Below, in pieces: positions 1 to 64,000 of a stretch of 64,000 nucleotides of DNA. Location: NCBI GenBank assembly GCA_001657385.1, contig LYSZ01000003.1, forward strand, positions 129,001-193,000, read 5' to 3'. Under the pieces are notes generated by a model that ran no database searches, was not told the DNA's origin, and saw only the letters and a program-made list of their open reading frames with translations. The DNA comes from Parvularcula sp. BBD 1991-13 (GTDB lineage Bacteria; Pseudomonadota; Alphaproteobacteria; Caulobacterales; Parvularculaceae). Made by a program: the position numbers and the translations under genes. Within the stretch, counting starts at the first letter, position 1. Every line of letters starts with the position of its first letter.

Positions 1-42
1 CCACGCTCTTAAGGACTCAACGAAGTGTCGATACGAAGAAGC

Positions 43-480
43 TCAGTCGTCGGGGAACGCGTTCCTTAAGAGCCTGACGATCGTCGCCGCGTCCTCTTCC
101 GTGAGGTCTCGAAACAAGGCCTCAACGATTTCTGTTCTGATCTCGGCAACTTGCGCCGCTTTTTCTCGACCCTTGTCCGTGATCAGTACGACCTTGGCTC
201 GCTTGTCTGCTTCGTCCTGACGACGAATGATGTAACCTTGGGTTTCCAGTCTTTTGAGAGATCGTCCAGCATTACTGCGATCGACCGTCAGAGCTGCCGA
301 GAGCTCATCCTGTGTCATGGCGCTATCCTCACGGCCTAAAACGCTTACGAGTCTGGCTTCCGTGTGATTCAAGCCCACAGCCGCAAGCGTGCTCTCTGCA
401 AGGCGAAACCGTCTTTGCGCTAGCGTGCCGACAAGATCGAAAAGTTCTGAATAGCTGCCGACTTGCTCTCTATTTGACAT
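43..480 (-). CDS. MarR family transcriptional regulator
   Basis: A 145-residue protein with the typical MarR length and layout: an N-terminal dimerisation helix, then a winged helix at about residues 45-105 containing MTQDELSAALTVDRSNAGRSL as helix-turn-helix and the wing text GYIIRRQDEADKRAKVVLITDKG, which carries the characteristic D-x-R wing pattern. It most likely represses itself and the divergent methyltransferase, because a 34-bp perfect palindrome lies in the short gap between them. The effector ligand cannot be inferred. The family call is firm from the wing signature; the target is inference from position. Confidence 0.9.
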   Translation of the reverse strand: MSNREQVGSYSELFDLVGTLAQRRFRLAESTLAAVGLNHTEARLVSVLGREDSAMTQDELSAALTVDRSNAGRSLKRLETQGYIIRRQDEADKRAKVVLITDKGREKAAQVAEIRTEIVEALFRDLTEEDAATIVRLLRNAFPDD

Positions 481-496
481 TCAAATCTTTCCATGC

Positions 497-530
497 GTAA
501 TATATATGCGTGCGCACGCATATATATTAC
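497..530. promoter_or_regulatory. 34-bp perfect palindrome, probable MarR operator
   Basis: The half site GTAATATATATGCGTGC is followed immediately by its exact reverse complement. It sits between the starts of the divergent MarR regulator and the methyltransferase, ending about 10 bases before the methyltransferase ATG. Position and symmetry suggest a dimer-binding operator that would block both promoters. As RNA it would also make a strong stem next to the start codon. Confidence 0.7.
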
Positions 531-539
531 TGAAATCAA

Positions 540-1130
540 ATGGGGATGAAAATGGATATTGAAAGAGCAAGCGAGGTTATGGGTCCAATGTTCAGCGCGG
601 TATCGGAAGACGCTTCGACCGCTTTAAGGGCGCTCGAACTTAACTCAGATTCTGACATTCTGGACGTGGGTACCGGAGAAGCGCAGTTTGCCATTTATCT
701 AGCCCTCCAAGGTTACGACGTGCTGACCGGTGAACCGGCAACCGACACGTCTCAATACGCCGGCAAGGATTGGATGGACAAAGCGGATAAGCTGGGCGTG
801 TTGAATCATATTCGATTTCAAGCATTCGATGCGAGTGACATACCTTTCCCCGAGAAGGCTTTCGACGCGGTTTTCTTTTTTGGCGTCCTTCACCACATAG
901 ATGAAGAACTGCGGCGCAGTGTGTTTCGCGAAGCTCTCCGTGTAATGAAACCGGATGGCGCGATTGTGTTCTTCGAGCCTAAGTCGGAGACGTTGGAAAT
1001 GGTGTGGAAATCCGACCCTGATCATCCCGTCGCTGCCAATCCGGTGGACTATGCCTCGGGCCTCAACATTACAGCGTCAAAGATGACCGGTTCGCTCATG
1101 GACATATACATCTTTCAAAAGGCGACGTAG
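540..1130 (+). CDS. SAM-dependent class I methyltransferase
   Basis: A 196-residue Rossmann-fold methyltransferase. Motif I is seen as ILDVGTGEAQFA near residue 40, and the post-motif segment FDAVFFFGVLHHIDEELRRS marks the UbiE/Methyltransf_11-like group. A motif III-like VMKPDGAIVFFEPK follows. The substrate cannot be told. Two further in-frame ATGs lie at 546 and 552; the one at 552 has GGGGAT just upstream and could be the real start. The gene is divergent from a MarR regulator across a palindrome, so the pair probably responds to a small molecule. The flanking IS remnant hints at an acquired module. Confidence 0.85.
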   Translation: MGMKMDIERASEVMGPMFSAVSEDASTALRALELNSDSDILDVGTGEAQFAIYLALQGYDVLTGEPATDTSQYAGKDWMDKADKLGVLNHIRFQAFDASDIPFPEKAFDAVFFFGVLHHIDEELRRSVFREALRVMKPDGAIVFFEPKSETLEMVWKSDPDHPVAANPVDYASGLNITASKMTGSLMDIYIFQKAT

Positions 1131-1241
1131 AATTGAGCACTGGCGGTCCAGGAGTCTCAAGCCGCAAGAGTCCGCTTTGAACGAAACTAGTCGATCAAAT
1201 CTTCGATCAGAAATGTCCATTTCGGGCCAATCCCGGTCCTG

Positions 1242-1691
1242 GGGAAGCAGCGGAAAAGGGGGGCGCAAAACCAGGAGATCGGACGTTCGCGGGGTGGTCG
1301 GACCACAAAAATCCACGCGATCACGGACCGCCTCTGTCGACCAATCCGGTTCATGCTGACGGGCGGGCATGTGCCAGACTGTGTGGTTGCAGAGCCTCTT
1401 CTTCGCCTGCTGCCGTCGCGGGTGAACGTCGTGCAGGGCGACAAGGGCTATGATAGCAATGCCGTCCATTCACAGATTGAATCGGCGGGCGCGACTCCGA
1501 ACATTCCGCCCAAGTCCAACCGGCGCTACAAGCCAGGCTTCTCGCCAGCGCTCTACAGAGACCGCAACGCCGTCGAGCGAATGTTCGGGCGGTTGAAAGA
1601 CTTTCGCCGGATCGGAACCCGCTATGACCGAAGGGCTGATGTCTTCCTCTCCGCCGTATACCTCGCGGCAATCGTCAGTTACTGGTTATGA
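1242..1691 (+). pseudogene. IS5-family transposase, 5'-truncated remnant
   Basis: This is the C-terminal half of an IS5/IS427-type DDE transposase. The frame stays open upstream of the first ATG (1353) and reads GKQRKRGAQNQEIGRSRGG and TTKIHAITDRLCRPIRFML, both diagnostic of the family. It continues through HGDKGYDS-like text (VVQGDKGYDSNA), NIPPKSNRRYK, and the terminal RNAVERMFGRLKDFRRIGTRYD block that carries the catalytic Glu. The N-terminal part with the first catalytic Asp is missing and a TAG lies at 1188, so it cannot be active. I did not find a matching pair of terminal inverted repeats. Confidence 0.85.
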
Positions 1692-1700
1692 GTCCGGACC

Positions 1701-2342
1701 CTAATAAGGCAGATAAGCCGGATTCGCGAGGGTGACGGCGGCGTCGAACTTCAGATCGGAGCTTTCGGCGTGCTGCTGATGGACCTCGACAGCGATCGCG
1801 TTGTCCCCGTCGCGCAGCAGCGATACAGGAACGGGCAACGCCGAATAGCCGGTCACCTTGCCGACGCCTTCCGCGCCGTAATTCGCCACGTCGCCCTCGG
1901 GCAGGCGAACGCGCCCGATTTCTCTTGCGTTGACGAAAACAACGCACCCGTCGTCACAGGCGACGAAAACCGTAATGGCGGCCTGGTTTTCCGGCAATGA
2001 CGACCGGTCGACGGAGAATGTCCGCGCAAAATAGGCGGCGGGATATTTTCCCTTCGGCGCCGCTGAAAACGGCAGCGCAAAATCGCCCCGTTCCGGTATC
2101 GCGGTCGCAATGTCGTCATACCCGTAGCCGAGGGGGGACGCCCCTTCGCCTGTAACAAGGCTGTCCGACGGGCTGGCGGCCCAGTTCGCGCCCAGCCGGT
2201 CATGTCCCGTGTAATATGACCAGGTCGCGCCGGGCGGCAGGAGGAAGGATTTTTCCGCCGCATACAGCTCCGACTGTGAAAACAAAACCCCAACCGTAAG
2301 GGCAGCCATCAGGCGCCGGCGAAAAACAACCTCTTTATGCAT
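1701..2342 (-). CDS. Exported jelly-roll-like hypothetical protein
   Basis: A 213-residue protein with an N-terminal signal peptide (positively charged start, hydrophobic MAALTVGVLFS, cleavage near YAA-EKS). The mature part resembles galactose-binding/jelly-roll modules that follow the pattern 'ARTFSV...A(I/V)TVFVACDDGCVVFVNAREIGRVRLP ... LLRDGDNAIAVEVHQ', as seen at about residues 110-195. Such modules are usually attached to larger phosphoesterases or surface proteins; here the module stands alone. A GGAG ribosome-binding site lies about 8 bases before the ATG. It is transcribed toward the transposase remnant, and its end is 10 bases from it. The function is unknown. Confidence 0.6.
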   Translation of the reverse strand: MHKEVVFRRRLMAALTVGVLFSQSELYAAEKSFLLPPGATWSYYTGHDRLGANWAASPSDSLVTGEGASPLGYGYDDIATAIPERGDFALPFSAAPKGKYPAAYFARTFSVDRSSLPENQAAITVFVACDDGCVVFVNAREIGRVRLPEGDVANYGAEGVGKVTGYSALPVPVSLLRDGDNAIAVEVHQQHAESSDLKFDAAVTLANPAYLPY

Positions 2343-3179
2343 GTGCCAATCTCCGTGGGATAAAGCGCAATCATGTTCGCAACCGCGCTGACATTGTGAA
2401 AATCAATTGTTTAAATCATTCAATAAATCCGCTCGCCGGGAGACGTCGAGCCAGAGCGCCGGGCAAATAGCGGCGACGGCGCGACGACGCGCCTGAAGCT
2501 GGCCTACATAAACCCAAAAGGCTGCTCCGTCTACTTACTTTCATATCGCCTCATCCGCCGGCGCGGGAAGACGCCGCACGACCAGTACAGACCGGAGTAG
2601 AGCCGTGACGATCCCGCACGCGATCCGGTTCACAACACTGCGCAAGATCGTGACGTGGAGATTCTTCGGATCGCGTCAAAGAGAATCCACCCTAAAATCG
2701 TCGTCATTCACGATTTTCACATGATACAGTCAACGATCGTTTGATTTCCCGCGCGCACATGTTGCATTGTCGGATCGAGGCGTTATGGTAACTCCTCTTT
2801 TTTAATTTGCATACGTATTGTTTCACCGCTTTCGACTAGATTGAACAGACCAGGGTCGAAACCGCGCAAACCACAACCGCTTCGCAGCTCGAAGCCGCCC
2901 GACCTGAGCCGGCCAAACGGTCGGCTCAGCCCTTGAGACTTTGCCGATAGCTCGTGAACGCTCAGATGATGAGACCTTTCTTTTTTTAAACTGGCGCACC
3001 CGCACCCTAAAAGGCGGCCGCGTTCATGACGAGAACCGCGAACAGGGCCCGTGAACAGGGCCCGTGAACAGGGACAGCAAGCCGGAACCGCAACGCAAGG
3101 CGCTGCGCAACGGCCTTTATCGAGAGGAGTTCGACACCCCGCCGACGCACAGGGAAACAAGCAGTTTATTTTCCTTACA
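2343..3179. other. Gene-poor stretch upstream of the lasso locus
   Basis: I see no supportable gene in these roughly 840 bases. It must hold the promoter of the exported protein on the minus strand and that of the kinase operon on the plus strand, but I cannot place either with confidence. Its right end contains a 13-bp tandem repeat (3040-3073). Confidence 0.5.
3040..3073. repeat. 13-bp tandem repeat, 2.6 copies
   Basis: The unit GAACAGGGCCCGT occurs at 3040-3052 and 3053-3065, then eight bases of a third copy at 3066-3073. GGGCCC is itself palindromic. It lies about 110 bases upstream of the kinase start, so it could be slippage-prone leader DNA or a repeated binding site. Confidence 0.8.
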
Positions 3180-3791
3180 ATGATATTATTTTCAGGAACA
3201 TCGACATTGCCAGTTTATAGTTTTGATCCGCAATCTGATATCGGTTTCGTATACTGGGTGACAGGTTTGCCTGGCGCCGGAAAATCAACCTTCGCCCGCG
3301 CCCTGAACGACAGCCTGAAACAGGCGGGCGTTCCCTCCCTGCTCATCGATAGCGACCAGTTCCGCAATGCGCTTGGCAACGCCTTTGGTTTCGACCGCGA
3401 AAGCCGGCGCGAGCTTGGCGCCGCCTATGGCCGCCTGTCCGATCTTTTCAGCCGGCAGGGGCTCGACATCGTCTGCGCCACGACATCGCTTTTCGAGGAT
3501 GTCCGGCGCTGGAACCGCGAACACCTGGCGCATTACCAGGAAATTTACATCCAGACCCCGTCGGACCTGATCGTCCGCCGCCACCCGAGAGGGCTTTACG
3601 CGCGCGCCCTGGAAAAGCGCGTCAGAAACGTTCCCGGCGTCGATCAGTATATTGAGGAACCCAGGGAGCCGGATGTGGTGATCGACAACACCGACGACGT
3701 CACGCCGGACGACCTGAACGCTTATGCGGCGCGCATCGTCATGGAACGTTTCGCCCATTCCCGCACAGAACAAAAAGGAACCGCCTTATAA
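3180..3791 (+). CDS. Adenylyl-sulfate-kinase-like kinase in lasso locus
   Basis: A 203-residue P-loop kinase of the APS kinase (CysC) family. The Walker A motif GLPGAGKST is at residues 29-37, followed by LLIDSDQFRNAL (counterpart of the CysC DGDNVR segment), GFDRESRRE, and a C-terminal QTPSDLIVRRHPRGLYARAL and VPGVDQYIEEPREPDVVID, all in CysC order. Known CysC makes PAPS, but there is no ATP sulfurylase nearby. The gene overlaps the TPR-LicD gene by one base (TAATG), so a tailoring role (phosphoryl transfer to the peptide or to a LicD substrate) is inferred. I chose the ATG at 3180 because upstream sequence to a GTG at 3051 is repeat-derived and unlike the family. Confidence 0.8.
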   Translation: MILFSGTSTLPVYSFDPQSDIGFVYWVTGLPGAGKSTFARALNDSLKQAGVPSLLIDSDQFRNALGNAFGFDRESRRELGAAYGRLSDLFSRQGLDIVCATTSLFEDVRRWNREHLAHYQEIYIQTPSDLIVRRHPRGLYARALEKRVRNVPGVDQYIEEPREPDVVIDNTDDVTPDDLNAYAARIVMERFAHSRTEQKGTAL

Positions 3792-5140
3792 TGCTTGACG
3801 CCTCCGACACTTCTCCATCCGTTGACCCGCTCCTGAAACGAGGTTTCAACTTCCACGAAGCCGGCAACAACCTCGCCGCAGCGAAGATCTTCGAGATCGC
3901 CTATCGTCGCGACCCGTCTTCCATCGCCGCCATCCTCAACATGGGTTCGTCCTATTACAAGGCGAAGCATTATCCGGAAGCGGAAGAGGCCTACAAGGAG
4001 GCGCTGAAGACCGATCCCGACAATGCAACCGCCCATTACGGCCTCGGCATGATCTATGAGGAAATCGGCGACCGCCCGGCCTCCCGCGCGCGCTTCCAAA
4101 AGGCGGCGGCGCTTTCCCCTGACGCCGGCAAGCCGTGGATGTCCCTGGCGCAGGTCACGCACGAAGAAACCCCGCGTCTTCAGGCGCTGAAACGCGCGAC
4201 CGACTGGGCGAAAAGGCAGCTTGAAAACGACGCCCTCTCCGTCGAAGCCCTGAAAGAATTGATTACATATTTTCAGGAAGCAAAAATGCATGACGAGGTC
4301 AGGCGCGCATGCACGTTGGCGCTGCAACACAAACCTCAGTCGCAAAGCCTCATGGAGGCGCTCGCCAGCAGCCACCTCTGGCTGCACGATTATGAAACGG
4401 CGGCGGGCCTGAAACGCAGCGTGATTATGACATGTGAACCGACATATACAAGACCGGTGAAAGATGAGGCCTTCGCCAAATCGGCCACCAAAACGCTGAT
4501 CGAGATCCACGAAACCCTGACCGCCGCAAAGATTCCGTTTTTCCTCGTCGGCGGCACCTTGCTCGGGTTCATTCGCGACAACGGCGTTATTCCGCATGAC
4601 AAGGATGTCGATATCGGCGTCATGGACGACGTCTCGAACAAGGACGTGATCGAAGCCATGCGGAACAATATCGAGTTCACCTGTCCTCTGACTTACGCCG
4701 ATGACGATATTTATCTGAATGTCAGTCACGGCTCGACCGGCATCGACGTCTTCCGGCATGAACGGGACAACGACCATATCTGGTGCGGCATCAACCGCCG
4801 CGCCGGCGCGATGAAATGGCGCTACAGGGCTTTCGGCTTCAAGCAGGCTGAAATCCTTGACCGGACATTCGCCGTTCCGGACGACTGCCCGCAATATCTG
4901 ACAGACCTGTTCGGGGCCTGGGAAACGCCAGACGTCGGCTATCAGTCGGTTCTTTCTTCGCCAGCCCGTTTTGATACGGATCATCATTTTCTGCGCTATA
5001 TGAGCTATTATCGCTTGTGGCTCGCGGTGCACAGGAAGAATACGGACCTTCTCAACCGGACGCTCGAACAGACGCCAGAGGACGTCAGGAACGATTCCGA
5101 GTTGAATGAGCGGCTGGCGTTTTTGAATCAGCGTTCGTAA
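3791..5140 (+). CDS. TPR repeat protein fused to LicD-family nucleotidyltransferase
   Basis: A 449-residue protein. Residues about 10-200 contain tetratricopeptide-type helices (for example YYKAKHYPEAEEAYKEALKT and NATAHYGLGMIYEEIGDRPAS). From about residue 235 comes a LicD/fukutin-like domain: FLVGGTLLGFIRDNGVIP then DKDVDIG, with the metal-binding pair D272 and D274. LicD enzymes move phosphocholine-type groups from a nucleotide carrier onto acceptors. Starting one base inside the kinase gene and ending 64 bases before a lasso precursor, it is probably a tailoring enzyme, with the TPR part holding the precursor or B/C proteins. That role is inference; the domain calls are firm. Confidence 0.8.
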   Translation: MLDASDTSPSVDPLLKRGFNFHEAGNNLAAAKIFEIAYRRDPSSIAAILNMGSSYYKAKHYPEAEEAYKEALKTDPDNATAHYGLGMIYEEIGDRPASRARFQKAAALSPDAGKPWMSLAQVTHEETPRLQALKRATDWAKRQLENDALSVEALKELITYFQEAKMHDEVRRACTLALQHKPQSQSLMEALASSHLWLHDYETAAGLKRSVIMTCEPTYTRPVKDEAFAKSATKTLIEIHETLTAAKIPFFLVGGTLLGFIRDNGVIPHDKDVDIGVMDDVSNKDVIEAMRNNIEFTCPLTYADDDIYLNVSHGSTGIDVFRHERDNDHIWCGINRRAGAMKWRYRAFGFKQAEILDRTFAVPDDCPQYLTDLFGAWETPDVGYQSVLSSPARFDTDHHFLRYMSYYRLWLAVHRKNTDLLNRTLEQTPEDVRNDSELNERLAFLNQRS

Positions 5141-5204
5141 CGCAAAGCGCGCTTGTCCAGGATCGGCATTCATTATTTCAGATTTACGCTTGAGGACACT
5201 TTCT

Positions 5205-5354
5205 ATGGCATGGACGATTATTGAGCTTGGCGTAGCGTCACAAACCACAAAAGGCTCGCTCGGCACATTTGTCGAGGTAAGCGTGGTTTCCGGCACGGTC
5301 TGTCATCCGAGTTTTTCCGTTGACGGAAACGGAACCTGCGGGTGTCTCGAATGA
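5205..5354 (+). CDS. Lasso peptide precursor A1
   Basis: A 49-residue peptide. The leader is MAWTIIELGVASQTTK, with Thr at -2 relative to the core glycine, the conserved leader threonine of lasso precursors, and an LGxAS..TKG pattern like that of proteobacterial precursors such as astexin. The predicted core is 33 residues, starting GSLGTFVEV; Glu24 is core position 8, giving a possible Gly1-Glu8 isopeptide ring. The tail has VCHPSF and ends TCGCLE, with cysteines at residues 33, 45 and 47. Its stop overlaps the ATG of the B gene (ATGA). G+C is 80/150, higher than A2. Confidence 0.85.
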   Translation: MAWTIIELGVASQTTKGSLGTFVEVSVVSGTVCHPSFSVDGNGTCGCLE

Positions 5355-6127
5355 CGTCAACGCAAACCATGCCCCGCGCCGCCCAAACGACCGACGAACC
5401 GAAAAATCCGGGCAACGCCATGCCGCAACAGGTCTTTCAGGCCAAGGCGGCGAGTTATTGCCTGCTGGATAGCGTTTCAATCTTTCTTGACCGCGAAAAC
5501 GACCGGTATCACTACCTCGACAGGGAGAAAACCGGACTTCTCGATGCGCTCCGCCGCGGCTTTGGCCCCGACGGCGTGGCGCGGGGCGCCGCCGGCCCCG
5601 TGGACGCAAGCGTCGTCAAGGAGCTGACGGAAAAACGCCTTCTGACGACGCAGGCGAAGGACGGCAAAGCGCTTCAGCCCGTCTCCCATACGCCGCCCAT
5701 CTCTTCCGTATACGATGATTACTGGAAGCCGCAACTCTACCCGGCGACGATCGCGCACCTGGCCGTTCAACACCTCTCCGTCCTGCGCCGGATCAAAACG
5801 GAGAGCCTTTTCGAAACGACGCAAAAAGCGGAACGGGCGAAAGCCTCCATCGCCGGACGCGAAAAGGCTGTCGCCGAAACGGAACTGCGCGCAAAAGCGA
5901 AGAAAATAATCGATTCGCGATATTTTGTTTATACGTATAGAGATAAGTGCCTCTTCGATTCCTACCTCTTTTTCACCTATTTCGTGAACAGACGCATTCC
6001 CGTCAACTGGGTTTTCGGCGTCAACCTATATCCGTTCGCGGCGCATTGTTGGGTCGAATATGAAGGATTGGTTATGAACGACCCGCTGGAACGCGTTGCG
6101 GCCTTCACGCCGATCTACGTCATTTAA
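5351..6127 (+). CDS. Lasso peptide B protein: fused leader-binding and leader-peptidase domains
   Basis: A 258-residue fused B protein, as is usual in proteobacteria. Residues about 25-100 form the PqqD/RRE-like B1 part (SIFLDRENDRYHYLDREKTG is the typical beta-strand/helix text) that would bind the leader. The C-terminal part is transglutaminase-like: C200 in DKCLFDSYLFF, H232 in AAHCWVEYEG and D244 in LVMNDPLE form the expected Cys-His-Asp triad that removes the leader after the conserved Thr-x. I start it at the ATG at 5351, overlapping the A1 stop by four bases (translational coupling), rather than the GTG nine bases earlier. Confidence 0.9.
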   Translation: MTSTQTMPRAAQTTDEPKNPGNAMPQQVFQAKAASYCLLDSVSIFLDRENDRYHYLDREKTGLLDALRRGFGPDGVARGAAGPVDASVVKELTEKRLLTTQAKDGKALQPVSHTPPISSVYDDYWKPQLYPATIAHLAVQHLSVLRRIKTESLFETTQKAERAKASIAGREKAVAETELRAKAKKIIDSRYFVYTYRDKCLFDSYLFFTYFVNRRIPVNWVFGVNLYPFAAHCWVEYEGLVMNDPLERVAAFTPIYVI

Positions 6128-6141
6128 GGAAGCGTCACCGC

Positions 6142-7953
6142 ATGATCAACTACTTCCTTCTCGCCTGGGACCCCGACAACAAAGAACATGTCACGAATGC
6201 GGACAAACTTCTGCAAACGGTCAGGGGGGCGCCGAACGATTTCGAGCCGGTTTTCAACGCCGAGGGCGTCGCCGTCTACGTTCAGGGAGACTGCACCGAG
6301 ACCGTATTCCCCCTGGATAACGGGATGGGGCTCATTCTCGGCCGGCTGTTCCATAATGTTCAGTCACCGGATGACGACGCCAAGGTCAACGGCGCCATAA
6401 AAAAATCCACCAGGGAGATTGTCGACAGCCGCGGCGAGCACCTGACCCGCAACTACTGGGGGTCTTACCTTACCGTGATCAGGGGCGCCGACAAGACGCT
6501 TCTGGTCGGACGGGATTGCAGTTGCCTGCAACTTTGCTACACGACCTGGCTGGACGGCGTCTTTTGCGCTTTTTCCAATCTGGACGCCCTGCCCTTTTAC
6601 GAGTCCGTCCGTAAAGATATCAACTGGTCGTATCTGACCCAGTTCGCCCGCTACACGCACCTGCCGCTGATCGAAACCGGCCTGCAACACGTGGAACAAC
6701 TGGCGGGTGGCGAAACCGCGGAAATCAACCTGCAAACCGGAGCGGTTGAAAAATTCCGGAACTGGCGGCCGGAAGAGTTCACGGAAAACCCGATCGAGGA
6801 TTTCGAGACGGCGCGCCGCACGCTCCACACCACACTCCTCGCGACGCTGTCCGCACAGGCGAAGCCATATGACAACATCGCCGTGATGTTGTCCGGCGGG
6901 CTCGATTCGTCGATCCTCCTCGCCTGCCTGCGCAATGTTCATCCGGACGCGGAGGTCTACGCCAAGCACCTCCTCTCCATGGAGAACGACCTCAGCGAGG
7001 CGCACTACGCCCGCGCGATGGCGGATGCGTATGGCGTCGAAATGGCCGTGGAGGAGCAGGAGGCGGGAACGAACACCAGCTACATCGGACACGTCACGCC
7101 GCCCTGGCCCATCCCCGTCGACCGGGACTATATGGAGGACAACGACGCCAACGCGGCCGCGATCCGGAAAGGCGCCGACTACATCGAAAGCCGCAACATC
7201 CAGGCGTTTTTTAAAGGCCAGGGCGGCGACATCGTGTTCTTCAAGCGGCCGGAGATCGCGCCCCTGTTCGACTACCGCAGGAAACACCCCTTCGACCGGC
7301 AATATTACGAGATCCTGATGAACACCGCCCGGCTGACGCAAATGTCCGTGTGGAAACTGCGCAAGGCCGTGCGGCGCAACGACCGCAACGCGGTGCGCAG
7401 GCCGGACACGCGGAACATCTTCCTCGCCGCGGACTTCATGGCCGACGCGCCCGCGCGCAGCCCCTATGACGAGCATCCGTGGTTTCGCGGGGATACGGAC
7501 TTTTCCTTCGGCAAGCAGCACCAGCTCCAGCAGTTCACGGTCTTCAACCACTACGCCCAGCGCTGGACGCCGAGCAAGCCGGAGATGCTGGCGATTTCGC
7601 CGTTCATCTGCCAGCCGCTGATGGAGGTCATGCTGCGCATACCGACGCACATCATCCTGGCGGGCGGGCGCAATCGCGGCCTGGCGCGGGAGGCGTTCAA
7701 GGCCGAGCTCGCCCCCGAGATCTACGCCCGGGAGCAGAAGGGATACGTCACCAAATACTTCTTCAACGGGCTGATCGAGAACCTGCCCGCGATCCGGGCG
7801 TATCTTTATGACGGCGTCCTCCTGAAACAGGGCTTCCTCGACCGGGCGGCGCTGGACGCGCATCTCAACGAAGACAGCATCAAGACGAAACTCGTCGGTT
7901 CTTTTTTGTTAAACGCCCTCAAGAACGAAAAATGGGCGCGGTCCGTTGCGTAA
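6142..7953 (+). CDS. Lasso cyclase C, asparagine-synthetase-like
   Basis: A 603-residue asparagine-synthetase-family protein. The N-terminal half is the degenerate glutaminase-like domain, without an N-terminal catalytic Cys (it begins MINYFLLAW). The ATP-pyrophosphatase motif SGGLDSS is at residues 251-257. Family members activate the acidic side chain of the precursor as an acyl-adenylate and close the macrolactam onto the core N-terminus. It follows the B gene by 14 bases and precedes A2 by 44, so A1-B-C-A2-A3 probably form one transcription unit. It is GC-rich throughout, unlike the AT-rich precursors just downstream. Confidence 0.9.
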   Translation: MINYFLLAWDPDNKEHVTNADKLLQTVRGAPNDFEPVFNAEGVAVYVQGDCTETVFPLDNGMGLILGRLFHNVQSPDDDAKVNGAIKKSTREIVDSRGEHLTRNYWGSYLTVIRGADKTLLVGRDCSCLQLCYTTWLDGVFCAFSNLDALPFYESVRKDINWSYLTQFARYTHLPLIETGLQHVEQLAGGETAEINLQTGAVEKFRNWRPEEFTENPIEDFETARRTLHTTLLATLSAQAKPYDNIAVMLSGGLDSSILLACLRNVHPDAEVYAKHLLSMENDLSEAHYARAMADAYGVEMAVEEQEAGTNTSYIGHVTPPWPIPVDRDYMEDNDANAAAIRKGADYIESRNIQAFFKGQGGDIVFFKRPEIAPLFDYRRKHPFDRQYYEILMNTARLTQMSVWKLRKAVRRNDRNAVRRPDTRNIFLAADFMADAPARSPYDEHPWFRGDTDFSFGKQHQLQQFTVFNHYAQRWTPSKPEMLAISPFICQPLMEVMLRIPTHIILAGGRNRGLAREAFKAELAPEIYAREQKGYVTKYFFNGLIENLPAIRAYLYDGVLLKQGFLDRAALDAHLNEDSIKTKLVGSFLLNALKNEKWARSVA

Positions 7954-7997
7954 AGTGAGGGGTGTATGTTTTTTTAAAATTTATGGTGGAGAAAAGT

Positions 7998-8144
7998 ATG
8001 ATTATCGAACTTGGACTTGCCTCTAATGCTACAAAAGGATCAATCATACCACTTTTTATTGAATTTGATGGAGATCTTACTAGAATTTGCCCGCCACCGT
8101 TCCAGTTTACACTTACAATTGGGGGTGATTTTGACTGTGATTAA
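7998..8144 (+). CDS. Lasso peptide precursor A2
   Basis: A 48-residue peptide with leader MIIELGLASNATK, only 13 residues, and a 35-residue core beginning GSIIPLFIEF. Glu22 is core position 9, so a Gly1-Glu9 ring is possible. The tail carries ICPPPF and ends GGDFDCD, with cysteines at residues 31 and 47. GGTGGAGA lies 4-11 bases before the ATG at 7998 and decides the start; an upstream GTG in frame would add an unrelated N-terminus. G+C is 55 of 147, far below the surrounding genes. Its first 30 coding bases match A3 in 27 positions, showing recent duplication. Confidence 0.85.
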   Translation: MIIELGLASNATKGSIIPLFIEFDGDLTRICPPPFQFTLTIGGDFDCD

Positions 8145-8305
8145 TCTTTTTGTGGCTGAACGAATTATCAAAAGCCAATAAAATCATAAAGACTATATTG
8201 TATCGTATACTGACAAATAACATTGATAAAAAGAGACTGTTATGGTTTAATGACATCACCGCTTCACAGCGATGTATATTTCAAAAACTTAAATGGAGAT
8301 GATCT

Positions 8306-8452
8306 ATGATTATCGAACTTGGTCTTGCTTCTGATGTTACTAAAGGCAGCCCCCTTCCGGCTCCAAATATTGAATATACAAGCGCTCTGCCTGCCAACGT
8401 TTGCACACCAGCTTTCACGTCAGGCGGTCAAGATAAATTTACTTGTTCGTAA
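8306..8452 (+). CDS. Lasso peptide precursor A3
   Basis: A 48-residue peptide with leader MIIELGLASDVTK, almost identical to that of A2, and a core beginning GSPLPAPNIEY. The only Glu in the core is residue 23, core position 10, so if it closes the ring the macrolactam would have ten residues, larger than the 7-9 usually seen. The tail has VCTPAF and ends KFTCS, with cysteines at 33 and 47. GGAG lies 8-11 bases before the ATG. It is separated from A2 by 161 bases without a gene and followed by a rho-independent terminator. Confidence 0.83.
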   Translation: MIIELGLASDVTKGSPLPAPNIEYTSALPANVCTPAFTSGGQDKFTCS

Positions 8453-8473
8453 TATTTTATTTGCGAAGAAATT

Positions 8474-8505
8474 TAGATGCGCACTTATGTGCGCATCTAT
8501 TTTTC
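8474..8505 (+). terminator. Rho-independent terminator after precursor A3
   Basis: The perfect 11-bp stem TAGATGCGCAC / GTGCGCATCTA with a TTAT loop is followed by a run of five T. It lies 22 bases after the A3 stop and 28 bases before the end of the convergent isopeptidase gene, so it should end the precursor transcript. Confidence 0.85.
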
Positions 8506-8532
8506 TGATTATTTATATTCTATGTTTACTTC

Positions 8533-10404
8533 TTATTTTAAAAATTTGAATACTTGTCTCCATAAATCATGCTGATTTTGAGGTTGTTCAATAAGATGAT
8601 GCTCTCCAAAATATTTTACAAAAAGAACTTCTTTATCTTCTCGATGTAGCGCAGAGAATATTTCTTCGGCTTGTGTTACGTGTGCTGCTGTATCCAAGCC
8701 GCCATGAATCAGAAGTATCGGCGTAGATACATTCTGGACATGAAAAAGCGGACTGTTTCGTATGTACCGATCCGGCGCGTCCCACGGCTGCGCTCCTAAC
8801 GTGAACAATCGCGATTCGACACTAGGGCGATCATATATGCCGCCAGGCTGACTAAATCTCTCTCCATCAATCTTTGCCCATGGCGCAAATGTTCCGTACT
8901 GGCTAACAATATTGGATATCATCATGGCTGAAATGATTGCTTGAAACCGGTCTGACTGCACAGCCGCAGACAATGCGGCATAGCCGCCAAAACTGTGACC
9001 AGTTAACGCCATACTTCTTTGGTCAACAAACCCAGTATTGATAGCATTGTTAATAGCCGAGTCGATGGCAACTATAATCCGCGGCATAGGCTCCACTGAA
9101 CCTTCTTCCTTGGCATAAGGAATAGACGGTAGTAATACTGCGTATCCTTGGGCGGCAAAAACCTCCATCATAACTGGAGCTGTTAAATATGTTGACCAAA
9201 TATCGCTCGCGAAAGGAGGATGATTTACTGGTGGCGTCTCATAAATCAACCCCGGATAAGCAATCACCACCAGCGGATAAGGCTCAGGCCGATCCAGGGA
9301 CGCGCTCGGCGGCAGGAACAGCCAGCTTTTGACCTGTTCTCCAGCATAGTCCTCATGGTCGATCCGGATGGGGCCGACCGCGGTCTCAACCCCCGCCAGA
9401 TGTTCGTTGAACTGGAGGAGCAACACCGGTTCGGCGCCCTGTTCCCTCGCCACGTAATGCAGCCGGCTGCCGACGGCATTATCGTTCGTCAGGAACACCT
9501 CCCCCCTGTCCGACGACGCCATCAGGAGGGATTGGGGCGCGGGCGGGTTCAGCGCCTCCGGAGACGGTTCCAGTCGCGCATAAGCCGTCTTTGTTCTTGC
9601 AACGCTGAATTCTTTTAGACGCTCGACATACGCAGTTTCCTCTTGCTCCGTCGCCGGACGCATGGCGCCCGCGGAGACATTGATGGCGACATAGGACCGG
9701 GTTTCATCCCGATCCTTGCTTTTGGCGTATTTGCCGCCGCCGACCACTTCCGCCGTGACCGCGCCGTCGCGCCACCCGGCCTCCCGCGCCGCCGCAATGT
9801 CACGCGCAGCCTTCATAACTTCCCACGCAAGGCCGGTGCTCCGGTAGCCCCGGTTCAGGGCGGCGACAAGGTAGCCGTCACCGGTCCAGAGGGGTTCGCT
9901 GAACCTTTCGTCCTCCCCCGCCTCACCGTCGACATATCTAAATTTGCGGCGCTTCAGGTCGTAAAGGCCGAGGCGCTCCCGCTCGTCCTCCAAATGGTGG
10001 ATAGCGAGATAGCGCCCGCCAGGGGACATGACGTCCGGCGACCCCAAAACAGCGCCGGCGAAGGCGTAGGAGTCCGCCTCCGCCTGATCGAACAGGGGCC
10101 GCGCCGGCGCGGCGCCGTCCATGGGGGCGACATAGATTTTCTTGCGTTTCGTATCGTTGGACGTAGGGGAGAAAGCGGCGCGAACATAGCCGCCGTCGGG
10201 GGACCAGGCGGAGTCGGACAGTTCGAAATAGACCTGGCCCCGCGCATCGTCGATGACCACGGCGCCCACATGCTGGCGCTGGAGGAGCAAGTCGACGGTC
10301 GCGGTTTTGACAGGGGGGGCGGTTTTCACCGGCTCGGCGGCTACAGCGATCCCAATGGAGAGGATGGAGAGCACGGCGAGAACGAGGGGGCGCATGGCGG
10401 TCAT
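8533..10404 (-). CDS. Lasso peptide isopeptidase, S9 prolyl-oligopeptidase family
   Basis: A 623-residue exported protein with a signal peptide ending near VAA-EPV. Residues about 40-370 are the beta-propeller part; the C-terminal alpha/beta hydrolase has S471 in GHSFGG, D571 in HGGLDTAAH and H602/H603 in FGEHHLIE. This is the architecture of AtxE2-type isopeptidases, which hydrolyse the isopeptide bond of threaded lasso peptides, and it is the normal partner of proteobacterial lasso loci lacking an ABC exporter, as here. The catalytic domain (8533 to about 9250) is markedly AT-rich, for example 23 G+C of 60 at 9001-9060, while the propeller is GC-rich, so the gene looks chimeric. Confidence 0.88.
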   Translation of the reverse strand: MTAMRPLVLAVLSILSIGIAVAAEPVKTAPPVKTATVDLLLQRQHVGAVVIDDARGQVYFELSDSAWSPDGGYVRAAFSPTSNDTKRKKIYVAPMDGAAPARPLFDQAEADSYAFAGAVLGSPDVMSPGGRYLAIHHLEDERERLGLYDLKRRKFRYVDGEAGEDERFSEPLWTGDGYLVAALNRGYRSTGLAWEVMKAARDIAAAREAGWRDGAVTAEVVGGGKYAKSKDRDETRSYVAINVSAGAMRPATEQEETAYVERLKEFSVARTKTAYARLEPSPEALNPPAPQSLLMASSDRGEVFLTNDNAVGSRLHYVAREQGAEPVLLLQFNEHLAGVETAVGPIRIDHEDYAGEQVKSWLFLPPSASLDRPEPYPLVVIAYPGLIYETPPVNHPPFASDIWSTYLTAPVMMEVFAAQGYAVLLPSIPYAKEEGSVEPMPRIIVAIDSAINNAINTGFVDQRSMALTGHSFGGYAALSAAVQSDRFQAIISAMMISNIVSQYGTFAPWAKIDGERFSQPGGIYDRPSVESRLFTLGAQPWDAPDRYIRNSPLFHVQNVSTPILLIHGGLDTAAHVTQAEEIFSALHREDKEVLFVKYFGEHHLIEQPQNQHDLWRQVFKFLK

Positions 10405-10416
10405 CAGCAGTGGTCC

Positions 10417-10431
10417 TTACACAGACTTTTA
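10417..10431 (-). repeat. 15-bp element upstream of isopeptidase, copy 1
   Basis: On the minus strand it reads TAAAAGTCTGTGTAA, ending 13 bases before the isopeptidase start. The same 15 bases in the same orientation lie upstream of the IPNS-like oxygenase at 17216-17230. It could be a promoter piece, but a match of this length can also arise by chance. Confidence 0.4.
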
Positions 10432-10522
10432 ATAGACTGCCGTCCCGGTGCGAGCACGGGACGGCGCGCGGCGGGGGAAAGGGAGCGCGCGTTTTACGCT
10501 TTACAATGTGAAACATCATTAT

Positions 10523-10554
10523 CCTGGGGGGCGGCAGCATCGCCGTCCCCCAGG
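10523..10554 (-). other. Hairpin between receptor and isopeptidase genes
   Basis: CCTGGGGG (10523-10530) pairs with CCCCCAGG (10547-10554), with further pairing inside. On the minus strand it follows the receptor stop by 21 bases. There is no T run after it, so it is more likely a partial terminator, attenuator or RNA-stability element than a full terminator. Confidence 0.5.
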
Positions 10555-10575
10555 GTGAGGATGATCTTTTACGTC

Positions 10576-13206
10576 CTAGAACGACTTGGCGAGGGTGACG
10601 ACGATCTGTCGCCCCCAGGGGGTGGCGTTGGCGGAGTCGAAATTAAGGCCGAAGGGCGTCAACGCAAAGGGCGGGTCGTTATCGAACAGATTGGTGACGT
10701 TGAAGCCGAAACGCACATTGTTGGCGACGACATTGTCAAAGCGCGTTCCCGTTTCATAAGCGAGGGAAAGGTCGATGGTGGTCCAGGCGTCGATGCCGCT
10801 GGCGATGGACCCGTCGATATTGTCGCGATAGCCGTCCACGTAATTGACGGCGGTGAAAACCGTGAACCCGTTATGGGACCAGGAGACATCGCCGCGCATT
10901 TTGAAATCCACCGGGCGGTAGAGGGTGTTGATTTCGTCGCTGGAGGGCGCCAGTTCCGTCAGCCGTCCGACATAATCGATCAGATAGGTGGCGTTGGCGC
11001 CGGCGGAAAACTCGCCGAGATTGGTTTCTCTTATATAGTTAAGTGTTAAATCAAAACCTCGGACATCACGCTCAGAAATATTTGTGAAATTTGGTGCAAA
11101 AATTACTTGAACTTCATCGGGTAAAAAACCAAAGTTATTACTAAGAAAGACTTCTCCTGCTGCAGCTTGATCAAAAAATACCTGAACAGCACTAGGATTC
11201 GGGTCGAGATCAGCCAACTCAAAGAATGATGAATTTTGAATGGTAGATAAGACATTAATCTGCTCTAATCTATCTGTATAAGAAATATCGAAAAAATTTC
11301 CCTCAATGCTAAGTCCATTAAGGAATCTAGTTTCATACACAAATCCTGCTGACCATGTCTTGGCGCGTTCTGGTGTCAAATTTGGATTACCGCCACTTTG
11401 GAACAGGGCCACATAACTCGGAAAACCAAAGAAATCAAAGGCGGCAGGTTCATTTGGTCTTTGACCAGTAAAAAATGAATCAAATAGCCCTGTTACAATT
11501 ATGCTCTGAAATTGATTTACTGAACGTAGATCGGGAGCCCGAAAAGCCTCAGAATAGGATGACCGGAATGACAAATGGTCGTTTACTTCCCAGAAAAGAC
11601 CAATTTTAGGGTCAAATGTATCGCCGAAGTCACTGTAGTCTTCATATCGGCCAGCAAGAGACAGTTCAAGCTTTTGCATAAAAGGCATCGTAGCCGCTTT
11701 TCCAAAAATCGGAACTAATACTTCTGCATATCCAGCAGATATATCTCGTTCACCAAATTCTTCGATGCCAACGTCAGTACCGGGAAGTAAGAACTTTTCT
11801 TTTCGGTAAAGTCCGCCGACGGAGAAAGACACAGCGCCGCCGGGTAGGTCAAAGGCCTGCCCACTGACACGCCCCTCATAAACTGTCAGGTCGTTGTCAA
11901 AATCAAGTCGCCGAACGGTTCCAGACAGGGTTTCGGTCGAGGTCAGGTCACTACGATTCCGCGTAATGTCCGCGAAAAAGGCGGCGGTAATCCTGTCGGT
12001 GACGTCGAATTCGACGCTGGGGTTGATGGACAGGGACGTCTGTTCCGAGACGTTGATTTCCGGAACGCTGTTGGTGACGGAGAACGAGTCGCTGGACGTG
12101 CTGGAATAGAACGTATTGACGGCGAGGCGGAGTTTCGGGGTGATCTCCTGTTTCACATTGCCGGAGACGCCGAGGCGGTCCGCGTTGGAGCCCAGGGTCG
12201 CGCCCTCGCGGGCGAGGTCAAGGTTGATGAAGTCGCGCTCCTCGACCAGGAGGGGCTTTTCCTCCTGGTAGTCGACGCCGGCGAAAAAACTGCCCGAGCC
12301 CCAGCTGAAGCCGCCGGCGCCGCCGACGCCCCAGTCCTCGCGGGAGCCGTCGGTCACCGTGCCGTAGCGGGCGTTGACGTCGAGGCCCTTGTAGTCGTCG
12401 CGGGTGATGAAGTTGATGACGCCGCCGACGGCGTCGGAGCCGTAGATCGCCGTCGCGCCGTCGGTGAGGATCTCCACGCGCTCAATCGCGCCGAGGGGGA
12501 TGACGTTGACGTCGACGATGGCGGCGTCGCCGGAGAACGGCAGGCGGCGGCCGTTCAGGAGCACGAGGGTGGAGCCGCCGCCGAGGCCGCGCAGGTCGAC
12601 GCTGGTGCCCTGGGTGCGGTTGCGGCCGGAGGTGAAGGGGTTGCCGCTCTCGGCGGTGAGCTGGGTTTCGCTGGCGAAGTTCTGCGGGATGGTGCGCAGG
12701 AAGTCGTCGACGGTGGCCGCGCCGGACAGGTCGATGTCCTCCCGGTCGAAAGTAATGACGGGGACAGTCGGGTTTTCGATGCCCTGGATGTTGGTGCCGG
12801 TGACGACGACTTCGTCCATGTCGAGATCGGCGTCGGCTGCGGATGACGATGCGGCGCTGTCGATGGTGTCGACCGCGGCGGTGCGGATGATGATGGCGCC
12901 GTCGGCGCCTTCCATATAGGAAAGGTCATTGCCCTGAAGGAGCATAGCGAGCGCTTCGTCGTCGGAATAGGTTCCGACGACGGCGGGGGCGCTGCGGCCT
13001 TCGACAAGAGCCGCTGAGTACATGAGCTGTTGGTTGGTCTGTTCGCTGTAACGGGCGAGCGCGCCGTCAAGTCCCTGCGCGGGTATGTCGAACCGATATT
13101 CCTGCGCCGATGCCGCCGATGCCGATGCCGCCGTTAGCGCGCCGGCGATTCCTCCCACAATCGCCGTCGTCAGCAACAGCTGACGCTTCGCCCCCCGAAA
13201 AACCAT
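10576..13206 (-). CDS. TonB-dependent receptor with STN signalling domain
   Basis: An 876-residue outer-membrane receptor. A signal peptide ends near ASAQEYRF; residues about 36-105 are the secretin/TonB N-terminal (STN) domain (FDIPAQGLDGALARYSEQTNQ), the FecA-type segment that talks to FecR. A TonB-box-like EVVVTG is near residue 130, then the plug with LRGLGGGSTLVLLNGRR and AIYGSDAVGGVINFITR. The barrel ends in the aromatic terminus LAKSF. With isopeptidase, FecR and sigma beside it, it probably imports the lasso peptide or its metal complex. Bases about 11030-11820 (barrel residues about 460-725) are strongly AT-rich (21 G+C of 60 at 11041-11100) against 47 of 60 at 12301-12360. Confidence 0.92.
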   Translation of the reverse strand: MVFRGAKRQLLLTTAIVGGIAGALTAASASAASAQEYRFDIPAQGLDGALARYSEQTNQQLMYSAALVEGRSAPAVVGTYSDDEALAMLLQGNDLSYMEGADGAIIIRTAAVDTIDSAASSSAADADLDMDEVVVTGTNIQGIENPTVPVITFDREDIDLSGAATVDDFLRTIPQNFASETQLTAESGNPFTSGRNRTQGTSVDLRGLGGGSTLVLLNGRRLPFSGDAAIVDVNVIPLGAIERVEILTDGATAIYGSDAVGGVINFITRDDYKGLDVNARYGTVTDGSREDWGVGGAGGFSWGSGSFFAGVDYQEEKPLLVEERDFINLDLAREGATLGSNADRLGVSGNVKQEITPKLRLAVNTFYSSTSSDSFSVTNSVPEINVSEQTSLSINPSVEFDVTDRITAAFFADITRNRSDLTSTETLSGTVRRLDFDNDLTVYEGRVSGQAFDLPGGAVSFSVGGLYRKEKFLLPGTDVGIEEFGERDISAGYAEVLVPIFGKAATMPFMQKLELSLAGRYEDYSDFGDTFDPKIGLFWEVNDHLSFRSSYSEAFRAPDLRSVNQFQSIIVTGLFDSFFTGQRPNEPAAFDFFGFPSYVALFQSGGNPNLTPERAKTWSAGFVYETRFLNGLSIEGNFFDISYTDRLEQINVLSTIQNSSFFELADLDPNPSAVQVFFDQAAAGEVFLSNNFGFLPDEVQVIFAPNFTNISERDVRGFDLTLNYIRETNLGEFSAGANATYLIDYVGRLTELAPSSDEINTLYRPVDFKMRGDVSWSHNGFTVFTAVNYVDGYRDNIDGSIASGIDAWTTIDLSLAYETGTRFDNVVANNVRFGFNVTNLFDNDPPFALTPFGLNFDSANATPWGRQIVVTLAKSF

Positions 13207-13624
13207 TCTATCCGTTCCCCTAAATGCCAGAGAAGCGGCCTGTCATGCGAAGTCCATTATATTGGATCTACGCGGGACCGCGTTTCTCTCATGTTCAAGA
13301 CGGGCCCAACGCCCATTGCGCGATTGCCCTCACGACATCGCTCACGGAATAATGCGTTTCAAAACTTCAAACGGGCGAAGAAACGTGTTTGGGCTCTTTC
13401 TGAACTATTCGAAAACGACCACATATTTTTCCTAGGCTGGTTTAATAAAGCGGTCAATACTTATGGTTGCTGAAGGCGCACATTATCCCTCTTAAGATGC
13501 ATAAAGGCGGTCGCCGGATATTTATTCCCCCAGTCCGGAATGACATTCGGACGCGATGGACGCCATGCAGGCGGCGCAAGGTGTTTTACAAAAAGTTGTA
13601 ATGAATAATACGCCGGAGGAATGG
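13207..13624. other. Intergenic region between FecR and receptor genes
   Basis: No gene is supported in these 418 bases. They should contain the receptor promoter, likely the target of the adjacent ECF sigma factor, but I could not define a convincing -35/-10 pair. A small inverted repeat TTACAA-AAAG-TTGTAA lies at 13586-13601, just after the FecR stop. Confidence 0.4.
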
Positions 13625-14683
13625 CTAGGGCGCTTCCCCGCGATATTCGAGGCGGATTTCGGCGTCGCTCATGCGGACGATCTCGAGGCCGTCCAGCGCA
13701 TACCCCATATTTTCCACAACCGCCTGGGGATTTTTCACGTCGAACCGCCCGCTGATCTTCAGCGCCCGCAGCGTCGGATCGTCAGCAAGCGTCACTTTCG
13801 CCTTGGAATAGCGATTCAGTTCGGCAACCGCGACGTCCAGGGAAGCGCCGTTCAACACCAGCATGCCGGTTTTCCACAGGCCCGCCTGATCGAGATTGAC
13901 CGAGGCCACATCGGAAAGCGTGACGTCGCTGCGCGCATTGACGGTCTCGCCCGGCGCAAGCATGACGACGTCGGCAGGCAGGCGGTCCGCCTCGCGCCCG
14001 CGCCATCGGCGCCAGCGCCCGGCTTCCTCCGCGTCGCTGACGACCGCGCTGCCCTCCAACAGCGTGAACGCGGTCTCCTCAGCGTACCGGCGGACCGTAA
14101 AGACCGTGCCGAGCGCCATGATCATGCCGTCATCCGTGTGCGCCTGGAACGGCCGCTCGCGATCGGACGCCACGTCGAATTCGCTACGCCCCTGGAGAAG
14201 ATCGACGCGGCGCAATTTATCCGAAAAGGACACGCGAATCCGGGAATTGGTGTCGAGCGTCGCCACCGAGCCGTCGCTCAGGGTGACGGATTTCTGCTCG
14301 CCCACGGCGGTCGCGTAAACCAGCGCGTCCCGTTGCTGAAAGGGCGCAAGCGCCCAGACCCCGACGCCGCCAACGGCGACAAACAGAACCACCCCCGCCG
14401 CCATGGCCGTAACCTGCGACAGGGACGAAGCCTCCCGGTCCCGCAGGTCGTCGGCGACCGGAGACGTCTCAGCCCCCGGCCCGCCAGCGGTCCGCAGCAC
14501 GGTAATGGTATGGAGATAATGCTCGTAGGCGAGGCGATGGTCGTCGCTCGCCGTCAGCCACACCCGAAACGCGGCCCCCTCCTCATCGCTAAAGTCCGGG
14601 CTTTCCGTCCTTTCGATCCAGTGAAGAGCCTGCCTTTCGGTATCCGATGCGTCGTCTCGGCTTGACAAGGGTACTGGTGTCAA
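13625..14683 (-). CDS. FecR-type anti-sigma regulator
   Basis: A 352-residue FecR-family protein. Residues about 13-60 form the cytoplasmic DUF4880-type anti-sigma part (ALHWIERTESPDFSDEEGAAF), a single membrane helix follows at about 92-112 (VTAMAAGVVLFVAVGGVGVW), and the periplasmic FecR domain carries LSDGSVATLDTNSRIRV and GMIMALGTVFTVRRY. The C-terminal piece (VAVAELNRYSKAKVTL) is STN-like. The start is a TTG that overlaps the sigma gene stop (TTGA), indicating translational coupling. It should relay receptor occupancy from the STN domain to the sigma factor. Confidence 0.9.
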   Translation of the reverse strand: MTPVPLSSRDDASDTERQALHWIERTESPDFSDEEGAAFRVWLTASDDHRLAYEHYLHTITVLRTAGGPGAETSPVADDLRDREASSLSQVTAMAAGVVLFVAVGGVGVWALAPFQQRDALVYATAVGEQKSVTLSDGSVATLDTNSRIRVSFSDKLRRVDLLQGRSEFDVASDRERPFQAHTDDGMIMALGTVFTVRRYAEETAFTLLEGSAVVSDAEEAGRWRRWRGREADRLPADVVMLAPGETVNARSDVTLSDVASVNLDQAGLWKTGMLVLNGASLDVAVAELNRYSKAKVTLADDPTLRALKISGRFDVKNPQAVVENMGYALDGLEIVRMSDAEIRLEYRGEAP

Positions 14684-15426
14684 CTCACTGCGCCTTTTCG
14701 CATTAGTTCTTCTTTTATGATGCGCAGCGCGCTGTGCCGGACATTCCTCGCCGTACGGACGGAAATGCCGAGGTCCTTGGCGATCACTTTCCAGCCTTTG
14801 CCGCGCATGTAAAAATCGTCGATAACCTTTTGTTCGCGGGCGTTCAGCTTGCGCATGGCCGATTTCACCCGCTCCACCTCCTGGCGGCCGATCACCCGTT
14901 GCTCGGCGCTGACGAGGCTGTCGTCGGCGAGCGACGCCTCCAGGCCTTCCTGGTCGTCAAGGCCGGAAGAGCGTTTCACATGCGCGGACCGGAAATGGTC
15001 GAACGCGGCGTTGCGCGCCGCGCGATAGATGTAGCTGAGCTTGTCGTCAACGCCGACTAGCCTGCGCTTTTCAATAAGATCGACAAAAAGGTCGTGCACG
15101 ATGTCGGCGGCGTCCTCGCTGTTGCCGACCATGCGACGCACATGATTGAACAATTGCGCATAGTAAGTGACGTACAGGTAGTCGAAATTCAGATCCTCGT
15201 CCGGATAGTCCGGCGCCGCGCCGTTGGCCGCCAGCGGGGTCGACGGCTGGGACGCCTGATGGGTCTCGCAGGCGGCGCCGATCGCCCGATTGGCCGGCGC
15301 AGCGGCGGATTTACCGCGCTGTTGCAGCCCCTTTTTCTGATCGGGCGCCGGGCCGCGCCGGCCGAACTCAAGATCAAGAATATTGCCCGACGCTGCCAAT
15401 TTAGCGAAGTACGTGACGCGCGACAT
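14680..15426 (-). CDS. ECF sigma factor, FecI-like
   Basis: Sigma region 2 is seen in LYVTYYAQLFNHVRRMVGNSEDAADIVHDLFVDLIE and region 4 in LNAREQKVIDDFYMRGKGWKVIAKDLGISVRTARNVRHSALR. The chosen ATG (15426) follows a GGGGTGGGG stretch and gives 248 residues; that still leaves an unusual N-terminal extension of about 85 residues before region 2, and an earlier ATG at 15510 would make it longer. The extension has no recognisable domain. It is co-encoded with FecR and should drive transcription of the receptor/isopeptidase genes when the lasso signal arrives. Confidence 0.88.
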   Translation of the reverse strand: MSRVTYFAKLAASGNILDLEFGRRGPAPDQKKGLQQRGKSAAAPANRAIGAACETHQASQPSTPLAANGAAPDYPDEDLNFDYLYVTYYAQLFNHVRRMVGNSEDAADIVHDLFVDLIEKRRLVGVDDKLSYIYRAARNAAFDHFRSAHVKRSSGLDDQEGLEASLADDSLVSAEQRVIGRQEVERVKSAMRKLNAREQKVIDDFYMRGKGWKVIAKDLGISVRTARNVRHSALRIIKEELMRKGAVS

Positions 15427-16165
15427 GGATCCCCACCCCTGATGCAATCCGTATTGCACAATTTTGAATAAAATTCTCATAGATTGAAATCGAAGCAAGA
15501 GCAATCGCAAATACCCGCGGCGTTTTTCAATCGCTGATCAGTATCCGGCGATACGGCGTCGCCGTTTTCACGGATCCGCAGAAACCAAAATAAACCCTTT
15601 AACGATTATTTTCACGGAATGTTTTTCCGTCGGTCATTACTTCCACCGAATGACGTTTGACGCCGCTTTCGTCGCATAACGAAAGCTTTTATGCGATTTG
15701 ATGCTGGAAAAAGATTGAATGCCAGTTTTTTGATATATGAATTGATGAAAAATAAATTGTGTATCAATAGGAATTTTTATCACTCTCTTCATGACATTTT
15801 ATTTTTAGCGCCATTTTCCATCCTATTCTCCATTTTTGTGACATACATTGCGGACTTATTAATAATGAAACTCATAATCATTATTGGAAATATAGTCGCT
15901 ACATATGGCTTAATTGGTTATTCTCCATAAAAAGCGCAAGAGGTGCGCTTGCACGTGGTGCGGCGTCATGCCGTTGAGCCGACGCGTCTGGCCGCGGCCG
16001 GCCCGGCTGCATTTCTCATGGTAAAAATCGTCGGCCGCTTCAGCCGCCGCGGCGTCAGGCCAATGACCGAAACGACCGCACTCCAATGCGGCGCCGCGCA
16101 AGAATGCGGCGCAACGCAAGGCCGTCTCCCGAATTCAGCGGGGGCGCTCCCTTTCTGACGGCGGC
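15427..16165. other. Intergenic region upstream of sigma factor
   Basis: About 740 bases that should include the sigma operon promoter. The middle (about 15700-15930) is AT-rich and holds only the doubtful small frame listed separately. Nothing else is recognisable. Confidence 0.4.
15691..15930 (+). CDS. Possible small membrane protein
   Basis: A 79-residue frame in an AT-rich patch, with two hydrophobic segments (ILFLAPFSILFSIFVTYIADLLIM and KLIIIIGNIVATYGLIGY). There is no clear ribosome-binding site and I recognise no family. AT-rich random DNA easily gives such hydrophobic frames, so this may not be a gene. Confidence 0.2.
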   Translation: MRFDAGKRLNASFLIYELMKNKLCINRNFYHSLHDILFLAPFSILFSIFVTYIADLLIMKLIIIIGNIVATYGLIGYSP

Positions 16166-17152
16166 TCAGCCGCGCGCCGGGCGTTTCGGCTGGTAGGCTT
16201 TGCCGCCGAGCCGGGCGTTCGCAAATTCCTGGGCGTTCATGTCCGCATAGTCGGCGTTTTCTTCGAGATAAGGATTGGCGCGCGCGGAAAACATCTGCGG
16301 CAGGATCGTCGTCTTGTTGCCGCTGACGAAACTCATGATCACGGCGCGACCGCCCGGCGGCGACACCCGCACGCGATGGGTCGTGGTCTTCAGATATCCC
16401 GCCGTAATGAATCCCAGTTGTTCGCCCGCCATGACGAGAACCTGGTTGCGCGGCAACCGCACGGGGACGTAGCAATCCGCATCGGCGTCCAGCAATTCCA
16501 GCCCGGGCGCCGACAGGCCGGCGGCCACCGTCAGCAAGCTGACATCGTCATGGGCCGGGGCGAGCATGTCGGACCCGTTCGGCGCGCTGTCGGGATAAAA
16601 AAACAGGCGCGTCACCACGGCGCCGTTGCTCATGATATTGCCGAAATAGGAGGGTTTCTCTCCGCAGGAGACGGCGACCGCCCGCAACACTTCATGCGAG
16701 AGCTCGCCGACAACTTCCTGGTATTGTTCGAAGTTGACCTGAAACGCGAGCGGTTCGGCGGGCCAGACCGGCGAAACGCTATGGTATGCGGTGTCCTGAC
16801 CGATGGTTTTGTCTATCGAATTGATGGTGAAGGATTCCCGCCAGATCCGGTCGCCGTTTTCACCCAGCGTTTCCGACCCTAACGGCGCATATCCGGCGCC
16901 GCCGGGCGTCGCCGCCCTGCTGAGCCGTTTCTGATTTTCAGGCAGGCCGAAGAAATCGGCCCCGGCGCCCATGGCGCGGTCGACCCAGTGTGTCAGCCCC
17001 CGCCCCCGGATCAGCGGGAAGCATCCGAACCGGTGAAGACGGCGGGTCATGATCCGGGCCAAGCGCAGGAAAAGCTTGCCGTCATTATGCTGATAAAAAG
17101 ACGGAACCGTGATCGGCGAAACAAGGTTGCGCTCAAAAGCGGTCTGGGCCAT
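16166..17152 (-). CDS. Isopenicillin-N-synthase-like Fe(II)/2-oxoglutarate oxygenase
   Basis: A 328-residue non-haem iron oxygenase. An N-terminal DIOX_N-like part (GCFPLIRGRGLTHWVDRAMGAGADFFGLP) precedes the 2OG-FeII core with the iron ligands H-x-D in LAPAHDDVSLLTV and the distal His in KTTTHRVRVSPPGGRAVIMSF, whose R-x(3)-S pair would bind the 2-oxoglutarate carboxylate. The substrate is unknown. It lies upstream of the sigma gene on the same strand but 740 bases away, and a 15-bp element upstream of it is shared with the isopeptidase, so a link with the lasso locus is possible but weak. Confidence 0.85.
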   Translation of the reverse strand: MAQTAFERNLVSPITVPSFYQHNDGKLFLRLARIMTRRLHRFGCFPLIRGRGLTHWVDRAMGAGADFFGLPENQKRLSRAATPGGAGYAPLGSETLGENGDRIWRESFTINSIDKTIGQDTAYHSVSPVWPAEPLAFQVNFEQYQEVVGELSHEVLRAVAVSCGEKPSYFGNIMSNGAVVTRLFFYPDSAPNGSDMLAPAHDDVSLLTVAAGLSAPGLELLDADADCYVPVRLPRNQVLVMAGEQLGFITAGYLKTTTHRVRVSPPGGRAVIMSFVSGNKTTILPQMFSARANPYLEENADYADMNAQEFANARLGGKAYQPKRPARG

Positions 17153-17822
17153 TCTGCTCCCCTGCTTCAGGCAAGTCGTTATTATGCAGCCTACGGATTT
17201 TTCCGAATAAAGGCTTTACACAGACTTTTACGCCGCCGGTTTCAAGACGCAGCGCCCGTTACGCCCGTTGAGGGCCCGCACGGCGCTTGACGTCCTGGGC
17301 GGAAATTTTTTCACATACTGTCGACAAGAGCGCCCCCTGCGCAAATGCAATAACCACATGACGCCCGCAATAGTCGAATGACCAGCAATATTCGAGTGAA
17401 ACCCAACTCGGTCCCGCCGCCGACCGGCCCCGCCCCATGCAGGGCCCGACGCGCGGCCCAAAACCAAAGGGACGACAACAAGCATCCCAGAAGAACAAAC
17501 ATCCCAGAAAAATGCAGGCTCCGGCGCGACAAGGGCGACGCAACCGGAGCCTGATCTTCGTCGCCAGGGCAAAGCTCGGGGCGCCCGCGACGTCAGAGGG
17601 GGAATGAGCTACGATCACATTCCGGATCGCACTTGGGATGATGCTCATTCCTAGATTTAAAGCGAAGCTGAACTTAAAAGCGGCAAAGAATTCCTGAAAA
17701 CCCCGATCACAAATCGCCCGCGCCCGGAAACGCGCCCCCCCTGTCATCATCATGCGAGCGCCGCGTAACGCGGCGTCAGCGCTTGTGCGGCCCGTCATTG
17801 TTTCGCAAACGGTTCGAATTCT
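17153..17822. other. Intergenic region between oxygenase and tRNA-Leu
   Basis: About 670 bases without a supportable gene. Frames present on both strands lack family features and ribosome-binding sites. The oxygenase promoter must lie at the left end. Confidence 0.4.
17216..17230 (-). repeat. 15-bp element upstream of oxygenase, copy 2
   Basis: Identical to the element at 10417-10431 and in the same orientation, here 64 bases before the oxygenase start. See the note there on the chance of coincidence. Confidence 0.4.
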
Positions 17823-17907
17823 TGGTGCGGATGGAGGGACTCGAACCCCCACGCCTCGCGGCGCCAGAACCTAAATCTGGTGCGTCTACCAGTTCCGCCA
17901 CATCCGC
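17823..17907 (-). tRNA. tRNA-Leu (UAG anticodon)
   Basis: Read on the minus strand, the acceptor arm GCGGATG pairs with CATCCGC, followed by A and an encoded CCA. The D arm contains TGGCGGAACTGGTAGACGC, the anticodon stem CCAGA/TCTGG encloses loop TTTAGGT with anticodon TAG, and there is a long variable arm (class II, as expected for Leu). The T arm is GGGGGTTCGAGTCCCTC. Confidence 0.95.
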
Positions 17908-18028
17908 GGCCGGAAACGCCGCCGCTACGAGCGGACCCTCCGGAAGACGCGGTTCTATATCAAAGACGCCGCCCCTGTCGAGCGTCTCGCGGCGGGCCCC
18001 GTTACACGAATGCAATGGCGCGGACCGG

Positions 18029-18525
18029 TCACAGCCGTTTTTCGAACCACATGACGTCGTGATACCGGCCGAATTTTCGCCCGACCTCGCTCAGGGTCGC
18101 CACATGGACGAAGCCGCAGGCGAGGTGCAGGGCCTCGGACGCGGGATTGGGCGCGACCACAAGGGCGTAGGCGCGATGCGCCTCGGTCGCCGCCAGCGCG
18201 TCGAAGAGCGCCCCGTAAAGCCTGGCGCCCAGGCGCTCCCCGCGCCGCGCCGGATCGATGAATACCGAGGTCTTGACCGAACTGCGATAGCCCTCGCGCG
18301 GATCGAACGGCGCGGCGCCGGAAAACCCGCAGACGACGCCCGCGCGTTCGGCCACGAACACCGGGTAGCGCGCATCGCCCCGGTGCTGCGCAAGCAGGGT
18401 CCGGCGCCGCGCCTCGCTGTATTCCTCAAGTTCGAAGGTCGCCGGGCTTTCGCGGATGTAATGATTGTAAACCCGGTTAATGCCGTCGGCGTCGTCTTCG
18501 CACGCCCGGCGTATTACCGCGGAGG

Positions 18526-18529
<4 letters not shown>
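18029..18529 (-). CDS. GNAT family N-acetyltransferase
   Basis: A 166-residue acetyltransferase from the ATG that overlaps the Nnr stop codon (ATGA). The text is close to the phosphinothricin/methionine-sulfoximine acetyltransferase group: IRRACEDDADGINRVYNHYI at the N-terminus, FIDPARRGERLGARLYGALF as the acetyl-CoA-binding motif A, and NPASEALHLACGFVHVATLSEVGRKFGRYHDVMWFEK at the C-terminus. An earlier in-frame ATG would extend it into the Nnr gene and is unlikely. The substrate could be an amino acid analogue such as methionine sulfone; this is family inference only. Confidence 0.88.
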
Positions 18530-20509
<1,980 letters not shown>

Positions 20510-20554
20510 CGCCCCCTGAAATGCGCGCCGCCGGCGCCGACGGAAAAACGCCAA

Positions 20555-21268
20555 ATGCCGACTGACGATCACATAACGCTTACGGACGAAGCAGCCATGA
20601 ACGCCGGCGCGATCCTCAACAGCGTCGCCGCGTCGCTTTCCCACGCGGAAAAGAACGAAGCGCCCTACCGCCACTGGATCCTGCGCGGCGTCTTTCCGCA
20701 AGAGGTTCTGGCGCAACTGAACGCGCTCGACTTCCCGCTGCAGGAACTCGACGGGGTTTCCGGCAAGCGCGAATATCACAATGACAGCCGTCACTATTTC
20801 GACCGGGACGCCATCGACACGCACCCCGCCGCAAAAGCCGTCGCCGAGGCGTTCCAGTCGGCGAAGATGGTGCGCATGCTGGAGGATTTTTTCGGCGCCG
20901 ACCTGGAAGGGACATTCCTTCGGCTCGAATACGCGCAGGACGTCACGGGCTTCTGGCTTCAGCCGCACACGGATCTGGGCGTCAAGCGCATTACCATCTT
21001 GATCTACCTTTCCGACGGCGAGGGACATGGCGACCTCGGCACGGACATTTACGACGGCGACGCCGAATGGGCGGCGCGCTCGCCCTTCGGCCCCGGCGTC
21101 GCCATGGCCTTCGTGCCGGGCGAAAAGACCTATCACGGCTTCGAACGACGCACGATCAGCGGCGTGCGCAAGTCGCTGATCCTCAACTACGTCACGACAG
21201 ACTGGCGCGAGCGGAGCCAGCTCGCTTTTCCGGAAGAGACCGTCAGCGCAGGTCGAGCCGGCGCCTGA
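20555..21268 (+). CDS. 2OG-Fe(II) oxygenase, prolyl-hydroxylase-like
   Basis: A 237-residue protein with the double-stranded beta-helix iron site: H-x-D in LQPHTDLGVKR, a distal His in GEKTYHGFERR and a 2-oxoglutarate-binding Arg in ISGVRKSLILNYV. FPQEVLAQLNALDFPLQELDG matches the usual N-terminus of small bacterial hydroxylases associated with envelope or glycan genes. It lies 45 bases after glnB on the same strand, and its end overlaps that of the convergent ELM1-like gene by 26 bases. The substrate is unknown. Confidence 0.8.
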   Translation: MPTDDHITLTDEAAMNAGAILNSVAASLSHAEKNEAPYRHWILRGVFPQEVLAQLNALDFPLQELDGVSGKREYHNDSRHYFDRDAIDTHPAAKAVAEAFQSAKMVRMLEDFFGADLEGTFLRLEYAQDVTGFWLQPHTDLGVKRITILIYLSDGEGHGDLGTDIYDGDAEWAARSPFGPGVAMAFVPGEKTYHGFERRTISGVRKSLILNYVTTDWRERSQLAFPEETVSAGRAGA

Positions 21269-22187
21269 TTTCGGCGGCGATCCGCGGCGTGGCGTCGATC
21301 GGCGGATGGGAAAAGGCCGGCGCCGCGCCCTCGAACGGACGCACCGCGCCCATGCGCTCGAGTTCGCCCACGAACCAGTCGAGTTTCTTCGCAAGCCCCC
21401 TCGGGCGCCAGGCGTACACCCCTGCGCCGGTCGCGACCGCTTCGCTCATCATGTTGTGGGAATCCGCGCCGACGACCAGCGCCGCGGCGCGGGCCAGAAT
21501 ATCGACATACGGATTGTCGCCCGACCCGTCCCAGAGGGCGTATTTGGGGCCGCGAAGGCGCTCGCGCAGGACGGTCGTGAAGGCCGCGGGCGTGCGGCGC
21601 GAAGGGGTGACGGCGACGCTCGCGTAACCGCGCGCCGCAGCCTGCGTCATGGCCGCAAATCGCGCCGCGGCGGCCGGCGTATAGCCCGGCCCGCCGCCCA
21701 GAACGACCCCGAGGATCGGCGGCGCGACGGCGCCCTGCGCGGCGAGGGCGGCGCGCCGTTCGGCGATCCGGGACGAAAGAGGGTGCGGGCTCGTCAGCGT
21801 CGAAAATGCGTTGGGCGCGGCGAGGCGGTCATGGGCGGGCGCCCAGATCATGTCGGCGACATGACGGTTCGCACGCGGATCTTTCAGGAAAACGATCCTG
21901 GTCTCGCCCCCGCTCGCGGCCTTCAGCGCCCTGGCGTAGGCCACGGCGCGCCGGCCGGAGGCGATGGCGATGTCCGGCGGGTCGCCGGAAATGGCGCCGC
22001 CGGGCGCGCCCGGCCGGTCGCGCGGATCGAGAACGCCGTACTGCGCGAACCAGCTCCAGGGCGCGCGCGGGCGGGTCAGGCGCGGCTCCGCGCGTCCGCC
22101 GGGCGCGCCGGCGATGAGCGCCTCGGCGATGGCGCGGCACTGGACGTCGTCGCCGATCTTGCCGTCGGACAACAGCCACACGCGCAT
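21243..22187 (-). CDS. ELM1/GtrOC1 family nucleotide-diphosphate-sugar-like protein
   Basis: About 314 residues from the ATG preceded by GGGGAGGG; an upstream in-frame extension to 22331 is low-complexity and unlikely. MRVWLLSDGKIGDDVQCRAIAEAL at the N-terminus and AALVVGADSHNMMSEAVATGAGVYAW near the C-terminus are hallmarks of the family once called 'mitochondrial fission ELM1', a GT-B-like fold protein common in alphaproteobacteria. Its biochemical role is not established; a glycosyltransferase activity is plausible. It is convergent with the upstream oxygenase. Confidence 0.82.
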   Translation of the reverse strand: MRVWLLSDGKIGDDVQCRAIAEALIAGAPGGRAEPRLTRPRAPWSWFAQYGVLDPRDRPGAPGGAISGDPPDIAIASGRRAVAYARALKAASGGETRIVFLKDPRANRHVADMIWAPAHDRLAAPNAFSTLTSPHPLSSRIAERRAALAAQGAVAPPILGVVLGGGPGYTPAAAARFAAMTQAAARGYASVAVTPSRRTPAAFTTVLRERLRGPKYALWDGSGDNPYVDILARAAALVVGADSHNMMSEAVATGAGVYAWRPRGLAKKLDWFVGELERMGAVRPFEGAAPAFSHPPIDATPRIAAEIRRRLDLR

Positions 22188-22601
22188 GCCCTCCCCGGCT
22201 GCGCCGTCGCGCCGACCGCAGGCATGGCCGGGCGACGTCGCCGCCCCCGTCGGTCTGGTCTGTGTCATGCGTTCGGTGTCATGCGTTCGGTTCCGTTCAC
22301 GCCCGCCGGGCCCGCCGAGGCAAGACCGCAAGACGCCGGTCCGGCCTTATCGCCGGCGAGGCGTTTGGGAAAGGGGCGCCGGCAAAGCGGATTCAGCGCA
22401 AAGAAATTTGATGGAAAAAACCAATCTCATAGCATTCATTAAAATTTTATGTCAGCCTTTGCGAATCAATTGCTGCAACGCAGTATCTTCTTGCACTGCA
22501 ACCGAATCCTAACGCACACTAAGCCCCGCGATTGCAAGGGCTTTCGCCGGCCCGGCCGCAACCCCGCGTGGTCAAGAACCCCGAAAAGGAGCCAATGCCC
22601 C
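22188..22601. other. Intergenic region upstream of glnA
   Basis: About 410 bases separating the divergent ELM1-like gene and glnA. It must hold the glnA promoter, but I could not identify a sigma-54 or NtrC site convincingly. No gene is supported. Confidence 0.4.
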
Positions 22602-24008
22602 ATGAGCGCTGACGCCATACTCAAGAGAATAAAAGACGAGAACGTCAAATTCGTCGACCTTCGCTTCACCGATCCGAAAGGGAAATGGCAACACGTCACG
22701 TTCGACCGGTCTCTCGTTGACGAGGATTTCTTCTCCGAGGGCGTAATGTTCGACGGCTCGTCCATCGCCGGCTGGAAAGCGATCAACGAGTCGGACATGG
22801 TGCTGAAGCCGGATGCGGCGACCGCGGTGAAGGACCCGTTCTTCGCCCAGCCCACCATGACGATCTTCTGCGACATTCTCGAACCGTCCACGGGCCAGCC
22901 CTATGGCCGCGACCCGCGCTCGACCGCGAAGGCGGCCGAAACCTATCTCGCCGCCTCCGGCGTCGGCGACACCGCCTATTTCGGTCCGGAAGCGGAATTT
23001 TTCGTCTTTGACGACGTGCGCTGGTCCACGGACCAGAACAACACCGGCTTCGCCGTCGATTCCGTCGAGGGGCCGTACAACTCCTCCACCGATTACGAGA
23101 CCGGCAATCTCGGCCACCGGCCCGGCCCGAAAGGCGGCTATTTCCCCGTGCCGCCGGTGGACAGTTGCCAGGACATGCGCTCGGAGATGCTCACCGTCAT
23201 GACGGAAATGGGCATCGAGCCTGAAAAGCACCACCACGAGGTCGCCCCGTCCCAGCACGAGCTGGGCATGAAGTTCTCCACCCTGACGACCATGGCGGAC
23301 CGGATGCAGATCTACAAGTACATCGTACATCAGGTCGCGGCCGGCTACGGCAAGTCGGCGACCTTCATGCCCAAGCCGATCTACGGCGACAACGGGTCGG
23401 GCATGCACGTGCACCAGTCGATCTGGAAAGACGGCCAGCCGCTGTTCGCCGGCGATCGGTATGCGGACCTTTCCGAGACCTGCCTGTTCTATATCGGCGG
23501 CGTGATCAAGCATGCGCGCGCAATCAACGCTTTCGCCAACGCCACCACCAACAGCTACAAGCGGCTGGTGCCGGGCTTCGAGGCGCCGGTCCTGCTCGCC
23601 TATTCGGCGCGCAACCGCTCGGCCTCGGTGCGCATCCCCTGGGTGTCCTCGCCGAAAGGCAAGCGGATCGAAACCCGGTTCCCGGACGCGGCCGGCAACC
23701 CGTATCTCACCTTCGCCGCGCTGATGATGGCCGGCGTCGACGGCATCGAGAACAAGATCCATCCGGGCGACCCGATGGACAAGGACCTTTACGACCTGCC
23801 GCCGGAAGAGCTGAAAGACATCCCGACGGTGTGCGCCTCCTTGCGCGACTCCCTCGCCGCCCTCGACCGCGACCGGGAGTTCCTGAAAAAAGGCAACGTC
23901 TTCAACGACGACCAGATCGAAGCCTATATCGAGCTGAAAATGGAAGAAGTGACCCGCTTCGAGACCACGCCGCACCCGGCGGAATTCGCGATGTACTACT
24001 CCGTATAG
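22602..24008 (+). CDS. glnA: Glutamine synthetase type I
   Basis: A 468-residue GSI enzyme making glutamine from glutamate, ammonia and ATP. Visible signatures are the beta-Grasp start [39 protein letters not shown], the ATP-binding [16 protein letters not shown], and the adenylylation loop near [11 protein letters not shown] with Tyr. The ATG at 22602 follows AAAAGGAG by 12 bases. Expression is likely nitrogen-controlled through PII, encoded 2 kb upstream. A strong terminator follows. Confidence 0.97.
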
Positions 24009-24047
24009 GGGCCCGGCCCCGCGAAAGCGGGGCTCTGCGTTGCGGAA

Positions 24048-24078
24048 AGGCCAGGCGCCGCGCCTGGCCTTTTTTTTG
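24048..24078 (+). terminator. Rho-independent terminator of glnA
   Basis: The perfect 10-bp stem AGGCCAGGCG / CGCCTGGCCT with a 3-base loop is followed by a run of T. It lies 40 bases after the glnA stop. Confidence 0.95.
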
Positions 24079-24180
24079 CTTTCCATAAGGGTTAATGAAA
24101 GATGAAGCGCACGCTGTCAGGGGGCGGTCCCGATATGGAACGCGATCCGGGCGCGCCTTCGGCGCCGGGCGAGAAAAGCC

Positions 24181-25674
24181 ATGACCCACATCGATTTGCC
24201 GACCCGCGCACAAAGCGGCCAGAAGATCGACCCGCGGACCGATCTTGCGACCGCCGCGCTTGTGGTCGATCTCGACGGCACGCTCATCCACGGCGACAGC
24301 CTGTGGGAGAGCCTGGCCGCGCTCGCCCGGGTCGACGTGCTTTCGGCGCTCCTCGCCTGCTTCGCCCTTTTGCGCGGCCGCGCCGCCTTCAAGGCCGCGG
24401 TTGCAAAGCGCGCCTCGATCTCCCTGTCGGACGTGAAGCTCAACGAAGCGCTGCTGGCGTTCGTGAAGGCGGAGGCGCGCAAACGCCCCGTCATTCTCGC
24501 AACCGCCGCGAATGAGCGCGTCGCCGGGCGCCTCGCGGCGGAAATCGGCGTTTTCTCGGACGTCATCGCCTCCGACGGCGTCAATAACCTGAAGGGCGCG
24601 CGCAAGCTCGCCGCGATCCGGACCTGGCTTGCGGAGAACAATCTTGCGCGGTTCGATTATGTCGGCGACAGCTCCGCCGACCGGACGATCTGGCGCGAGG
24701 CGGGCCGCGTCTACGTCGTCGCGCCGGACGCAAAAGCGGCGGCGCGCATCGCCGGCGACATATCCGTGGACAGACGTTTCGACGCGCCGAAAGCCGGCCC
24801 GCGCGTGTTCCTGCGCGCCATGCGCCCGCACCAGTGGACCAAGAATACGCTGATCCTGCTGCCGCTGATCCTGTCGCACCAGTTTTTCGATCCCGGCAAG
24901 GTCGCGTCGGCGGCGATCGCTTTCGCCGCCTTCAGCCTGTGCGCCTCGGCCACATATCTGTGGAACGACATTCTCGACATCCGCGCCGACCGCGCCCATC
25001 CGCGCAAGCATAAGCGCCCCTTCGCGGCGGGGCTCATCTCGATTCCGCAGGGCCTTGCTTTTTCGTTCTTCCTGATCGCGGCAAGTTTCGCTCTCGCCGC
25101 GGCGACCCTGTCGCCGATCGTCGTCGGCCTTCTGGCGGGGTACATCGTCATAACCCTGACCTATTCGCTCTACTTCAAGGAAAAGCTTCTCGTGGACGCG
25201 ATGACGCTCGGTCTTCTCTATTCCTACCGCATCGTCATCGGCGGCGCGGCGACGGGCATCCTCCTGTCGGACTGGCTGATCGCCTTTTCCACCTTCTTCT
25301 TTTTCGGGCTGGCGCTCGCCAAGCGCTACACGGAGATCGCCGCCAAGGGGCCGGCCGCGGGGCGGGAGAAGATCGCGGGCCGCGGCTATTACGCCGCCGA
25401 CCGGGAGGTGATCGGCGCGCTCGGCGTGGCGTCGAGCTTTCTTTCGATCCTGATCATGGCGCTTTACATCCGCGCGCCGGAAATCGTCGAGCTTTACACG
25501 CGCCCGCAACTTCTCTGGGCAGTGTGCGTCATGCTGATGTACTGGCTGTCGCGCATCTGGGTGCTCGCGCATCGCGGCCAGATGCCGGACGATCCGATCG
25601 TGTTCGCCCTCAAGGACAAAAACAGCATGCTGGCCGGCCTGATCTGCGCCGGAGCGGTGCTGCTCGCCATCTGA
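24181..25674 (+). CDS. HAD phosphatase-UbiA prenyltransferase fusion
   Basis: A 497-residue two-domain protein. The N-terminal HAD part has VVDLDGTLIHGDS, FSDVIASDGVNNLKG and YVGDSSADRTIW. From about residue 215 a UbiA-type polytopic domain starts RPHQWTKNTLILLPL and has the Mg-binding NDILDIRADRAHPRKHKRP and a second YSLYFKEKLLVDAMTLG. This layout resembles decaprenyl-phosphate 5-phosphoribose synthase joined to the phosphatase that follows it, so it may make a polyprenyl-phosphate-ribose-type donor. It opens a four-gene group with a GT39-like enzyme, an EmrE-like protein and a methyltransferase. Confidence 0.88.
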   Translation: MTHIDLPTRAQSGQKIDPRTDLATAALVVDLDGTLIHGDSLWESLAALARVDVLSALLACFALLRGRAAFKAAVAKRASISLSDVKLNEALLAFVKAEARKRPVILATAANERVAGRLAAEIGVFSDVIASDGVNNLKGARKLAAIRTWLAENNLARFDYVGDSSADRTIWREAGRVYVVAPDAKAAARIAGDISVDRRFDAPKAGPRVFLRAMRPHQWTKNTLILLPLILSHQFFDPGKVASAAIAFAAFSLCASATYLWNDILDIRADRAHPRKHKRPFAAGLISIPQGLAFSFFLIAASFALAAATLSPIVVGLLAGYIVITLTYSLYFKEKLLVDAMTLGLLYSYRIVIGGAATGILLSDWLIAFSTFFFFGLALAKRYTEIAAKGPAAGREKIAGRGYYAADREVIGALGVASSFLSILIMALYIRAPEIVELYTRPQLLWAVCVMLMYWLSRIWVLAHRGQMPDDPIVFALKDKNSMLAGLICAGAVLLAI

Positions 25675-25699
25675 TCGCGAAAGACGAAAACAAGCCCTC

Positions 25700-27016
25700 A
25701 TGACATCACCCCTCAACGCACTCTCCGGCCGCTGGGCCCGCCTTTCCTTCGGCGGACGGCTGGCCGCGATCCTCGGCGCCGGTCTGCTGGCGCGGCTCGG
25801 ATGGGCGCTCGCCGTGCCGGTCATGCCGGTCTCGGATTCGATCGTCTACTGGATGACGGCGGAAAACCTCGCCCTTCACGGCGTATACGGCGTTTCCCCG
25901 GACGAGCCGTTCAGTTACTGGCCGGTGGGGGCAAGCGCCGTTTACGCGCTGATGTTCAAGCTGTTCGGCGTCGGCGCCGCGCCGGTGGTCCTGGTCAACC
26001 TGATCGCGGGCTGTCTCCTGATCCATACGAGCGCGCTGCTGGCGCGGCGCTGGCTCGGCGAGGCGGCGGCCCTGTGGACGGCGGCGGCGCTGGCCGCCTG
26101 GCCGACGCTTATTCTTTATACGACCGTCATGGCGAGCGAGGTGTTTTTCGCGCTCGCGGTTAATCTCGGTCTGTTAAGCTGGCGCATCCGCGGGGCGCCG
26201 CTCCTCGTCAGCGGCGCGGTCAGCGGGCTGATCTTCGGCGCCGCGGCGCTGATCCGCCCGGCCGCCCTCCTGATCCCGATCGTTTATGCGGGCCTGACGG
26301 CGCTGCGCGAGCGCCGGGTCCTGCCGCAGGGCTCCATGCTGGCCGCCGCCCTGGCGGCGATGGCGCTGGTCATCGCGCCGTGGAGCCTGCGCAACCTCGA
26401 CGTCCACGGAGAGTTTGTTCTGATTTCCACCAATGGCGGCCCGGTCATGTGGATGGGGAACAACCCGGAGTCGACGGGCGTTTACATGCCCTTGCCGGAT
26501 TACGCCAAAGACATGAGCGAGGTCGAACGCGCCCATGTGCTTCAGGCCGAAGCCAAGGCGTTCATGCTGAACAATCCGGGGCGCGCGACGGCGTTGTTTT
26601 TCAGAAAAGTGATCGACACCCATATCCGCGAGACGATCGGTGTGCACTGGAACGAGGAAGGGATCGTAAAAACCCTCGGCCCCGGCGCCCTGACGCCGCT
26701 GAAACTGCTGACCCAGGGCTACTGGATGCTGGTATTGAGTCTTTCCCTCGCCGGCGCGGGACTTGTCGTTATCCGCGGCCTGACGGAAAACCCGACGCTT
26801 CTCGGCAAGGCGACGGCGCTCGCCGCGCCGCCGCTCGTCATCTGGGGGTACTATGCGGGCGTGCACGGCATCATCCTGGCGCAGGACCGGTATCACCTGC
26901 AAAGCGCGCCCTTCATCGCCATGCTCGCGGCGGCGGCGGTCCTGGGCCTCGCCTCGCTGGCGCAACGCGCGCCGCGGCCGATGGCGGCCGCGGCCGGAAA
27001 AAAGGGCAAGTCATGA
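25700..27016 (+). CDS. GT39-like membrane glycosyltransferase
   Basis: A 438-residue polytopic protein with about ten hydrophobic segments. The first periplasmic loop after helix 1 has MPVSDSIVYWMTAENLALHG with the acidic residue expected of ArnT/PMT-type GT-C enzymes that use polyprenyl-phosphate sugars. NGGPVMWMGNNPESTGVYMP in the C-terminal loop is typical of this bacterial subgroup. It follows the HAD-UbiA gene by 25 bases and its stop overlaps the next ATG (ATGA). It would transfer the lipid-linked sugar made by the UbiA protein to an unknown envelope acceptor. Confidence 0.82.
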   Translation: MTSPLNALSGRWARLSFGGRLAAILGAGLLARLGWALAVPVMPVSDSIVYWMTAENLALHGVYGVSPDEPFSYWPVGASAVYALMFKLFGVGAAPVVLVNLIAGCLLIHTSALLARRWLGEAAALWTAAALAAWPTLILYTTVMASEVFFALAVNLGLLSWRIRGAPLLVSGAVSGLIFGAAALIRPAALLIPIVYAGLTALRERRVLPQGSMLAAALAAMALVIAPWSLRNLDVHGEFVLISTNGGPVMWMGNNPESTGVYMPLPDYAKDMSEVERAHVLQAEAKAFMLNNPGRATALFFRKVIDTHIRETIGVHWNEEGIVKTLGPGALTPLKLLTQGYWMLVLSLSLAGAGLVVIRGLTENPTLLGKATALAAPPLVIWGYYAGVHGIILAQDRYHLQSAPFIAMLAAAAVLGLASLAQRAPRPMAAAAGKKGKS

Positions 27017-27369
27017 CAGGCTGGATTATGGTGGCCGGCGCCGTCGTCTCGAACGTCGTCGCCAATGTGGCGTTGAAACACACGCTGACCGCAGCGGGCG
27101 CGCCGGAAGCCTTGCCGGCTTTCCTTCGTCAGGTGATGGCGACGCCCAGTTTCTGGATCTTCGCGGTCAGCGCCGGCCTGCTGCTCGTGTTTTACGCCCT
27201 GTCGCTGAGGGCGTTCGACCTGCCGATCGTTTACGCCAGCGTGACGACCCTGGCGCTGGTCGGCGTGACCTTCGCCTCGGCGTGGCTGTTCGGCGATGCG
27301 CTCACCATCCCCAAGATCGCCGGGACGTCGCTGATCGTTGTCGGCATCATTCTCATTACCCGGAGTTAG
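27013..27369 (+). CDS. EmrE/ArnE-like small membrane transporter
   Basis: A 118-residue protein with four hydrophobic helices, the size and pattern of EmrE/ArnE/F-like subunits: NVVANVALKHTL in helix 1, FYALSLRAFDLPIVYAS in the middle and ALTIPKIAGTSLIVVGIILITRS at the end, the last being the typical SMR/EamA terminal helix. It is translationally coupled to the GT39-like gene. By analogy with ArnE/F it may flip a polyprenyl-phosphate sugar across the inner membrane. It was chosen over the out-of-phase longer frame because it shows clear family text. Confidence 0.85.
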   Translation: MTGWIMVAGAVVSNVVANVALKHTLTAAGAPEALPAFLRQVMATPSFWIFAVSAGLLLVFYALSLRAFDLPIVYASVTTLALVGVTFASAWLFGDALTIPKIAGTSLIVVGIILITRS

Positions 27370-27407
27370 CGGCCTTCAGGCCGCCGAAAAATGCATCAAG
27401 GACTATC

Positions 27408-28088
27408 ATGAGCGAACGCCCCGTCACCGATCGTGCTGCAATCGACGCCTGGTCGAAGACGCTTGGCCGCGCCATCGGCGGGCTTCGCGGCGCCGTCACC
27501 GCCAATCGCTGGCGCATCGTGCCGTTCGGCCCCATCCTTGACGCCCTCGGCGCCGAACAACCGGCGCGGGTCTTCGACATCGGCGGCGGCGAGGGGCTGC
27601 TTCTCTTTCTCGCGGACCGGGCGGGGCTTCTGTCCGCGGGGCTCAGCGTCGACGCCAACGCGCGCAACATCGCCTCGGGCGCGCGCGCCCTTCGCGAAAC
27701 CGGCGCGGAGCGGGTGAGCGTCCGGCATACCGATACGATTGATGCGTGGCCGGACGAACAGTTCGACGCCGTCACCATGATCGACGTGCTGCACCATGTC
27801 CCGCCGCAGGCGCAAGAGGCCTTCGTCGACGCCGCCTGCGCGCGGGTGCGCCCGGGCGGGCTCTTCATCTACAAGGACATGGCGGACAACCCTTTCTGGA
27901 TGGCCGCGGGCAACCGCTTGCACGATCTCGTCCTGGCCCGGCAATGGATCCATTACGCGCCCGTCGCCTCGGTCGAAGCCTGGACCGCGCATGCGGGTTT
28001 CGGCCTTGAGCGCTCGGAAGTTATCGACATCCTGTGGTACCGCCACGAACTGCGGGTGTTCAGAAAAGCGCCATCGCGCGAGGGATAA
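27408..28088 (+). CDS. SAM-dependent methyltransferase
   Basis: A 226-residue class I methyltransferase with motif I VFDIGGGEGLLLFLAD, acidic loop LSVDANARNI, and QFDAVTMIDVLHHVPPQAQE as motif II. It follows the EmrE-like gene by 38 bases and closes the polyprenyl-sugar group, so a sugar or lipid-intermediate substrate is plausible, but nothing in the sequence fixes it. Confidence 0.85.
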   Translation: MSERPVTDRAAIDAWSKTLGRAIGGLRGAVTANRWRIVPFGPILDALGAEQPARVFDIGGGEGLLLFLADRAGLLSAGLSVDANARNIASGARALRETGAERVSVRHTDTIDAWPDEQFDAVTMIDVLHHVPPQAQEAFVDAACARVRPGGLFIYKDMADNPFWMAAGNRLHDLVLARQWIHYAPVASVEAWTAHAGFGLERSEVIDILWYRHELRVFRKAPSREG

Positions 28089-28114
28089 AATCCGCGACCA
28101 GAAAGCGAAAGGGT

Positions 28115-28942
28115 TCAGGGGCTTCTGATCGCGGCCGCCGCAGAGCCGTCCAGCGGAACGCGCACGGCTTCGGCGAAGCTTCGATGATAACGCGGATGCT
28201 CCGTCCCCATCAGCCGGTCCCACCAGGTGAAGTAAAGGCCGTAATTCCACCCGGCCTCGGCATGGTGCAGGTCGTGATGGGTGACGGTCGTCATCCAGTC
28301 GAAGAGCGGCCGCCCGTTGCGGCGGCTCGGAAACAGCTCGTATCCGCAATGGCCGATGGCGTTGCGCGCCATCATGTGTGCGAGGAACAGGAAGATCGCC
28401 AGCGGCGCTGCGGGCAGGACCAGCAACGCAGCGGGCAGGTAGAGCGCATTGATCGCAGCCTCGCTCATGTCGAAGGAATAGGCGGTCCAGGGGCTGGGAT
28501 TGTACGACTTGTGATGGGTCCTGTGGACCCGGCGAAAGAGCCGCGGATGGTGGATCAGGCGATGGGTCCAGTAGAACCAGGCGTCATGCAGGACAATCAG
28601 CGCGACGACGCTGAAGGCGAAATACGCCCAGCCCCGCTCGCCGGGATCGAGGTAGACGTCGATCAGCCCGATCGACCGGAGATAGTACACAAGGAGCCCG
28701 TTCGCCGCGAAGACCGCCGCCGTGCGTACCGAGGTGAGCGCCTCCCGGCGCATCTGCGAGGCCGGCGGCGTCGAGGCGCGGATCTTGCGCTCGGCGAGCG
28801 CCGGGCCGAGCGCCAGCCACACCACGACGAAAACGCCGCCCGCGCCGATCAGGTAGCGCGCGAGATCGAAGCGGAAGATACGGCCGTAGATCGCGGCGAT
28901 CTCGATCAGCGCGGCGCCGTCGGGTATGGCGTGCCCGTCCAT
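28115..28942 (-). CDS. Sterol desaturase / fatty acid hydroxylase family protein
   Basis: About 275 residues from an ATG preceded by AAGGAG. Several membrane helices surround the di-iron histidine clusters: HDAWFYWTHRLIHH, HRTHHKSYNP and HDLHHAEAGWNYG, matching the H-x3-H, H-x2-HH and H-x2-HH pattern of the superfamily. It probably hydroxylates a lipid; hopanoid- or carotenoid-related substrates are possible given the rest of the window. It is convergent with the methyltransferase, and the AraC-type regulator on the same strand is its upstream neighbour. Confidence 0.88.
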   Translation of the reverse strand: MDGHAIPDGAALIEIAAIYGRIFRFDLARYLIGAGGVFVVVWLALGPALAERKIRASTPPASQMRREALTSVRTAAVFAANGLLVYYLRSIGLIDVYLDPGERGWAYFAFSVVALIVLHDAWFYWTHRLIHHPRLFRRVHRTHHKSYNPSPWTAYSFDMSEAAINALYLPAALLVLPAAPLAIFLFLAHMMARNAIGHCGYELFPSRRNGRPLFDWMTTVTHHDLHHAEAGWNYGLYFTWWDRLMGTEHPRYHRSFAEAVRVPLDGSAAAAIRSP

Positions 28943-29070
28943 GGGAACTCCTTCACACCTTTTTTCACGGATATTGCGGATGCAGGCATGGGACGGCCCC
29001 CTCGAAAAATCTCGCCGGCTTCGAAAAACCCTCGCCAGTTTCGGAATCGCCAAGGCTTTTTCAGAAATGA

Positions 29071-30174
29071 TCAGCCGCTTGAGGGGCCGTTCTTGCGGAA
29101 TTGCGTCGGCGTCAGGCCCGTTGCGTCCTTGAACGCCCGGTTGAAGGGCGCAACGGACCCGTAGCCGAGATCGAGCGCGATCTGCAGCACCTGTTTGCGG
29201 GCGTTCGCCGGGTCGGCGAGCGCCGCCTTGGCGTCTTCAATGCGACGGGCGTTGAGAAAGGCGGTGAAGTTGCGGAAGCCAAGCTCGCGATTGATAAGCC
29301 GCCGCAGGTGGTGCTCCGGCACGCCGACCGCCTCGGCGAGGCGCGCCACGGTCAATCCTTCCTCCCGGTAAATCTTCTCGTCCATCAGCGCGTTGAGCCG
29401 GTCGAACGCCGCGCGATCCGCCGGCGCCAAGATCGGACCGGTCCCCGACGACGGCAAGGCGGCGGCGGGCGGCCGCGCCGCGCCGACAGGCCCCAGGGGC
29501 CGCTCCGTGACGAAAAACGCCGGATTCACCGAAAGCAGCCAGAAGATGAAGAAGAACGCCAGGCCGAACAGCGCCGCTGCATGGAAAAGCGTGATCTCCT
29601 CGGGAAGGGCCGCGATATTGTAAAGATTCTCGCCGATCACGATTGCGATCCCGGCGGCGCCCACCATCAGCGCAAAGACGATGCGAAAGCGTCGGCGCGG
29701 CCCCACCAGGTCGCCGCTGCGGTCGCGCAGGGCGATCCAGATCGCATGGGCGAGCAACAGGACCGAAAGCGCGGCGTTTAGCGCCTGCTCGACGACGTCG
29801 CCGACGGGCGCACGCCAGACCGGCAGCGGCGCATGGAACAACGCGGTGAGCGCCAGCGGCGCCAGCTTGACCCGGTCCCAGACGAACTCGTCCTCAAACA
29901 GGGAGAGCGCGAACCACCAGAAGAAGACGATGTTGAAAACGGCGACGAACTCCGCCGCGTGCTCAAAGACGCCAAGCACCTCGAAATGATCCGCCGACAC
30001 CAGAACGTAGGCCGACGTCGCCGCAGCGAACAGCGCGCCCAGGATACGGGGCGTTCCCGGTGGCCGGCTGAACAGGAGCAGCCCGGCCAGCAGGATGTTG
30101 AGCCCCGCCGCGCCGCCGCGCAAGGCGCTTTCGATGATGTGCATGTCGTCCATGGCCGCCAAGAGACTGGGCAT
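29071..30174 (-). CDS. AraC family regulator with membrane N-terminus
   Basis: A 367-residue protein. The first 230 residues contain about seven hydrophobic segments (for example GLNILLAGLLLF, VFNIVFFWWFALSLF, LFGLAFFFIFWLLS). The C-terminal 100 residues are an AraC DNA-binding domain with GLTVARLAEAVGVPEHHLRRLINRELG and VLQIALDLGYGSVAPFNRAFKDATGLTPTQFRK. It probably senses a membrane or periplasmic signal and may control the adjacent lipid hydroxylase gene. The start at the first ATG is not strongly supported; ATG codons at residues 8 and 11 are alternatives. Confidence 0.88.
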   Translation of the reverse strand: MPSLLAAMDDMHIIESALRGGAAGLNILLAGLLLFSRPPGTPRILGALFAAATSAYVLVSADHFEVLGVFEHAAEFVAVFNIVFFWWFALSLFEDEFVWDRVKLAPLALTALFHAPLPVWRAPVGDVVEQALNAALSVLLLAHAIWIALRDRSGDLVGPRRRFRIVFALMVGAAGIAIVIGENLYNIAALPEEITLFHAAALFGLAFFFIFWLLSVNPAFFVTERPLGPVGAARPPAAALPSSGTGPILAPADRAAFDRLNALMDEKIYREEGLTVARLAEAVGVPEHHLRRLINRELGFRNFTAFLNARRIEDAKAALADPANARKQVLQIALDLGYGSVAPFNRAFKDATGLTPTQFRKNGPSSG

Positions 30175-30233
30175 GGCCCCGTCGCCCTGTCAACGCCGGA
30201 GCATCAACGCCCGGAATACAAACGCCCTGAGCG

Positions 30234-31529
30234 TCACCGCCCCGTCAGGGCTTTCGCCGCCGCGGCTTCGTGCATCTGGTGCCTGACAAAGGCCGGCAGC
30301 ACCGCCATGCGGTCTTTCGCCTCCAGCCCGTCCGCCAGACGAAAGATGTTGCGGTAGAAAAACGCCATCACGCCGAAGCCGTTCAGCGCCCGGAGGATAT
30401 CGATCGAAGAATTCGGCCCCAGGACGCCCGGCCCAATGCGCAGCCGCTTCTCGTAGGACGGGGCCGCGTCGACCTCGCCGCGCAGGAGCTTGCCCGGCAG
30501 GTCCGGATCGACGCAGAGCGGGCGCGCGATCCCGCAAACATCGCAGGCGCCGCCCGACAGCGCGTCCTCCATCCCTGCGCGGGAGCGAAAGCCCCCCGTC
30601 ACCATCAGGGGCATCTGCGCGACCCGGCGCATTTCCTCCGCATAGATCAGAAAATAAGCCTCGCGCTCCCGCGTCGTCTCACGCCTGGTCTCTTCGTGGC
30701 GCGCCTCCATCCCTTCGATGTCCATCATGGCCGGTTGTTCGTAAGAGCCGCCGGAGATCTCCAGAAGGTCGACGCCCGCCTCGTTCAGCCACTCCGTCAC
30801 CCGCAGGCTGTCCTCCGGCGCGAAGCCGCCCTTCTGGAAATCGGAGGAATTGAGCTTGACCGACACCGCATATCCGCTGCCGAGGCGCGCGCGCGTCTCG
30901 CGCACGACGCGCATCAGCAGCCGCGCCCGGTTTTCAAGCGGGCCGCCCCACTCATCCTCGCGCCGATTGACGAGCGGGCTCAGGAACGCCGAGATCAGAT
31001 AGCCGTGAGCGGCGTGAATCTGCACGCCGGTAAAGCCCGTCTGCTTGGCGATCGATGCGGCGTGCACGAAGCGCTCGATCACTTCCTCGATCTCGGCGCC
31101 GGTCAGGGCGCGCGGCGTTGCAAAAGTTCCGCCGGGCAGGTCGAGGTCGACCGCGGAAGGCGCGACCGGCTCGGTCGCGACGATCTTCGGCGTCTGGCGG
31201 CCGGCATGGGAAATCTGCATCCAGATATCGGCGCCGGCGTCCCGCGCCGCGCCGGCCCAGGCTTTCAGGGCGGCGATCTGTTCCTCCGATTGCGGACCGT
31301 CGATCGCGACATTGCCCGGCCGCTCCAGATAGCGCCGGTCGACCATGACGTTGCCGGTGACAAGGAGCCCCGCGCCGCCCTCGCCCCAGCGTCGATAAAG
31401 AGCCGCCAGGCGCGCGGTCGCCCGGTTGCCCGGATCGGCCAGCCCCTCGGTCATCGCCGCCTTGGCGATGCGGTTTTTCAGCGATCCCCCGCTGGGCAGG
31501 GACAGGGACCGGTCCAGAAGGCTAGTCAT
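30234..31529 (-). CDS. NADH:flavin oxidoreductase, old yellow enzyme family
   Basis: A 431-residue FMN-dependent oxidoreductase of the OYE/NADH oxidase family. It contains the TIM-barrel start LPSGGSLKNRIAKAAMTEGLAD, the QISHAGRQTP flavin loop, FTGVQIHAAHGYLISAFLSPLVNRREDEWGGP and LMVTGGFRSR for phosphate binding. It reduces activated C=C bonds in unknown substrates. It is divergent from the crotonase gene and faces no obvious pathway partner. Confidence 0.9.
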   Translation of the reverse strand: MTSLLDRSLSLPSGGSLKNRIAKAAMTEGLADPGNRATARLAALYRRWGEGGAGLLVTGNVMVDRRYLERPGNVAIDGPQSEEQIAALKAWAGAARDAGADIWMQISHAGRQTPKIVATEPVAPSAVDLDLPGGTFATPRALTGAEIEEVIERFVHAASIAKQTGFTGVQIHAAHGYLISAFLSPLVNRREDEWGGPLENRARLLMRVVRETRARLGSGYAVSVKLNSSDFQKGGFAPEDSLRVTEWLNEAGVDLLEISGGSYEQPAMMDIEGMEARHEETRRETTREREAYFLIYAEEMRRVAQMPLMVTGGFRSRAGMEDALSGGACDVCGIARPLCVDPDLPGKLLRGEVDAAPSYEKRLRIGPGVLGPNSSIDILRALNGFGVMAFFYRNIFRLADGLEAKDRMAVLPAFVRHQMHEAAAAKALTGR

Positions 31530-31627
31530 GAAAAGTGCTCATCTTTTTTCCACAGAACGCTTCAAAGCCGAGACTAGCGCTGATTCACCCGCTTGCATGC
31601 GCAAATCGCATCGGCGACAAAGCCCGC

Positions 31628-32491
31628 ATGTCCACCGAACCCGGAAAACCGGCCATGCCCGAAACCTCGGCGCGCAACGGCGACCAGGCGCCGCCGGTCC
31701 TGACCGCGACGGACGGGCCGGTCCATATCGTTACGATCAATCGACCGGAACGGCGCAACGCCGTCAACCGCCCGGCGGCGGCGGCGCTCGCCGAGGCGTT
31801 CAGGGCGTTTGACGCGGATCCGGCCCTCTCGGTCGCGGTCCTGACGGGCGCGGGGGAAACCTTTTGCGCCGGCGCGGACCTCAAGGCCGTCGCCGAGGGC
31901 GCGGGCAACCGGACGGCGCCGGACGGAGACGGCCCCATGGGGCCGACGCGCATGACGCTCTCGAAACCGGTGATCGCCGCGGTCGAGGGACACGCGGTTG
32001 CCGGCGGCCTTGAACTGGCGCTGTGGTGCGATCTGCGCGTCGCGGCGCGCGACGCGGTCTTCGGCGTTTATTGCCGGCGCTTCGGCGTGCCCCTGATCGA
32101 CGGCGGCACGGTGCGTCTGCCCCGGCTGATCGGCGCCTCGCGCGCCATGGACATGATCCTCACCGGCCGGGCTGTGGGCGCGGAAGAAGCCCATGACTGG
32201 GGCCTCGCCAACCGGCTCGCCGCGCCGGGGGAGGCGCTCGCCGCCGCGACGGCGCTGGCGCAGGCGCTGGCGATCCTGCCCCAGACCTGTCTTCGCAATG
32301 ACCGCGCCTCGGCGATGGCGCAATGGTCGCTCGCCGAGGCGCAGGCGATGGCCGAGGAATTCCGGCTGGGGCGACAGACCCTCGAATCAGGCGAAACGGT
32401 AGCCGGCGCAACCCGGTTCGCCGCCGGCGAGGGGCGCGGCGGCGTCTCGCTTTCCGCGCCCGGCCGCCCCGAACAGAAAAACGATCAGTAG
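31628..32491 (+). CDS. Enoyl-CoA hydratase/isomerase family protein
   Basis: A 287-residue crotonase-fold enzyme. The oxyanion-hole segments are GETFCAGADLKAVAEG and KPVIAAVEGHAVAGGLELALWCDLRVA, and the catalytic loop FGVPLIDGGTVRLPRLIG follows. The expected Glu in the first catalytic position is replaced in part by this FGVPL-DGG text, as in some family members of uncertain reaction. I start at the ATG at 31628; an earlier ATG at 31535 would add an unrelated N-terminus. It ends four bases before parE. Confidence 0.87.
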   Translation: MSTEPGKPAMPETSARNGDQAPPVLTATDGPVHIVTINRPERRNAVNRPAAAALAEAFRAFDADPALSVAVLTGAGETFCAGADLKAVAEGAGNRTAPDGDGPMGPTRMTLSKPVIAAVEGHAVAGGLELALWCDLRVAARDAVFGVYCRRFGVPLIDGGTVRLPRLIGASRAMDMILTGRAVGAEEAHDWGLANRLAAPGEALAAATALAQALAILPQTCLRNDRASAMAQWSLAEAQAMAEEFRLGRQTLESGETVAGATRFAAGEGRGGVSLSAPGRPEQKNDQ

Positions 32492-32495
32492 ACAT

Positions 32496-34505
32496 ATGAC
32501 CAGACCCTCATCCCGACGCGCCGCGAAATCCGACGACGACCTCTTCGGCGACTATTCCGCCAAGGACATCGAAGTCCTGGAGGGCCTGGAGCCGGTGCGC
32601 AAACGGCCGGGCATGTATATCGGCGGAACCGACGAAAAGGCCCTGCACCATCTCTTTGCGGAAGTTCTCGACAACTCCATGGACGAGGCCGTCGCCGGCC
32701 ACGCCACCCGGATCGAGGTGGAGTTGCACGAAGACGGCTATCTCAGCGTCGCCGACAACGGCCGCGGCATTCCCGTCGATCCGCACCCGAAATTCAAGAA
32801 AAAGTCCGCCCTCGAAGTGATCATGACGACGCTGCATGCAGGGGGCAAGTTCGAGGGCAAGGCCTATGTCACCTCCGGGGGGCTTCACGGCGTCGGCGTG
32901 TCGGTGGTGAACGCGCTCTCCAACGATCTGATCGTGGAGGTATGCCGCGCGAAAACCATGTGGCGCCAATCCTACGCGGAAGGCAAGCCGCGCACCAGGC
33001 TGGAAAAGGTCGGCCCCGCGCCGAACCGGCGCGGCACCTCCGTCATGTTCCACCCGGACCCGAAAATCTTCGGCGCGAAGGCCGCGTTCAAGCCGGCGCG
33101 GCTGTTCAGGATGGCGCGCTCCAAGGCCTATCTCTTCGGCGGGGTGGAAATCCGCTGGAAATGCGCGCCCGGTCTGATCAAGGACGATACGCCCGCTGAA
33201 GAAGTCCTGCGTTTCGAGCGGGGCCTTTCGGACTATCTGCGTTCGCTCGCCGGCGACAAGGCGACGGTGACGGACGATATCTTCTCCGGCAAGGTGGAGC
33301 GCAAGGAGACGCAGGGCCACGGCAACGTGGAGTGGGCCGTGTTGTGGGGCGCGGCCGGCTTCGGCGCCGGCAACGATATGTCTGACGGGTTCACCCACTC
33401 CTATTGCAACACCATTCCGACGCCGGAAGGCGGCACCCACGAGGCGGGCCTGCGCGCGGCGCTGACCAAGGGCTTGAAAGCTTACGGCGAGCTGGCGGGC
33501 GCGAAGAAAGTCGCCAACGTAACGCAGGAAGACGTTCTCGGCACCGCCGGCGCTCTTCTGTCCGTATTCGTCAGAAATCCCGAATTCCAGGGCCAGACCA
33601 AGGACAAGCTCGCCACCGCCGAAGCCCAGCGCATCGTCGAGAACGCGGTGCGGCCGGCGTTTGATCACTGGCTCGCCTCCAATCCGAAGGAGGCGGACAA
33701 CCTGGTGCAATGGGTGATCGACCGCGCCGACGAGCGTCAGCGCCGGCGCAAGGAAAAGGAAGTCTCGCGTCAGGCCGCAACGCGCAAGCTGCGCCTGCCG
33801 GGCAAGCTCGCCGACTGCTCGAACGCCAACCGTCTCGGCACGGAAATCTTTCTCGTCGAAGGGGACTCCGCCGGCGGTTCCGCGAAGCAGGCGCGCAACC
33901 GCGCGACGCAAGCGATCCTGCCCTTGCGCGGCAAAATCCTCAATGTCGCCTCCGCCGCCCGCGACAAGATTCTCGCGAACCAGGAAATCTCCGACATCAC
34001 GCAAGCGCTGGGCGCCGGTCTCGGTTCGAAATTCGACATCGAAAACCTGCGCTATGAAAAGGTCATCATCATGACCGACGCCGACGTGGACGGCGCGCAT
34101 ATCGCCGCGCTCCTGATCACTTTTTTCCATGAGGAAATGCCGGCGCTTATTCGCGAAGGGCGGCTCTATCTCGCACAGCCCCCGCTCTTTCGCCTGACCG
34201 CGGGCGGAAAATCCGTCTACGCCATGGACGAGGCGGCGCGCGACCGGCTGCTGGAGCGCGAGTTCAAGCCGAACCAGAAGGTCGAGGTGAGCCGCTTCAA
34301 GGGCCTTGGCGAAATGAACCCGGCGCAACTGAAGGAAACCACCATGAACCCGGAAACGCGAACCCTGGCCCGCGTGGTCATCGCCGAGGACAAGGGCGAG
34401 GACAGCGCCAGGCTGGTCGGCCGCCTCATGGGCAAAAAAGCCGAATCCCGCTTCCAGTTCATCCAGGAAAACGCGGCCTTCGTTCAGGATGCGCTGGATA
34501 TCTGA
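32496..34505 (+). CDS. parE: DNA topoisomerase IV subunit B
   Basis: A 669-residue GHKL ATPase/Toprim enzyme that decatenates chromosomes. It has VRKRPGMYIGGTDEKALHHL, LDNSMDEA, DNGRGIPVD, GGLHGVGVSVVNALS, the Toprim EGDSAGGSAKQARNR and metal-binding DADVDGAHIAALLITFF, then SRFKGLGEMNPAQL near the C-terminus. ParE rather than GyrB is indicated by the length and by the absence of the GyrB-type insertion. ParC is not in the window. Confidence 0.94.
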   Translation: MTRPSSRRAAKSDDDLFGDYSAKDIEVLEGLEPVRKRPGMYIGGTDEKALHHLFAEVLDNSMDEAVAGHATRIEVELHEDGYLSVADNGRGIPVDPHPKFKKKSALEVIMTTLHAGGKFEGKAYVTSGGLHGVGVSVVNALSNDLIVEVCRAKTMWRQSYAEGKPRTRLEKVGPAPNRRGTSVMFHPDPKIFGAKAAFKPARLFRMARSKAYLFGGVEIRWKCAPGLIKDDTPAEEVLRFERGLSDYLRSLAGDKATVTDDIFSGKVERKETQGHGNVEWAVLWGAAGFGAGNDMSDGFTHSYCNTIPTPEGGTHEAGLRAALTKGLKAYGELAGAKKVANVTQEDVLGTAGALLSVFVRNPEFQGQTKDKLATAEAQRIVENAVRPAFDHWLASNPKEADNLVQWVIDRADERQRRRKEKEVSRQAATRKLRLPGKLADCSNANRLGTEIFLVEGDSAGGSAKQARNRATQAILPLRGKILNVASAARDKILANQEISDITQALGAGLGSKFDIENLRYEKVIIMTDADVDGAHIAALLITFFHEEMPALIREGRLYLAQPPLFRLTAGGKSVYAMDEAARDRLLEREFKPNQKVEVSRFKGLGEMNPAQLKETTMNPETRTLARVVIAEDKGEDSARLVGRLMGKKAESRFQFIQENAAFVQDALDI

Positions 34506-34531
34506 CCGGCCCCTGACGAGGGAGGCGTGAG

Positions 34532-35344
34532 GTGAGTTATCTCGCCCTGATCGCCGTGGCGGCGGGGCTCGTCCTCGCGGCGTGTTTCATCATGAAAAAA
34601 CGCCGGCGGGCGCGGCTCCTCGCAACGCCGCTTTCCGCCGCGCGACGCCGCATTCTCCAGGCGCGCATGCCGCTATACGCGAAACTGCCGCCGGACTTGC
34701 GCGATACTCTCGACGGGCTCGTCAACCGCTTTCTCGACGAAGTGAAATTTTTCGGTTACGAGGGCGTCGAGATCACGGACGATATTCGCGTCACCATCGC
34801 GGCGCAGGCGTGCATTCTTCTCGTCAACAAGAAAAACCGCTGGTTTGCGTCCCTGAAAACCATTCACGTCTATCCGACAACCTTCCGCTCCAGGCTGAAA
34901 AGCGTCGCGGGTCATGTGCACACGTCGCGGCGCCAGAGCCGGCTGGGCGAAAGCTGGGCGAAAGGCCCCGTCGTCCTCGCCTGGGATCATGCGGCGTATG
35001 GCGCGTTCGCCCCGCATGACGGCCAGAACGTCGTGATGCATGAATTCGCGCACCAACTGGACGAACAGACCGGCGTGAGCGACGGCGCCCCGCTGCTCGA
35101 CGACGACCAGAGCGCCGGCGGCTGGGCGCGCGCCTTCCGGTCCGCCTACGGACGGCTGAGACGCGATGTCGAGACCGGCGCCGGGAACGTTCTCGACGCT
35201 TACGGCGCGACGAACCCGGCGGAGTTTTTCGCCGTCGCCACGGAAACGTTCTTCGAACGCCCGAACGATCTGCGCGCGCAGGAGCCTGAACTGTACAGGG
35301 AGTTATCGCAGTATTACCGGCTCGATCCGGCGGCGTGGGGATAG
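34532..35344 (+). CDS. MtfA-like zinc peptidase (M90 family)
   Basis: A 270-residue protein starting with GTG. It has an N-terminal membrane helix (LALIAVAAGLVLAACFIM), then a cytosolic part with the zinc motif HEFAHQLDEQTG, a downstream NPAEFFAVATETFFERP that supplies the third ligand, and RQSRLGESWAKGPVVLAWD, all typical of MtfA/M90 peptidases. E. coli MtfA controls the Mlc repressor; here the target is unknown and the membrane anchor is an addition. It follows parE by 26 bases. Confidence 0.85.
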   Translation: MSYLALIAVAAGLVLAACFIMKKRRRARLLATPLSAARRRILQARMPLYAKLPPDLRDTLDGLVNRFLDEVKFFGYEGVEITDDIRVTIAAQACILLVNKKNRWFASLKTIHVYPTTFRSRLKSVAGHVHTSRRQSRLGESWAKGPVVLAWDHAAYGAFAPHDGQNVVMHEFAHQLDEQTGVSDGAPLLDDDQSAGGWARAFRSAYGRLRRDVETGAGNVLDAYGATNPAEFFAVATETFFERPNDLRAQEPELYRELSQYYRLDPAAWG

Positions 35345-35447
35345 AGCGTGCCGCCGTAAAAGCGGGTCGTCGGTTTTGCGGTTCGCTGGCGCGCCCCATT
35401 TGAGAATCGAGCGCCAATGGTGAATCGCGCTGAACGCAATTGGCTCA
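35345..35447. repeat. Intergenic repeat element, copy 1
   Basis: About 100 bases directly after the peptidase stop, containing AAAAGCGGGTCGTCGGTTTT and ending GAACGCAATTGGCTC. It aligns along its length with 39759-39861. Both copies lie just downstream of a plus-strand gene, as expected for a dispersed alphaproteobacterial intergenic repeat. Confidence 0.7.
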
Positions 35448-35502
35448 GGACAAGGGGGCGCGGCCGGTCAGACTCAACGGACGTAAGCCGCCCTGCGCGC
35501 CG

Positions 35503-36696
35503 CTATTGAAACGCCTGCAACCCCGTCATCGCGCGGCCGAGGATAAGGGCGTGAATGTCGTGCGTGCCCTCATAAGTGTTGACGGTCTCCAGGTTCATGG
35601 CATGGCGGAGGATGTGGTACTCCTCAGAAATGCCGTTGCCGCCATGGATGTCCCGGGCCTGGCGCGCGATGTCCAGCGCCTTGCCGCAATTGTTCCGCTT
35701 CATGAGGGAAATCGCCTCCGGCACATAGGCGCCGCTATCGAGCAGGCGCCCGAGCTGCAACGCGCCTTGAAGCCCGAGCGCGATCTCGGTCGCCATGTCG
35801 GCGAGTTTCTTCTGGACGAGCTGCGTGCCGGCGATGGGCTTGCCGAACACCACCCGGTCCATGGCGTAGTCCCGCGCCGCGATCCAGCACGCTTCGGCCG
35901 CGCCCATGGCGCCCCAGGAAATGCCGTAGCGCGCCTTGTTAAGGCAGGAAAACGGCCCGCGCAGTCCCTTCACGTGCGGCAGCAGGTTTTCCTGCGGCAC
36001 GAACGCCTCGTCCAGGGCGATTTCGCCGGTGACGGACGCCCGCAAGGAGAGCTTGCCCTCGATCTTGGGCGTCGCAAAACCGTCCGTTCCCCGATCGACG
36101 ATGAAGCCGCGGATCTCGTCCTTGCCCTCGTCGTTGGCGAGCTTGGCCCACACCACGGCGAGATCGGCGATGGGGGAGTTGGTGATCCACATTTTCGCGC
36201 CGCTTAGGCGGTAGCCGCCGTCGGCCGGCGCGGCTCGCGTGCGCATGGCGCCGGGATCGGAGCCGCCGTCAGGCTCGGTCAGCCCGAAGCAGCCGACCCA
36301 TTCGCCGCTCGCCAGCTTCGGCAGGTATTTGCGTTTCTGTTCCTCCGTACCGAACGCTTCGATCGGATACATCACCAGCGAGGACTGCACCGACATGGCC
36401 GAACGGTAGCCGGAATCGACCCGCTCCACCTCGCGGGCGATGAGGCCGTAAGCCACATGGCTGGCGCCGCCGCCGCCATACTCTTCGGCGACGGTCGCGC
36501 CCAGCAACCCTTGCGCGCCCATTTCCGTCATGATCTCGCGGTCGAACCGCTCTTCGCGGTTGGCCGAGACGACGCGGGACATCAGCCTGTCCTGGCAATA
36601 GCCCCGCGCGGCGTCGCGGATCATGCGCTCCTCCTCGGAAAGCTGGGTTTCCAGCGACAGGGGATCGCGCCAGTCGAAGGTCTGTTTTTCGCTCAT
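35503..36696 (-). CDS. gcdH: Glutaryl-CoA dehydrogenase-like acyl-CoA dehydrogenase
   Basis: A 397-residue flavoprotein. [67 protein letters not shown] and [40 protein letters not shown] are characteristic of the GCDH branch, with the catalytic Glu in YEGTHD. It oxidises and decarboxylates glutaryl-CoA to crotonyl-CoA in lysine/tryptophan breakdown. The thiolase gene follows upstream on the same strand, 40 bases away, consistent with a shared degradation operon. Confidence 0.9.
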
Positions 36697-36736
36697 CAGT
36701 CTTGCCTCGCTATCGCAGTGGCGAACTACAATGCCC

Positions 36737-37936
36737 TTAAACCAGCTCCAGCGCTACGCTTGTCGCCTCGCCGCCGCCGATGCACAGTGACGCAACCCCT
36801 TTCCTGCCGCCGCCCGATTTCAGCGCGTTGATCAGGGTGACGATGATCCGCGCGCCGGAAGCGCCGATGGGGTGGCCGAGCGCGATCGCGCCGCCATGGA
36901 CATTGACCTTTTCCGCCGGCAGCTTGTGCTCGCGCATGGCCGCGAGCGGCACCACGGAAAACGCTTCGTTGATTTCGTAAAGATCGACCTCGTCCGGCGA
37001 CCAGCCGGTCTTCTCGAACAGTTTGGCCATGGAGGCGACCGGCGCGGTCGTGAACCATTCCGGCGCCTGCGCATGGGTCGAATGGGCGACGATGCGCGCA
37101 AGCGGCGCCGCGCCTCTGGCTTCGGCCGTGGACCGACGCATCAGCACCAGCGCGGCCGCGCCGTCGGAGATCGCCGAGGCGTTGCCCGCCGTCACCGTGC
37201 CGTCCTTTTCAAAGGCGGCGCGCAGGGTCGGGATCTTGGCGGCGTCGACAAGGCCAGGCTTTTCGTCATCCTCGACGGAAACGGCGCCCTTGCGGGTTTT
37301 GACCTCGACGGGAACGATTTCATCCCTGAACGAACCGTTCCGGATCGCGTCCTGGGCGCGGGTGACGGAGCGCATGGAGTATTCATCCTGCTCCTCGCGG
37401 GAGAACCGCCATTCGCGGGCGCATTTCTCGGCGAAGACGCCCATGGCCTTGCCGCGGTCATAGGCGTCCTCCAGGCCGTCGACGGCCATGTGGTCGAGCA
37501 CCTGTCCGGCGCCGTATTTGATGCCGCTGCGTCCCGCGGGCAGAAGGTGGGGCGCGTTGGTCATCGCCTCCATGCCGCCGGCGACCGAAATCGTCGAGGA
37601 CCCGGCGAGAATCGCATCATGGGCCATCATCACCGTTTTCATGCCCGAGCCGCACATCTTGTTGACCGTGGTGCAGCCGGTTTCCTGCGGCAGGCCGGCG
37701 CCAAGCGCGGCCTGGCGCGCCGGCGCCTGGCCGAGGCCGGCCGGCAGAACGCAGCCCATCAGCACCTCGTCCACATCCTGCGCCTTGACGCCGCCGCGGG
37801 CCAGCGCGGCTTCGATCGCGCGGGCGCCGAGCGCCGGCGCGGGGGTTCCCGCATAAGCGCCGAGAAAATTGCCGATCGCCGTGCGCGCCATGCCGGCGAT
37901 CACGACGGGATCTTCCTGGGAGGTCGGTTTGGTCAT
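36737..37936 (-). CDS. Acetyl-CoA acetyltransferase (thiolase)
   Basis: A 399-residue thiolase from the ATG preceded by AGGAG; the longer frame to 38008 is unsupported. It shows [20 protein letters not shown] at the N-terminus, the acylated Cys in [40 protein letters not shown] and the final Cys in [14 protein letters not shown]. It cleaves acetoacetyl-CoA or condenses acetyl-CoA. With gcdH downstream it would complete conversion of glutaryl-CoA products to acetyl-CoA. Confidence 0.92.
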
Positions 37937-38047
37937 GAGCGTTCTCCTGTTGCGCGCGGCGGCCCCGCGCAGGGCTGTCTGCGTCGCCGCCGAGCCGAAG
38001 CGTTTCAAGTCGGCGCAGCCTGGGCGGCGTGATTGAGGCCGCGCGGC

Positions 38048-39097
38048 TTAAGCGGCGCGGCGGGCGCGCTCGATCACTTCTCGCGCCATCGCATCGGCGA
38101 CGGCGCCGGTCGGACGGTCCTCGGCGTCGGCGCGGGCGAAAATGTCGCTCAGCGTGTCGCCAATCTTGTCGATCCGACGCGTCATTTCCTCGGCGGTCCA
38201 TTGTCCGAGGATTTCAAGGCCGACGCTGATTACGCCCGCGGCGTTGATCACGTAATCCGGCGCGTACAGAACATCGCGCGCGCGCAGGGCTTCGTCCATG
38301 TCCGGCGTCTTGAGCTGGTTGTTGGCGGCGCCGGCGACGACCCCCGCCTTCAACCGGCCGACCGTTTCGGCGTTGATCGACCCGCCGAGCGCGCAGGGCG
38401 AGAAAATGTCGACATCGGCCGCCACCGCGTCCGCGGGCGCAACGGCCTCGGCGCCGAACCGCTCGCACGCCTGGCGCACCGCCGCCTCGTTCACGTCCGC
38501 AACGATCAGCTCGCCGCCTTCCTCATGGATCAGCCGGGCGAGATCCATGCCGACCGCGCCGACGCCGAGGATCGCTACCCGCGCGCCGTCAAGGCTGTCG
38601 GCCTTCATCTTGTATCGCGCCGCCGCCTGGACGCCGCGCCACACCCCGCGCGCGGTGAAGGGCGAGGGATTGCCGCCGATCCCGTCCTTCACCATGCCGG
38701 CGGCATAAGGGGTGACGGACCGGATCAGCGCAAGGTCCTCTTCGGTGACGCCCGAATCCTCGGCCGTGTAGTAAAGCCCCTCCATGCTGTCGACGGCCCT
38801 GGCGAAAGCGCGCAGCAGGTCCGGCGTCTTGTCGGTCCTGGGATCGGCGAAAATTACCGCCTTGCCGCCGCCGAAAGGAATGCCGCCGAGGGCGTTCTTG
38901 TGGGTCATCCCGAGCGAGAGGTTCTTCACATCTTCGAGACCGGCCTCGAAGCTGTCATAGGGGAAAATCCGGCAGCCGCCGCAGCCCGGCCCGAGCGTGG
39001 CGTCGTGGACGGCGATAATCGCGTTCAGCCCCGCATCGTCATCCCTGAAATGAACGATCTTGCGCCATCCCTCCACGGGCAATTCGCGACGTTCCAT
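38048..39097 (-). CDS. Leu/Phe/Val dehydrogenase family amino-acid dehydrogenase
   Basis: A 349-residue enzyme of the Glu/Leu/Phe/Val dehydrogenase family. GPGCGGCRIFPYDSFEAGLEDVKNLSLGMTHKNAL and GIPFGGGKAVI contain the substrate-binding Lys residues, and the NAD domain has ARVAILGVGAVGMDLARLIHEEGGELIVADV. The length and text fit leucine/valine dehydrogenases. The ATG at 39097 follows GGGAGG. It is divergent from an Lrp regulator, which probably controls it in response to branched-chain amino acids. Confidence 0.9.
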   Translation of the reverse strand: MERRELPVEGWRKIVHFRDDDAGLNAIIAVHDATLGPGCGGCRIFPYDSFEAGLEDVKNLSLGMTHKNALGGIPFGGGKAVIFADPRTDKTPDLLRAFARAVDSMEGLYYTAEDSGVTEEDLALIRSVTPYAAGMVKDGIGGNPSPFTARGVWRGVQAAARYKMKADSLDGARVAILGVGAVGMDLARLIHEEGGELIVADVNEAAVRQACERFGAEAVAPADAVAADVDIFSPCALGGSINAETVGRLKAGVVAGAANNQLKTPDMDEALRARDVLYAPDYVINAAGVISVGLEILGQWTAEEMTRRIDKIGDTLSDIFARADAEDRPTGAVADAMAREVIERARRAA

Positions 39098-39278
39098 CAA
39101 ACCAAGTCCTCCCGAAATTCGATCATATAATTTAACGCGGCAAGGGTGGCCTTACCCTTGAAAACGCCCATATCACAATAGCCGTCATCGGCCAGATTTT
39201 CCCGCTAAATAGATCGTGAAAGACCTTGACGCTTAGCAGAAAGTGCTAAATAGATAACATATTCTAGGAAAGGCGCTC

Positions 39279-39758
39279 ATGAAGCTCGATCATATCGACC
39301 ACAAGATCCTCCAGCATTTGCAGGAAAATGCGCGGATCACCAACGCCGATCTGGCGGACAAAGTCGGCCTGTCGCCGACCCCCTGCCTGCGCCGCCTGCG
39401 GCGGCTCGAGGCCGACGGCATCATCAAGGGCTATCACACGGAAATCAATCGCGAGGCCCTCGGCGTCAATGTGACGGTGATCATTCTCGTCAAGCTTGAA
39501 CGCGAGGACGACAAGACGCTGCGCGAGTTCGAGGAGGCGATCAAGGCCCGCTCGGAGGTGATGGAATGCTACCTCGTCACGGGCAAGTTCGACTACTTCA
39601 TCCGCGTCATCGTGCCCTCGCTCGCCGCCTATGAGGCGTTCCTCTCCGAGACCATGCTCCGCATGCCGAACATCGCCACGGTCGAATCGAGCTTCACCCT
39701 GCGCGAGGTGGTGCGCAAGGTGGTCACGCCGCTGCCCAAGCCGATCGGATCGCGCTAG
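39279..39758 (+). CDS. Lrp/AsnC family transcriptional regulator
   Basis: A 159-residue regulator with helix-turn-helix LDHIDHKILQHLQENARITNADLADKVGLSPTPCLRRLRRLE followed by the RAM ligand-binding domain (VMECYLVTGKFDYFIRVIVPSLAAYEAFL). It is divergent from the amino-acid dehydrogenase across 181 AT-rich bases, which probably contain the shared operator. The regulon could also include the nearby astB-D-A operon, but no motif supports that. Confidence 0.93.
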   Translation: MKLDHIDHKILQHLQENARITNADLADKVGLSPTPCLRRLRRLEADGIIKGYHTEINREALGVNVTVIILVKLEREDDKTLREFEEAIKARSEVMECYLVTGKFDYFIRVIVPSLAAYEAFLSETMLRMPNIATVESSFTLREVVRKVVTPLPKPIGSR

Positions 39759-39861
39759 CGCGTGTTGCAGCAAAAGCGGGCGCCGGTTCTGCGGTTCGCG
39801 GGCGCGCTCCGCTCAAGACTCCGGAGCCAGTCGCCAATCGCGCCGAACGCAGTTGGCTCTA
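39759..39861. repeat. Intergenic repeat element, copy 2
   Basis: About 100 bases directly after the Lrp stop, with CAAAAGCGGGCGCCGGTTCT and a GAACGCAGTTGGCTC end, alignable throughout with 35345-35447. The core GCAAAAGCGGGCGCCGGTTC is partly self-complementary. Confidence 0.7.
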
Positions 39862-39868
39862 GCGCGCC

Positions 39869-41194
39869 TCAGCGCTGGAAGTCGTAAAAGGCGCCCATTC
39901 CCAGAAGGTCGGTGAGCGCCTGCATGGCGGCGAAGCTCTCTTCCATGAAATCCGGATCGGAAAGGTCGTCCGGCGTGACGCGGTCGCGGTAATGGGCCCG
40001 GACCCAGTCTTCCAGCGCAGAGATCTTCGCCCCGTCAAGGATGAACCGCGGGTTCGCCGCTCCGGCCTCCGCCGCCGACAGGACGACCCGCAGGCGCAGG
40101 CAGGCCGGCCCGCCGCCGTTGCGCATGGACTCGCGCACATTCCTGAAGACGAGCCGATTGATCGGATTGTTCCGCGCGACCGTTTCCTCAAGGAACGCCT
40201 TCACGCGCGGGTTTTCCTCCGACTCCGTCGGCAGGATCAGCGCCATTTCGCCGCCCGCCCCGTCATCCGCATCCGGCAGGGTTACGAGTTGGGAGTTGAA
40301 GAGGTAGGACTTGACCGCATCTTCAAGCGTCACCTTGCTCGCGGGCGCCTCGACGATCTCCACGAAGGGCGCGGCGGCGCGGATGGCGGCGCAGGCCGCC
40401 TCGCGGTCCTCGAAGCTTTGTTCGTGCAGGAACAGAACGGTTCCGTTGGCGACGCCCACCACGTCGTTATGGAAAGCGCCGGCGTCAAGCGCCGCCCGCG
40501 ATTGCTTGACGAAAACGGTTCTGGCGGGATCGAGCCGGTGATTGCGCGCCACGGCCTCGCTCGCCAGCCGTTTCTGCCGCGCCGGGAAGCGCGCGCCGTC
40601 TTCGCCGTAGACGAACAGATGCGCGCCCGGCGCGCCATGGCTTTCCGCCAGCCGGCCGTGATTGGCCGCCCCCTCGTCGCCGAAATGCACGCCGCCCGGA
40701 AGCGGCGGATGGTGAACGAAATGCGCCTCATGATCGAAGATATGCGCAAGCGCGCGGGCCGTCGTCTCCGCCTCGATCGCGCGGTGAAAGTTTGCGGCAA
40801 GGTTCGCGGTCGTGAAATGCACAGCGCCGTCGGCCGTATCGGGGGACGGCGCGACAGTGGCCGCGTTCGCCGTCCACATGGACGAGGCGGCGCAGCAATT
40901 GGCCAGGAGGCGCGGTTCGGTTTTCGCGGCTTTTTCGATGATCTCGCGGTCGGTTCCGGAAAATCCGAGCGCGCGCAGGGTCTTCAGCGACGGACGATCC
41001 TGGGGCGGAAGAAAGCCCTGTCCCAGCCCGAGTTCCAGATTGCCGCGCATCTTGGCGAGCCCCTGAAGCGCCGCCTCGCGCGGATTCGAAGCCGCGCCCT
41101 TGTTGCTCGCGGACGCCAGGTTGCCGAAGGAAAGCCCGGCGTAATTATGGGTCGGGCCGATCAGGCCGTCGAAATTATACTCCCTGTAGGTCAT
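39869..41194 (-). CDS. astB: N-succinylarginine dihydrolase
   Basis: A 441-residue enzyme starting MTYREYNFDGLIGPTHNYAGLSFGN, the diagnostic AstB N-terminus. It also has the conserved NAATVAPSPDTADGAVHFTTANLAANFHRA and NGGGPACLRLRVVLS segments of the guanidino-group-modifying superfamily with a catalytic Cys in the last. It converts succinylarginine to succinylornithine, CO2 and ammonia. Its ATG overlaps the astD stop (ATGA); a longer frame to 41410 would lie inside astD and is rejected. Confidence 0.95.
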   Translation of the reverse strand: MTYREYNFDGLIGPTHNYAGLSFGNLASASNKGAASNPREAALQGLAKMRGNLELGLGQGFLPPQDRPSLKTLRALGFSGTDREIIEKAAKTEPRLLANCCAASSMWTANAATVAPSPDTADGAVHFTTANLAANFHRAIEAETTARALAHIFDHEAHFVHHPPLPGGVHFGDEGAANHGRLAESHGAPGAHLFVYGEDGARFPARQKRLASEAVARNHRLDPARTVFVKQSRAALDAGAFHNDVVGVANGTVLFLHEQSFEDREAACAAIRAAAPFVEIVEAPASKVTLEDAVKSYLFNSQLVTLPDADDGAGGEMALILPTESEENPRVKAFLEETVARNNPINRLVFRNVRESMRNGGGPACLRLRVVLSAAEAGAANPRFILDGAKISALEDWVRAHYRDRVTPDDLSDPDFMEESFAAMQALTDLLGMGAFYDFQR

Positions 41195-42657
41195 TTTTTG
41201 ATCCCGACCTGTTCCCCGGCCATCGGCAATAGCGCCTCGCCCTCCATAGACGCAACCGGGTAGGCGCAATAGTCGGCGGCGTAATAAGCGCTGGGGCGGT
41301 GATTGCCCGAAGCGCCGATCCCGCCGAACGGCGCGGCGGAGGACGCGCCCGTCGTCTGACGGTTCCAGTTGACGATCCCGGCGCGGGAAAGGGCGAGGAA
41401 CCGCTCCCATTTCGCCTTGTCGTCGGAAAGAAGCCCGGCGGAAAGGCCGAAGCGGGTCGCGTTGGCGCGCGCGATCGCCTCGTCGAAGTCGCCGACGCGA
41501 TAGACTTTCAGAAACGGTCCGAAATGTTCTTCATCCGGAATGGCGTCGGCGCGGGTGACGTCGATGATCCCCGGCGTGACGAACGCCGAGCCGTCGTCGC
41601 GCTGGCTGAGATTGCGGATCGGGTCCCCGCCCCGCTCCGTGAACTGATCGAAAGCGCGCTCCAGCCCCTCGGCGATTTTCGCCGAGATGACAGGCCCCAT
41701 GAAGGGCTGCGGTTCGGAGAAGGGCTGGTCGATGACAAGCCGGTCGGTCAGCGCCGCGAGCGCCTCAAGGGCCTTGTCGCCGCGCGCGCCCTCCGGCAGG
41801 ATCAGCCGCCGCGCGCAGGTGCAGCGCTGGCCGGCGGTCAGGAACGCCGACTGCGTCACCGCGAAGGCCGCCGCCGCCAGATCCTCCGTATCCCACCAGA
41901 TCAGCGGATTGTTGCCGCCCAGCTCCAGCGCCAGGATAACGTCGAGGCGGTCGGCGAACTGCTTGTGGATCGCAAGCCCCGTCTTCGCGCCGCCGGTGAA
42001 GAGAACGCCGTCGATGCTGTCCGCGCCCGTCAGGGCCTCGCCGGTCTCGCGCGCGCCCTGCACCATGTTGACGACGCCGGCGGGGACGCCGGCTTCGATC
42101 ATCCGCTCCATGATGAAGGCGCCTGGCGCGGGCGTCATTTCCGAGGGCTTGAAAACCACCGTATTGCCGGCGATCAGCGCGGGAACAATGTGCCCGTTGG
42201 GCAGGTGCGCCGGAAAGTTGTAGGGGCCGAGCACCGCCATGACGCCGTGGGGCCTGTGGCGCAGGACGCCCCGCGTCGCGCCGCTCGCGGTTTCCTTCTC
42301 GCCGGTGCGTTCGTGATAGGCGCGGATGGAGATGTCGACCTTGCCGGCGACGGCGGCGGCTTCGGTCCGGGTCTCCCAGAACGGCTTGCCGGTCTCGCGC
42401 GCGATCAGCCGGGCCAGGTCCTCCGCGTCGCGCTTGATGAGGTCGCGATAAAGCTCGAGGATCGCGATGCGCTCGGCCAGGGGCTTCAGCGCCCAGCCCT
42501 CGAACGCGGCGCGGGCGGCGCCGACCGCGTCGCGCACGTCGTCCCGCGTCGCGCTCGCGCCCGTCCAGACGGTCTCCCCCGTAGCGGGATCGAGACTGTG
42601 GAATTCGGCCCCGGCGCCGTTGCGCCATTCGCCATTGACAAGGATCCGACCGTTCAT
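41191..42657 (-). CDS. astD: Succinylglutamate semialdehyde dehydrogenase
   Basis: A 488-residue aldehyde dehydrogenase. PYNFPAHLPNGHIVPALIAGNTVVFKPSE is the AstD-type cofactor segment, LALELGGNNPLIWWD carries the catalytic Glu and FLTAGQRCTCARRLI the catalytic Cys. The NYNRQTTGA-like WNRQTTGASSAAPFGGIGASGNHRPSAYYAADYCAYPVAS is typical of AstD. It oxidises succinylglutamate semialdehyde in arginine catabolism. It is translationally coupled to astB. Confidence 0.95.
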   Translation of the reverse strand: MNGRILVNGEWRNGAGAEFHSLDPATGETVWTGASATRDDVRDAVGAARAAFEGWALKPLAERIAILELYRDLIKRDAEDLARLIARETGKPFWETRTEAAAVAGKVDISIRAYHERTGEKETASGATRGVLRHRPHGVMAVLGPYNFPAHLPNGHIVPALIAGNTVVFKPSEMTPAPGAFIMERMIEAGVPAGVVNMVQGARETGEALTGADSIDGVLFTGGAKTGLAIHKQFADRLDVILALELGGNNPLIWWDTEDLAAAAFAVTQSAFLTAGQRCTCARRLILPEGARGDKALEALAALTDRLVIDQPFSEPQPFMGPVISAKIAEGLERAFDQFTERGGDPIRNLSQRDDGSAFVTPGIIDVTRADAIPDEEHFGPFLKVYRVGDFDEAIARANATRFGLSAGLLSDDKAKWERFLALSRAGIVNWNRQTTGASSAAPFGGIGASGNHRPSAYYAADYCAYPVASMEGEALLPMAGEQVGIKK

Positions 42658-42772
42658 GAAATCACCTCTGCACTATGCGCTTTGCTAATGACGCCGTTTG
42701 TCTTGTCGCCAGTGTCTTGTCGCCAGCCTTCTCCGGTTCGGGGCGTCCGATATGAGGCGTCCGGTCCGCCGA

Positions 42773-43798
42773 CTACCAGAGGACGGCGCGCACGCTGTCG
42801 CCCTGACGCACGTTCAGGACACGGGCGGTCGCCTCGTCGATGACGAGTTCATCCCCCGACGCCCGCGCCGGCGCCCGCGCCGCGCGGAACGCGCCGAGCC
42901 GCCCGGCGGCGATGATCATCGACGGCGCGCCGTTTTCCTTCTTTTCATTCGGCGCAAAGGCGCCGATGCTGTACGCGCGGCTTTCCTGCACCGTTCTGAT
43001 ATCGTCGACGCGCGCGTCCACCAGCGGGCCGCCGTCGAAAACGTCAATGTAGCCCCGAAAGGCGAAGCCCTCTTTCAGCAGCATGTTGAAGGCCGGCGCG
43101 GCGTTGTCGTGGGGCCGGCCCAGGGTCTCGCGCGCGGCTTGCGGCAACAGCGCCACATAGATCGGGTGGCGCGGCATCAGATCGGCGATGAACTGGTTGC
43201 CCATGGCCGCGTTGGCGACGTCGGCGGCCTCGAACTCCATGTCGAAAAAGGGTTTGCCGATCGCTTCCCAGAACGGCTGTTCGCCGTTCGGCCCGCGCCA
43301 GCCGCGCAGTTCGGCGCAAACGATGTCGGCGATCAACTCGCGGTGCTGGGCGATGAAGAGGTACCGCGAACGGGCGAGAAACTTGCCGTTGCCGCCGCCG
43401 CGGGCGTCCGGCGACAGGAACAGCGAGCCGACTTCGGCGCAGCCGGTGAAATCGTGGGTCGGCACCAGGAGACGGCGCTCGATGCGCTTTTTCAGTTGCG
43501 TCGAGACATGCACGGTCTTGTTGATGCGGTAATTGACGAAGCCGTGGTCGAGACCGATGGCGGAAAAGACCGCGCTGGTGCCGAGCACCCGGCCGTCCTG
43601 TTCGAGAACGGTCATGTAGACCTCGCCGCCCGGTTCGCGCGCCTGCGCCTCGAAGCTCTCGCAGGAGAACTCGATGCGCGCGCGCAGGGCGTCGGGCTCC
43701 GGCGGCAGGTTGGTCATGCCGCCCCCGGACTGTTTCGCCAGCGCCAGGATCTCCTCGAAGTCCTCGCGCCGCACCGGCCTGATAAAGGCGTCTCCCAT
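42773..43798 (-). CDS. astA: Arginine N-succinyltransferase
   Basis: A 341-residue AstA: FIRPVRREDFEEILALAKQSGGGMTNLPPE at the N-terminus, SRYLFIAQHRELIADIVCAELRGW, HPIYVALLPQAARETLG and a C-terminal FDGGPLVDARVDDIRTVQESR. It adds succinyl-CoA to arginine, the first step of the AST route. It follows the M20 hydrolase gene by four bases and precedes astD by 115 bases. Confidence 0.95.
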   Translation of the reverse strand: MGDAFIRPVRREDFEEILALAKQSGGGMTNLPPEPDALRARIEFSCESFEAQAREPGGEVYMTVLEQDGRVLGTSAVFSAIGLDHGFVNYRINKTVHVSTQLKKRIERRLLVPTHDFTGCAEVGSLFLSPDARGGGNGKFLARSRYLFIAQHRELIADIVCAELRGWRGPNGEQPFWEAIGKPFFDMEFEAADVANAAMGNQFIADLMPRHPIYVALLPQAARETLGRPHDNAAPAFNMLLKEGFAFRGYIDVFDGGPLVDARVDDIRTVQESRAYSIGAFAPNEKKENGAPSMIIAAGRLGAFRAARAPARASGDELVIDEATARVLNVRQGDSVRAVLW

Positions 43799-43802
43799 TA
43801 TC

Positions 43803-45065
43803 TTACGCTCCCGCCTCCAGCGCGCCCGGATTGGGCAGGTCCCCCGCCGCGATCTTCAGCAGCAACAGCGCGGACAGCTTGGCGCGCTCGACCAGGCTGT
43901 CGAGCCTGGCGTACTCCTTGGACGAATGAATGTGCGCCCCGCGAACGCCGAGGGTGTCGATCACCGGAATGCCCGCCGCGGCGATGTTGTTGCCGTCGCA
44001 GCAACCGCCTGTGGGTTTCCAGGCGACGCAAACGCCAAGCTCCTCGCCGACCCGCTTCAGGGCTTCGAAAAAGGCGCGCAATGTCGGGGTCATCGGCTTG
44101 GGCGGCCGGGTGAACCCGCCCGTCAGTTCCGCGCCGTACCCCTCGCGCCCGTCGATCTCGGCGATGAGGCCACGCGCCTGCGCCTCGAACCAGTCCGCAT
44201 CATCGGGCGCTTCGAGGCGCACGTTAAAGCGCGCGACGGCGCTGTCGGGCACCACGTTGAGCGGCCCGCCGCCGTCAAGGCGCGCGGCGTTGACGGTCAG
44301 CCCGTCGCGGGCGCCGGTGAGCGCGTCGATCCGGGTCATGAACTCCGCGGCGGCGACCACCGCGTTGCGGCCGAGATGATGCTCGCGGCCCGCATGGGCG
44401 CTCCTGCCCCGGAAAATCGCCGCGAAATTGCCGCTGCCCTTGCGCGCGCCGGCGAGCGTGCCGTCCGCGAGCGCGGGCTCGTAGATACAGGCGAACTGCG
44501 CCCGGCGAGCCGCCTGCGCCAGCATCTCGGCCGAGCCATGGGAGCCGATTTCCTCGTCGGCGTTGATCAGCACCTCGTAGCCGATGCGCTCGGCGAAGCG
44601 GGAGCGCTCAATCGCCTTGAGGGCGTAGAGCATGACGAGAAGCCCGCCCTTCATGTCCGCCGCGCCCGGCGCGTTCAGGGTGTCCTCGTCGAGAAAGGTC
44701 TCGTTCTGGAACGGGTGATCGGCGGGGAAAACCGTGTCCATGTGCCCGCAGAGCAGCACCCGCACCGGGGCCTGGGGCCGCACCGTCACGCGCAGCATGT
44801 CGCCGACGGGCCGTTCGGTCTTTTCCCCGTCCGGCGTGACGATCCGATGGGGCCGGGAGGCGATCGTCTCGACCTCGCCCTGAAGCGCGGAGAACGCCTC
44901 CGCCAGGGCGTCGTGCATCCGCGCGACGCCTTCCAGGTTGCCGCTGCCCGAGTTGATGGCGCACCAGGCGCGCAGCCGCTCGGTCATCTCAGGGCGCTTG
45001 CCGTCCAGAAAAGCGAGGTCGCCGTTGAATTTGCTGATCGGGGCCTTGTCGTCGCTCATGTGCAT
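43803..45065 (-). CDS. M20-family metallohydrolase at head of ast operon
   Basis: A 420-residue zinc hydrolase of the M20 (glutamate carboxypeptidase/ArgE-like) family. VRVLLCGHMDTVFPA and APGAADMKGGLLVMLYAL supply metal ligands, VLINADEEIGSHGS the catalytic Glu pair, and GRSAHAGREHHLGRNA the dimerisation-domain His. The last ligand is in IHSSKEYARLDSL. It is the first gene of the AST operon, which lacks astE here, so it may remove succinate from succinylglutamate or act on acyl-ornithine. This assignment is inference from position. Confidence 0.88.
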   Translation of the reverse strand: MHMSDDKAPISKFNGDLAFLDGKRPEMTERLRAWCAINSGSGNLEGVARMHDALAEAFSALQGEVETIASRPHRIVTPDGEKTERPVGDMLRVTVRPQAPVRVLLCGHMDTVFPADHPFQNETFLDEDTLNAPGAADMKGGLLVMLYALKAIERSRFAERIGYEVLINADEEIGSHGSAEMLAQAARRAQFACIYEPALADGTLAGARKGSGNFAAIFRGRSAHAGREHHLGRNAVVAAAEFMTRIDALTGARDGLTVNAARLDGGGPLNVVPDSAVARFNVRLEAPDDADWFEAQARGLIAEIDGREGYGAELTGGFTRPPKPMTPTLRAFFEALKRVGEELGVCVAWKPTGGCCDGNNIAAAGIPVIDTLGVRGAHIHSSKEYARLDSLVERAKLSALLLLKIAAGDLPNPGALEAGA

Positions 45066-45224
45066 GCACTAGCGAAGGCCATGGGCGCGGGCAAGTCGCA
45101 CAGGGGCGCCGGCGCGCTTTTCTTCCGGGGGGAAACCCTCTTATGATCGATGAAACAGGCCGCCTGGGCGGCTTTTTCGCCGTCCGCCTTGTTGTTGCGT
45201 ATCGTCCACGGGGAAGCCGCTGAC

Positions 45225-47834
45225 ATGCTGAAGTTGATTGAAACCGCGCTGATCGCCTGGGCCGACGCGGCGCGGCGCGCCGGGATCATGCTGGTGATCG
45301 CCATCGCCATGGCGGCGGGCGCGGCGGGGTATTTCGCCGCGACCAACCTCAAGGTCAACACCGACACGAGCGCCATGCTCGACCCGTCCCTGCCGTTCCA
45401 GATGCGCGCGGCGGAACTGCGCGAGGCGTTCCCGCAGATCAAGACCGACATCGTCGTTATCGCCCGGGCGCCGACGCTGGACGAGGCGGACGCCTTCATC
45501 GCCGAGCTGCGCGCGGCCGTCGCCGCGGACGAGGCGTCCTTCACCGGCGTCTTCGCCCCGGCGCAGGAGCCGTTCTTCGCGGAAAACGGGCTTTTGTATC
45601 TCAGCGAGCGCGAGCTTGAATCGCGCATGACGCAACTGTCGAAAGCCTCCGGACTGATCGAAACGCTGATCAAGAGCCCCACGGTGGGCGCGTTCTTTAC
45701 GACGCTGGCGGAAAACGACGCGCTGGCCGAACAGTCCGAACTCGGCGCCGACACCTTGGAACGGCTTTACGCCGAGCTTGCGCTCGTCACGCAAGCGAGC
45801 CTCGCCGGCGAGCGGCGGCCGTTTTCCTGGATGGGCGCGCTCGACAGCGAGACCGACGGGGCCGCGGCCCACACCCGGCTTTTATACGCGACGCCGGTTC
45901 TCGATTACGGGCGGCTTCAGCCGGCGAAGGCGGGAATCGAGGCGCTCCGCACACGGATTGCAGATCTCGAAGAGAAGCATGCGGGGCGGGTCGAGGCGTA
46001 TATCACCGGCGACCCGGCGCTGCGCGTGGAGGAGCTGGAGGCGGTGACGACCGGCATCGGCCTGTCCATGACGCTGTCTCTCGTGCTCGTCAGCATCCTC
46101 CTGTTGATGTGCTACCGCTCTCACGGCATGGCGCTCCTGACGCTGAGCGGGCTTGTGATCACCCTGACGCTGACCTCGGCTTTCGCCGCCGCCGTCGTGG
46201 GCGAGTTGAACCTCGTCTCCGTCGCCTTCACCGTGCTGCTGATCGGCCTCGGACTGGACTTCGCCATCCACCTCCTCCTCCACGTGCAGGAGCGGCGCGT
46301 CGCCGGCGAGGACAACGCCGCCGCCCTGAAAGGCGCCCTGCACGAGGTCGGTCCGGCGCTGGCCCTCGCCGCGCCGACGACGGCCCTCGCCTTTCTCTCC
46401 TTCGTGCCGACCCGGTTCGACGGCATCGCGCAGCTTGGGGTGATCGCCGGGGCCGGCGTCATCATCGCGTTCTTCGTTTCCGTGACGTTCATGCCGGCGG
46501 CGCTCGCCATGTTCAACGGGCACCCGAAGAAAGCCTCCGGCGGACAGGTGCGCGCGTTTTTCGCCGCCATCGGCCGGTATTCCGGGCCGATCGCCGTCGC
46601 CACCATCGCCCTCGGCGCCGCCGCCCTTCTCCTGGCGCCGCAGGTGCGGTTCGACGCCGACCAGATGTCGCTGCGCAACCCGAACGCGCCCTCGGTGATC
46701 GGCTTTAACCTGTTATTCGACGATCCGGAAACCGCGCCCTATCGCCTGACCCGCCTGGTTTCGTCCGCGGACGATGCAATCGAGACGGCGCAGACGGCGA
46801 AGAGGCTGGAGACGGTGGGCGGCGTGCGCTCGCTGCCGGATTTCGTGCCCGAGGATCAGGAGGCGAAGCTGGAGCTGATCGATTTCGCCGCCGGCTCCCT
46901 GGTCTTCGCGCTTTCCGCGGAGCCGGGATCGGCGGCGGGGCCGACGGCGGACGAGGGCGTCTCGGCCCTGGCGGCCCGCCTCGACGAAGCCTACGGGGAC
47001 GGCCCGGCCGACAGCCCGGCGGTGCGGCTCGCCGGGCTCCTGGAACGCCTCCAGGCGGCGGGAAGCCAGGCCGATCGTGAGCGGCTCGAAGACAACATCT
47101 TTGCCTTCTGGCCGGATCTTACGGCTCGCCTGCGCGCCCAGATGAACGCCGATTTCGTCACGCTCGAAACCCTGCCGCCGTCGCTCGCCGCGCGCTATCG
47201 CTCCGACGGCGGACAGTGGCGGGTCGACATCATTCCCGAGGCGGACGTTCGCGACCCGAAAGCGCTCGACGCTTTCGTATCGCAGGTGGAGGCGGTTTAT
47301 CCCGATCTCGCCGGCGGCGCCTTCCAGGCGCGCAAGGCCGGCGAGACCATCTCCGCCGCCATGCTCCAGGCGACGTCGATCGCCCTCGGCGTGATCGCCG
47401 TCTTCCTCTGGCTCCTCGTGCGCCGCATCCAGTCGGTGCTGCTGATCCTCTTTCCGCTGGTGCTGGCGGCGGTGCTGACCGCCGCGACCGGCGTTCTTCT
47501 CAACATCCCGTTCAATTACGCGAATGTGATCGTTTTGCCGCTTCTGATCGGCATCGGGGTCGACAGCGGCATTCACCTCGTCATGCGCCAGAGGCAGATC
47601 CGGGCCGGCGAAGACGTGCACGGCACGTCGACGCCGCGGGCGATCCTGTTTTCCGCGCTCACCACCGTCGCCTCGTTCGGCAGCCTGATGCTGTCGCCCC
47701 ATCGCGGCACCGCGAGCATGGGCGAGCTGTTGTCGATCGCCATCGCCTTCACGTTGATTTGTACGCTCATCGTTCTGCCCGCCGCCTTCCGGTATGGGGA
47801 GCGGCGCGGCCGCAACGGTTCCGCCGGCGTCTGA
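45225..47834 (+). CDS. hpnN: Hopanoid RND-type transporter HpnN
   Basis: An 869-residue MMPL/RND-family membrane protein with two halves, each with one helix, a large periplasmic loop and five helices. Helix blocks include LIGLGLDFAIHLLLHVQERR and LLIGIGVDSGIHLVMRQRQI, the paired HpnN signature, and VKFADQMSLRNP-like FDADQMSLRNPNAPSV in the loop. HpnN moves hopanoids to the outer membrane. The ATG at 45225 follows GGGGAAG; an ATG at 45150 in frame is possible. hpnM follows 231 bases later, as expected. Confidence 0.9.
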   Translation: MLKLIETALIAWADAARRAGIMLVIAIAMAAGAAGYFAATNLKVNTDTSAMLDPSLPFQMRAAELREAFPQIKTDIVVIARAPTLDEADAFIAELRAAVAADEASFTGVFAPAQEPFFAENGLLYLSERELESRMTQLSKASGLIETLIKSPTVGAFFTTLAENDALAEQSELGADTLERLYAELALVTQASLAGERRPFSWMGALDSETDGAAAHTRLLYATPVLDYGRLQPAKAGIEALRTRIADLEEKHAGRVEAYITGDPALRVEELEAVTTGIGLSMTLSLVLVSILLLMCYRSHGMALLTLSGLVITLTLTSAFAAAVVGELNLVSVAFTVLLIGLGLDFAIHLLLHVQERRVAGEDNAAALKGALHEVGPALALAAPTTALAFLSFVPTRFDGIAQLGVIAGAGVIIAFFVSVTFMPAALAMFNGHPKKASGGQVRAFFAAIGRYSGPIAVATIALGAAALLLAPQVRFDADQMSLRNPNAPSVIGFNLLFDDPETAPYRLTRLVSSADDAIETAQTAKRLETVGGVRSLPDFVPEDQEAKLELIDFAAGSLVFALSAEPGSAAGPTADEGVSALAARLDEAYGDGPADSPAVRLAGLLERLQAAGSQADRERLEDNIFAFWPDLTARLRAQMNADFVTLETLPPSLAARYRSDGGQWRVDIIPEADVRDPKALDAFVSQVEAVYPDLAGGAFQARKAGETISAAMLQATSIALGVIAVFLWLLVRRIQSVLLILFPLVLAAVLTAATGVLLNIPFNYANVIVLPLLIGIGVDSGIHLVMRQRQIRAGEDVHGTSTPRAILFSALTTVASFGSLMLSPHRGTASMGELLSIAIAFTLICTLIVLPAAFRYGERRGRNGSAGV

Positions 47835-48065
47835 CGATTTCGTTCAAAGGCGCCGCGCTTTCATGGCCTTAGCGCAAAAGGCCGGGCCGCCGCCGAAACG
47901 CGATGGAAGACCCGTGTTGCATTTTGGCGTCAGCAGGGCTCGTCTGGCCGATGGGCGCTGGAATTCCGCCGCAATCTCTCCATATTGGGCGGGTATGTGA
48001 ATGGTGAGCGTCGCCCCGCGCCGCTTTTGTCCGTCCCGCGCCTGAAGCCTTCGAGAGGTCGCCCC

Positions 48066-48719
48066 ATGTTCATGTCCCGCGTGCGCATCTTCGCCGCCCT
48101 TATCGCCGCCGCCTCCGCCGCGCCCGCCCTCGCGCAATCCGGGGCCGGCGCCGCCGAGCCGCCCGCCGAAACGCAGGCGCCGGACGAAACCGGCCGGATC
48201 GACGACGCGGTCGCCTTCGCCAAGGCCATGACCGCGGACGCGACCAAGGCCCTGACCGACGAAACCGTGGACGGCGCCGATCGCCTGCGGAACTTCCGCG
48301 CGGTGCTTGCCGACGGGATGGCCCTCGACGTCATCGGCCGGTTCATGATCGGCGAGACGCGCAAGTCGATGAGCGAGGCGCAACTCGCCCGCTACGAGAC
48401 GATCTTCCCGCCCTATATCACCCGGCAATACGCCGAGCAGTTCGAGGAAATCGTCGGCAAGCCGCTCGAGGTCGTCGACGCCCGCGAAATCGGCGCGCGC
48501 GACGTAATCGTCCGTACACAGTTCGAGCGGGTCGACGCCGCGCCGATCATGGTCGATTGGCGCGTGCGCAAGCTGCGTTCCGGCGAGCACAAGGCCATCG
48601 ACATCATCGTTTCGGGCGTTTCCATCATGCTGGTGAAACGCGAGGAGTTCTCGTCGTTTATCGCGAGCAACGGCGTCGACGCCCTGCTCGACCGGCTGGA
48701 AGACGAGGCGTCCGTCTAA
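48066..48719 (+). CDS. hpnM: Hopanoid-associated MlaC-like periplasmic protein HpnM
   Basis: A 217-residue exported protein. The signal peptide is MFMSRVRIFAALIAAASAAPALA, then a Ttg2D/MlaC-type lipid-binding domain with FRAVLADGMALDVIGRFMIGETRKSMSEAQLARYETIFPPYITRQYAEQF and VDWRVRKLRSGEHKAIDIIVSGVSIMLVKREEF. Its place right after hpnN identifies it as HpnM. It probably carries hopanoid across the periplasm. Start chosen at the signal peptide ATG; longer in-frame text upstream is unsupported. Confidence 0.9.
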   Translation: MFMSRVRIFAALIAAASAAPALAQSGAGAAEPPAETQAPDETGRIDDAVAFAKAMTADATKALTDETVDGADRLRNFRAVLADGMALDVIGRFMIGETRKSMSEAQLARYETIFPPYITRQYAEQFEEIVGKPLEVVDAREIGARDVIVRTQFERVDAAPIMVDWRVRKLRSGEHKAIDIIVSGVSIMLVKREEFSSFIASNGVDALLDRLEDEASV

Positions 48720-48742
48720 GCATCGTTGCGCCTGATGCGGGC

Positions 48743-49162
48743 TCAGCGAAACAGGAGGCGGTCGAGGGCCAGGCCGTCATCCGACTTGAACGCCAGCATG
48801 ATCAGCGACGCAACGGCGACTGTCGTCGACGGGAAGAAAAGAACCTTGCTCGCCTCCCTGTCGAGCAGGTAAAGCCCCAGCGGATCGGCCAGATACGGCC
48901 AGATCGCCGCCGCGCCGACGACCAGCACCAGCGCCTGAAGCGGATATGCGACGATCCGCAACAACCCCAGGATCACAAACGCGCCGAGGGCGATCTGCCC
49001 CCAGCCGAGAATCGGCTGCAACGCCTCGGCGCTGATCATCCCGCCGTAATATTTGTCGGACACGCCGATGGCCGATTCCGGCGCGCGCACCTTGATCAAT
49101 CCCCAGATCACGAGAAGAAGGCCCGTCGTCGCCCTCAGCAACAGCAACAGCAATGCTTTCAT
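48743..49162 (-). CDS. DoxX-like small membrane protein
   Basis: A 139-residue protein with four hydrophobic helices. LLRATTGLLLVIWGLIKVRAPES and ILGWGQIALGAFVILGLLRIVAYPLQALVLVVGA resemble the DoxX/DUF417 group. No activity can be assigned. It lies 23 bases downstream of the other four-helix protein gene on the same strand, and the two probably form a small operon convergent with hpnM. Confidence 0.65.
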   Translation of the reverse strand: MKALLLLLLRATTGLLLVIWGLIKVRAPESAIGVSDKYYGGMISAEALQPILGWGQIALGAFVILGLLRIVAYPLQALVLVVGAAAIWPYLADPLGLYLLDREASKVLFFPSTTVAVASLIMLAFKSDDGLALDRLLFR

Positions 49163-49185
49163 CGATCACCCCTTTCAGTTGAACA

Positions 49186-49791
49186 TCAGCTTTCCCGCTC
49201 AAAGGCGAAACCCGCTGCGCCTGCCGCAGCGCTGTCGGTTTTCGCGAGGACGGGCGCCGGCGCGGAGGCCCCGGCGCTGTTATGCCCGCCGCCGGCCGCG
49301 CACGCGGCTTCCGGCGGCGACAGGCGGATGAGGCGCGGGCGCCATACGCCGATGACGACATTGGCGGCGGCGATCGCCATGACGACGACGAGCGTCCACC
49401 ACTCGTAGACCAGCAGCGACTGAAGCGCGTCGGCGGGCAACTCGCCCTCGGCGATCTTGCGCGAGACGGTCGCGGCGTGGTCGGCTTTCGCGCTGACGAT
49501 GGTCAGGACGCCCATGAACATGAGAATGCCCGAAACCGCCTTGATCCACACCCACCCCCGGTCGAGGAAGGGAGGGTGGGCCATCATCGACATGAGCCCG
49601 GAGACCAGGGCCAGCGCCAGCGACGGAAGCAGCACGTAATTGCTGATCGCGAGGATCGACTGGCGCAACTCCGCATAGGCTTCGAGCGAGCCCTGGGGGG
49701 CGACGACGAGCAGGATCATGTAACAGCCGAGCCCGCCGATCAGGCCGCAGGCGGCCAGCGTGTGCAGGATTTTCAGGGTCTTGCGCATCAT
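49186..49791 (-). CDS. DUF2269-like membrane protein
   Basis: A 201-residue protein with four hydrophobic helices (LHTLAACGLIGGLGCYMILLVV, ISNYVLLPSLALALVSGLMSMM, AVSGILMFMGVLTIVS, WTLVVVMAIAAANVVIGVWRPR) and a low-complexity Ala/Gly tail from about residue 165. The pattern resembles the DUF2269-type predicted integral membrane proteins, several of which have a conserved His in helix 1, present here in KILHTLAA. The function is unknown. Confidence 0.7.
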   Translation of the reverse strand: MMRKTLKILHTLAACGLIGGLGCYMILLVVAPQGSLEAYAELRQSILAISNYVLLPSLALALVSGLMSMMAHPPFLDRGWVWIKAVSGILMFMGVLTIVSAKADHAATVSRKIAEGELPADALQSLLVYEWWTLVVVMAIAAANVVIGVWRPRLIRLSPPEAACAAGGGHNSAGASAPAPVLAKTDSAAAGAAGFAFERES

Positions 49792-49891
49792 CCGATGATC
49801 GTCGCGCCGTCACGCCGACAGGTCAAGCGCGGCGGCGCGTCAAGCCGGCGCCGTTTCGCCCCGTCCGCCGCCTCGATCCGGGAACGGCCGG

Positions 49892-50872
49892 CTAGCTCTT
49901 GCGCTCGAAAACGAAATCCGCCGCCCCTTTCAGCGGCCCGGCGCGATCGCCGAACCGGTCGAGGTTGGATTTGCAGCGCTCGACCAGATCGGCCGCCTTG
50001 GTTCTGGCGCCGTCCATGCCGAGAAGCTTGATGAAGGTCGCCTTGTCCATCTCCGCATCCTGTCCCGCGGGCTTGCCGAGCGCCGCCGCGTCGCCGGTCG
50101 CGTCGAGGATGTCGTCGACGATCTGGAAGGCGAGCCCCAGATCTTCCGCGTAGGCGCCGAGGGCGGCGATTTCATCCGCGCTCGCGCCGCCGACAAGGCC
50201 GCCGCCGACGGCTGAAAAGCGGATCAGGGCGCCGGTCTTGAGACGCTGCAACTGGGTTACGCCCTCAAGGTCGAAGTCTTTTTGCTCCGCATAGATATCG
50301 ATCATCTGTCCGCCGACCATCCCCGCCTTGCCGGCGGCGCGGGCCAGTTCCAGCGCGACGGCGCAGCGCACGGCGCCGTCGGGATGGGTTTCCTGCGCCG
50401 CGACGATTTCAAACGCCTGCGTCAGAAGCGCGTCGCCGGCGAGAATCGCCGTCGCGTCGTCGAATTTCTTATGCACCGACGGGCGGCCCCGGCGCAGATC
50501 GCTGTCGTCCATGGCGGGCAGATCGTCGTGGATCAGGCTGTAGCAGTGGATCATTTCCACCGCCGCGCCGACGCGGATCGACCGGGCGCGCGGCGCGTCG
50601 AACATGTCCGCCGCGGCGACGACCAGAAACGGGCGCAGACGCTTGCCGCCGGCGAGGGCGCTCCAGCGCATGGCGTCGACGACGCGGCCGAGCGGCCCCT
50701 CCTCCACGGGAAGAAAGGCGTCCAGCGCTTGCTCGACGGATTCGGCTGTTTCCCGAATGGCGGCGACGAAGGCGGCCGCAGAGACCGAAGACGCGGCGGT
50801 TGAAGGCTTGGAGGCTGAAGACGTAGAGGCGGACATAAGGCGGCTCGTTTGACGGAAAGACAAAATCGACAT
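49892..50872 (-). CDS. ispA: Short-chain polyprenyl diphosphate synthase (farnesyl diphosphate synthase)
   Basis: A 326-residue trans-prenyltransferase. GGKRLRPFLVVAAADMF, the first aspartate-rich motif DDLPAMDDSDLRRGRP with the length and residues of IspA-type enzymes, and the second FQIVDDILDATGD are clear. It makes farnesyl (or geranylgeranyl) diphosphate, the feedstock of the squalene/hopanoid genes in this region. The N-terminal 20-30 residues are Ser/Ala-rich and not conserved, so the start could be the ATG at 50836 instead. Confidence 0.9.
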   Translation of the reverse strand: MSILSFRQTSRLMSASTSSASKPSTAASSVSAAAFVAAIRETAESVEQALDAFLPVEEGPLGRVVDAMRWSALAGGKRLRPFLVVAAADMFDAPRARSIRVGAAVEMIHCYSLIHDDLPAMDDSDLRRGRPSVHKKFDDATAILAGDALLTQAFEIVAAQETHPDGAVRCAVALELARAAGKAGMVGGQMIDIYAEQKDFDLEGVTQLQRLKTGALIRFSAVGGGLVGGASADEIAALGAYAEDLGLAFQIVDDILDATGDAAALGKPAGQDAEMDKATFIKLLGMDGARTKAADLVERCKSNLDRFGDRAGPLKGAADFVFERKS

Positions 50873-50957
50873 TCGCCGCGGTTGATAGCGCGGCCCGTTT
50901 TATTGCTCAACGGCGGCGCCGTCGCGACGCCGATCAACCCGCGCCGCCCCTGCCGCG

Positions 50958-51662
50958 CTAACGGCGGAATATCCTGGAGACAAATCCCCTGCCCTCGCCG
51001 TCGCCGCGCAGGCGCGCAATCAGCCCGCGCTCATCGCGATCGCCGCTTTCATCGCAGAGATCGCGCATCTGTGCGCCGGAGGCCATAAAGCGGTTCAGCA
51101 TCTCGGCGACGCCTCCGCCGGTCTCGCTTTCGCCCGCGCCCTCGCCGGCCTGGGAAGCCGGCGCCGCGTTGACGGCGAAGGCGCGCGCCGCCTCAAGCCT
51201 GGCTGCCGGGAAAGCCTCGATAAAGGAAGCATGGTCGCCGGAAAGCGTGTGCAGCGCCATGGCGAGGTCGCGCCGCCAGGCGTTAATCAGCACGGAGAAC
51301 TGGCCGGCGTCGTAGGCGCCGGTGACCCGAAGCCCGGCCATGAGAAACAGATCGTTGCCTTCCAGCGAGGCGACGCTGATATGCAGGTTGCCGTTGAGGC
51401 TTTCGATCCGTTGCAGGCTGATGCTGAAGCCGACAAAGCGCGCGAGAAAGCCGACCTCGGTGATCTTGCCCGACCCTGGCGCGGACTGCATCAGCGCAAC
51501 CACGAAATTCACGCCGTTGTCGCGAACGCCATACACTTTTAACGGGCCGTCTTCCCCAAGAAGCTCGGCGTCCGGGTAATGGCTCTGCAAGGTCCCGACG
51601 ACGCTCGATACCGGCCAGCTCGCCTCTTCCTCGCCGGCTCCGCCCGAAAATAACTTGAACAT
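50958..51662 (-). CDS. YbjN-domain protein
   Basis: A 234-residue protein from the ATG preceded by AGGGGTG. The first 130 residues have the YbjN-like type III secretion-chaperone fold text: LQSHYPDAELLGEDGPLKVYGVRDNGVNFVVAL then FVGFSISLQRIESLNGNLHISVASLEGNDLFLMAGLRVTGAYDAGQFSVLINAWRRDL. The rest is low-complexity and charged. YbjN-type proteins are often linked to stress or motility phenotypes, without a known reaction. Confidence 0.65.
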   Translation of the reverse strand: MFKLFSGGAGEEEASWPVSSVVGTLQSHYPDAELLGEDGPLKVYGVRDNGVNFVVALMQSAPGSGKITEVGFLARFVGFSISLQRIESLNGNLHISVASLEGNDLFLMAGLRVTGAYDAGQFSVLINAWRRDLAMALHTLSGDHASFIEAFPAARLEAARAFAVNAAPASQAGEGAGESETGGGVAEMLNRFMASGAQMRDLCDESGDRDERGLIARLRGDGEGRGFVSRIFRR

Positions 51663-52092
51663 GTAATCACCCCTGATTCGCTTACCCCGACGGCGCACCG
51701 CCCTCGCGCGGAACGCTACACGAGGGGCGGGGAAAGGCCAACCCGCTTGCGGCGGCGCGGCGCCTTTGAGAAAAACCTACTAATTCAATCGGTTTTTACC
51801 GCGCCCGCGCGGGTTTGTTTTGCACTGCACCCGGTTCGCTGTATATATCTCTACAAAACTTGATTGGGGGCGCCCTTGTCCGCCCGCTCAGGCTGTGGAA
51901 GACGGTTTTGTAAAGACGCGCGGCTTCAGGGGCGCATGGGTTGGACGACGCGTCCTGGCATTGTAAGTGAGGGGCGGGAAAAGGTCTGCGGCGAGAAAGT
52001 CCGGGCGACGTGAAACAGGGCCGATCCGGGACGTCATTTTTGGCGGAATTGATTGCGAAAGCTTGAGTTCAGGCGAAAAAAGGGGCGGCGAC
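51663..52092. other. Intergenic region upstream of ispH
   Basis: About 430 bases between the divergent YbjN-like gene and ispH. It should hold both promoters. I see no gene and no convincing regulatory motif. Confidence 0.4.
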
Positions 52093-53082
52093 ATGGCTGC
52101 GACGGAACAAATCAAGGTGGTCTTGGCGCAACCGCGCGGCTTCTGCGCCGGGGTGGAGCGCGCGATCGACATCGTCGAACGCGCCCTCGAAAAGTACGGC
52201 GCGCCCGTCTATGTGCGTCACGAGATCGTTCACAACAAATTCGTGGTCGACACCCTGCGCGAGCGGGGCGCGATCTTCGTCGAGGAAGTCGATGAAATCC
52301 CGACCGGCGCGGTCACCGTTTTCTCCGCGCACGGGGTGGCGAAAAAAGTCGAGGACGGGGCGCTGGTGCGCGAACTGGACGTGATCGACGCCACCTGTCC
52401 GCTCGTGACCAAGGTGCACAAGGAAGGCCGCCGCTACGCCGCCAAGGGATACGACATCGTGCTGATCGGCCATATCGGCCATCCGGAAGTGGAAGGCACC
52501 CTCGGTCAGATCCCCGGCACGGTGCATGTTCTGTCCGAGGTCGAGGAAGTGGAGGCGCTTGAAGTCGCCGACGCCGAGCGCGTCGCCTTCGTCACCCAGA
52601 CGACGCTTTCCGTCAACGACACCAAGGACGTGATCGCCGCCCTGAAAAAGCGCTTTCCCAATATTGTCGGCCCGGACACCCGCGACATCTGTTACGCCAC
52701 CCAGAACCGTCAGACCGCGGTGATCGCCATGGCGAAACAGGTCGATCTCCTTCTGGTGGTCGGGGCGCATAACAGTTCGAACTCCAACCGTCTGCGCGAG
52801 ATCGGGGAGAATTTCGGCATCGCCAGCCACCTCATAGAGGACGCCTCGATGTTCGATCCCGCCTGGCTTGACGGCGTAAAGACGATCGGACTCACCGCCG
52901 GCGCGTCGGCGCCGGAAACCCTGGTGCAGGAAACCATCGCGCGGCTGCGCAACTACCGCGAAGTGACGGTGGAAACCCTCGAAGGGGTTGAAGAGAACGT
53001 GCACTTCAAGCTGCCGGCGGAACTCGCCGATGCGCCGCGCCCGAAAGACGCCATGGAATCATGGGCGATGGGCAACGCCTGA
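52093..53082 (+). CDS. ispH: 4-hydroxy-3-methylbut-2-enyl diphosphate reductase
   Basis: A 329-residue IspH with the three cluster cysteines in [29 protein letters not shown] and [11 protein letters not shown], and the active-site [10 protein letters not shown]. It makes IPP and DMAPP, the last step of the MEP pathway. I start it at the ATG (52093) that gives the family N-terminus; upstream in-frame sequence is not family-like. It precedes hpnH by 72 bases, tying isoprenoid supply to hopanoid synthesis. Confidence 0.95.
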
Positions 53083-53154
53083 CCCCGAAGCCGCCCCGCA
53101 AGCCCGCCAATCGGCGACCTCCAGCAACCTTTGACGATCCGTTCGGAGACGACC

Positions 53155-54342
53155 ATGACAGTATCCCTTCACCAGCAAATTCGCGTCGGCGCCTATGTCA
53201 TGAAGCAGACGCTGATGGGGCGAGACAAATATCCCCTGGTGCTGTTTCTGGAACCCTTGTTCCGCTGCAACCTCGCCTGCCCCGGCTGCGGCAAGATCGA
53301 CTATCCCGCGCCGATCCTGAACAAACGCCTGAGCGTGCAGGAATGCCTCGACGCCGTTGACGAATGCGGCGCGCCGGTTGTCGCCATCCCCGGCGGCGAG
53401 CCGCTGATCCACAAGGAGATCGGCGAAATCGTCGAAGGCATCGTCGCGCGCAAGAAATTCGTCTCCCTGTGCACCAATGCATTGCTGCTCGAAAAGAAGC
53501 TGCACCTGTTCAAACCGTCGCCGTTCCTGTTTTTCTCCGTGCACCTCGACGGGCTGGAAGAAGAGCACGACAAGGCGGTCGATCAGGAAGGCACGTTCAA
53601 GATCGCCGTCGAGGCGATCAAGGCGGCGCAGGCAAAAGGCTTCCAGGTCAACGTCAACGCGACCATTTTCGACAACATGACCGCGAAGCAGGTCGCGGAT
53701 TATCTCGACTTCGCCACCGATCTCGGCGTCAACATCTCGATTTCTCCGGGTTACGCCTATGAGCGCGCGGAGGACCAGGAAAGCTTCCTGTCGCGCAAGA
53801 AAACGAAACAGCTCTTCCGCGACGTCTTCAAGATCGGCAAGGACCGAGGACGCGAATGGAACCTGTCGCACTCGACCCTGTTCCTCGACTTCCTCGCCGG
53901 CAACCAGGAATATCAGTGCACGCCCTGGGGCTCGCCCACGCGCAATGTCTTCGGCTGGCAGAAGCCGTGCTACCTTCTCGGCGAGGGCTATGTGTCCTCC
54001 TTCAAGGAGCTGATGGAGACGACGGACTGGGACCAGTACGGCACCGGCAAGTACGAGAAATGCGCCAACTGCATGGCCCATTGCGGGTATGAGCCCACCG
54101 CCGCCATGGACGCGGTGAAAAACCCGATGAAAATGCTGAAGCTGTCCAGCATGTTCAAAATCAGGACCGACGGCCCGATGGCGCCGGAGATCGATTTGTC
54201 GAACGCGCGCCCGGCCGTCGACGTCCACGAACAGATCGTCGAGACCGAAATGGAAAAGATCAAGCGCGAGAAGGAAGAAGCGGCCGCCCGCAAGAACGCC
54301 GCCACGCTGATCGACAAAACCAAGGAAGAAGCCGCGGCCTAG
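53155..54342 (+). CDS. hpnH: Radical SAM adenosyl-hopene synthase HpnH
   Basis: A 395-residue radical SAM enzyme. The cluster motif C-x3-C-x2-C is in RCNLACPGCGKIDYP, followed by IPGGEPLIHKEI and FFSVHLDGLEEEHDKAVDQEG. The C-terminal SPASM-like stretch has GSPTRNVFGWQKPCYLLGEGYV and CANCMAHCGYEPTA. HpnH adds a 5'-deoxyadenosyl group to diploptene, the first step of side-chain extension. The ATG at 53155 follows GGAG. A charged coiled tail (EKIKREKEEAAARKNAA) is a local addition. Confidence 0.95.
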   Translation: MTVSLHQQIRVGAYVMKQTLMGRDKYPLVLFLEPLFRCNLACPGCGKIDYPAPILNKRLSVQECLDAVDECGAPVVAIPGGEPLIHKEIGEIVEGIVARKKFVSLCTNALLLEKKLHLFKPSPFLFFSVHLDGLEEEHDKAVDQEGTFKIAVEAIKAAQAKGFQVNVNATIFDNMTAKQVADYLDFATDLGVNISISPGYAYERAEDQESFLSRKKTKQLFRDVFKIGKDRGREWNLSHSTLFLDFLAGNQEYQCTPWGSPTRNVFGWQKPCYLLGEGYVSSFKELMETTDWDQYGTGKYEKCANCMAHCGYEPTAAMDAVKNPMKMLKLSSMFKIRTDGPMAPEIDLSNARPAVDVHEQIVETEMEKIKREKEEAAARKNAATLIDKTKEEAAA

Positions 54343-54392
54343 CGACAGTCAATAGCGACAGTCGAAAGCTGAAGCGCATTGGTCGGCCCGTT

Positions 54393-55124
54393 CTAGCGGG
54401 CGCGGTCAAGCGAGAGCACGGTAAAAATCCGCAACAGCATCGGACCGAGACAGCGCGTCAGGGTGCGCTGCGCCGCGGCGCTGTCTTCGCCGAGCTTCAT
54501 GAGCGCCGGAAACTGCGCCGGATCGCGCAAGGCGGCGATCAGCGTCCTGAAAACGCGGGTCGAGCCGTCCGACGCCACCGCGCCGAGCGCGGCCGGAGGC
54601 AAGGCGCGGTCCGCCGGGTCCGCCACCGCGCGAATGGCGAGAAATGCAACGCCCGCCCGCGCCGCCGCCCGGGCGCAGCCGTGACTTTCCATATCCACCG
54701 CCAGCGCGCGATGGTCCGCGTAAAGGGCCGCCTTGGCCGCAACGCTGTCGATGATGTCGTCGGCGCCGAAAAGCCGCCCCGCCCGGGCCGGCCCCGCCGC
54801 CGACGCCAGCCCCGCGGACGCCAGCGCCGGATCGCTTTCGAAGACCGCGCCGTCCGGCGCCGCCACGCCCGCGCCGAGAACCAGATCGCCGGGGCGAAGC
54901 GCCGGATCGAGGCCGCCCGACACGCCGACGCTGAGGACGCCGCGCGCCCCGGCGGCGCAGAACCCCGCCGCGATCTCCTCCGCCCGATCCGCGTTCGCGC
55001 CGGAAACCCCGATGCGAACGCGCGGATCGTCCCCGGCGGCGCGCCGCACCGCCGCCGCCTCGGACTTCAGGCCGCAGACAACGCCGACAAACCCGCCGTG
55101 AGCTGATGATCCAGGCGCGGTCAT
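54393..55124 (-). CDS. hpnG: Hopanoid phosphorylase HpnG
   Basis: A 243-residue nucleoside-phosphorylase-fold protein. GFVGVVCGLKSEAAAVRR, GVLSVGVSGGLDPALRPGDLVLGAGV, ALAVDMESHGCARAAARAGVAFLAIRAVADPADRALPP fit the HpnG branch of the MTA/SAH nucleosidase superfamily. HpnG removes adenine from adenosylhopane, the step after HpnH, to give ribosylhopane. The gene is convergent with hpnH, which supports the assignment. Confidence 0.88.
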   Translation of the reverse strand: MTAPGSSAHGGFVGVVCGLKSEAAAVRRAAGDDPRVRIGVSGANADRAEEIAAGFCAAGARGVLSVGVSGGLDPALRPGDLVLGAGVAAPDGAVFESDPALASAGLASAAGPARAGRLFGADDIIDSVAAKAALYADHRALAVDMESHGCARAAARAGVAFLAIRAVADPADRALPPAALGAVASDGSTRVFRTLIAALRDPAQFPALMKLGEDSAAAQRTLTRCLGPMLLRIFTVLSLDRAR

Positions 55125-55246
55125 GCGGCCGACGGCTCCCCGGCGCCCGCCGCGCGAGCCCGCGCCGGGCCGCCCGAAAATCCGCCTTCGTATGAGTTCA
55201 GAACGGCCACGGCCCGCCTGTCACGGTTGAAAATTAAAGAGAAGCT

Positions 55247-56527
55247 TCAGGAATTCATGAAATCCAGCGCCAGCGCCGCCGCGCGGTCGCCCGAACGGAT
55301 CGACCCCTCGATCGTCGCCGGCACGCCGGTGTCCGTATGGTCGCCGGCGAGGAAGAGATTGCGATATCGGGTCTGCGGTTTCAAGCGTTTGCGCGCGCCG
55401 GCGGGGGACTGGTCGGGGGTTGCGCGCTTTTCGCGGATAACCCGCACCCGTTCATAGTCGCGCTCGCCGAGGTTCAGCGCGGCCTGCGTCTCGCGCCAGA
55501 TTTGCGCGACGACATCGTCATTAGGCAGATCGTCTGCGCCGATGACGTTGGAGGCCGACGTCGTCAGACTGATCACATCGTCGCGCACAAAGGCCCACTG
55601 CCCCTTGCTCGACACCATGCCGATGAACGGGCTGTCCCCCAGGACGTCGGTCGGGACCGGTTCGCCGAGGCGGTAATGGATGTTGAGGATGCTCGCATCG
55701 TCCTTAGGCGGATCGAGTTCCGGCATGATCTGCGTCAATCGCGACGGCGGCAGGGCGAAAATGACGCTGTCGCCTTCCGCAAGGGTCACGGTTTCGTCGG
55801 CGAAGGTGAGGCTGGCGACGGCGCCCCCCTCCATCCAGGCGTTTCTGAGCCGCGCATTGAAGCGCACGAGGCCGCCATTCGCCTCGATGAAACGCACCGC
55901 CGGATCGACGAAAGCCGGGCCGAGCCCCTTTTTCGCCACCAGCGGCGCGCAGGCTTTCCCGCCGAGCAGGAACGTCTCGCGGATCACGGCCCAGAGCAGT
56001 TTCGCCTGGCCGATCTGCGGAGTGGTGTTGAGCACGGCGAGGGTCAGCGGCTCCCAGAACCGTTCGTAGAGAACGCTTTTCTCGTCGACGATGTCGCCGA
56101 CGGTCTGATCGTCGCGGGCCAGCGCGATGGCCGCGGCCCTGACATAATCCATGACGCCGGTGTCGGGCACGCGCCACTCCCTGTCGAAGACCCAGAACGG
56201 GATCGGCCCGTCGTTGATGCGCACGGTCCAGCGCCGGCCCGTCGCCACGTCGACAAAGGGATATGTCGCAAAAGCCGGCCCGGTCAGCGGGTCTTCGGCG
56301 CCGATGCGATCCAGATAGGACAGCGCCGACGCGTTGCCGGACATGATGAGGTGGTTGCCGTTGTCGATATCCCGCTCAAGGTGCTTGTCATGGAAAGAGC
56401 GGCAGCGACCGCCGGCGCGGCCCGCGCTGTCGTAAAGCGTGACGGGAACGCCGCGTTCGATCAGCGCGACCGCGGCGGCGAGACCGGAAAGGCCGGCTCC
56501 GATGATGTGTGTGCGAGGCATGGTCAT
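55247..56527 (-). CDS. hpnE: Hydroxysqualene dehydroxylase HpnE
   Basis: A 426-residue FAD-dependent amine-oxidase-family protein. It has the dinucleotide-binding HIIGAGLSGLAAAVALIERGVPVTLYD, GGRCRSFHDKHLERDIDNGNHLIMSGN and the C-terminal NLFLAGDHTDTGVPATIEGSIRSGDRAA. This is the third enzyme of the HpnC-D-E route that turns farnesyl diphosphate into squalene. It follows hpnD by 25 bases in a single operon. Confidence 0.93.
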   Translation of the reverse strand: MTMPRTHIIGAGLSGLAAAVALIERGVPVTLYDSAGRAGGRCRSFHDKHLERDIDNGNHLIMSGNASALSYLDRIGAEDPLTGPAFATYPFVDVATGRRWTVRINDGPIPFWVFDREWRVPDTGVMDYVRAAAIALARDDQTVGDIVDEKSVLYERFWEPLTLAVLNTTPQIGQAKLLWAVIRETFLLGGKACAPLVAKKGLGPAFVDPAVRFIEANGGLVRFNARLRNAWMEGGAVASLTFADETVTLAEGDSVIFALPPSRLTQIMPELDPPKDDASILNIHYRLGEPVPTDVLGDSPFIGMVSSKGQWAFVRDDVISLTTSASNVIGADDLPNDDVVAQIWRETQAALNLGERDYERVRVIREKRATPDQSPAGARKRLKPQTRYRNLFLAGDHTDTGVPATIEGSIRSGDRAAALALDFMNS

Positions 56528-56552
56528 GAACTGTCTTGCCAGAAGCGACGGG

Positions 56553-57443
56553 CTAGGCCGCCGCGAGGCGCGGCGCGAAAAACCAGCGCAGGGCGATAAG
56601 CGCTTTTTCCGCTTTCGAAAGCCTGACCTTGGGCTGACCGTTGGCCCAGCCGCGCGCGGTCATGCGGTCGAGATAGGTCTCGTAAACGCCCATCATCAGC
56701 AACGCCGGGCGCAGCAGGCGCCAGTCGAGCCCTTCGCCCGCGCCTTTCGCCAGAGCCGCGCGGGCGCCGGCGAACTTCCCGCGCGCAATCGCGGCGAGGT
56801 CTGCGCGCACGGACGGCAGGCCCGGATGCGCGACGACCGCGGCCGGATCAAGCGGACAGCCGCGCCCTTCCAGAAGTTCGCGCGGCAGATAGAGACGGCC
56901 TTCCCCGGCGTCCTCCTCCACGTCGCGCAGGATATTGGTCAGTTGCAAAGCGTCGCCCAGCGACAACGCGAAATCGTCCGATGTCTGACCGGGCGCCGCG
57001 CCGAAGATCGGCATGGACAGCATGCCCACCGCGCCTGCGGCCCGGCGCGTATAGGCGTAAAGGCGCTCCATGGAAGGCGCAACGATCGGGCCTTCGGCGT
57101 CCATCTCCATCCCCTCGATCACCAGAATGAATTCTTCCCTGGACAGATGAAAGCGCCGCACCGGCTCGACGAGCGCCGCACCGGCCGGCGTTGTGGGACG
57201 ACCCTCGAACACCCGGTCGATTTCCGCGCGCCATTCGGCAAGCCCCGCGCGCTTTTCCTCCAGCGGGCCGTCCTCGTCGGCGATGTCGTCGACTTCGCGG
57301 CAAAACGCATAGACCGCGTACATTGCCTCGCGCCGCGGCCGGGAGAGAATGCGCATCCCGGGTCCGAAAGACGTGCCGGACCGCCTGACCGTTTCCTCGG
57401 CATGGCGGCGCGCATCATCAAGATCGATCGCGGCGGCGGTCAT
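56553..57443 (-). CDS. hpnD: Presqualene diphosphate synthase HpnD
   Basis: A 296-residue squalene/phytoene-synthase-fold enzyme. YAFCREVDDIADEDGPLEEK is the first Asp-rich motif, LSLGDALQLTNILRDVEEDAGEGRLYLPRELLEG the second. The length and REDVEEDA-like text fit HpnD. It condenses two farnesyl diphosphates to presqualene diphosphate. It lies 6 bases after hpnC. Confidence 0.94.
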   Translation of the reverse strand: MTAAAIDLDDARRHAEETVRRSGTSFGPGMRILSRPRREAMYAVYAFCREVDDIADEDGPLEEKRAGLAEWRAEIDRVFEGRPTTPAGAALVEPVRRFHLSREEFILVIEGMEMDAEGPIVAPSMERLYAYTRRAAGAVGMLSMPIFGAAPGQTSDDFALSLGDALQLTNILRDVEEDAGEGRLYLPRELLEGRGCPLDPAAVVAHPGLPSVRADLAAIARGKFAGARAALAKGAGEGLDWRLLRPALLMMGVYETYLDRMTARGWANGQPKVRLSKAEKALIALRWFFAPRLAAA

Positions 57444-57449
57444 GGAGCC

Positions 57450-58370
57450 TCAAGCCTTTCCGGACATGCGGCCGGCGGCGAAAAATCCGCTGACCGCGCC
57501 GCGCAGCCCCGCGGATGCGAAATCGGTTTTTTTCAGCGCCACGCGGGCCGCGAGCGGATCGCCCCGGCGCAGGATCGCGATCAGGCGCTCGGCGAGGTTG
57601 ACGATGACCGCCGATTCCATGGCGAGGCTTCTCGACGACAGTGCGCGGGGCAAGGCCCGGGCGTCGGCCATCAACGCCTCGCAACCGTCAAGCATCCGGT
57701 CCATGACCCGGCGCATGGCGGGGCTCGCCGCGCCGCGGTCGAGGTCTTCGACGCAGGTTCCTTCCTGCGCCATCCAGTCGTAGACTATGTAGACGCGGTC
57801 GAGCGCGCGCCGGTCGTCGCCGCAGTCCTGAAGGTGGTTGGTGATCTGCAACACCGTGCAGAGCGCGTCGGCGTAGCGGTAGCCGGCGCGGTCCTCCCCA
57901 TGCAGATCGAGGAGATAGCGCCCCACCGGATTGGCGGAAAGCGCGCAATAGTCCAGAAGCTCGTCCCAGGTCGCATAGCGGTTTTTCTCCGCATCCTGAA
58001 CGAACGCGGCGACCAGGTGAGATCCGTGCGCCGTCGGCACGCCCGTTTCGAGCATGCTCCGTCTGAGGGCGTGCGCCTTTTCGTATGCTGCACCGTAACC
58101 GTCCTCGCCTTTCAGCGCCGCGTCGAAGGCGTTAAGGCGACGGATCTTGTCGGCCGGCTCAAGGTCCGGATCGTCGGCGATGTCGTCGATGGCGCGGGCG
58201 AAGGCGTAAAACGTCGCCACATGCGGGCGCAGGCGCGGCGGCAACAGAAACGAACCGACGGGAAAATTCTCGTCCCCCGCGCCCTTGCCGGAGGGCGATT
58301 CCGCAGGCGCGTCTACAGGCGCTTTCGCAGGCCCGGCGCCTTCCGTCGTATTGTCCAGTATCGCCGTCAT
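57450..58370 (-). CDS. hpnC: Hydroxysqualene synthase HpnC
   Basis: A 306-residue squalene-synthase-fold enzyme with FYAFARAIDDIADDPDLEPADKIRRL as first motif and TVLQITNHLQDCGDDRRALDRVYIVYDWM as second. The order hpnC-hpnD-hpnE is the standard operon. HpnC converts presqualene diphosphate to hydroxysqualene. The first 35 residues are a low-complexity extension (PAKAPVDAPAESPSGKGAG), so the true start may lie further in. Confidence 0.93.
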   Translation of the reverse strand: MTAILDNTTEGAGPAKAPVDAPAESPSGKGAGDENFPVGSFLLPPRLRPHVATFYAFARAIDDIADDPDLEPADKIRRLNAFDAALKGEDGYGAAYEKAHALRRSMLETGVPTAHGSHLVAAFVQDAEKNRYATWDELLDYCALSANPVGRYLLDLHGEDRAGYRYADALCTVLQITNHLQDCGDDRRALDRVYIVYDWMAQEGTCVEDLDRGAASPAMRRVMDRMLDGCEALMADARALPRALSSRSLAMESAVIVNLAERLIAILRRGDPLAARVALKKTDFASAGLRGAVSGFFAAGRMSGKA

Positions 58371-58482
58371 TGCTTGCGCAGCTTACGCATTTTCACGCCC
58401 TTTCCAAGCCGGGCCGCTTGAGTTTTTTGCGCCGCGGGAAACGGCTTGGCGGCGCGCGCGCGGCGCATTACACATCCATGAC

Positions 58483-59661
58483 ATGAGCCTTTCCCTGACT
58501 GCCCTGGCCGCCATGGCGGCCTGGTTCGGCCTTGTCTTCTTCCGCGCGGGGTTCTGGCGCGCGGACCAGCGCCTTGCCGACGCGCCGGCGCCGCCGCGCT
58601 GGCCCGAGGTGGTCGCCGTCATTCCCGCCCGCGACGAAGCGCCGACCATCGCCGAGGTCGTGCGCGCCCATCTGGCCTGTGATTATCCGGGCCGCTTGTC
58701 GGTCATCCTCGTCGACGACGGCTCGACCGACGGCACCGACGCCATCGCCCGCGCCGCGGCGGAGAGCGCGCGCGAGAACGCCAGGGACAAGCCGCGCCCG
58801 TTCATCGTACTGACCGCACCGGACAAGCCGGACGGCTGGTCGGGCAAGCTCTGGGCGGTTCACGCCGGCCTCGCCCATGCGCGCGAGATCACGCCGGCGG
58901 CGGAGTACGTTCTCCTCACCGACGCGGATATCGTCGCCGCGCCCGACACGCTGCGCCGCATGGTTGCGAAGACGGAGGACGAAAAGCTCGCCCTCGCCTC
59001 GCTGATGGCCCGCCTCGACGCCCGCGCCGCATGGGGCGGCCTGCTGATACCGGCGTTCATCTATTTCTTTCAGAAGCTCTATCCGTTCCCCCGCGCCAAC
59101 GACCCGGACGACGACATGGCGGCGGCGGCGGGCGGCTTCATGCTGGCGCGCGCCGACGCCCTCGAGGCAGTCGGCGGGGTGGAGGCCCTGAAAAGCGATC
59201 TGATCGACGACTGCGCCCTGGCGCGCCGGATCAAGGACAGCGCGCCCGGCGCGACAGTGTGGATCGGGCTCGCCGACGACGAAGCGGTCAGCCGCCGCGA
59301 CAATCTTTCCCTCGGCTCCGTGTGGAACATGGTGGCGCGCACCGCCTACGCCCAGCTCGGCTATTCGCCGCTGCTGCTGGCGGGAACTGTCCTCGGCATG
59401 GGGCTGATATACCTGGCGCCGCCGCTTGTCGCGCTCGGCTTCGCCTGGCACGGCTCGGCGCTCGCCCTGGCGGCGGCCCTCGCGGGCTGGGGGCTGATGG
59501 CGTATTCCTACTGGCCGACGCTGAAGCTCTACGAGCGCGAGCCGTGGGAAGCGCCGCTCTTGCCGCTGGCGGCGGCGCTCTATACGGCGATGACCGTCTC
59601 CTCAGCCCTGCGCTACTGGCGCGGACAGGGGGGACGATGGAAAGGCCGCGTCTACCCTTGA
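58483..59661 (+). CDS. hpnB: Hopanoid-associated glycosyltransferase HpnB
   Basis: A 392-residue GT2-family protein with one N-terminal helix, WPEVVAVIPARDEAPTIAEVV, SVILVDDGSTDGTDAIARAA, the DxD-type TDADIVAAP, and D-D-x-LARR-type DLIDDCALARRIK, then three C-terminal helices. These are the HpnB features. Its acceptor in hopanoid metabolism is not settled. It is divergent from hpnC across 112 bases. The ATG at 58483 is chosen as the first giving the membrane helix. Confidence 0.9.
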   Translation: MSLSLTALAAMAAWFGLVFFRAGFWRADQRLADAPAPPRWPEVVAVIPARDEAPTIAEVVRAHLACDYPGRLSVILVDDGSTDGTDAIARAAAESARENARDKPRPFIVLTAPDKPDGWSGKLWAVHAGLAHAREITPAAEYVLLTDADIVAAPDTLRRMVAKTEDEKLALASLMARLDARAAWGGLLIPAFIYFFQKLYPFPRANDPDDDMAAAAGGFMLARADALEAVGGVEALKSDLIDDCALARRIKDSAPGATVWIGLADDEAVSRRDNLSLGSVWNMVARTAYAQLGYSPLLLAGTVLGMGLIYLAPPLVALGFAWHGSALALAAALAGWGLMAYSYWPTLKLYEREPWEAPLLPLAAALYTAMTVSSALRYWRGQGGRWKGRVYP

Positions 59662-60134
59662 GCCTTCCCGGCGCAGGCCTTGGTGACGATAAACACCGCG
59701 CACGGCGCTTCCCGGACAAGCTCGCGCGACGCGCTGCCCTGCAACAGCGAGTTCCAGAAATTACGCTGGTGGGAGCCGGTGACGATCAGATCCGCTCCGA
59801 CCTCCTCGGCGTAGGCCGTCACCTCGTCCGCCGCCTCCCCGTCGAGCACCACGGCGTCGGCGCCGGCGGCGAACCGGGCGGCCATCGCCGCAAGCTGTTC
59901 GCGGCAGCGTTCGCGCCCCTCGCGGTGCTGTTCCATCACCGACTGAGTGACCGTCGCCGCGGTCGCGGCCACCTCGCCGGAAAACGCCGGCGCGGTGATC
60001 GTCACCGACGGCCAAACGGTGACGACGCGCAGATCCGCGCCATCCTTGCCCGCAAGGCTGTGCGCGGTCTTCAGCACATCCTCGGCGAGATCGTCATCGA
60101 GATCGATGGCGGCGATAATGGTTTTGAATTGCAT
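59652..60134 (-). CDS. Universal stress protein
   Basis: A 160-residue UspA-family protein. IIAAIDLDDDLAEDVLKTAHSLA at the N-terminus and the ATP-binding GADLIVTGSHQRNFWNSLLQGSASRELVREAPCAVFIV with G-2x-G-9x-G(S/T)-type spacing at the C-terminus are clear. It probably binds ATP in the stress response. It overlaps the end of the convergent hpnB gene by ten bases. Confidence 0.92.
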   Translation of the reverse strand: MQFKTIIAAIDLDDDLAEDVLKTAHSLAGKDGADLRVVTVWPSVTITAPAFSGEVAATAATVTQSVMEQHREGRERCREQLAAMAARFAAGADAVVLDGEAADEVTAYAEEVGADLIVTGSHQRNFWNSLLQGSASRELVREAPCAVFIVTKACAGKAQG

Positions 60135-60257
60135 GACAAGATCCTCCCTTCAGGACACAGATAGTATGTAGGCATCGCGGCCCGGATCGCAAACGACTTG
60201 GGGCCGCAAACGAAAGGCTCCGCCGGCGCGGGGGACGCCGACGCGGCGCAACCGGTC

Positions 60258-61247
60258 TCACGCGGCTTTCAGGAGCCCGCCGGCGCGGAACCAGTCCATC
60301 GTCCGGCGCAGGGCCGGCTCGACAGGATCGGCCCGCCAGCCAAGCTCGCGAAAGGCTTTCTCGCTTGAAAACGACACCTGACGCCCGGCGAGGCGCACCC
60401 CGGTCAGCGGGGCCCTGGGCGGCGCGCCGGTGACCGCGGCGACAAGCTTTGTCTCCACGGCGCCGGCGGCGAGCGCGACCCAGTACGGCAGGCGCATGGT
60501 CGGGGCCGGCCGTCCGGAGGACGCCGCGATCATCGCCAGGAGATCGCGCATGGGCGTGTTCGCGCCCCCCAACAGGTAGCGCTCGCCGCGCCGGCCGCGC
60601 TCACGCACGGCGATCAGGCCGCGGGCGAGCCCGTCGATCGGCGTAAAATTCAGTATACAATCTATATAGGCGGGCGTCGCGCCGTTGGCGAAATCGAGGA
60701 TCATTTTCGTCGGCGGGGTCAGCGCCTCGTCGCCTGGCCCGAGCGGTTCCGTCGGCATGGCGATGACGGCGTCGAGCCCGTCCGCCGCGGCGGCTTCGAC
60801 GATGCGCTCGGCGGCGAGCTTGGAACGCGGATACGGACCGAGCATGTCGCCCGGCGCCAGCCGCAGCGTCTCGTCCGCCGTCGACGGCCCGATGGGCGCG
60901 CCGCGGCCGACCAGCGTCGTCAGGCTTGAGCAGTGGACAAAACGCGCGGCGCCGGCCGCTGCGGCGGCGCGCGCCATAACTTCCGTACCATGACGGTTTA
61001 CACGGTCGAAAACGGCGTCGTCGCGAGCCCACAAATGCGCCGCCCCGGCGAGGTGAAACACGGCGTCCGCCCCCGCGACGGCCCTGGCCGCGTCCTGCGG
61101 ATCGGTGACCGATCCCCGCATGTCGTCAGGGTGAGCCGGCGGCGCGATGTCGAAACTGCGCACCCGCTCGCCGCGCTCGCGCAGGACCGCGACGAGACGC
61201 TTGCCGACGAAGCCGGCGCCGCCGGTGACGAGGGTCAGGCGGCTCAT
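60258..61247 (-). CDS. hpnA: Hopanoid-associated sugar epimerase, HpnA-like
   Basis: A 329-residue short-chain dehydrogenase/epimerase. LTLVTGGAGFVGKRLVAVL is the NAD site, and YPRSKLAAERIV gives the Tyr-x3-Lys pair. MILDFANGATPAYIDCILNFTPIDGLARGLIAVRERGRRGERYLLGGANTPMRDLLAMIA closely follows the HpnA pattern. The ATG overlaps the upstream lipoprotein stop (ATGA), so the two are co-translated. A general NAD-dependent epimerase is the fallback call. Confidence 0.78.
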   Translation of the reverse strand: MSRLTLVTGGAGFVGKRLVAVLRERGERVRSFDIAPPAHPDDMRGSVTDPQDAARAVAGADAVFHLAGAAHLWARDDAVFDRVNRHGTEVMARAAAAAGAARFVHCSSLTTLVGRGAPIGPSTADETLRLAPGDMLGPYPRSKLAAERIVEAAAADGLDAVIAMPTEPLGPGDEALTPPTKMILDFANGATPAYIDCILNFTPIDGLARGLIAVRERGRRGERYLLGGANTPMRDLLAMIAASSGRPAPTMRLPYWVALAAGAVETKLVAAVTGAPPRAPLTGVRLAGRQVSFSSEKAFRELGWRADPVEPALRRTMDWFRAGGLLKAA

Positions 61248-62380
61248 GACGCGCCCCGGCGGCAGACAAGCAGCCCCTCATCGGTGACGGAGCCGGCGAT
61301 CAGTCCGGCTTCGGTTTCGACGGCGGCGGTGGCGGCGCTGAACAAGGCGGCGGACGGATCGTCGAACAGAAGTTTCACCACGCCGGTCGCGGGATCGATT
61401 TTCACGATCCGCGACGGGGCGCGGCCGATCCCCAGCTTGCGGTTGAGCGCAAGCCGCGCCATCGAGGGGTGGACCGCGGCGACGATCGCGCCGTCATGGG
61501 CGATCGAGAGATTGTCCGGCCCGCCGGGGGTGGCGACGCGCTTGCGCGCCTCAACGCCGCCGGGCCGCGGCGATAAAAAGACAAGCGCCTTTTCCCGCGT
61601 GGCGGCGAGGACGATGTCGCCCCCGGCGGTGCGCGCCAGGCCGTTGGCGAACGCCGCCCCGGCATAGACCGGGCCGACGCCGCCGAGCGTGACGCCGCTG
61701 CGTCTGAGGTTGAACGCCGCCTCAATCCCGCCGCGCCAGCCGCAAGCGCCGTGATCGAAACTTGTAAACACCCGCCGACCGTCGAGCAGAACATCGTTCG
61801 CGGCGCAGGAAACCGCACCCGAAGGTTCCGCCACCGGTTCCCCGCCCTCCAGCCGGAACTTTTCAAGGCGCGGGGTCATCCGCCATCTTTTATCCCGGTA
61901 CTGATAGGTCCGGTTGACGAAAGCGAGGGTCGCGCTCTCGGCGTCGAAATCGACGCCGTGGGGGCGCAGGCCGCCGTCGACCGCATCGGGATCGATCAGG
62001 GACCGCGCTTTCACCGCGTCGCCCGCGATGCCGGAAGCGCCCGCCTCGAACAGGTCGGTAATCTGCGCCCGGTAAACGCCGCCGTCGGGCGGCGGCGCGT
62101 CGCGATTCCCGCCTTCGGCCTTTTCCACGGCGCGGCGATCATAGGCCGAGATATAAAGAACGCCCCGCGCCGGATCGACGGCGAGGTCTTCCGCCCCGAC
62201 CAGCGCCGCGCCGGACCCGGCGTCCGTGACCGCGACCCGGCGGCACGCCTCCGGGCCGAAGACCGGATCGCCGGTCTCGCCCCGCCCGCAGGACGCTGCG
62301 AGGAGCGCCGCCGCAAAGAGCGCCGCCCGGAAGAGCGTCGCCGACGGGGCTTTCAGGCGCGCGCGCTTCTCAAACGCCAT
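61244..62380 (-). CDS. Beta-propeller lipoprotein (SMP-30/arylesterase-like)
   Basis: About 378 residues from the ATG that gives a lipoprotein signal peptide (hydrophobic LFRAALFAAALLAASCGRG with lipobox LAASC). The mature part has repeated propeller-type strands: AEDLAVDPARGVLYISAYDRRA, GGLRPHGVDFDAESATLAFVNR, TPGGPDNLSIAHDGAIVAAVHP and IVKIDPATGVVKLLFDDPS, as in SMP-30/gluconolaconase/arylesterase proteins. It overlaps the sulfotransferase gene end by 11 bases and the hpnA-like start by 4. The substrate is unknown. Confidence 0.8.
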   Translation of the reverse strand: MAFEKRARLKAPSATLFRAALFAAALLAASCGRGETGDPVFGPEACRRVAVTDAGSGAALVGAEDLAVDPARGVLYISAYDRRAVEKAEGGNRDAPPPDGGVYRAQITDLFEAGASGIAGDAVKARSLIDPDAVDGGLRPHGVDFDAESATLAFVNRTYQYRDKRWRMTPRLEKFRLEGGEPVAEPSGAVSCAANDVLLDGRRVFTSFDHGACGWRGGIEAAFNLRRSGVTLGGVGPVYAGAAFANGLARTAGGDIVLAATREKALVFLSPRPGGVEARKRVATPGGPDNLSIAHDGAIVAAVHPSMARLALNRKLGIGRAPSRIVKIDPATGVVKLLFDDPSAALFSAATAAVETEAGLIAGSVTDEGLLVCRRGAS

Positions 62381-63488
62381 CGCCGCCGGGCGCATCCGCG
62401 GTTTTGGCGCCGGGGCGCGCATATCCCCATTTCTCGATGAAATACCCAAGACGCGCCTCGACCTTGGCGGCTGCTTCGTCGGAATAATCGAAGCGATTCT
62501 TCTCGAAAGTCGCGACCGAGGCAAGATAGCGCTCGAAATGCGGCTTCGCCGCCTCGAACCCCGGCAGGGCGAGACCGGCGTAGCACGCCTGCACCGCCGC
62601 CATGGGGTCCGCGTCGAGATCGTCGTAGCACAACTCGACCAGTTGCCCGGACGGAACCGCCGCGGCGTCGGCTTCATAGGCCCGCATCATCCGGTCGTAG
62701 ACCGACAGCACCGTCTCGTCGATGTCGACATGATCGTAGGACTGGAGCGCGAACTGTTTCAGCAGCTTGGCGTAGAAATTCCGCATCGAGACGAATACGT
62801 CGTAGGGATTGCGGTGAATGTGAATGAATTTCGCCGATGGAAACATCTCGCGCAGCATGGCGAACCGGCCGGTATAGACCGGGTTCTTGATCAGCAGCGG
62901 CTTTTCGCCCTGGTGCAGATAGAGCTTGCGCAGGAAATACGCGAATCGCCGCCGCCATCCGCGGATCTCCGCCGCCGTGCAGCCGTCGAAGAAAAGACCG
63001 CGGCCGACATTCTGCGCGAAGGCGCGGGGAAAATAGATGCCGTGATAGAAAGACGCCTCGGACATATTGGCGATGGCGATTTCATCTTCCTGCGGACTGT
63101 CCGGATTAACCGGTATATTGTCGATATAGCGATGCTCCGGCAGGGCGCGCTCAAGCAGCGGATTGAAGACCCGGGCGAGGCCGAACAGATCCCAGGGCAG
63201 ACCCGTCGCGACCGGCGGCACGAAGCCCCAGGCGCCGCTCTGGCACATGATGTTGTAAAGATGGGTCGTCCCGGAGCGCCAGTGGCCGAGGATGAAGACC
63301 GGCGGCGGCATGGCGTCCAGCGCCGGCAGACGGCTTTCCATGATCAGCTTCTCGGCGGCGGAAAACGGCCAGCGGCCGAGGGCGGCGAGAGCGATCATCG
63401 CCCCCTCGCCGGTCTTTTCCGGCAGGCCCGACCGGCCCGCGACCTTGACCAGCGTTCCGATATTCGCGCCGCTTAAAGGGTGCGCCAT
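62370..63488 (-). CDS. Sulfotransferase family protein
   Basis: A 372-residue P-loop sulfotransferase. VFILGHWRSGTTHLYNIM is the 5'-phosphosulfate-binding loop, and KFIHIHRNPYDVFVSMRNFYAK the 3'-phosphate-binding segment with its conserved Arg and Ser. FERYLASVATFEKNRFDYSDE near the C-terminus is typical of the bacterial Sulfotransfer_3 group. It transfers sulfate from PAPS to an unknown acceptor. It is the first gene of a three-gene operon with the propeller lipoprotein and the hpnA-like epimerase. Confidence 0.9.
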   Translation of the reverse strand: MAHPLSGANIGTLVKVAGRSGLPEKTGEGAMIALAALGRWPFSAAEKLIMESRLPALDAMPPPVFILGHWRSGTTHLYNIMCQSGAWGFVPPVATGLPWDLFGLARVFNPLLERALPEHRYIDNIPVNPDSPQEDEIAIANMSEASFYHGIYFPRAFAQNVGRGLFFDGCTAAEIRGWRRRFAYFLRKLYLHQGEKPLLIKNPVYTGRFAMLREMFPSAKFIHIHRNPYDVFVSMRNFYAKLLKQFALQSYDHVDIDETVLSVYDRMMRAYEADAAAVPSGQLVELCYDDLDADPMAAVQACYAGLALPGFEAAKPHFERYLASVATFEKNRFDYSDEAAAKVEARLGYFIEKWGYARPGAKTADAPGGDGV

Positions 63489-64000
63489 GTCGTCTCGTCC
63501 CGTTCTTCCCGGCGTCCGGCGAACCGAATCCTCCGAGCGCGTGTTCGCCGTTCGTCAATCCAAACAGCGCCTTACCGAATCCCGGCGTCATATCCGCAAA
63601 CCCGGCGAAAAAACAGCCCTCAGGCGCGCGCGGCCGGCTTGGGGCCTCGCGCGGCGTCACAAAAAAACCATATGGCAGCGTATGCTTAACCAAGCCGTGA
63701 CAAGGTGTGTAAAAGATTAACACGGCGGATCAGGGCGGCCGAACCGAGCCGGACTGGACAGCCCTCCGCGACACAGACAAACAGGCAGGCGCCGCTCAAG
63801 CTTGAGACGGGGAGGCTTGCGGCGAGCGGGCTTGAGACGGGGAGGCTTGCGAGAGGCAATGCGGCCGGCGGCGCCGGCGCGACAACCAGGGCGTAGCGTA
63901 TCCGGCAGCGAGGGCGTAGTTGAGTAACCGAACAGCAGGAGCAGAGGCAGGCCCGCCAGCGGGCGGGCGCGGCGGCGTCCGCGCCGCCGCGTATGGCCGG
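63489..64000. other. Intergenic end of window
   Basis: About 510 bases upstream of the sulfotransferase operon with no supportable gene. It contains a 22-bp direct repeat (63800-63851) and ends in very GC-rich hairpin-forming sequence, such as GCGGCGGCG-TCCG-CGCCGCCGC at 63969-63990. Confidence 0.4.
63800..63851. repeat. 22-bp direct repeat, two copies 30 bases apart
   Basis: The 22 bases beginning GCTTGAGACGGGGAGGCTTG occur at 63800-63821 and again, identically, at 63830-63851. They sit in a gene-free stretch near the window end. Confidence 0.85.

Follow-up and report, generated by a model that had tools for sequence, protein, structure and literature searches.

Do three small genes grouped around a pair of lasso B and C genes encode genuine lasso peptides and, if so, what sets them apart? 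Here, we analysed a stretch of 64,000 nt from Parvularcula sp. BBD 1991-13 (GCA_001657385.1, contig LYSZ01000003.1, positions 129,001 to 193,000, forward strand), hereafter the window. The three genes, A1, A2 and A3, are real and are sited in a genuine lasso-peptide operon.

A lasso-peptide operon with three precursor genes

The operon, as read from the sequence, is a tight row of partly overlapping genes in the order kinase–TPR/LicD–A1–B–C–A2–A3. Opposite it lies a block in the order S9 peptidase–TonB receptor–FecR–sigma.

3051–3791, + strand: APS-kinase-like (CysC-like) kinase (Pfam APS_kinase, 1.9e-30)
3791–5140, + strand: TPR and LicD-type nucleotidyltransferase-fold protein, proposed tailoring enzyme (Pfam LicD, 3.9e-7)
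5205–5354, + strand: A1, lasso precursor; leader 16, core 33, E8, Cys 17/29/31
5351–6127, + strand: lasso B, leader peptidase with N-terminal RRE-type extension (NF033537, Transglut_core3)
6142–7953, + strand: lasso C, macrolactam (Asn-synthetase-like) cyclase (PF00733, 2.4e-19)
7998–8144, + strand: A2, lasso precursor; leader 13, core 35, E9, Cys 18/34, Thr15-Arg16
8306–8452, + strand: A3, lasso precursor; leader 13, core 35, E10, Cys 20/34
8474–8499, unstranded: likely intrinsic terminator closing the operon (11-pair stem, T run on the + strand)
8533–10404, − strand: S9/prolyl-oligopeptidase-family peptidase in isopeptidase position (Peptidase_S9, 1.9e-24)
10576–13206, − strand: TonB-dependent receptor with STN domain (Pfam)
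13625–14683, − strand: FecR-type anti-sigma factor (Pfam)
14680–15510, − strand: ECF sigma factor (Pfam and NCBIfam profile matches)

Coordinates and gene order agree with the original prediction, which had placed one precursor gene before B–C and two after; the kinase, the TPR-LicD gene and the facing peptidase–receptor block had been omitted there. A TAATG overlap joins the end of the kinase gene to the LicD start; the kinase's own true start is uncertain, its conserved domain beginning at about 3240. Ribosome sites of the GAGGA or GGAG-like type lie upstream of each precursor ATG, and the terminator stem is the longest listed in a scan that overall showed no excess (11 versus 10.1 expected).

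The genes next to the precursors encode a leader peptidase of the B2 transglutaminase-like type and a C protein resembling Asn synthetase. Lasso B passes the lasso_biosyn_B2 model NF033537 (5.2e-19, 68.9 bits, cut-off 33) and matches Transglut_core3 in Pfam (2.2e-16); Cys200, His232 and Asp244 are present and were read by eye as a triad, as was the RRE. Lasso C carries SGGLDSS at 251 and aligns with the C protein of a named Caulobacter lasso cluster at 27% identity across about 560 residues; NCBIfam cyclase models match it below their cut-offs. Together with Thr at −2, Gly1, E8/E9 and TonB/FecR/sigma genes as in the named cluster, the adjacent B and C genes make the lasso assignment well supported at the sequence level. 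A TonB-receptor match was present in 80 of 83 cyclase loci.

Short leaders and long cores

The leaders of A1 (MAWTIIELGVASQTTK), A2 (MIIELGLASNATK) and A3 (MIIELGLASDVTK) comprise 16, 13 and 13 residues with Thr at −2, in line with the predicted ELG[LV]AS..TK leaders of 13–16 residues. Their cores (33, 35 and 35 residues) open with Gly-Ser and carry [VI]CxPxF as foreseen, and 18 columns are invariant across the alignment. A strict leader motif, defined as a short ORF with a leader ending in T[KRLQ]G, matched these three genes alone in the window; in 200 mononucleotide shuffles of the 64 kb, the mean was 0.07 matches and the maximum 1. The benenodin model NF033522 gave 21.1 bits for A1 (2.1e-4), 13.8 for A2 and 21.4 for A3, all below its cut-off of 33, the FWC26 precursors used as controls reaching 47.4 and 41.2 bits.

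We compared A1–A3 with 103 precursors from outside the window, 29 of them in LicD loci and 74 in loci without detected LicD (106 in total). To enter the census, a precursor needed a core of 14–45 residues, a maximal possible leader of 12 residues or more and a fixed leader motif no farther than 2.5 kb from B/C, so that shorter or unlike precursors would go undetected; 6 of 88 loci yielded none. Two rows judged to be false precursors, L147 (at 8802) and L183 (at 8763), neither with an acid at 7–9 and neither with a Cys, were dropped before counting.

An acid at core position 7–9 was found in 105 of the 106 precursors, among them A1 (E8) and A2 (E9). A3 is the single exception, E10 being its only usable acid; the predicted single Glu at position 8–10 was thus read as E8, E9 and E10. 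A core start at Ser2, giving rings of 7, 8 and 9 residues, conflicts with the rule of Thr at −2 and with the Gly1 seen in 100/106 precursors, and is therefore kept, for A3 alone, as a minor possibility. Could A3 be a degenerating copy, its ring acid moved to position 10, leaving A1 and A2 alone functional? Its standing as the one exception among 106 precursors and its place 161 bases past A2 in a low-GC stretch point that way, but in A3 the start site and leader are kept, as are Gly-Ser, [VI]CxPxF and the final Cys, and we regard decay as rather unlikely.

The original prediction had also called the cores long for lasso peptides, which the survey bears out: the other 103 measure 14–25 residues against 33–35 in the window. 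The minimal leader, in contrast, is no novelty: in six of the 103 precursors, from five loci (L118, L119 twice, L121, L123 and L174), the leader cannot exceed 12 residues whichever ATG, GTG or TTG is taken as the start. None of the 103 has two or more Cys after the ring acid, and 101 have no Cys at all, mostly from loci with a TonB receptor. What is unusual about the window precursors is their core length combined with two or more Cys after the ring acid.

Searches for relatives

With the cyclase as query, genome contigs returned one match, a distant Endomicrobia protein (23%). The best identity outside the source genome in the order sample was 31%, equal to that of the genome's own second copy, which holds the best E-value there; a class sample of 385 genomes gave no match outside G000 at 1e-40. 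Plasmids gave 26 records, with 24–29% identity among the 15 listed.

Homologues of A1–A3 away from B/C genes had been named in advance as the case that would speak against the prediction; none convincing turned up among 62 genomes of the family or in an order sample of 398 genomes, some of the weak matches having been inspected. Besides the three window genes, the family search (E up to 1) found a fourth, weak place in the source genome (0.28). Another 22 genomes also had places; the four strongest of these (0.009–0.024) fall on leaders of other lasso precursors, and the remaining ones (E about 0.1–1) are known by score only. At E up to 0.05, the order sample gave matches in 9 of 398 genomes, the source genome included. 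The best outside match, G380 (5e-4), lies inside an ORF read as aroA-like; no lasso-gene match occurs within the 3-kb loci of G380, G085 and G128, and a fourth, G070, weaker than G380, is known by score only. Plasmid searches with A1 and with A3 gave no match, no relative was confirmed in viral contigs, and the PDB returned only a chance-level match at 0.67.

Cysteines behind the ring acid and the facing block

A two-cysteine tail, as originally predicted, is valid for A2 (18/34) and A3 (20/34) only, since A1 has three Cys (17, 29, 31). Class IV calls for exactly two Cys, both beyond the ring; the designation 'class IV-like' fits A2 and A3 because both of their Cys come after the ring acid, and A1 has an odd Cys count. 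No transporter was recognised among the genes put through the Pfam search, so that the export route, and hence Cys oxidation, is putative.

Alternatively, the Cys tail might be a metal- or cargo-binding arm without a disulfide, the peptide acting as a siderophore-like shuttle that enters via the TonB receptor and is opened by the peptidase. The receptor/FecR/sigma block is of iron-uptake type, the A2 tail is Asp-rich with Cys, A1 has Cys-His and Cys-Gly-Cys, and a passage in PMC11006600 (citing Chekan et al. 2016) reports a proposed siderophore-like role for isopeptidase clusters. We nevertheless consider this unlikely: no metal-uptake gene besides the receptor block was seen among the Pfam-searched genes, the ligands vary among A1, A2 and A3, and the 101 of 103 other precursors without Cys mostly lack it despite a TonB receptor at the locus.

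The S9 peptidase has Ser/Asp/His motifs and, by eye, a signal-like start. Against the Atxe2 isopeptidase model NF033523 it scores 40.7 bits (cut-off 400; positive control, the FWC26 peptidase, 583.2 bits), and we therefore rejected it as a proven isopeptidase. A PDB sequence search at 1e-3 returned other S9 peptidases and no lasso isopeptidase; a single-sequence structure model was poor (mean pLDDT 32.4) and set aside.

A TPR-LicD protein as candidate partner

The LicD match (PF04991) reaches 30.8 bits against a cut-off of 22.6, but covers only 32 residues (positions 4–35 of 227). D270/D272/D274 and a GT..G..R motif are kept in 32 of 32 aligned homologues, two of 34 (L105, which is short, and L106) having been left out; an acidic D.D.D triad following GT..G..R is what we take to be the hallmark of the family. 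The single-sequence structure model was again poor (mean pLDDT 44.6) and set aside.

Of the 34 places at which TPR-LicD was found in the order sample, 29 have lasso B and C alongside, the other five being B without C, the first part of B followed by insertion-sequence-like genes, a 4.3 kb contig and two contig ends. A tail [ST][RK] occurs in all 29 non-window precursors from LicD loci versus 1 of 74 without detected LicD (distinct cores: 24/24 versus 1/59; Fisher p ~9e-25 with related loci counted as independent). Six of the 74, the exception included, start within 2 kb of their stretch's upstream end; without them the count is 0/68. The site lies 6–8 residues beyond position 8 in 28 of the 29. 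Within the window only A2 has it (Thr15-Arg16, six residues after E9), a match that may be chance; A1 and A3 have none. Only 2 of 88 loci contain a detected kinase gene, both within the source genome, where a 55% identical copy stands beside LicD in the second lasso locus. Judged by these sequence patterns, the LicD gene looks like a dedicated partner of such lasso peptides. A literature search, with subscription journals mostly outside its reach, found nothing tying lasso peptides to LicD or APS kinase.

Known LicD enzymes transfer phosphorylcholine to glycans according to a passage in PMC10434233, and kinase and TPR-LicD might accordingly serve a surface glycan as mere neighbours of the lasso genes. 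This appears quite improbable, however, as LicD flanks B/C at 29 of 34 places and tracks a precursor motif, and the kinase–LicD pair is repeated in the genome's second lasso locus.

Proposed pathway

How might these genes act together? We think it probable that this one operon yields three long lasso peptides which are tailored, sensed, taken up and opened, and we infer the steps as follows. B would remove the short leader after Thr-Lys, and C would join Gly1 to Glu8 (A1) or Glu9 (A2); in A3 the ring would have to span 10 residues, unless the peptide stays uncyclised. The tails, with Cys after the ring, are about 8–20 residues longer than those of relatives. Most simply, A2 and A3 would form a tail–tail disulfide after leaving the cytoplasm, while one Cys of A1 would stay unpaired or serve an intermolecular bond. 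At least one precursor probably receives a phospho-linked group on a Ser/Thr through the action of the APS-kinase-like protein and TPR-LicD. The facing sigma/FecR/TonB-receptor system would sense and import the peptides, which the S9 peptidase would open. That the locus belongs to another RiPP class, with homologous enzymes and the Cys tail as substrate, is very improbable: its cores are much longer than those of relatives, but leader, ring acid and B/C are of lasso-system type.

Within the lasso reading, a bolder version, doubtful in its entirety, has one cyclase closing 8-, 9- and 10-residue rings in three disulfide-tailed lassos, and the CysC-like kinase and TPR-LicD adding a phosphodiester-linked group to a tail Ser/Thr; the locus would then be an extreme member of a LicD-tailored branch spanning several families of the order. 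The three peptides would be a natural set for testing one lasso cyclase against differing ring lengths and very long Cys tails. For TPR-LicD as lasso partner, the predicted site is a Ser/Thr before Arg/Lys, 6–8 residues past the ring acid, which makes a new lasso modification directly testable.

Comparison with known systems

The second lasso locus of the source genome (L003/L192) likewise combines an APS-like kinase, TPR-LicD, A, B, C, TonB receptor, FecR and sigma; unlike the window, it has one ordinary 17-residue core without Cys, and the position of the S9 peptidase is taken by a calcineurin-like phosphoesterase. Plasmid p1 of Caulobacter sp. FWC26 (NZ_CP033873.1, benenodin/astexin-type) shares the order A-B-C / peptidase / TonB receptor / FecR / sigma and, like the window, has several precursors. 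These are 44 residues long and reach 47 and 41 bits on NF033522 versus 21, 14 and 21 in the window; the FWC26 peptidase, unlike the window S9 protein, is a true Atxe2 member, and the annotated stretch has neither LicD nor kinase. The pandonodin cluster reportedly has one precursor, and LP2006 and the felipeptins are not known to be proteobacterial.

The following systems were compared by description, from passages of the cited sources. The pseudomycoidin cluster also encodes a kinase (PsmK) and a nucleotidyltransferase-type enzyme (PsmN; PMC9266682, PMC8498205), but is from Bacillus with HPr-type kinases, whereas the window has APS-kinase-like and TPR-LicD proteins. BsfK modifies Ser3 near the core start of BsfA (PMC10368454), which recalls the Ser2 common to A1, A2 and A3; that system differs in its split B1/B2 and Ile at −2. 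Soil-metagenome cluster BGC 38 has a tetratricopeptide repeat protein gene (PMC12670498), so that a TPR gene beside lasso genes is already in print; unlike the window, the passage on it names no LicD. LP2006 and the felipeptins (class IV) have one disulfide wholly in the tail (PMC9266682), as proposed for A2 and A3, and class IV clusters are described there without genes beyond A–D.

Pandonodin from Pandoraea norimbergensis is a proteobacterial class IV lasso peptide of 33 residues with an 18-residue tail that holds its own disulfide (PMC13352647, PMC9266682); its cluster panABCD, unlike the window, carries a transporter gene. With this partial precedent for a long class IV proteobacterial lasso, and with short leaders recurring in relatives, the claim that no characterised family shows the combination was too strong. 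What is new here is the tailoring lead, TPR-LicD.

Precursors and operon layout

The window carries a real and probably working lasso operon, and its precursors are of a new type. Past the TPR-LicD gene, the order is A1 (overlapping B), the leader peptidase gene B, the macrolactam cyclase gene C, A2 and A3.

Features of the lasso operon (window positions; residues numbered from the core start)
3051-3791, APS-kinase-like gene, overlapping the TPR-LicD gene by one base
3791-5140, TPR-LicD gene, 64 bases before A1
5205-5354, precursor A1, leader 16, core 33, ring-usable acid E8, Cys 17/29/31
7998-8144, precursor A2, leader 13, core 35, ring-usable acid E9, Cys 18/34
8306-8452, precursor A3, leader 13, core 35, ring-usable acid E10, Cys 20/34
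8474-8499, likely terminator, 11-pair stem, after A3

The scan that gave this terminator showed no excess overall (11 vs 10.1 expected). A1, A2 and A3 each have an ATG start and an upstream GAGGA/GGAG-like site, and in each the leader ends in Thr-Lys and the core starts with Gly-Ser. In the 64 kb there are three matches to the strict leader motif, whereas 200 mononucleotide shuffles averaged 0.07 and never gave more than 1. The original prediction of cores with two cysteines and a Glu at position 8-10 described A1-A3 correctly except on two points: there are three cysteines in A1, and A3 carries its acid beyond the usual range. We are confident that A1 and A2 are lasso precursors, while cyclisation of A3 is predicted with somewhat better than even prospects; the tail disulfide predicted for A2 and A3 is likewise somewhat more likely than not.

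B scores above the cut-off of the NCBIfam lasso B2 model. For C, there is a match to Asn synthase and there are matches under the cut-off to macrolactam cyclase models, which is equally true for C of the cluster on plasmid p1 of Caulobacter sp. FWC26 (NZ_CP033873.1), which served as named control. A block facing the operon encodes a peptidase of the S9 family, a TonB-dependent receptor, FecR and an ECF sigma factor. A fragment at 1353-1691, in the gap from a methyltransferase gene to the operon, resembles, by eye, the end of an IS transposase.

Comparison with other lasso loci

The cyclase is without a close relative in the samples searched. At 1e-3, the family sample gave matches in 21 of 62 genomes, many of them weak, and at 1e-30 the order sample gave them in 61 of 398, but the top identity beyond the own genome was 31%; in the class sample, no genome among the other 384 matched at 1e-40. 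A second lasso locus in the own genome has a C that is 31% identical, and kinase and LicD genes are present there too.

The locus set was composed of 81 listed cyclase places from the order sample, the LicD places and one family-sample place, giving 88 loci with the window counted, 83 of them with a cyclase. A motif scan admitting cores of 14-45 residues yielded 108 candidates; two judged false, both without an acid at 7-9, were dropped, leaving 106 precursors in 82 loci. In the 103 non-window precursors, the core measures 14-25 residues, and Cys occurs in two, neither resembling those of the window: the L118 precursor described below, with two, and the L123 precursor, with one. All 103 carry an acid at 7-9, A3 being the sole exception among the 106. 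This survey therefore singles out the long cysteine tail and E10 of A3 as the special features. The minimal leader, originally held to be distinctive, is not, since six of the 103 can have no leader longer than 12 residues. A check for A1-A3 homologues away from lasso genes found none convincing among the weak hits inspected. At L118, a precursor candidate (5389-5475, core ACFCMIVPEEDLALFYMT) lacks an ATG start, begins its core with Ala and carries two Cys within the presumed ring.

TPR-LicD and the tail motif

Searching the 398 order genomes with the window TPR-LicD at E up to 1e-15 located 34 places, spread over 24 genomes, and B and C adjoin it at 29 of these. L109 has B without C, L104 is a 4.3 kb contig, and at L086 and L087 the contig edge falls on the side expected to carry the lasso genes. 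The LicD locus L103 (8930-11500) shows, by eye in its ORF list, a B truncated to its first part, followed by genes resembling insertion-sequence transposases. An acid triad and a GT..G..R motif are kept in all 32 aligned copies (L105 and L106 excluded).

Ser/Thr followed by Arg/Lys past core position 9 was found in 29/29 precursors of LicD loci, window excluded, but in only 1/74 without detected LicD (24/24 vs 1/59 on distinct cores); the Fisher p value of about 9e-25 overstates this contrast, as related loci are counted as independent. With 253 bases between its start and a contig end, the lone exception, L191, allows no verdict on LicD, and omitting the six precursors with less than 2 kb of upstream sequence leaves 0/68. 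The site lies 6-8 residues past position 8 in 28/29, and the contrast also holds within single genomes with both locus kinds (G020, G042). TPR-LicD is closely tied to B/C and the tail motif, possibly as an unreported branch of lasso tailoring. In the window, only A2 fits (Thr15-Arg16, six past E9); A1 and A3 do not. Either A2 is the sole substrate of the window LicD, or another residue is used, such as Ser2, common to A1-A3. Modification of at least one of the A1-A3 peptides by LicD/kinase is an evenly balanced prediction. Upstream of LicD at L089, L092, L097, L098, L100, L102, L106 and L114, ORF translations include what we take to be LuxI-type autoinducer synthase-like genes, most of them presumably accompanied by a LuxR-type regulator.

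Peptidase, receptor and low-GC blocks

The start of the S9 protein looks signal-like by eye, and the protein carries Ser/Asp/His motifs. On the Atxe2 isopeptidase model it reaches 40.7 bits (cut-off 400; named control 583.2), and it shares 24% identity with the named control across the hydrolase domain. Its role is inferred from gene position; it might open the ring, with the chances about level. In the second own locus, a calcineurin-like phosphoesterase (L003 4967-6481; Pfam Metallophos 1.8e-14) occupies the place of the S9 peptidase and perhaps removes a phosphate-linked group.

Sharp low-GC blocks (7950-9200 and 11000-11850) take in A2 and A3, the peptidase beyond about codon 400 and the receptor at about codons 440-720. 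GC3 is about 0.15-0.53 inside vs 0.55-1.0 around, and in the related proteins examined, 15 receptors and 7 peptidases, its range is narrower. What the blocks cover may come into contact with the peptide; were they brought in through recombination?

Comparison with known systems

In the collection of papers searched, there was no relevant report joining lasso peptides to LicD and nothing joining them to APS kinase, an absence that is not proof. Tailoring of lasso peptides by kinase and nucleotidyltransferase is described (PMC9266682, PMC8498205), and BsfK phosphorylates Ser3 (PMC10368454). Among the papers listed by wider searches, the one of relevance names a TPR-protein gene in one metagenomic lasso cluster (PMC12670498). 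Pandonodin is a proteobacterial class IV peptide of 33 residues with a tail of 18 (PMC13352647, PMC9266682); PMC7549694 names it, yet restricts classes I, III and IV to Actinobacteria. For isopeptidase clusters, a siderophore-like role has been put forward (PMC11006600). In its A-B-C/peptidase/receptor/FecR/sigma arrangement, the locus in the window matches the named Caulobacter plasmid cluster.
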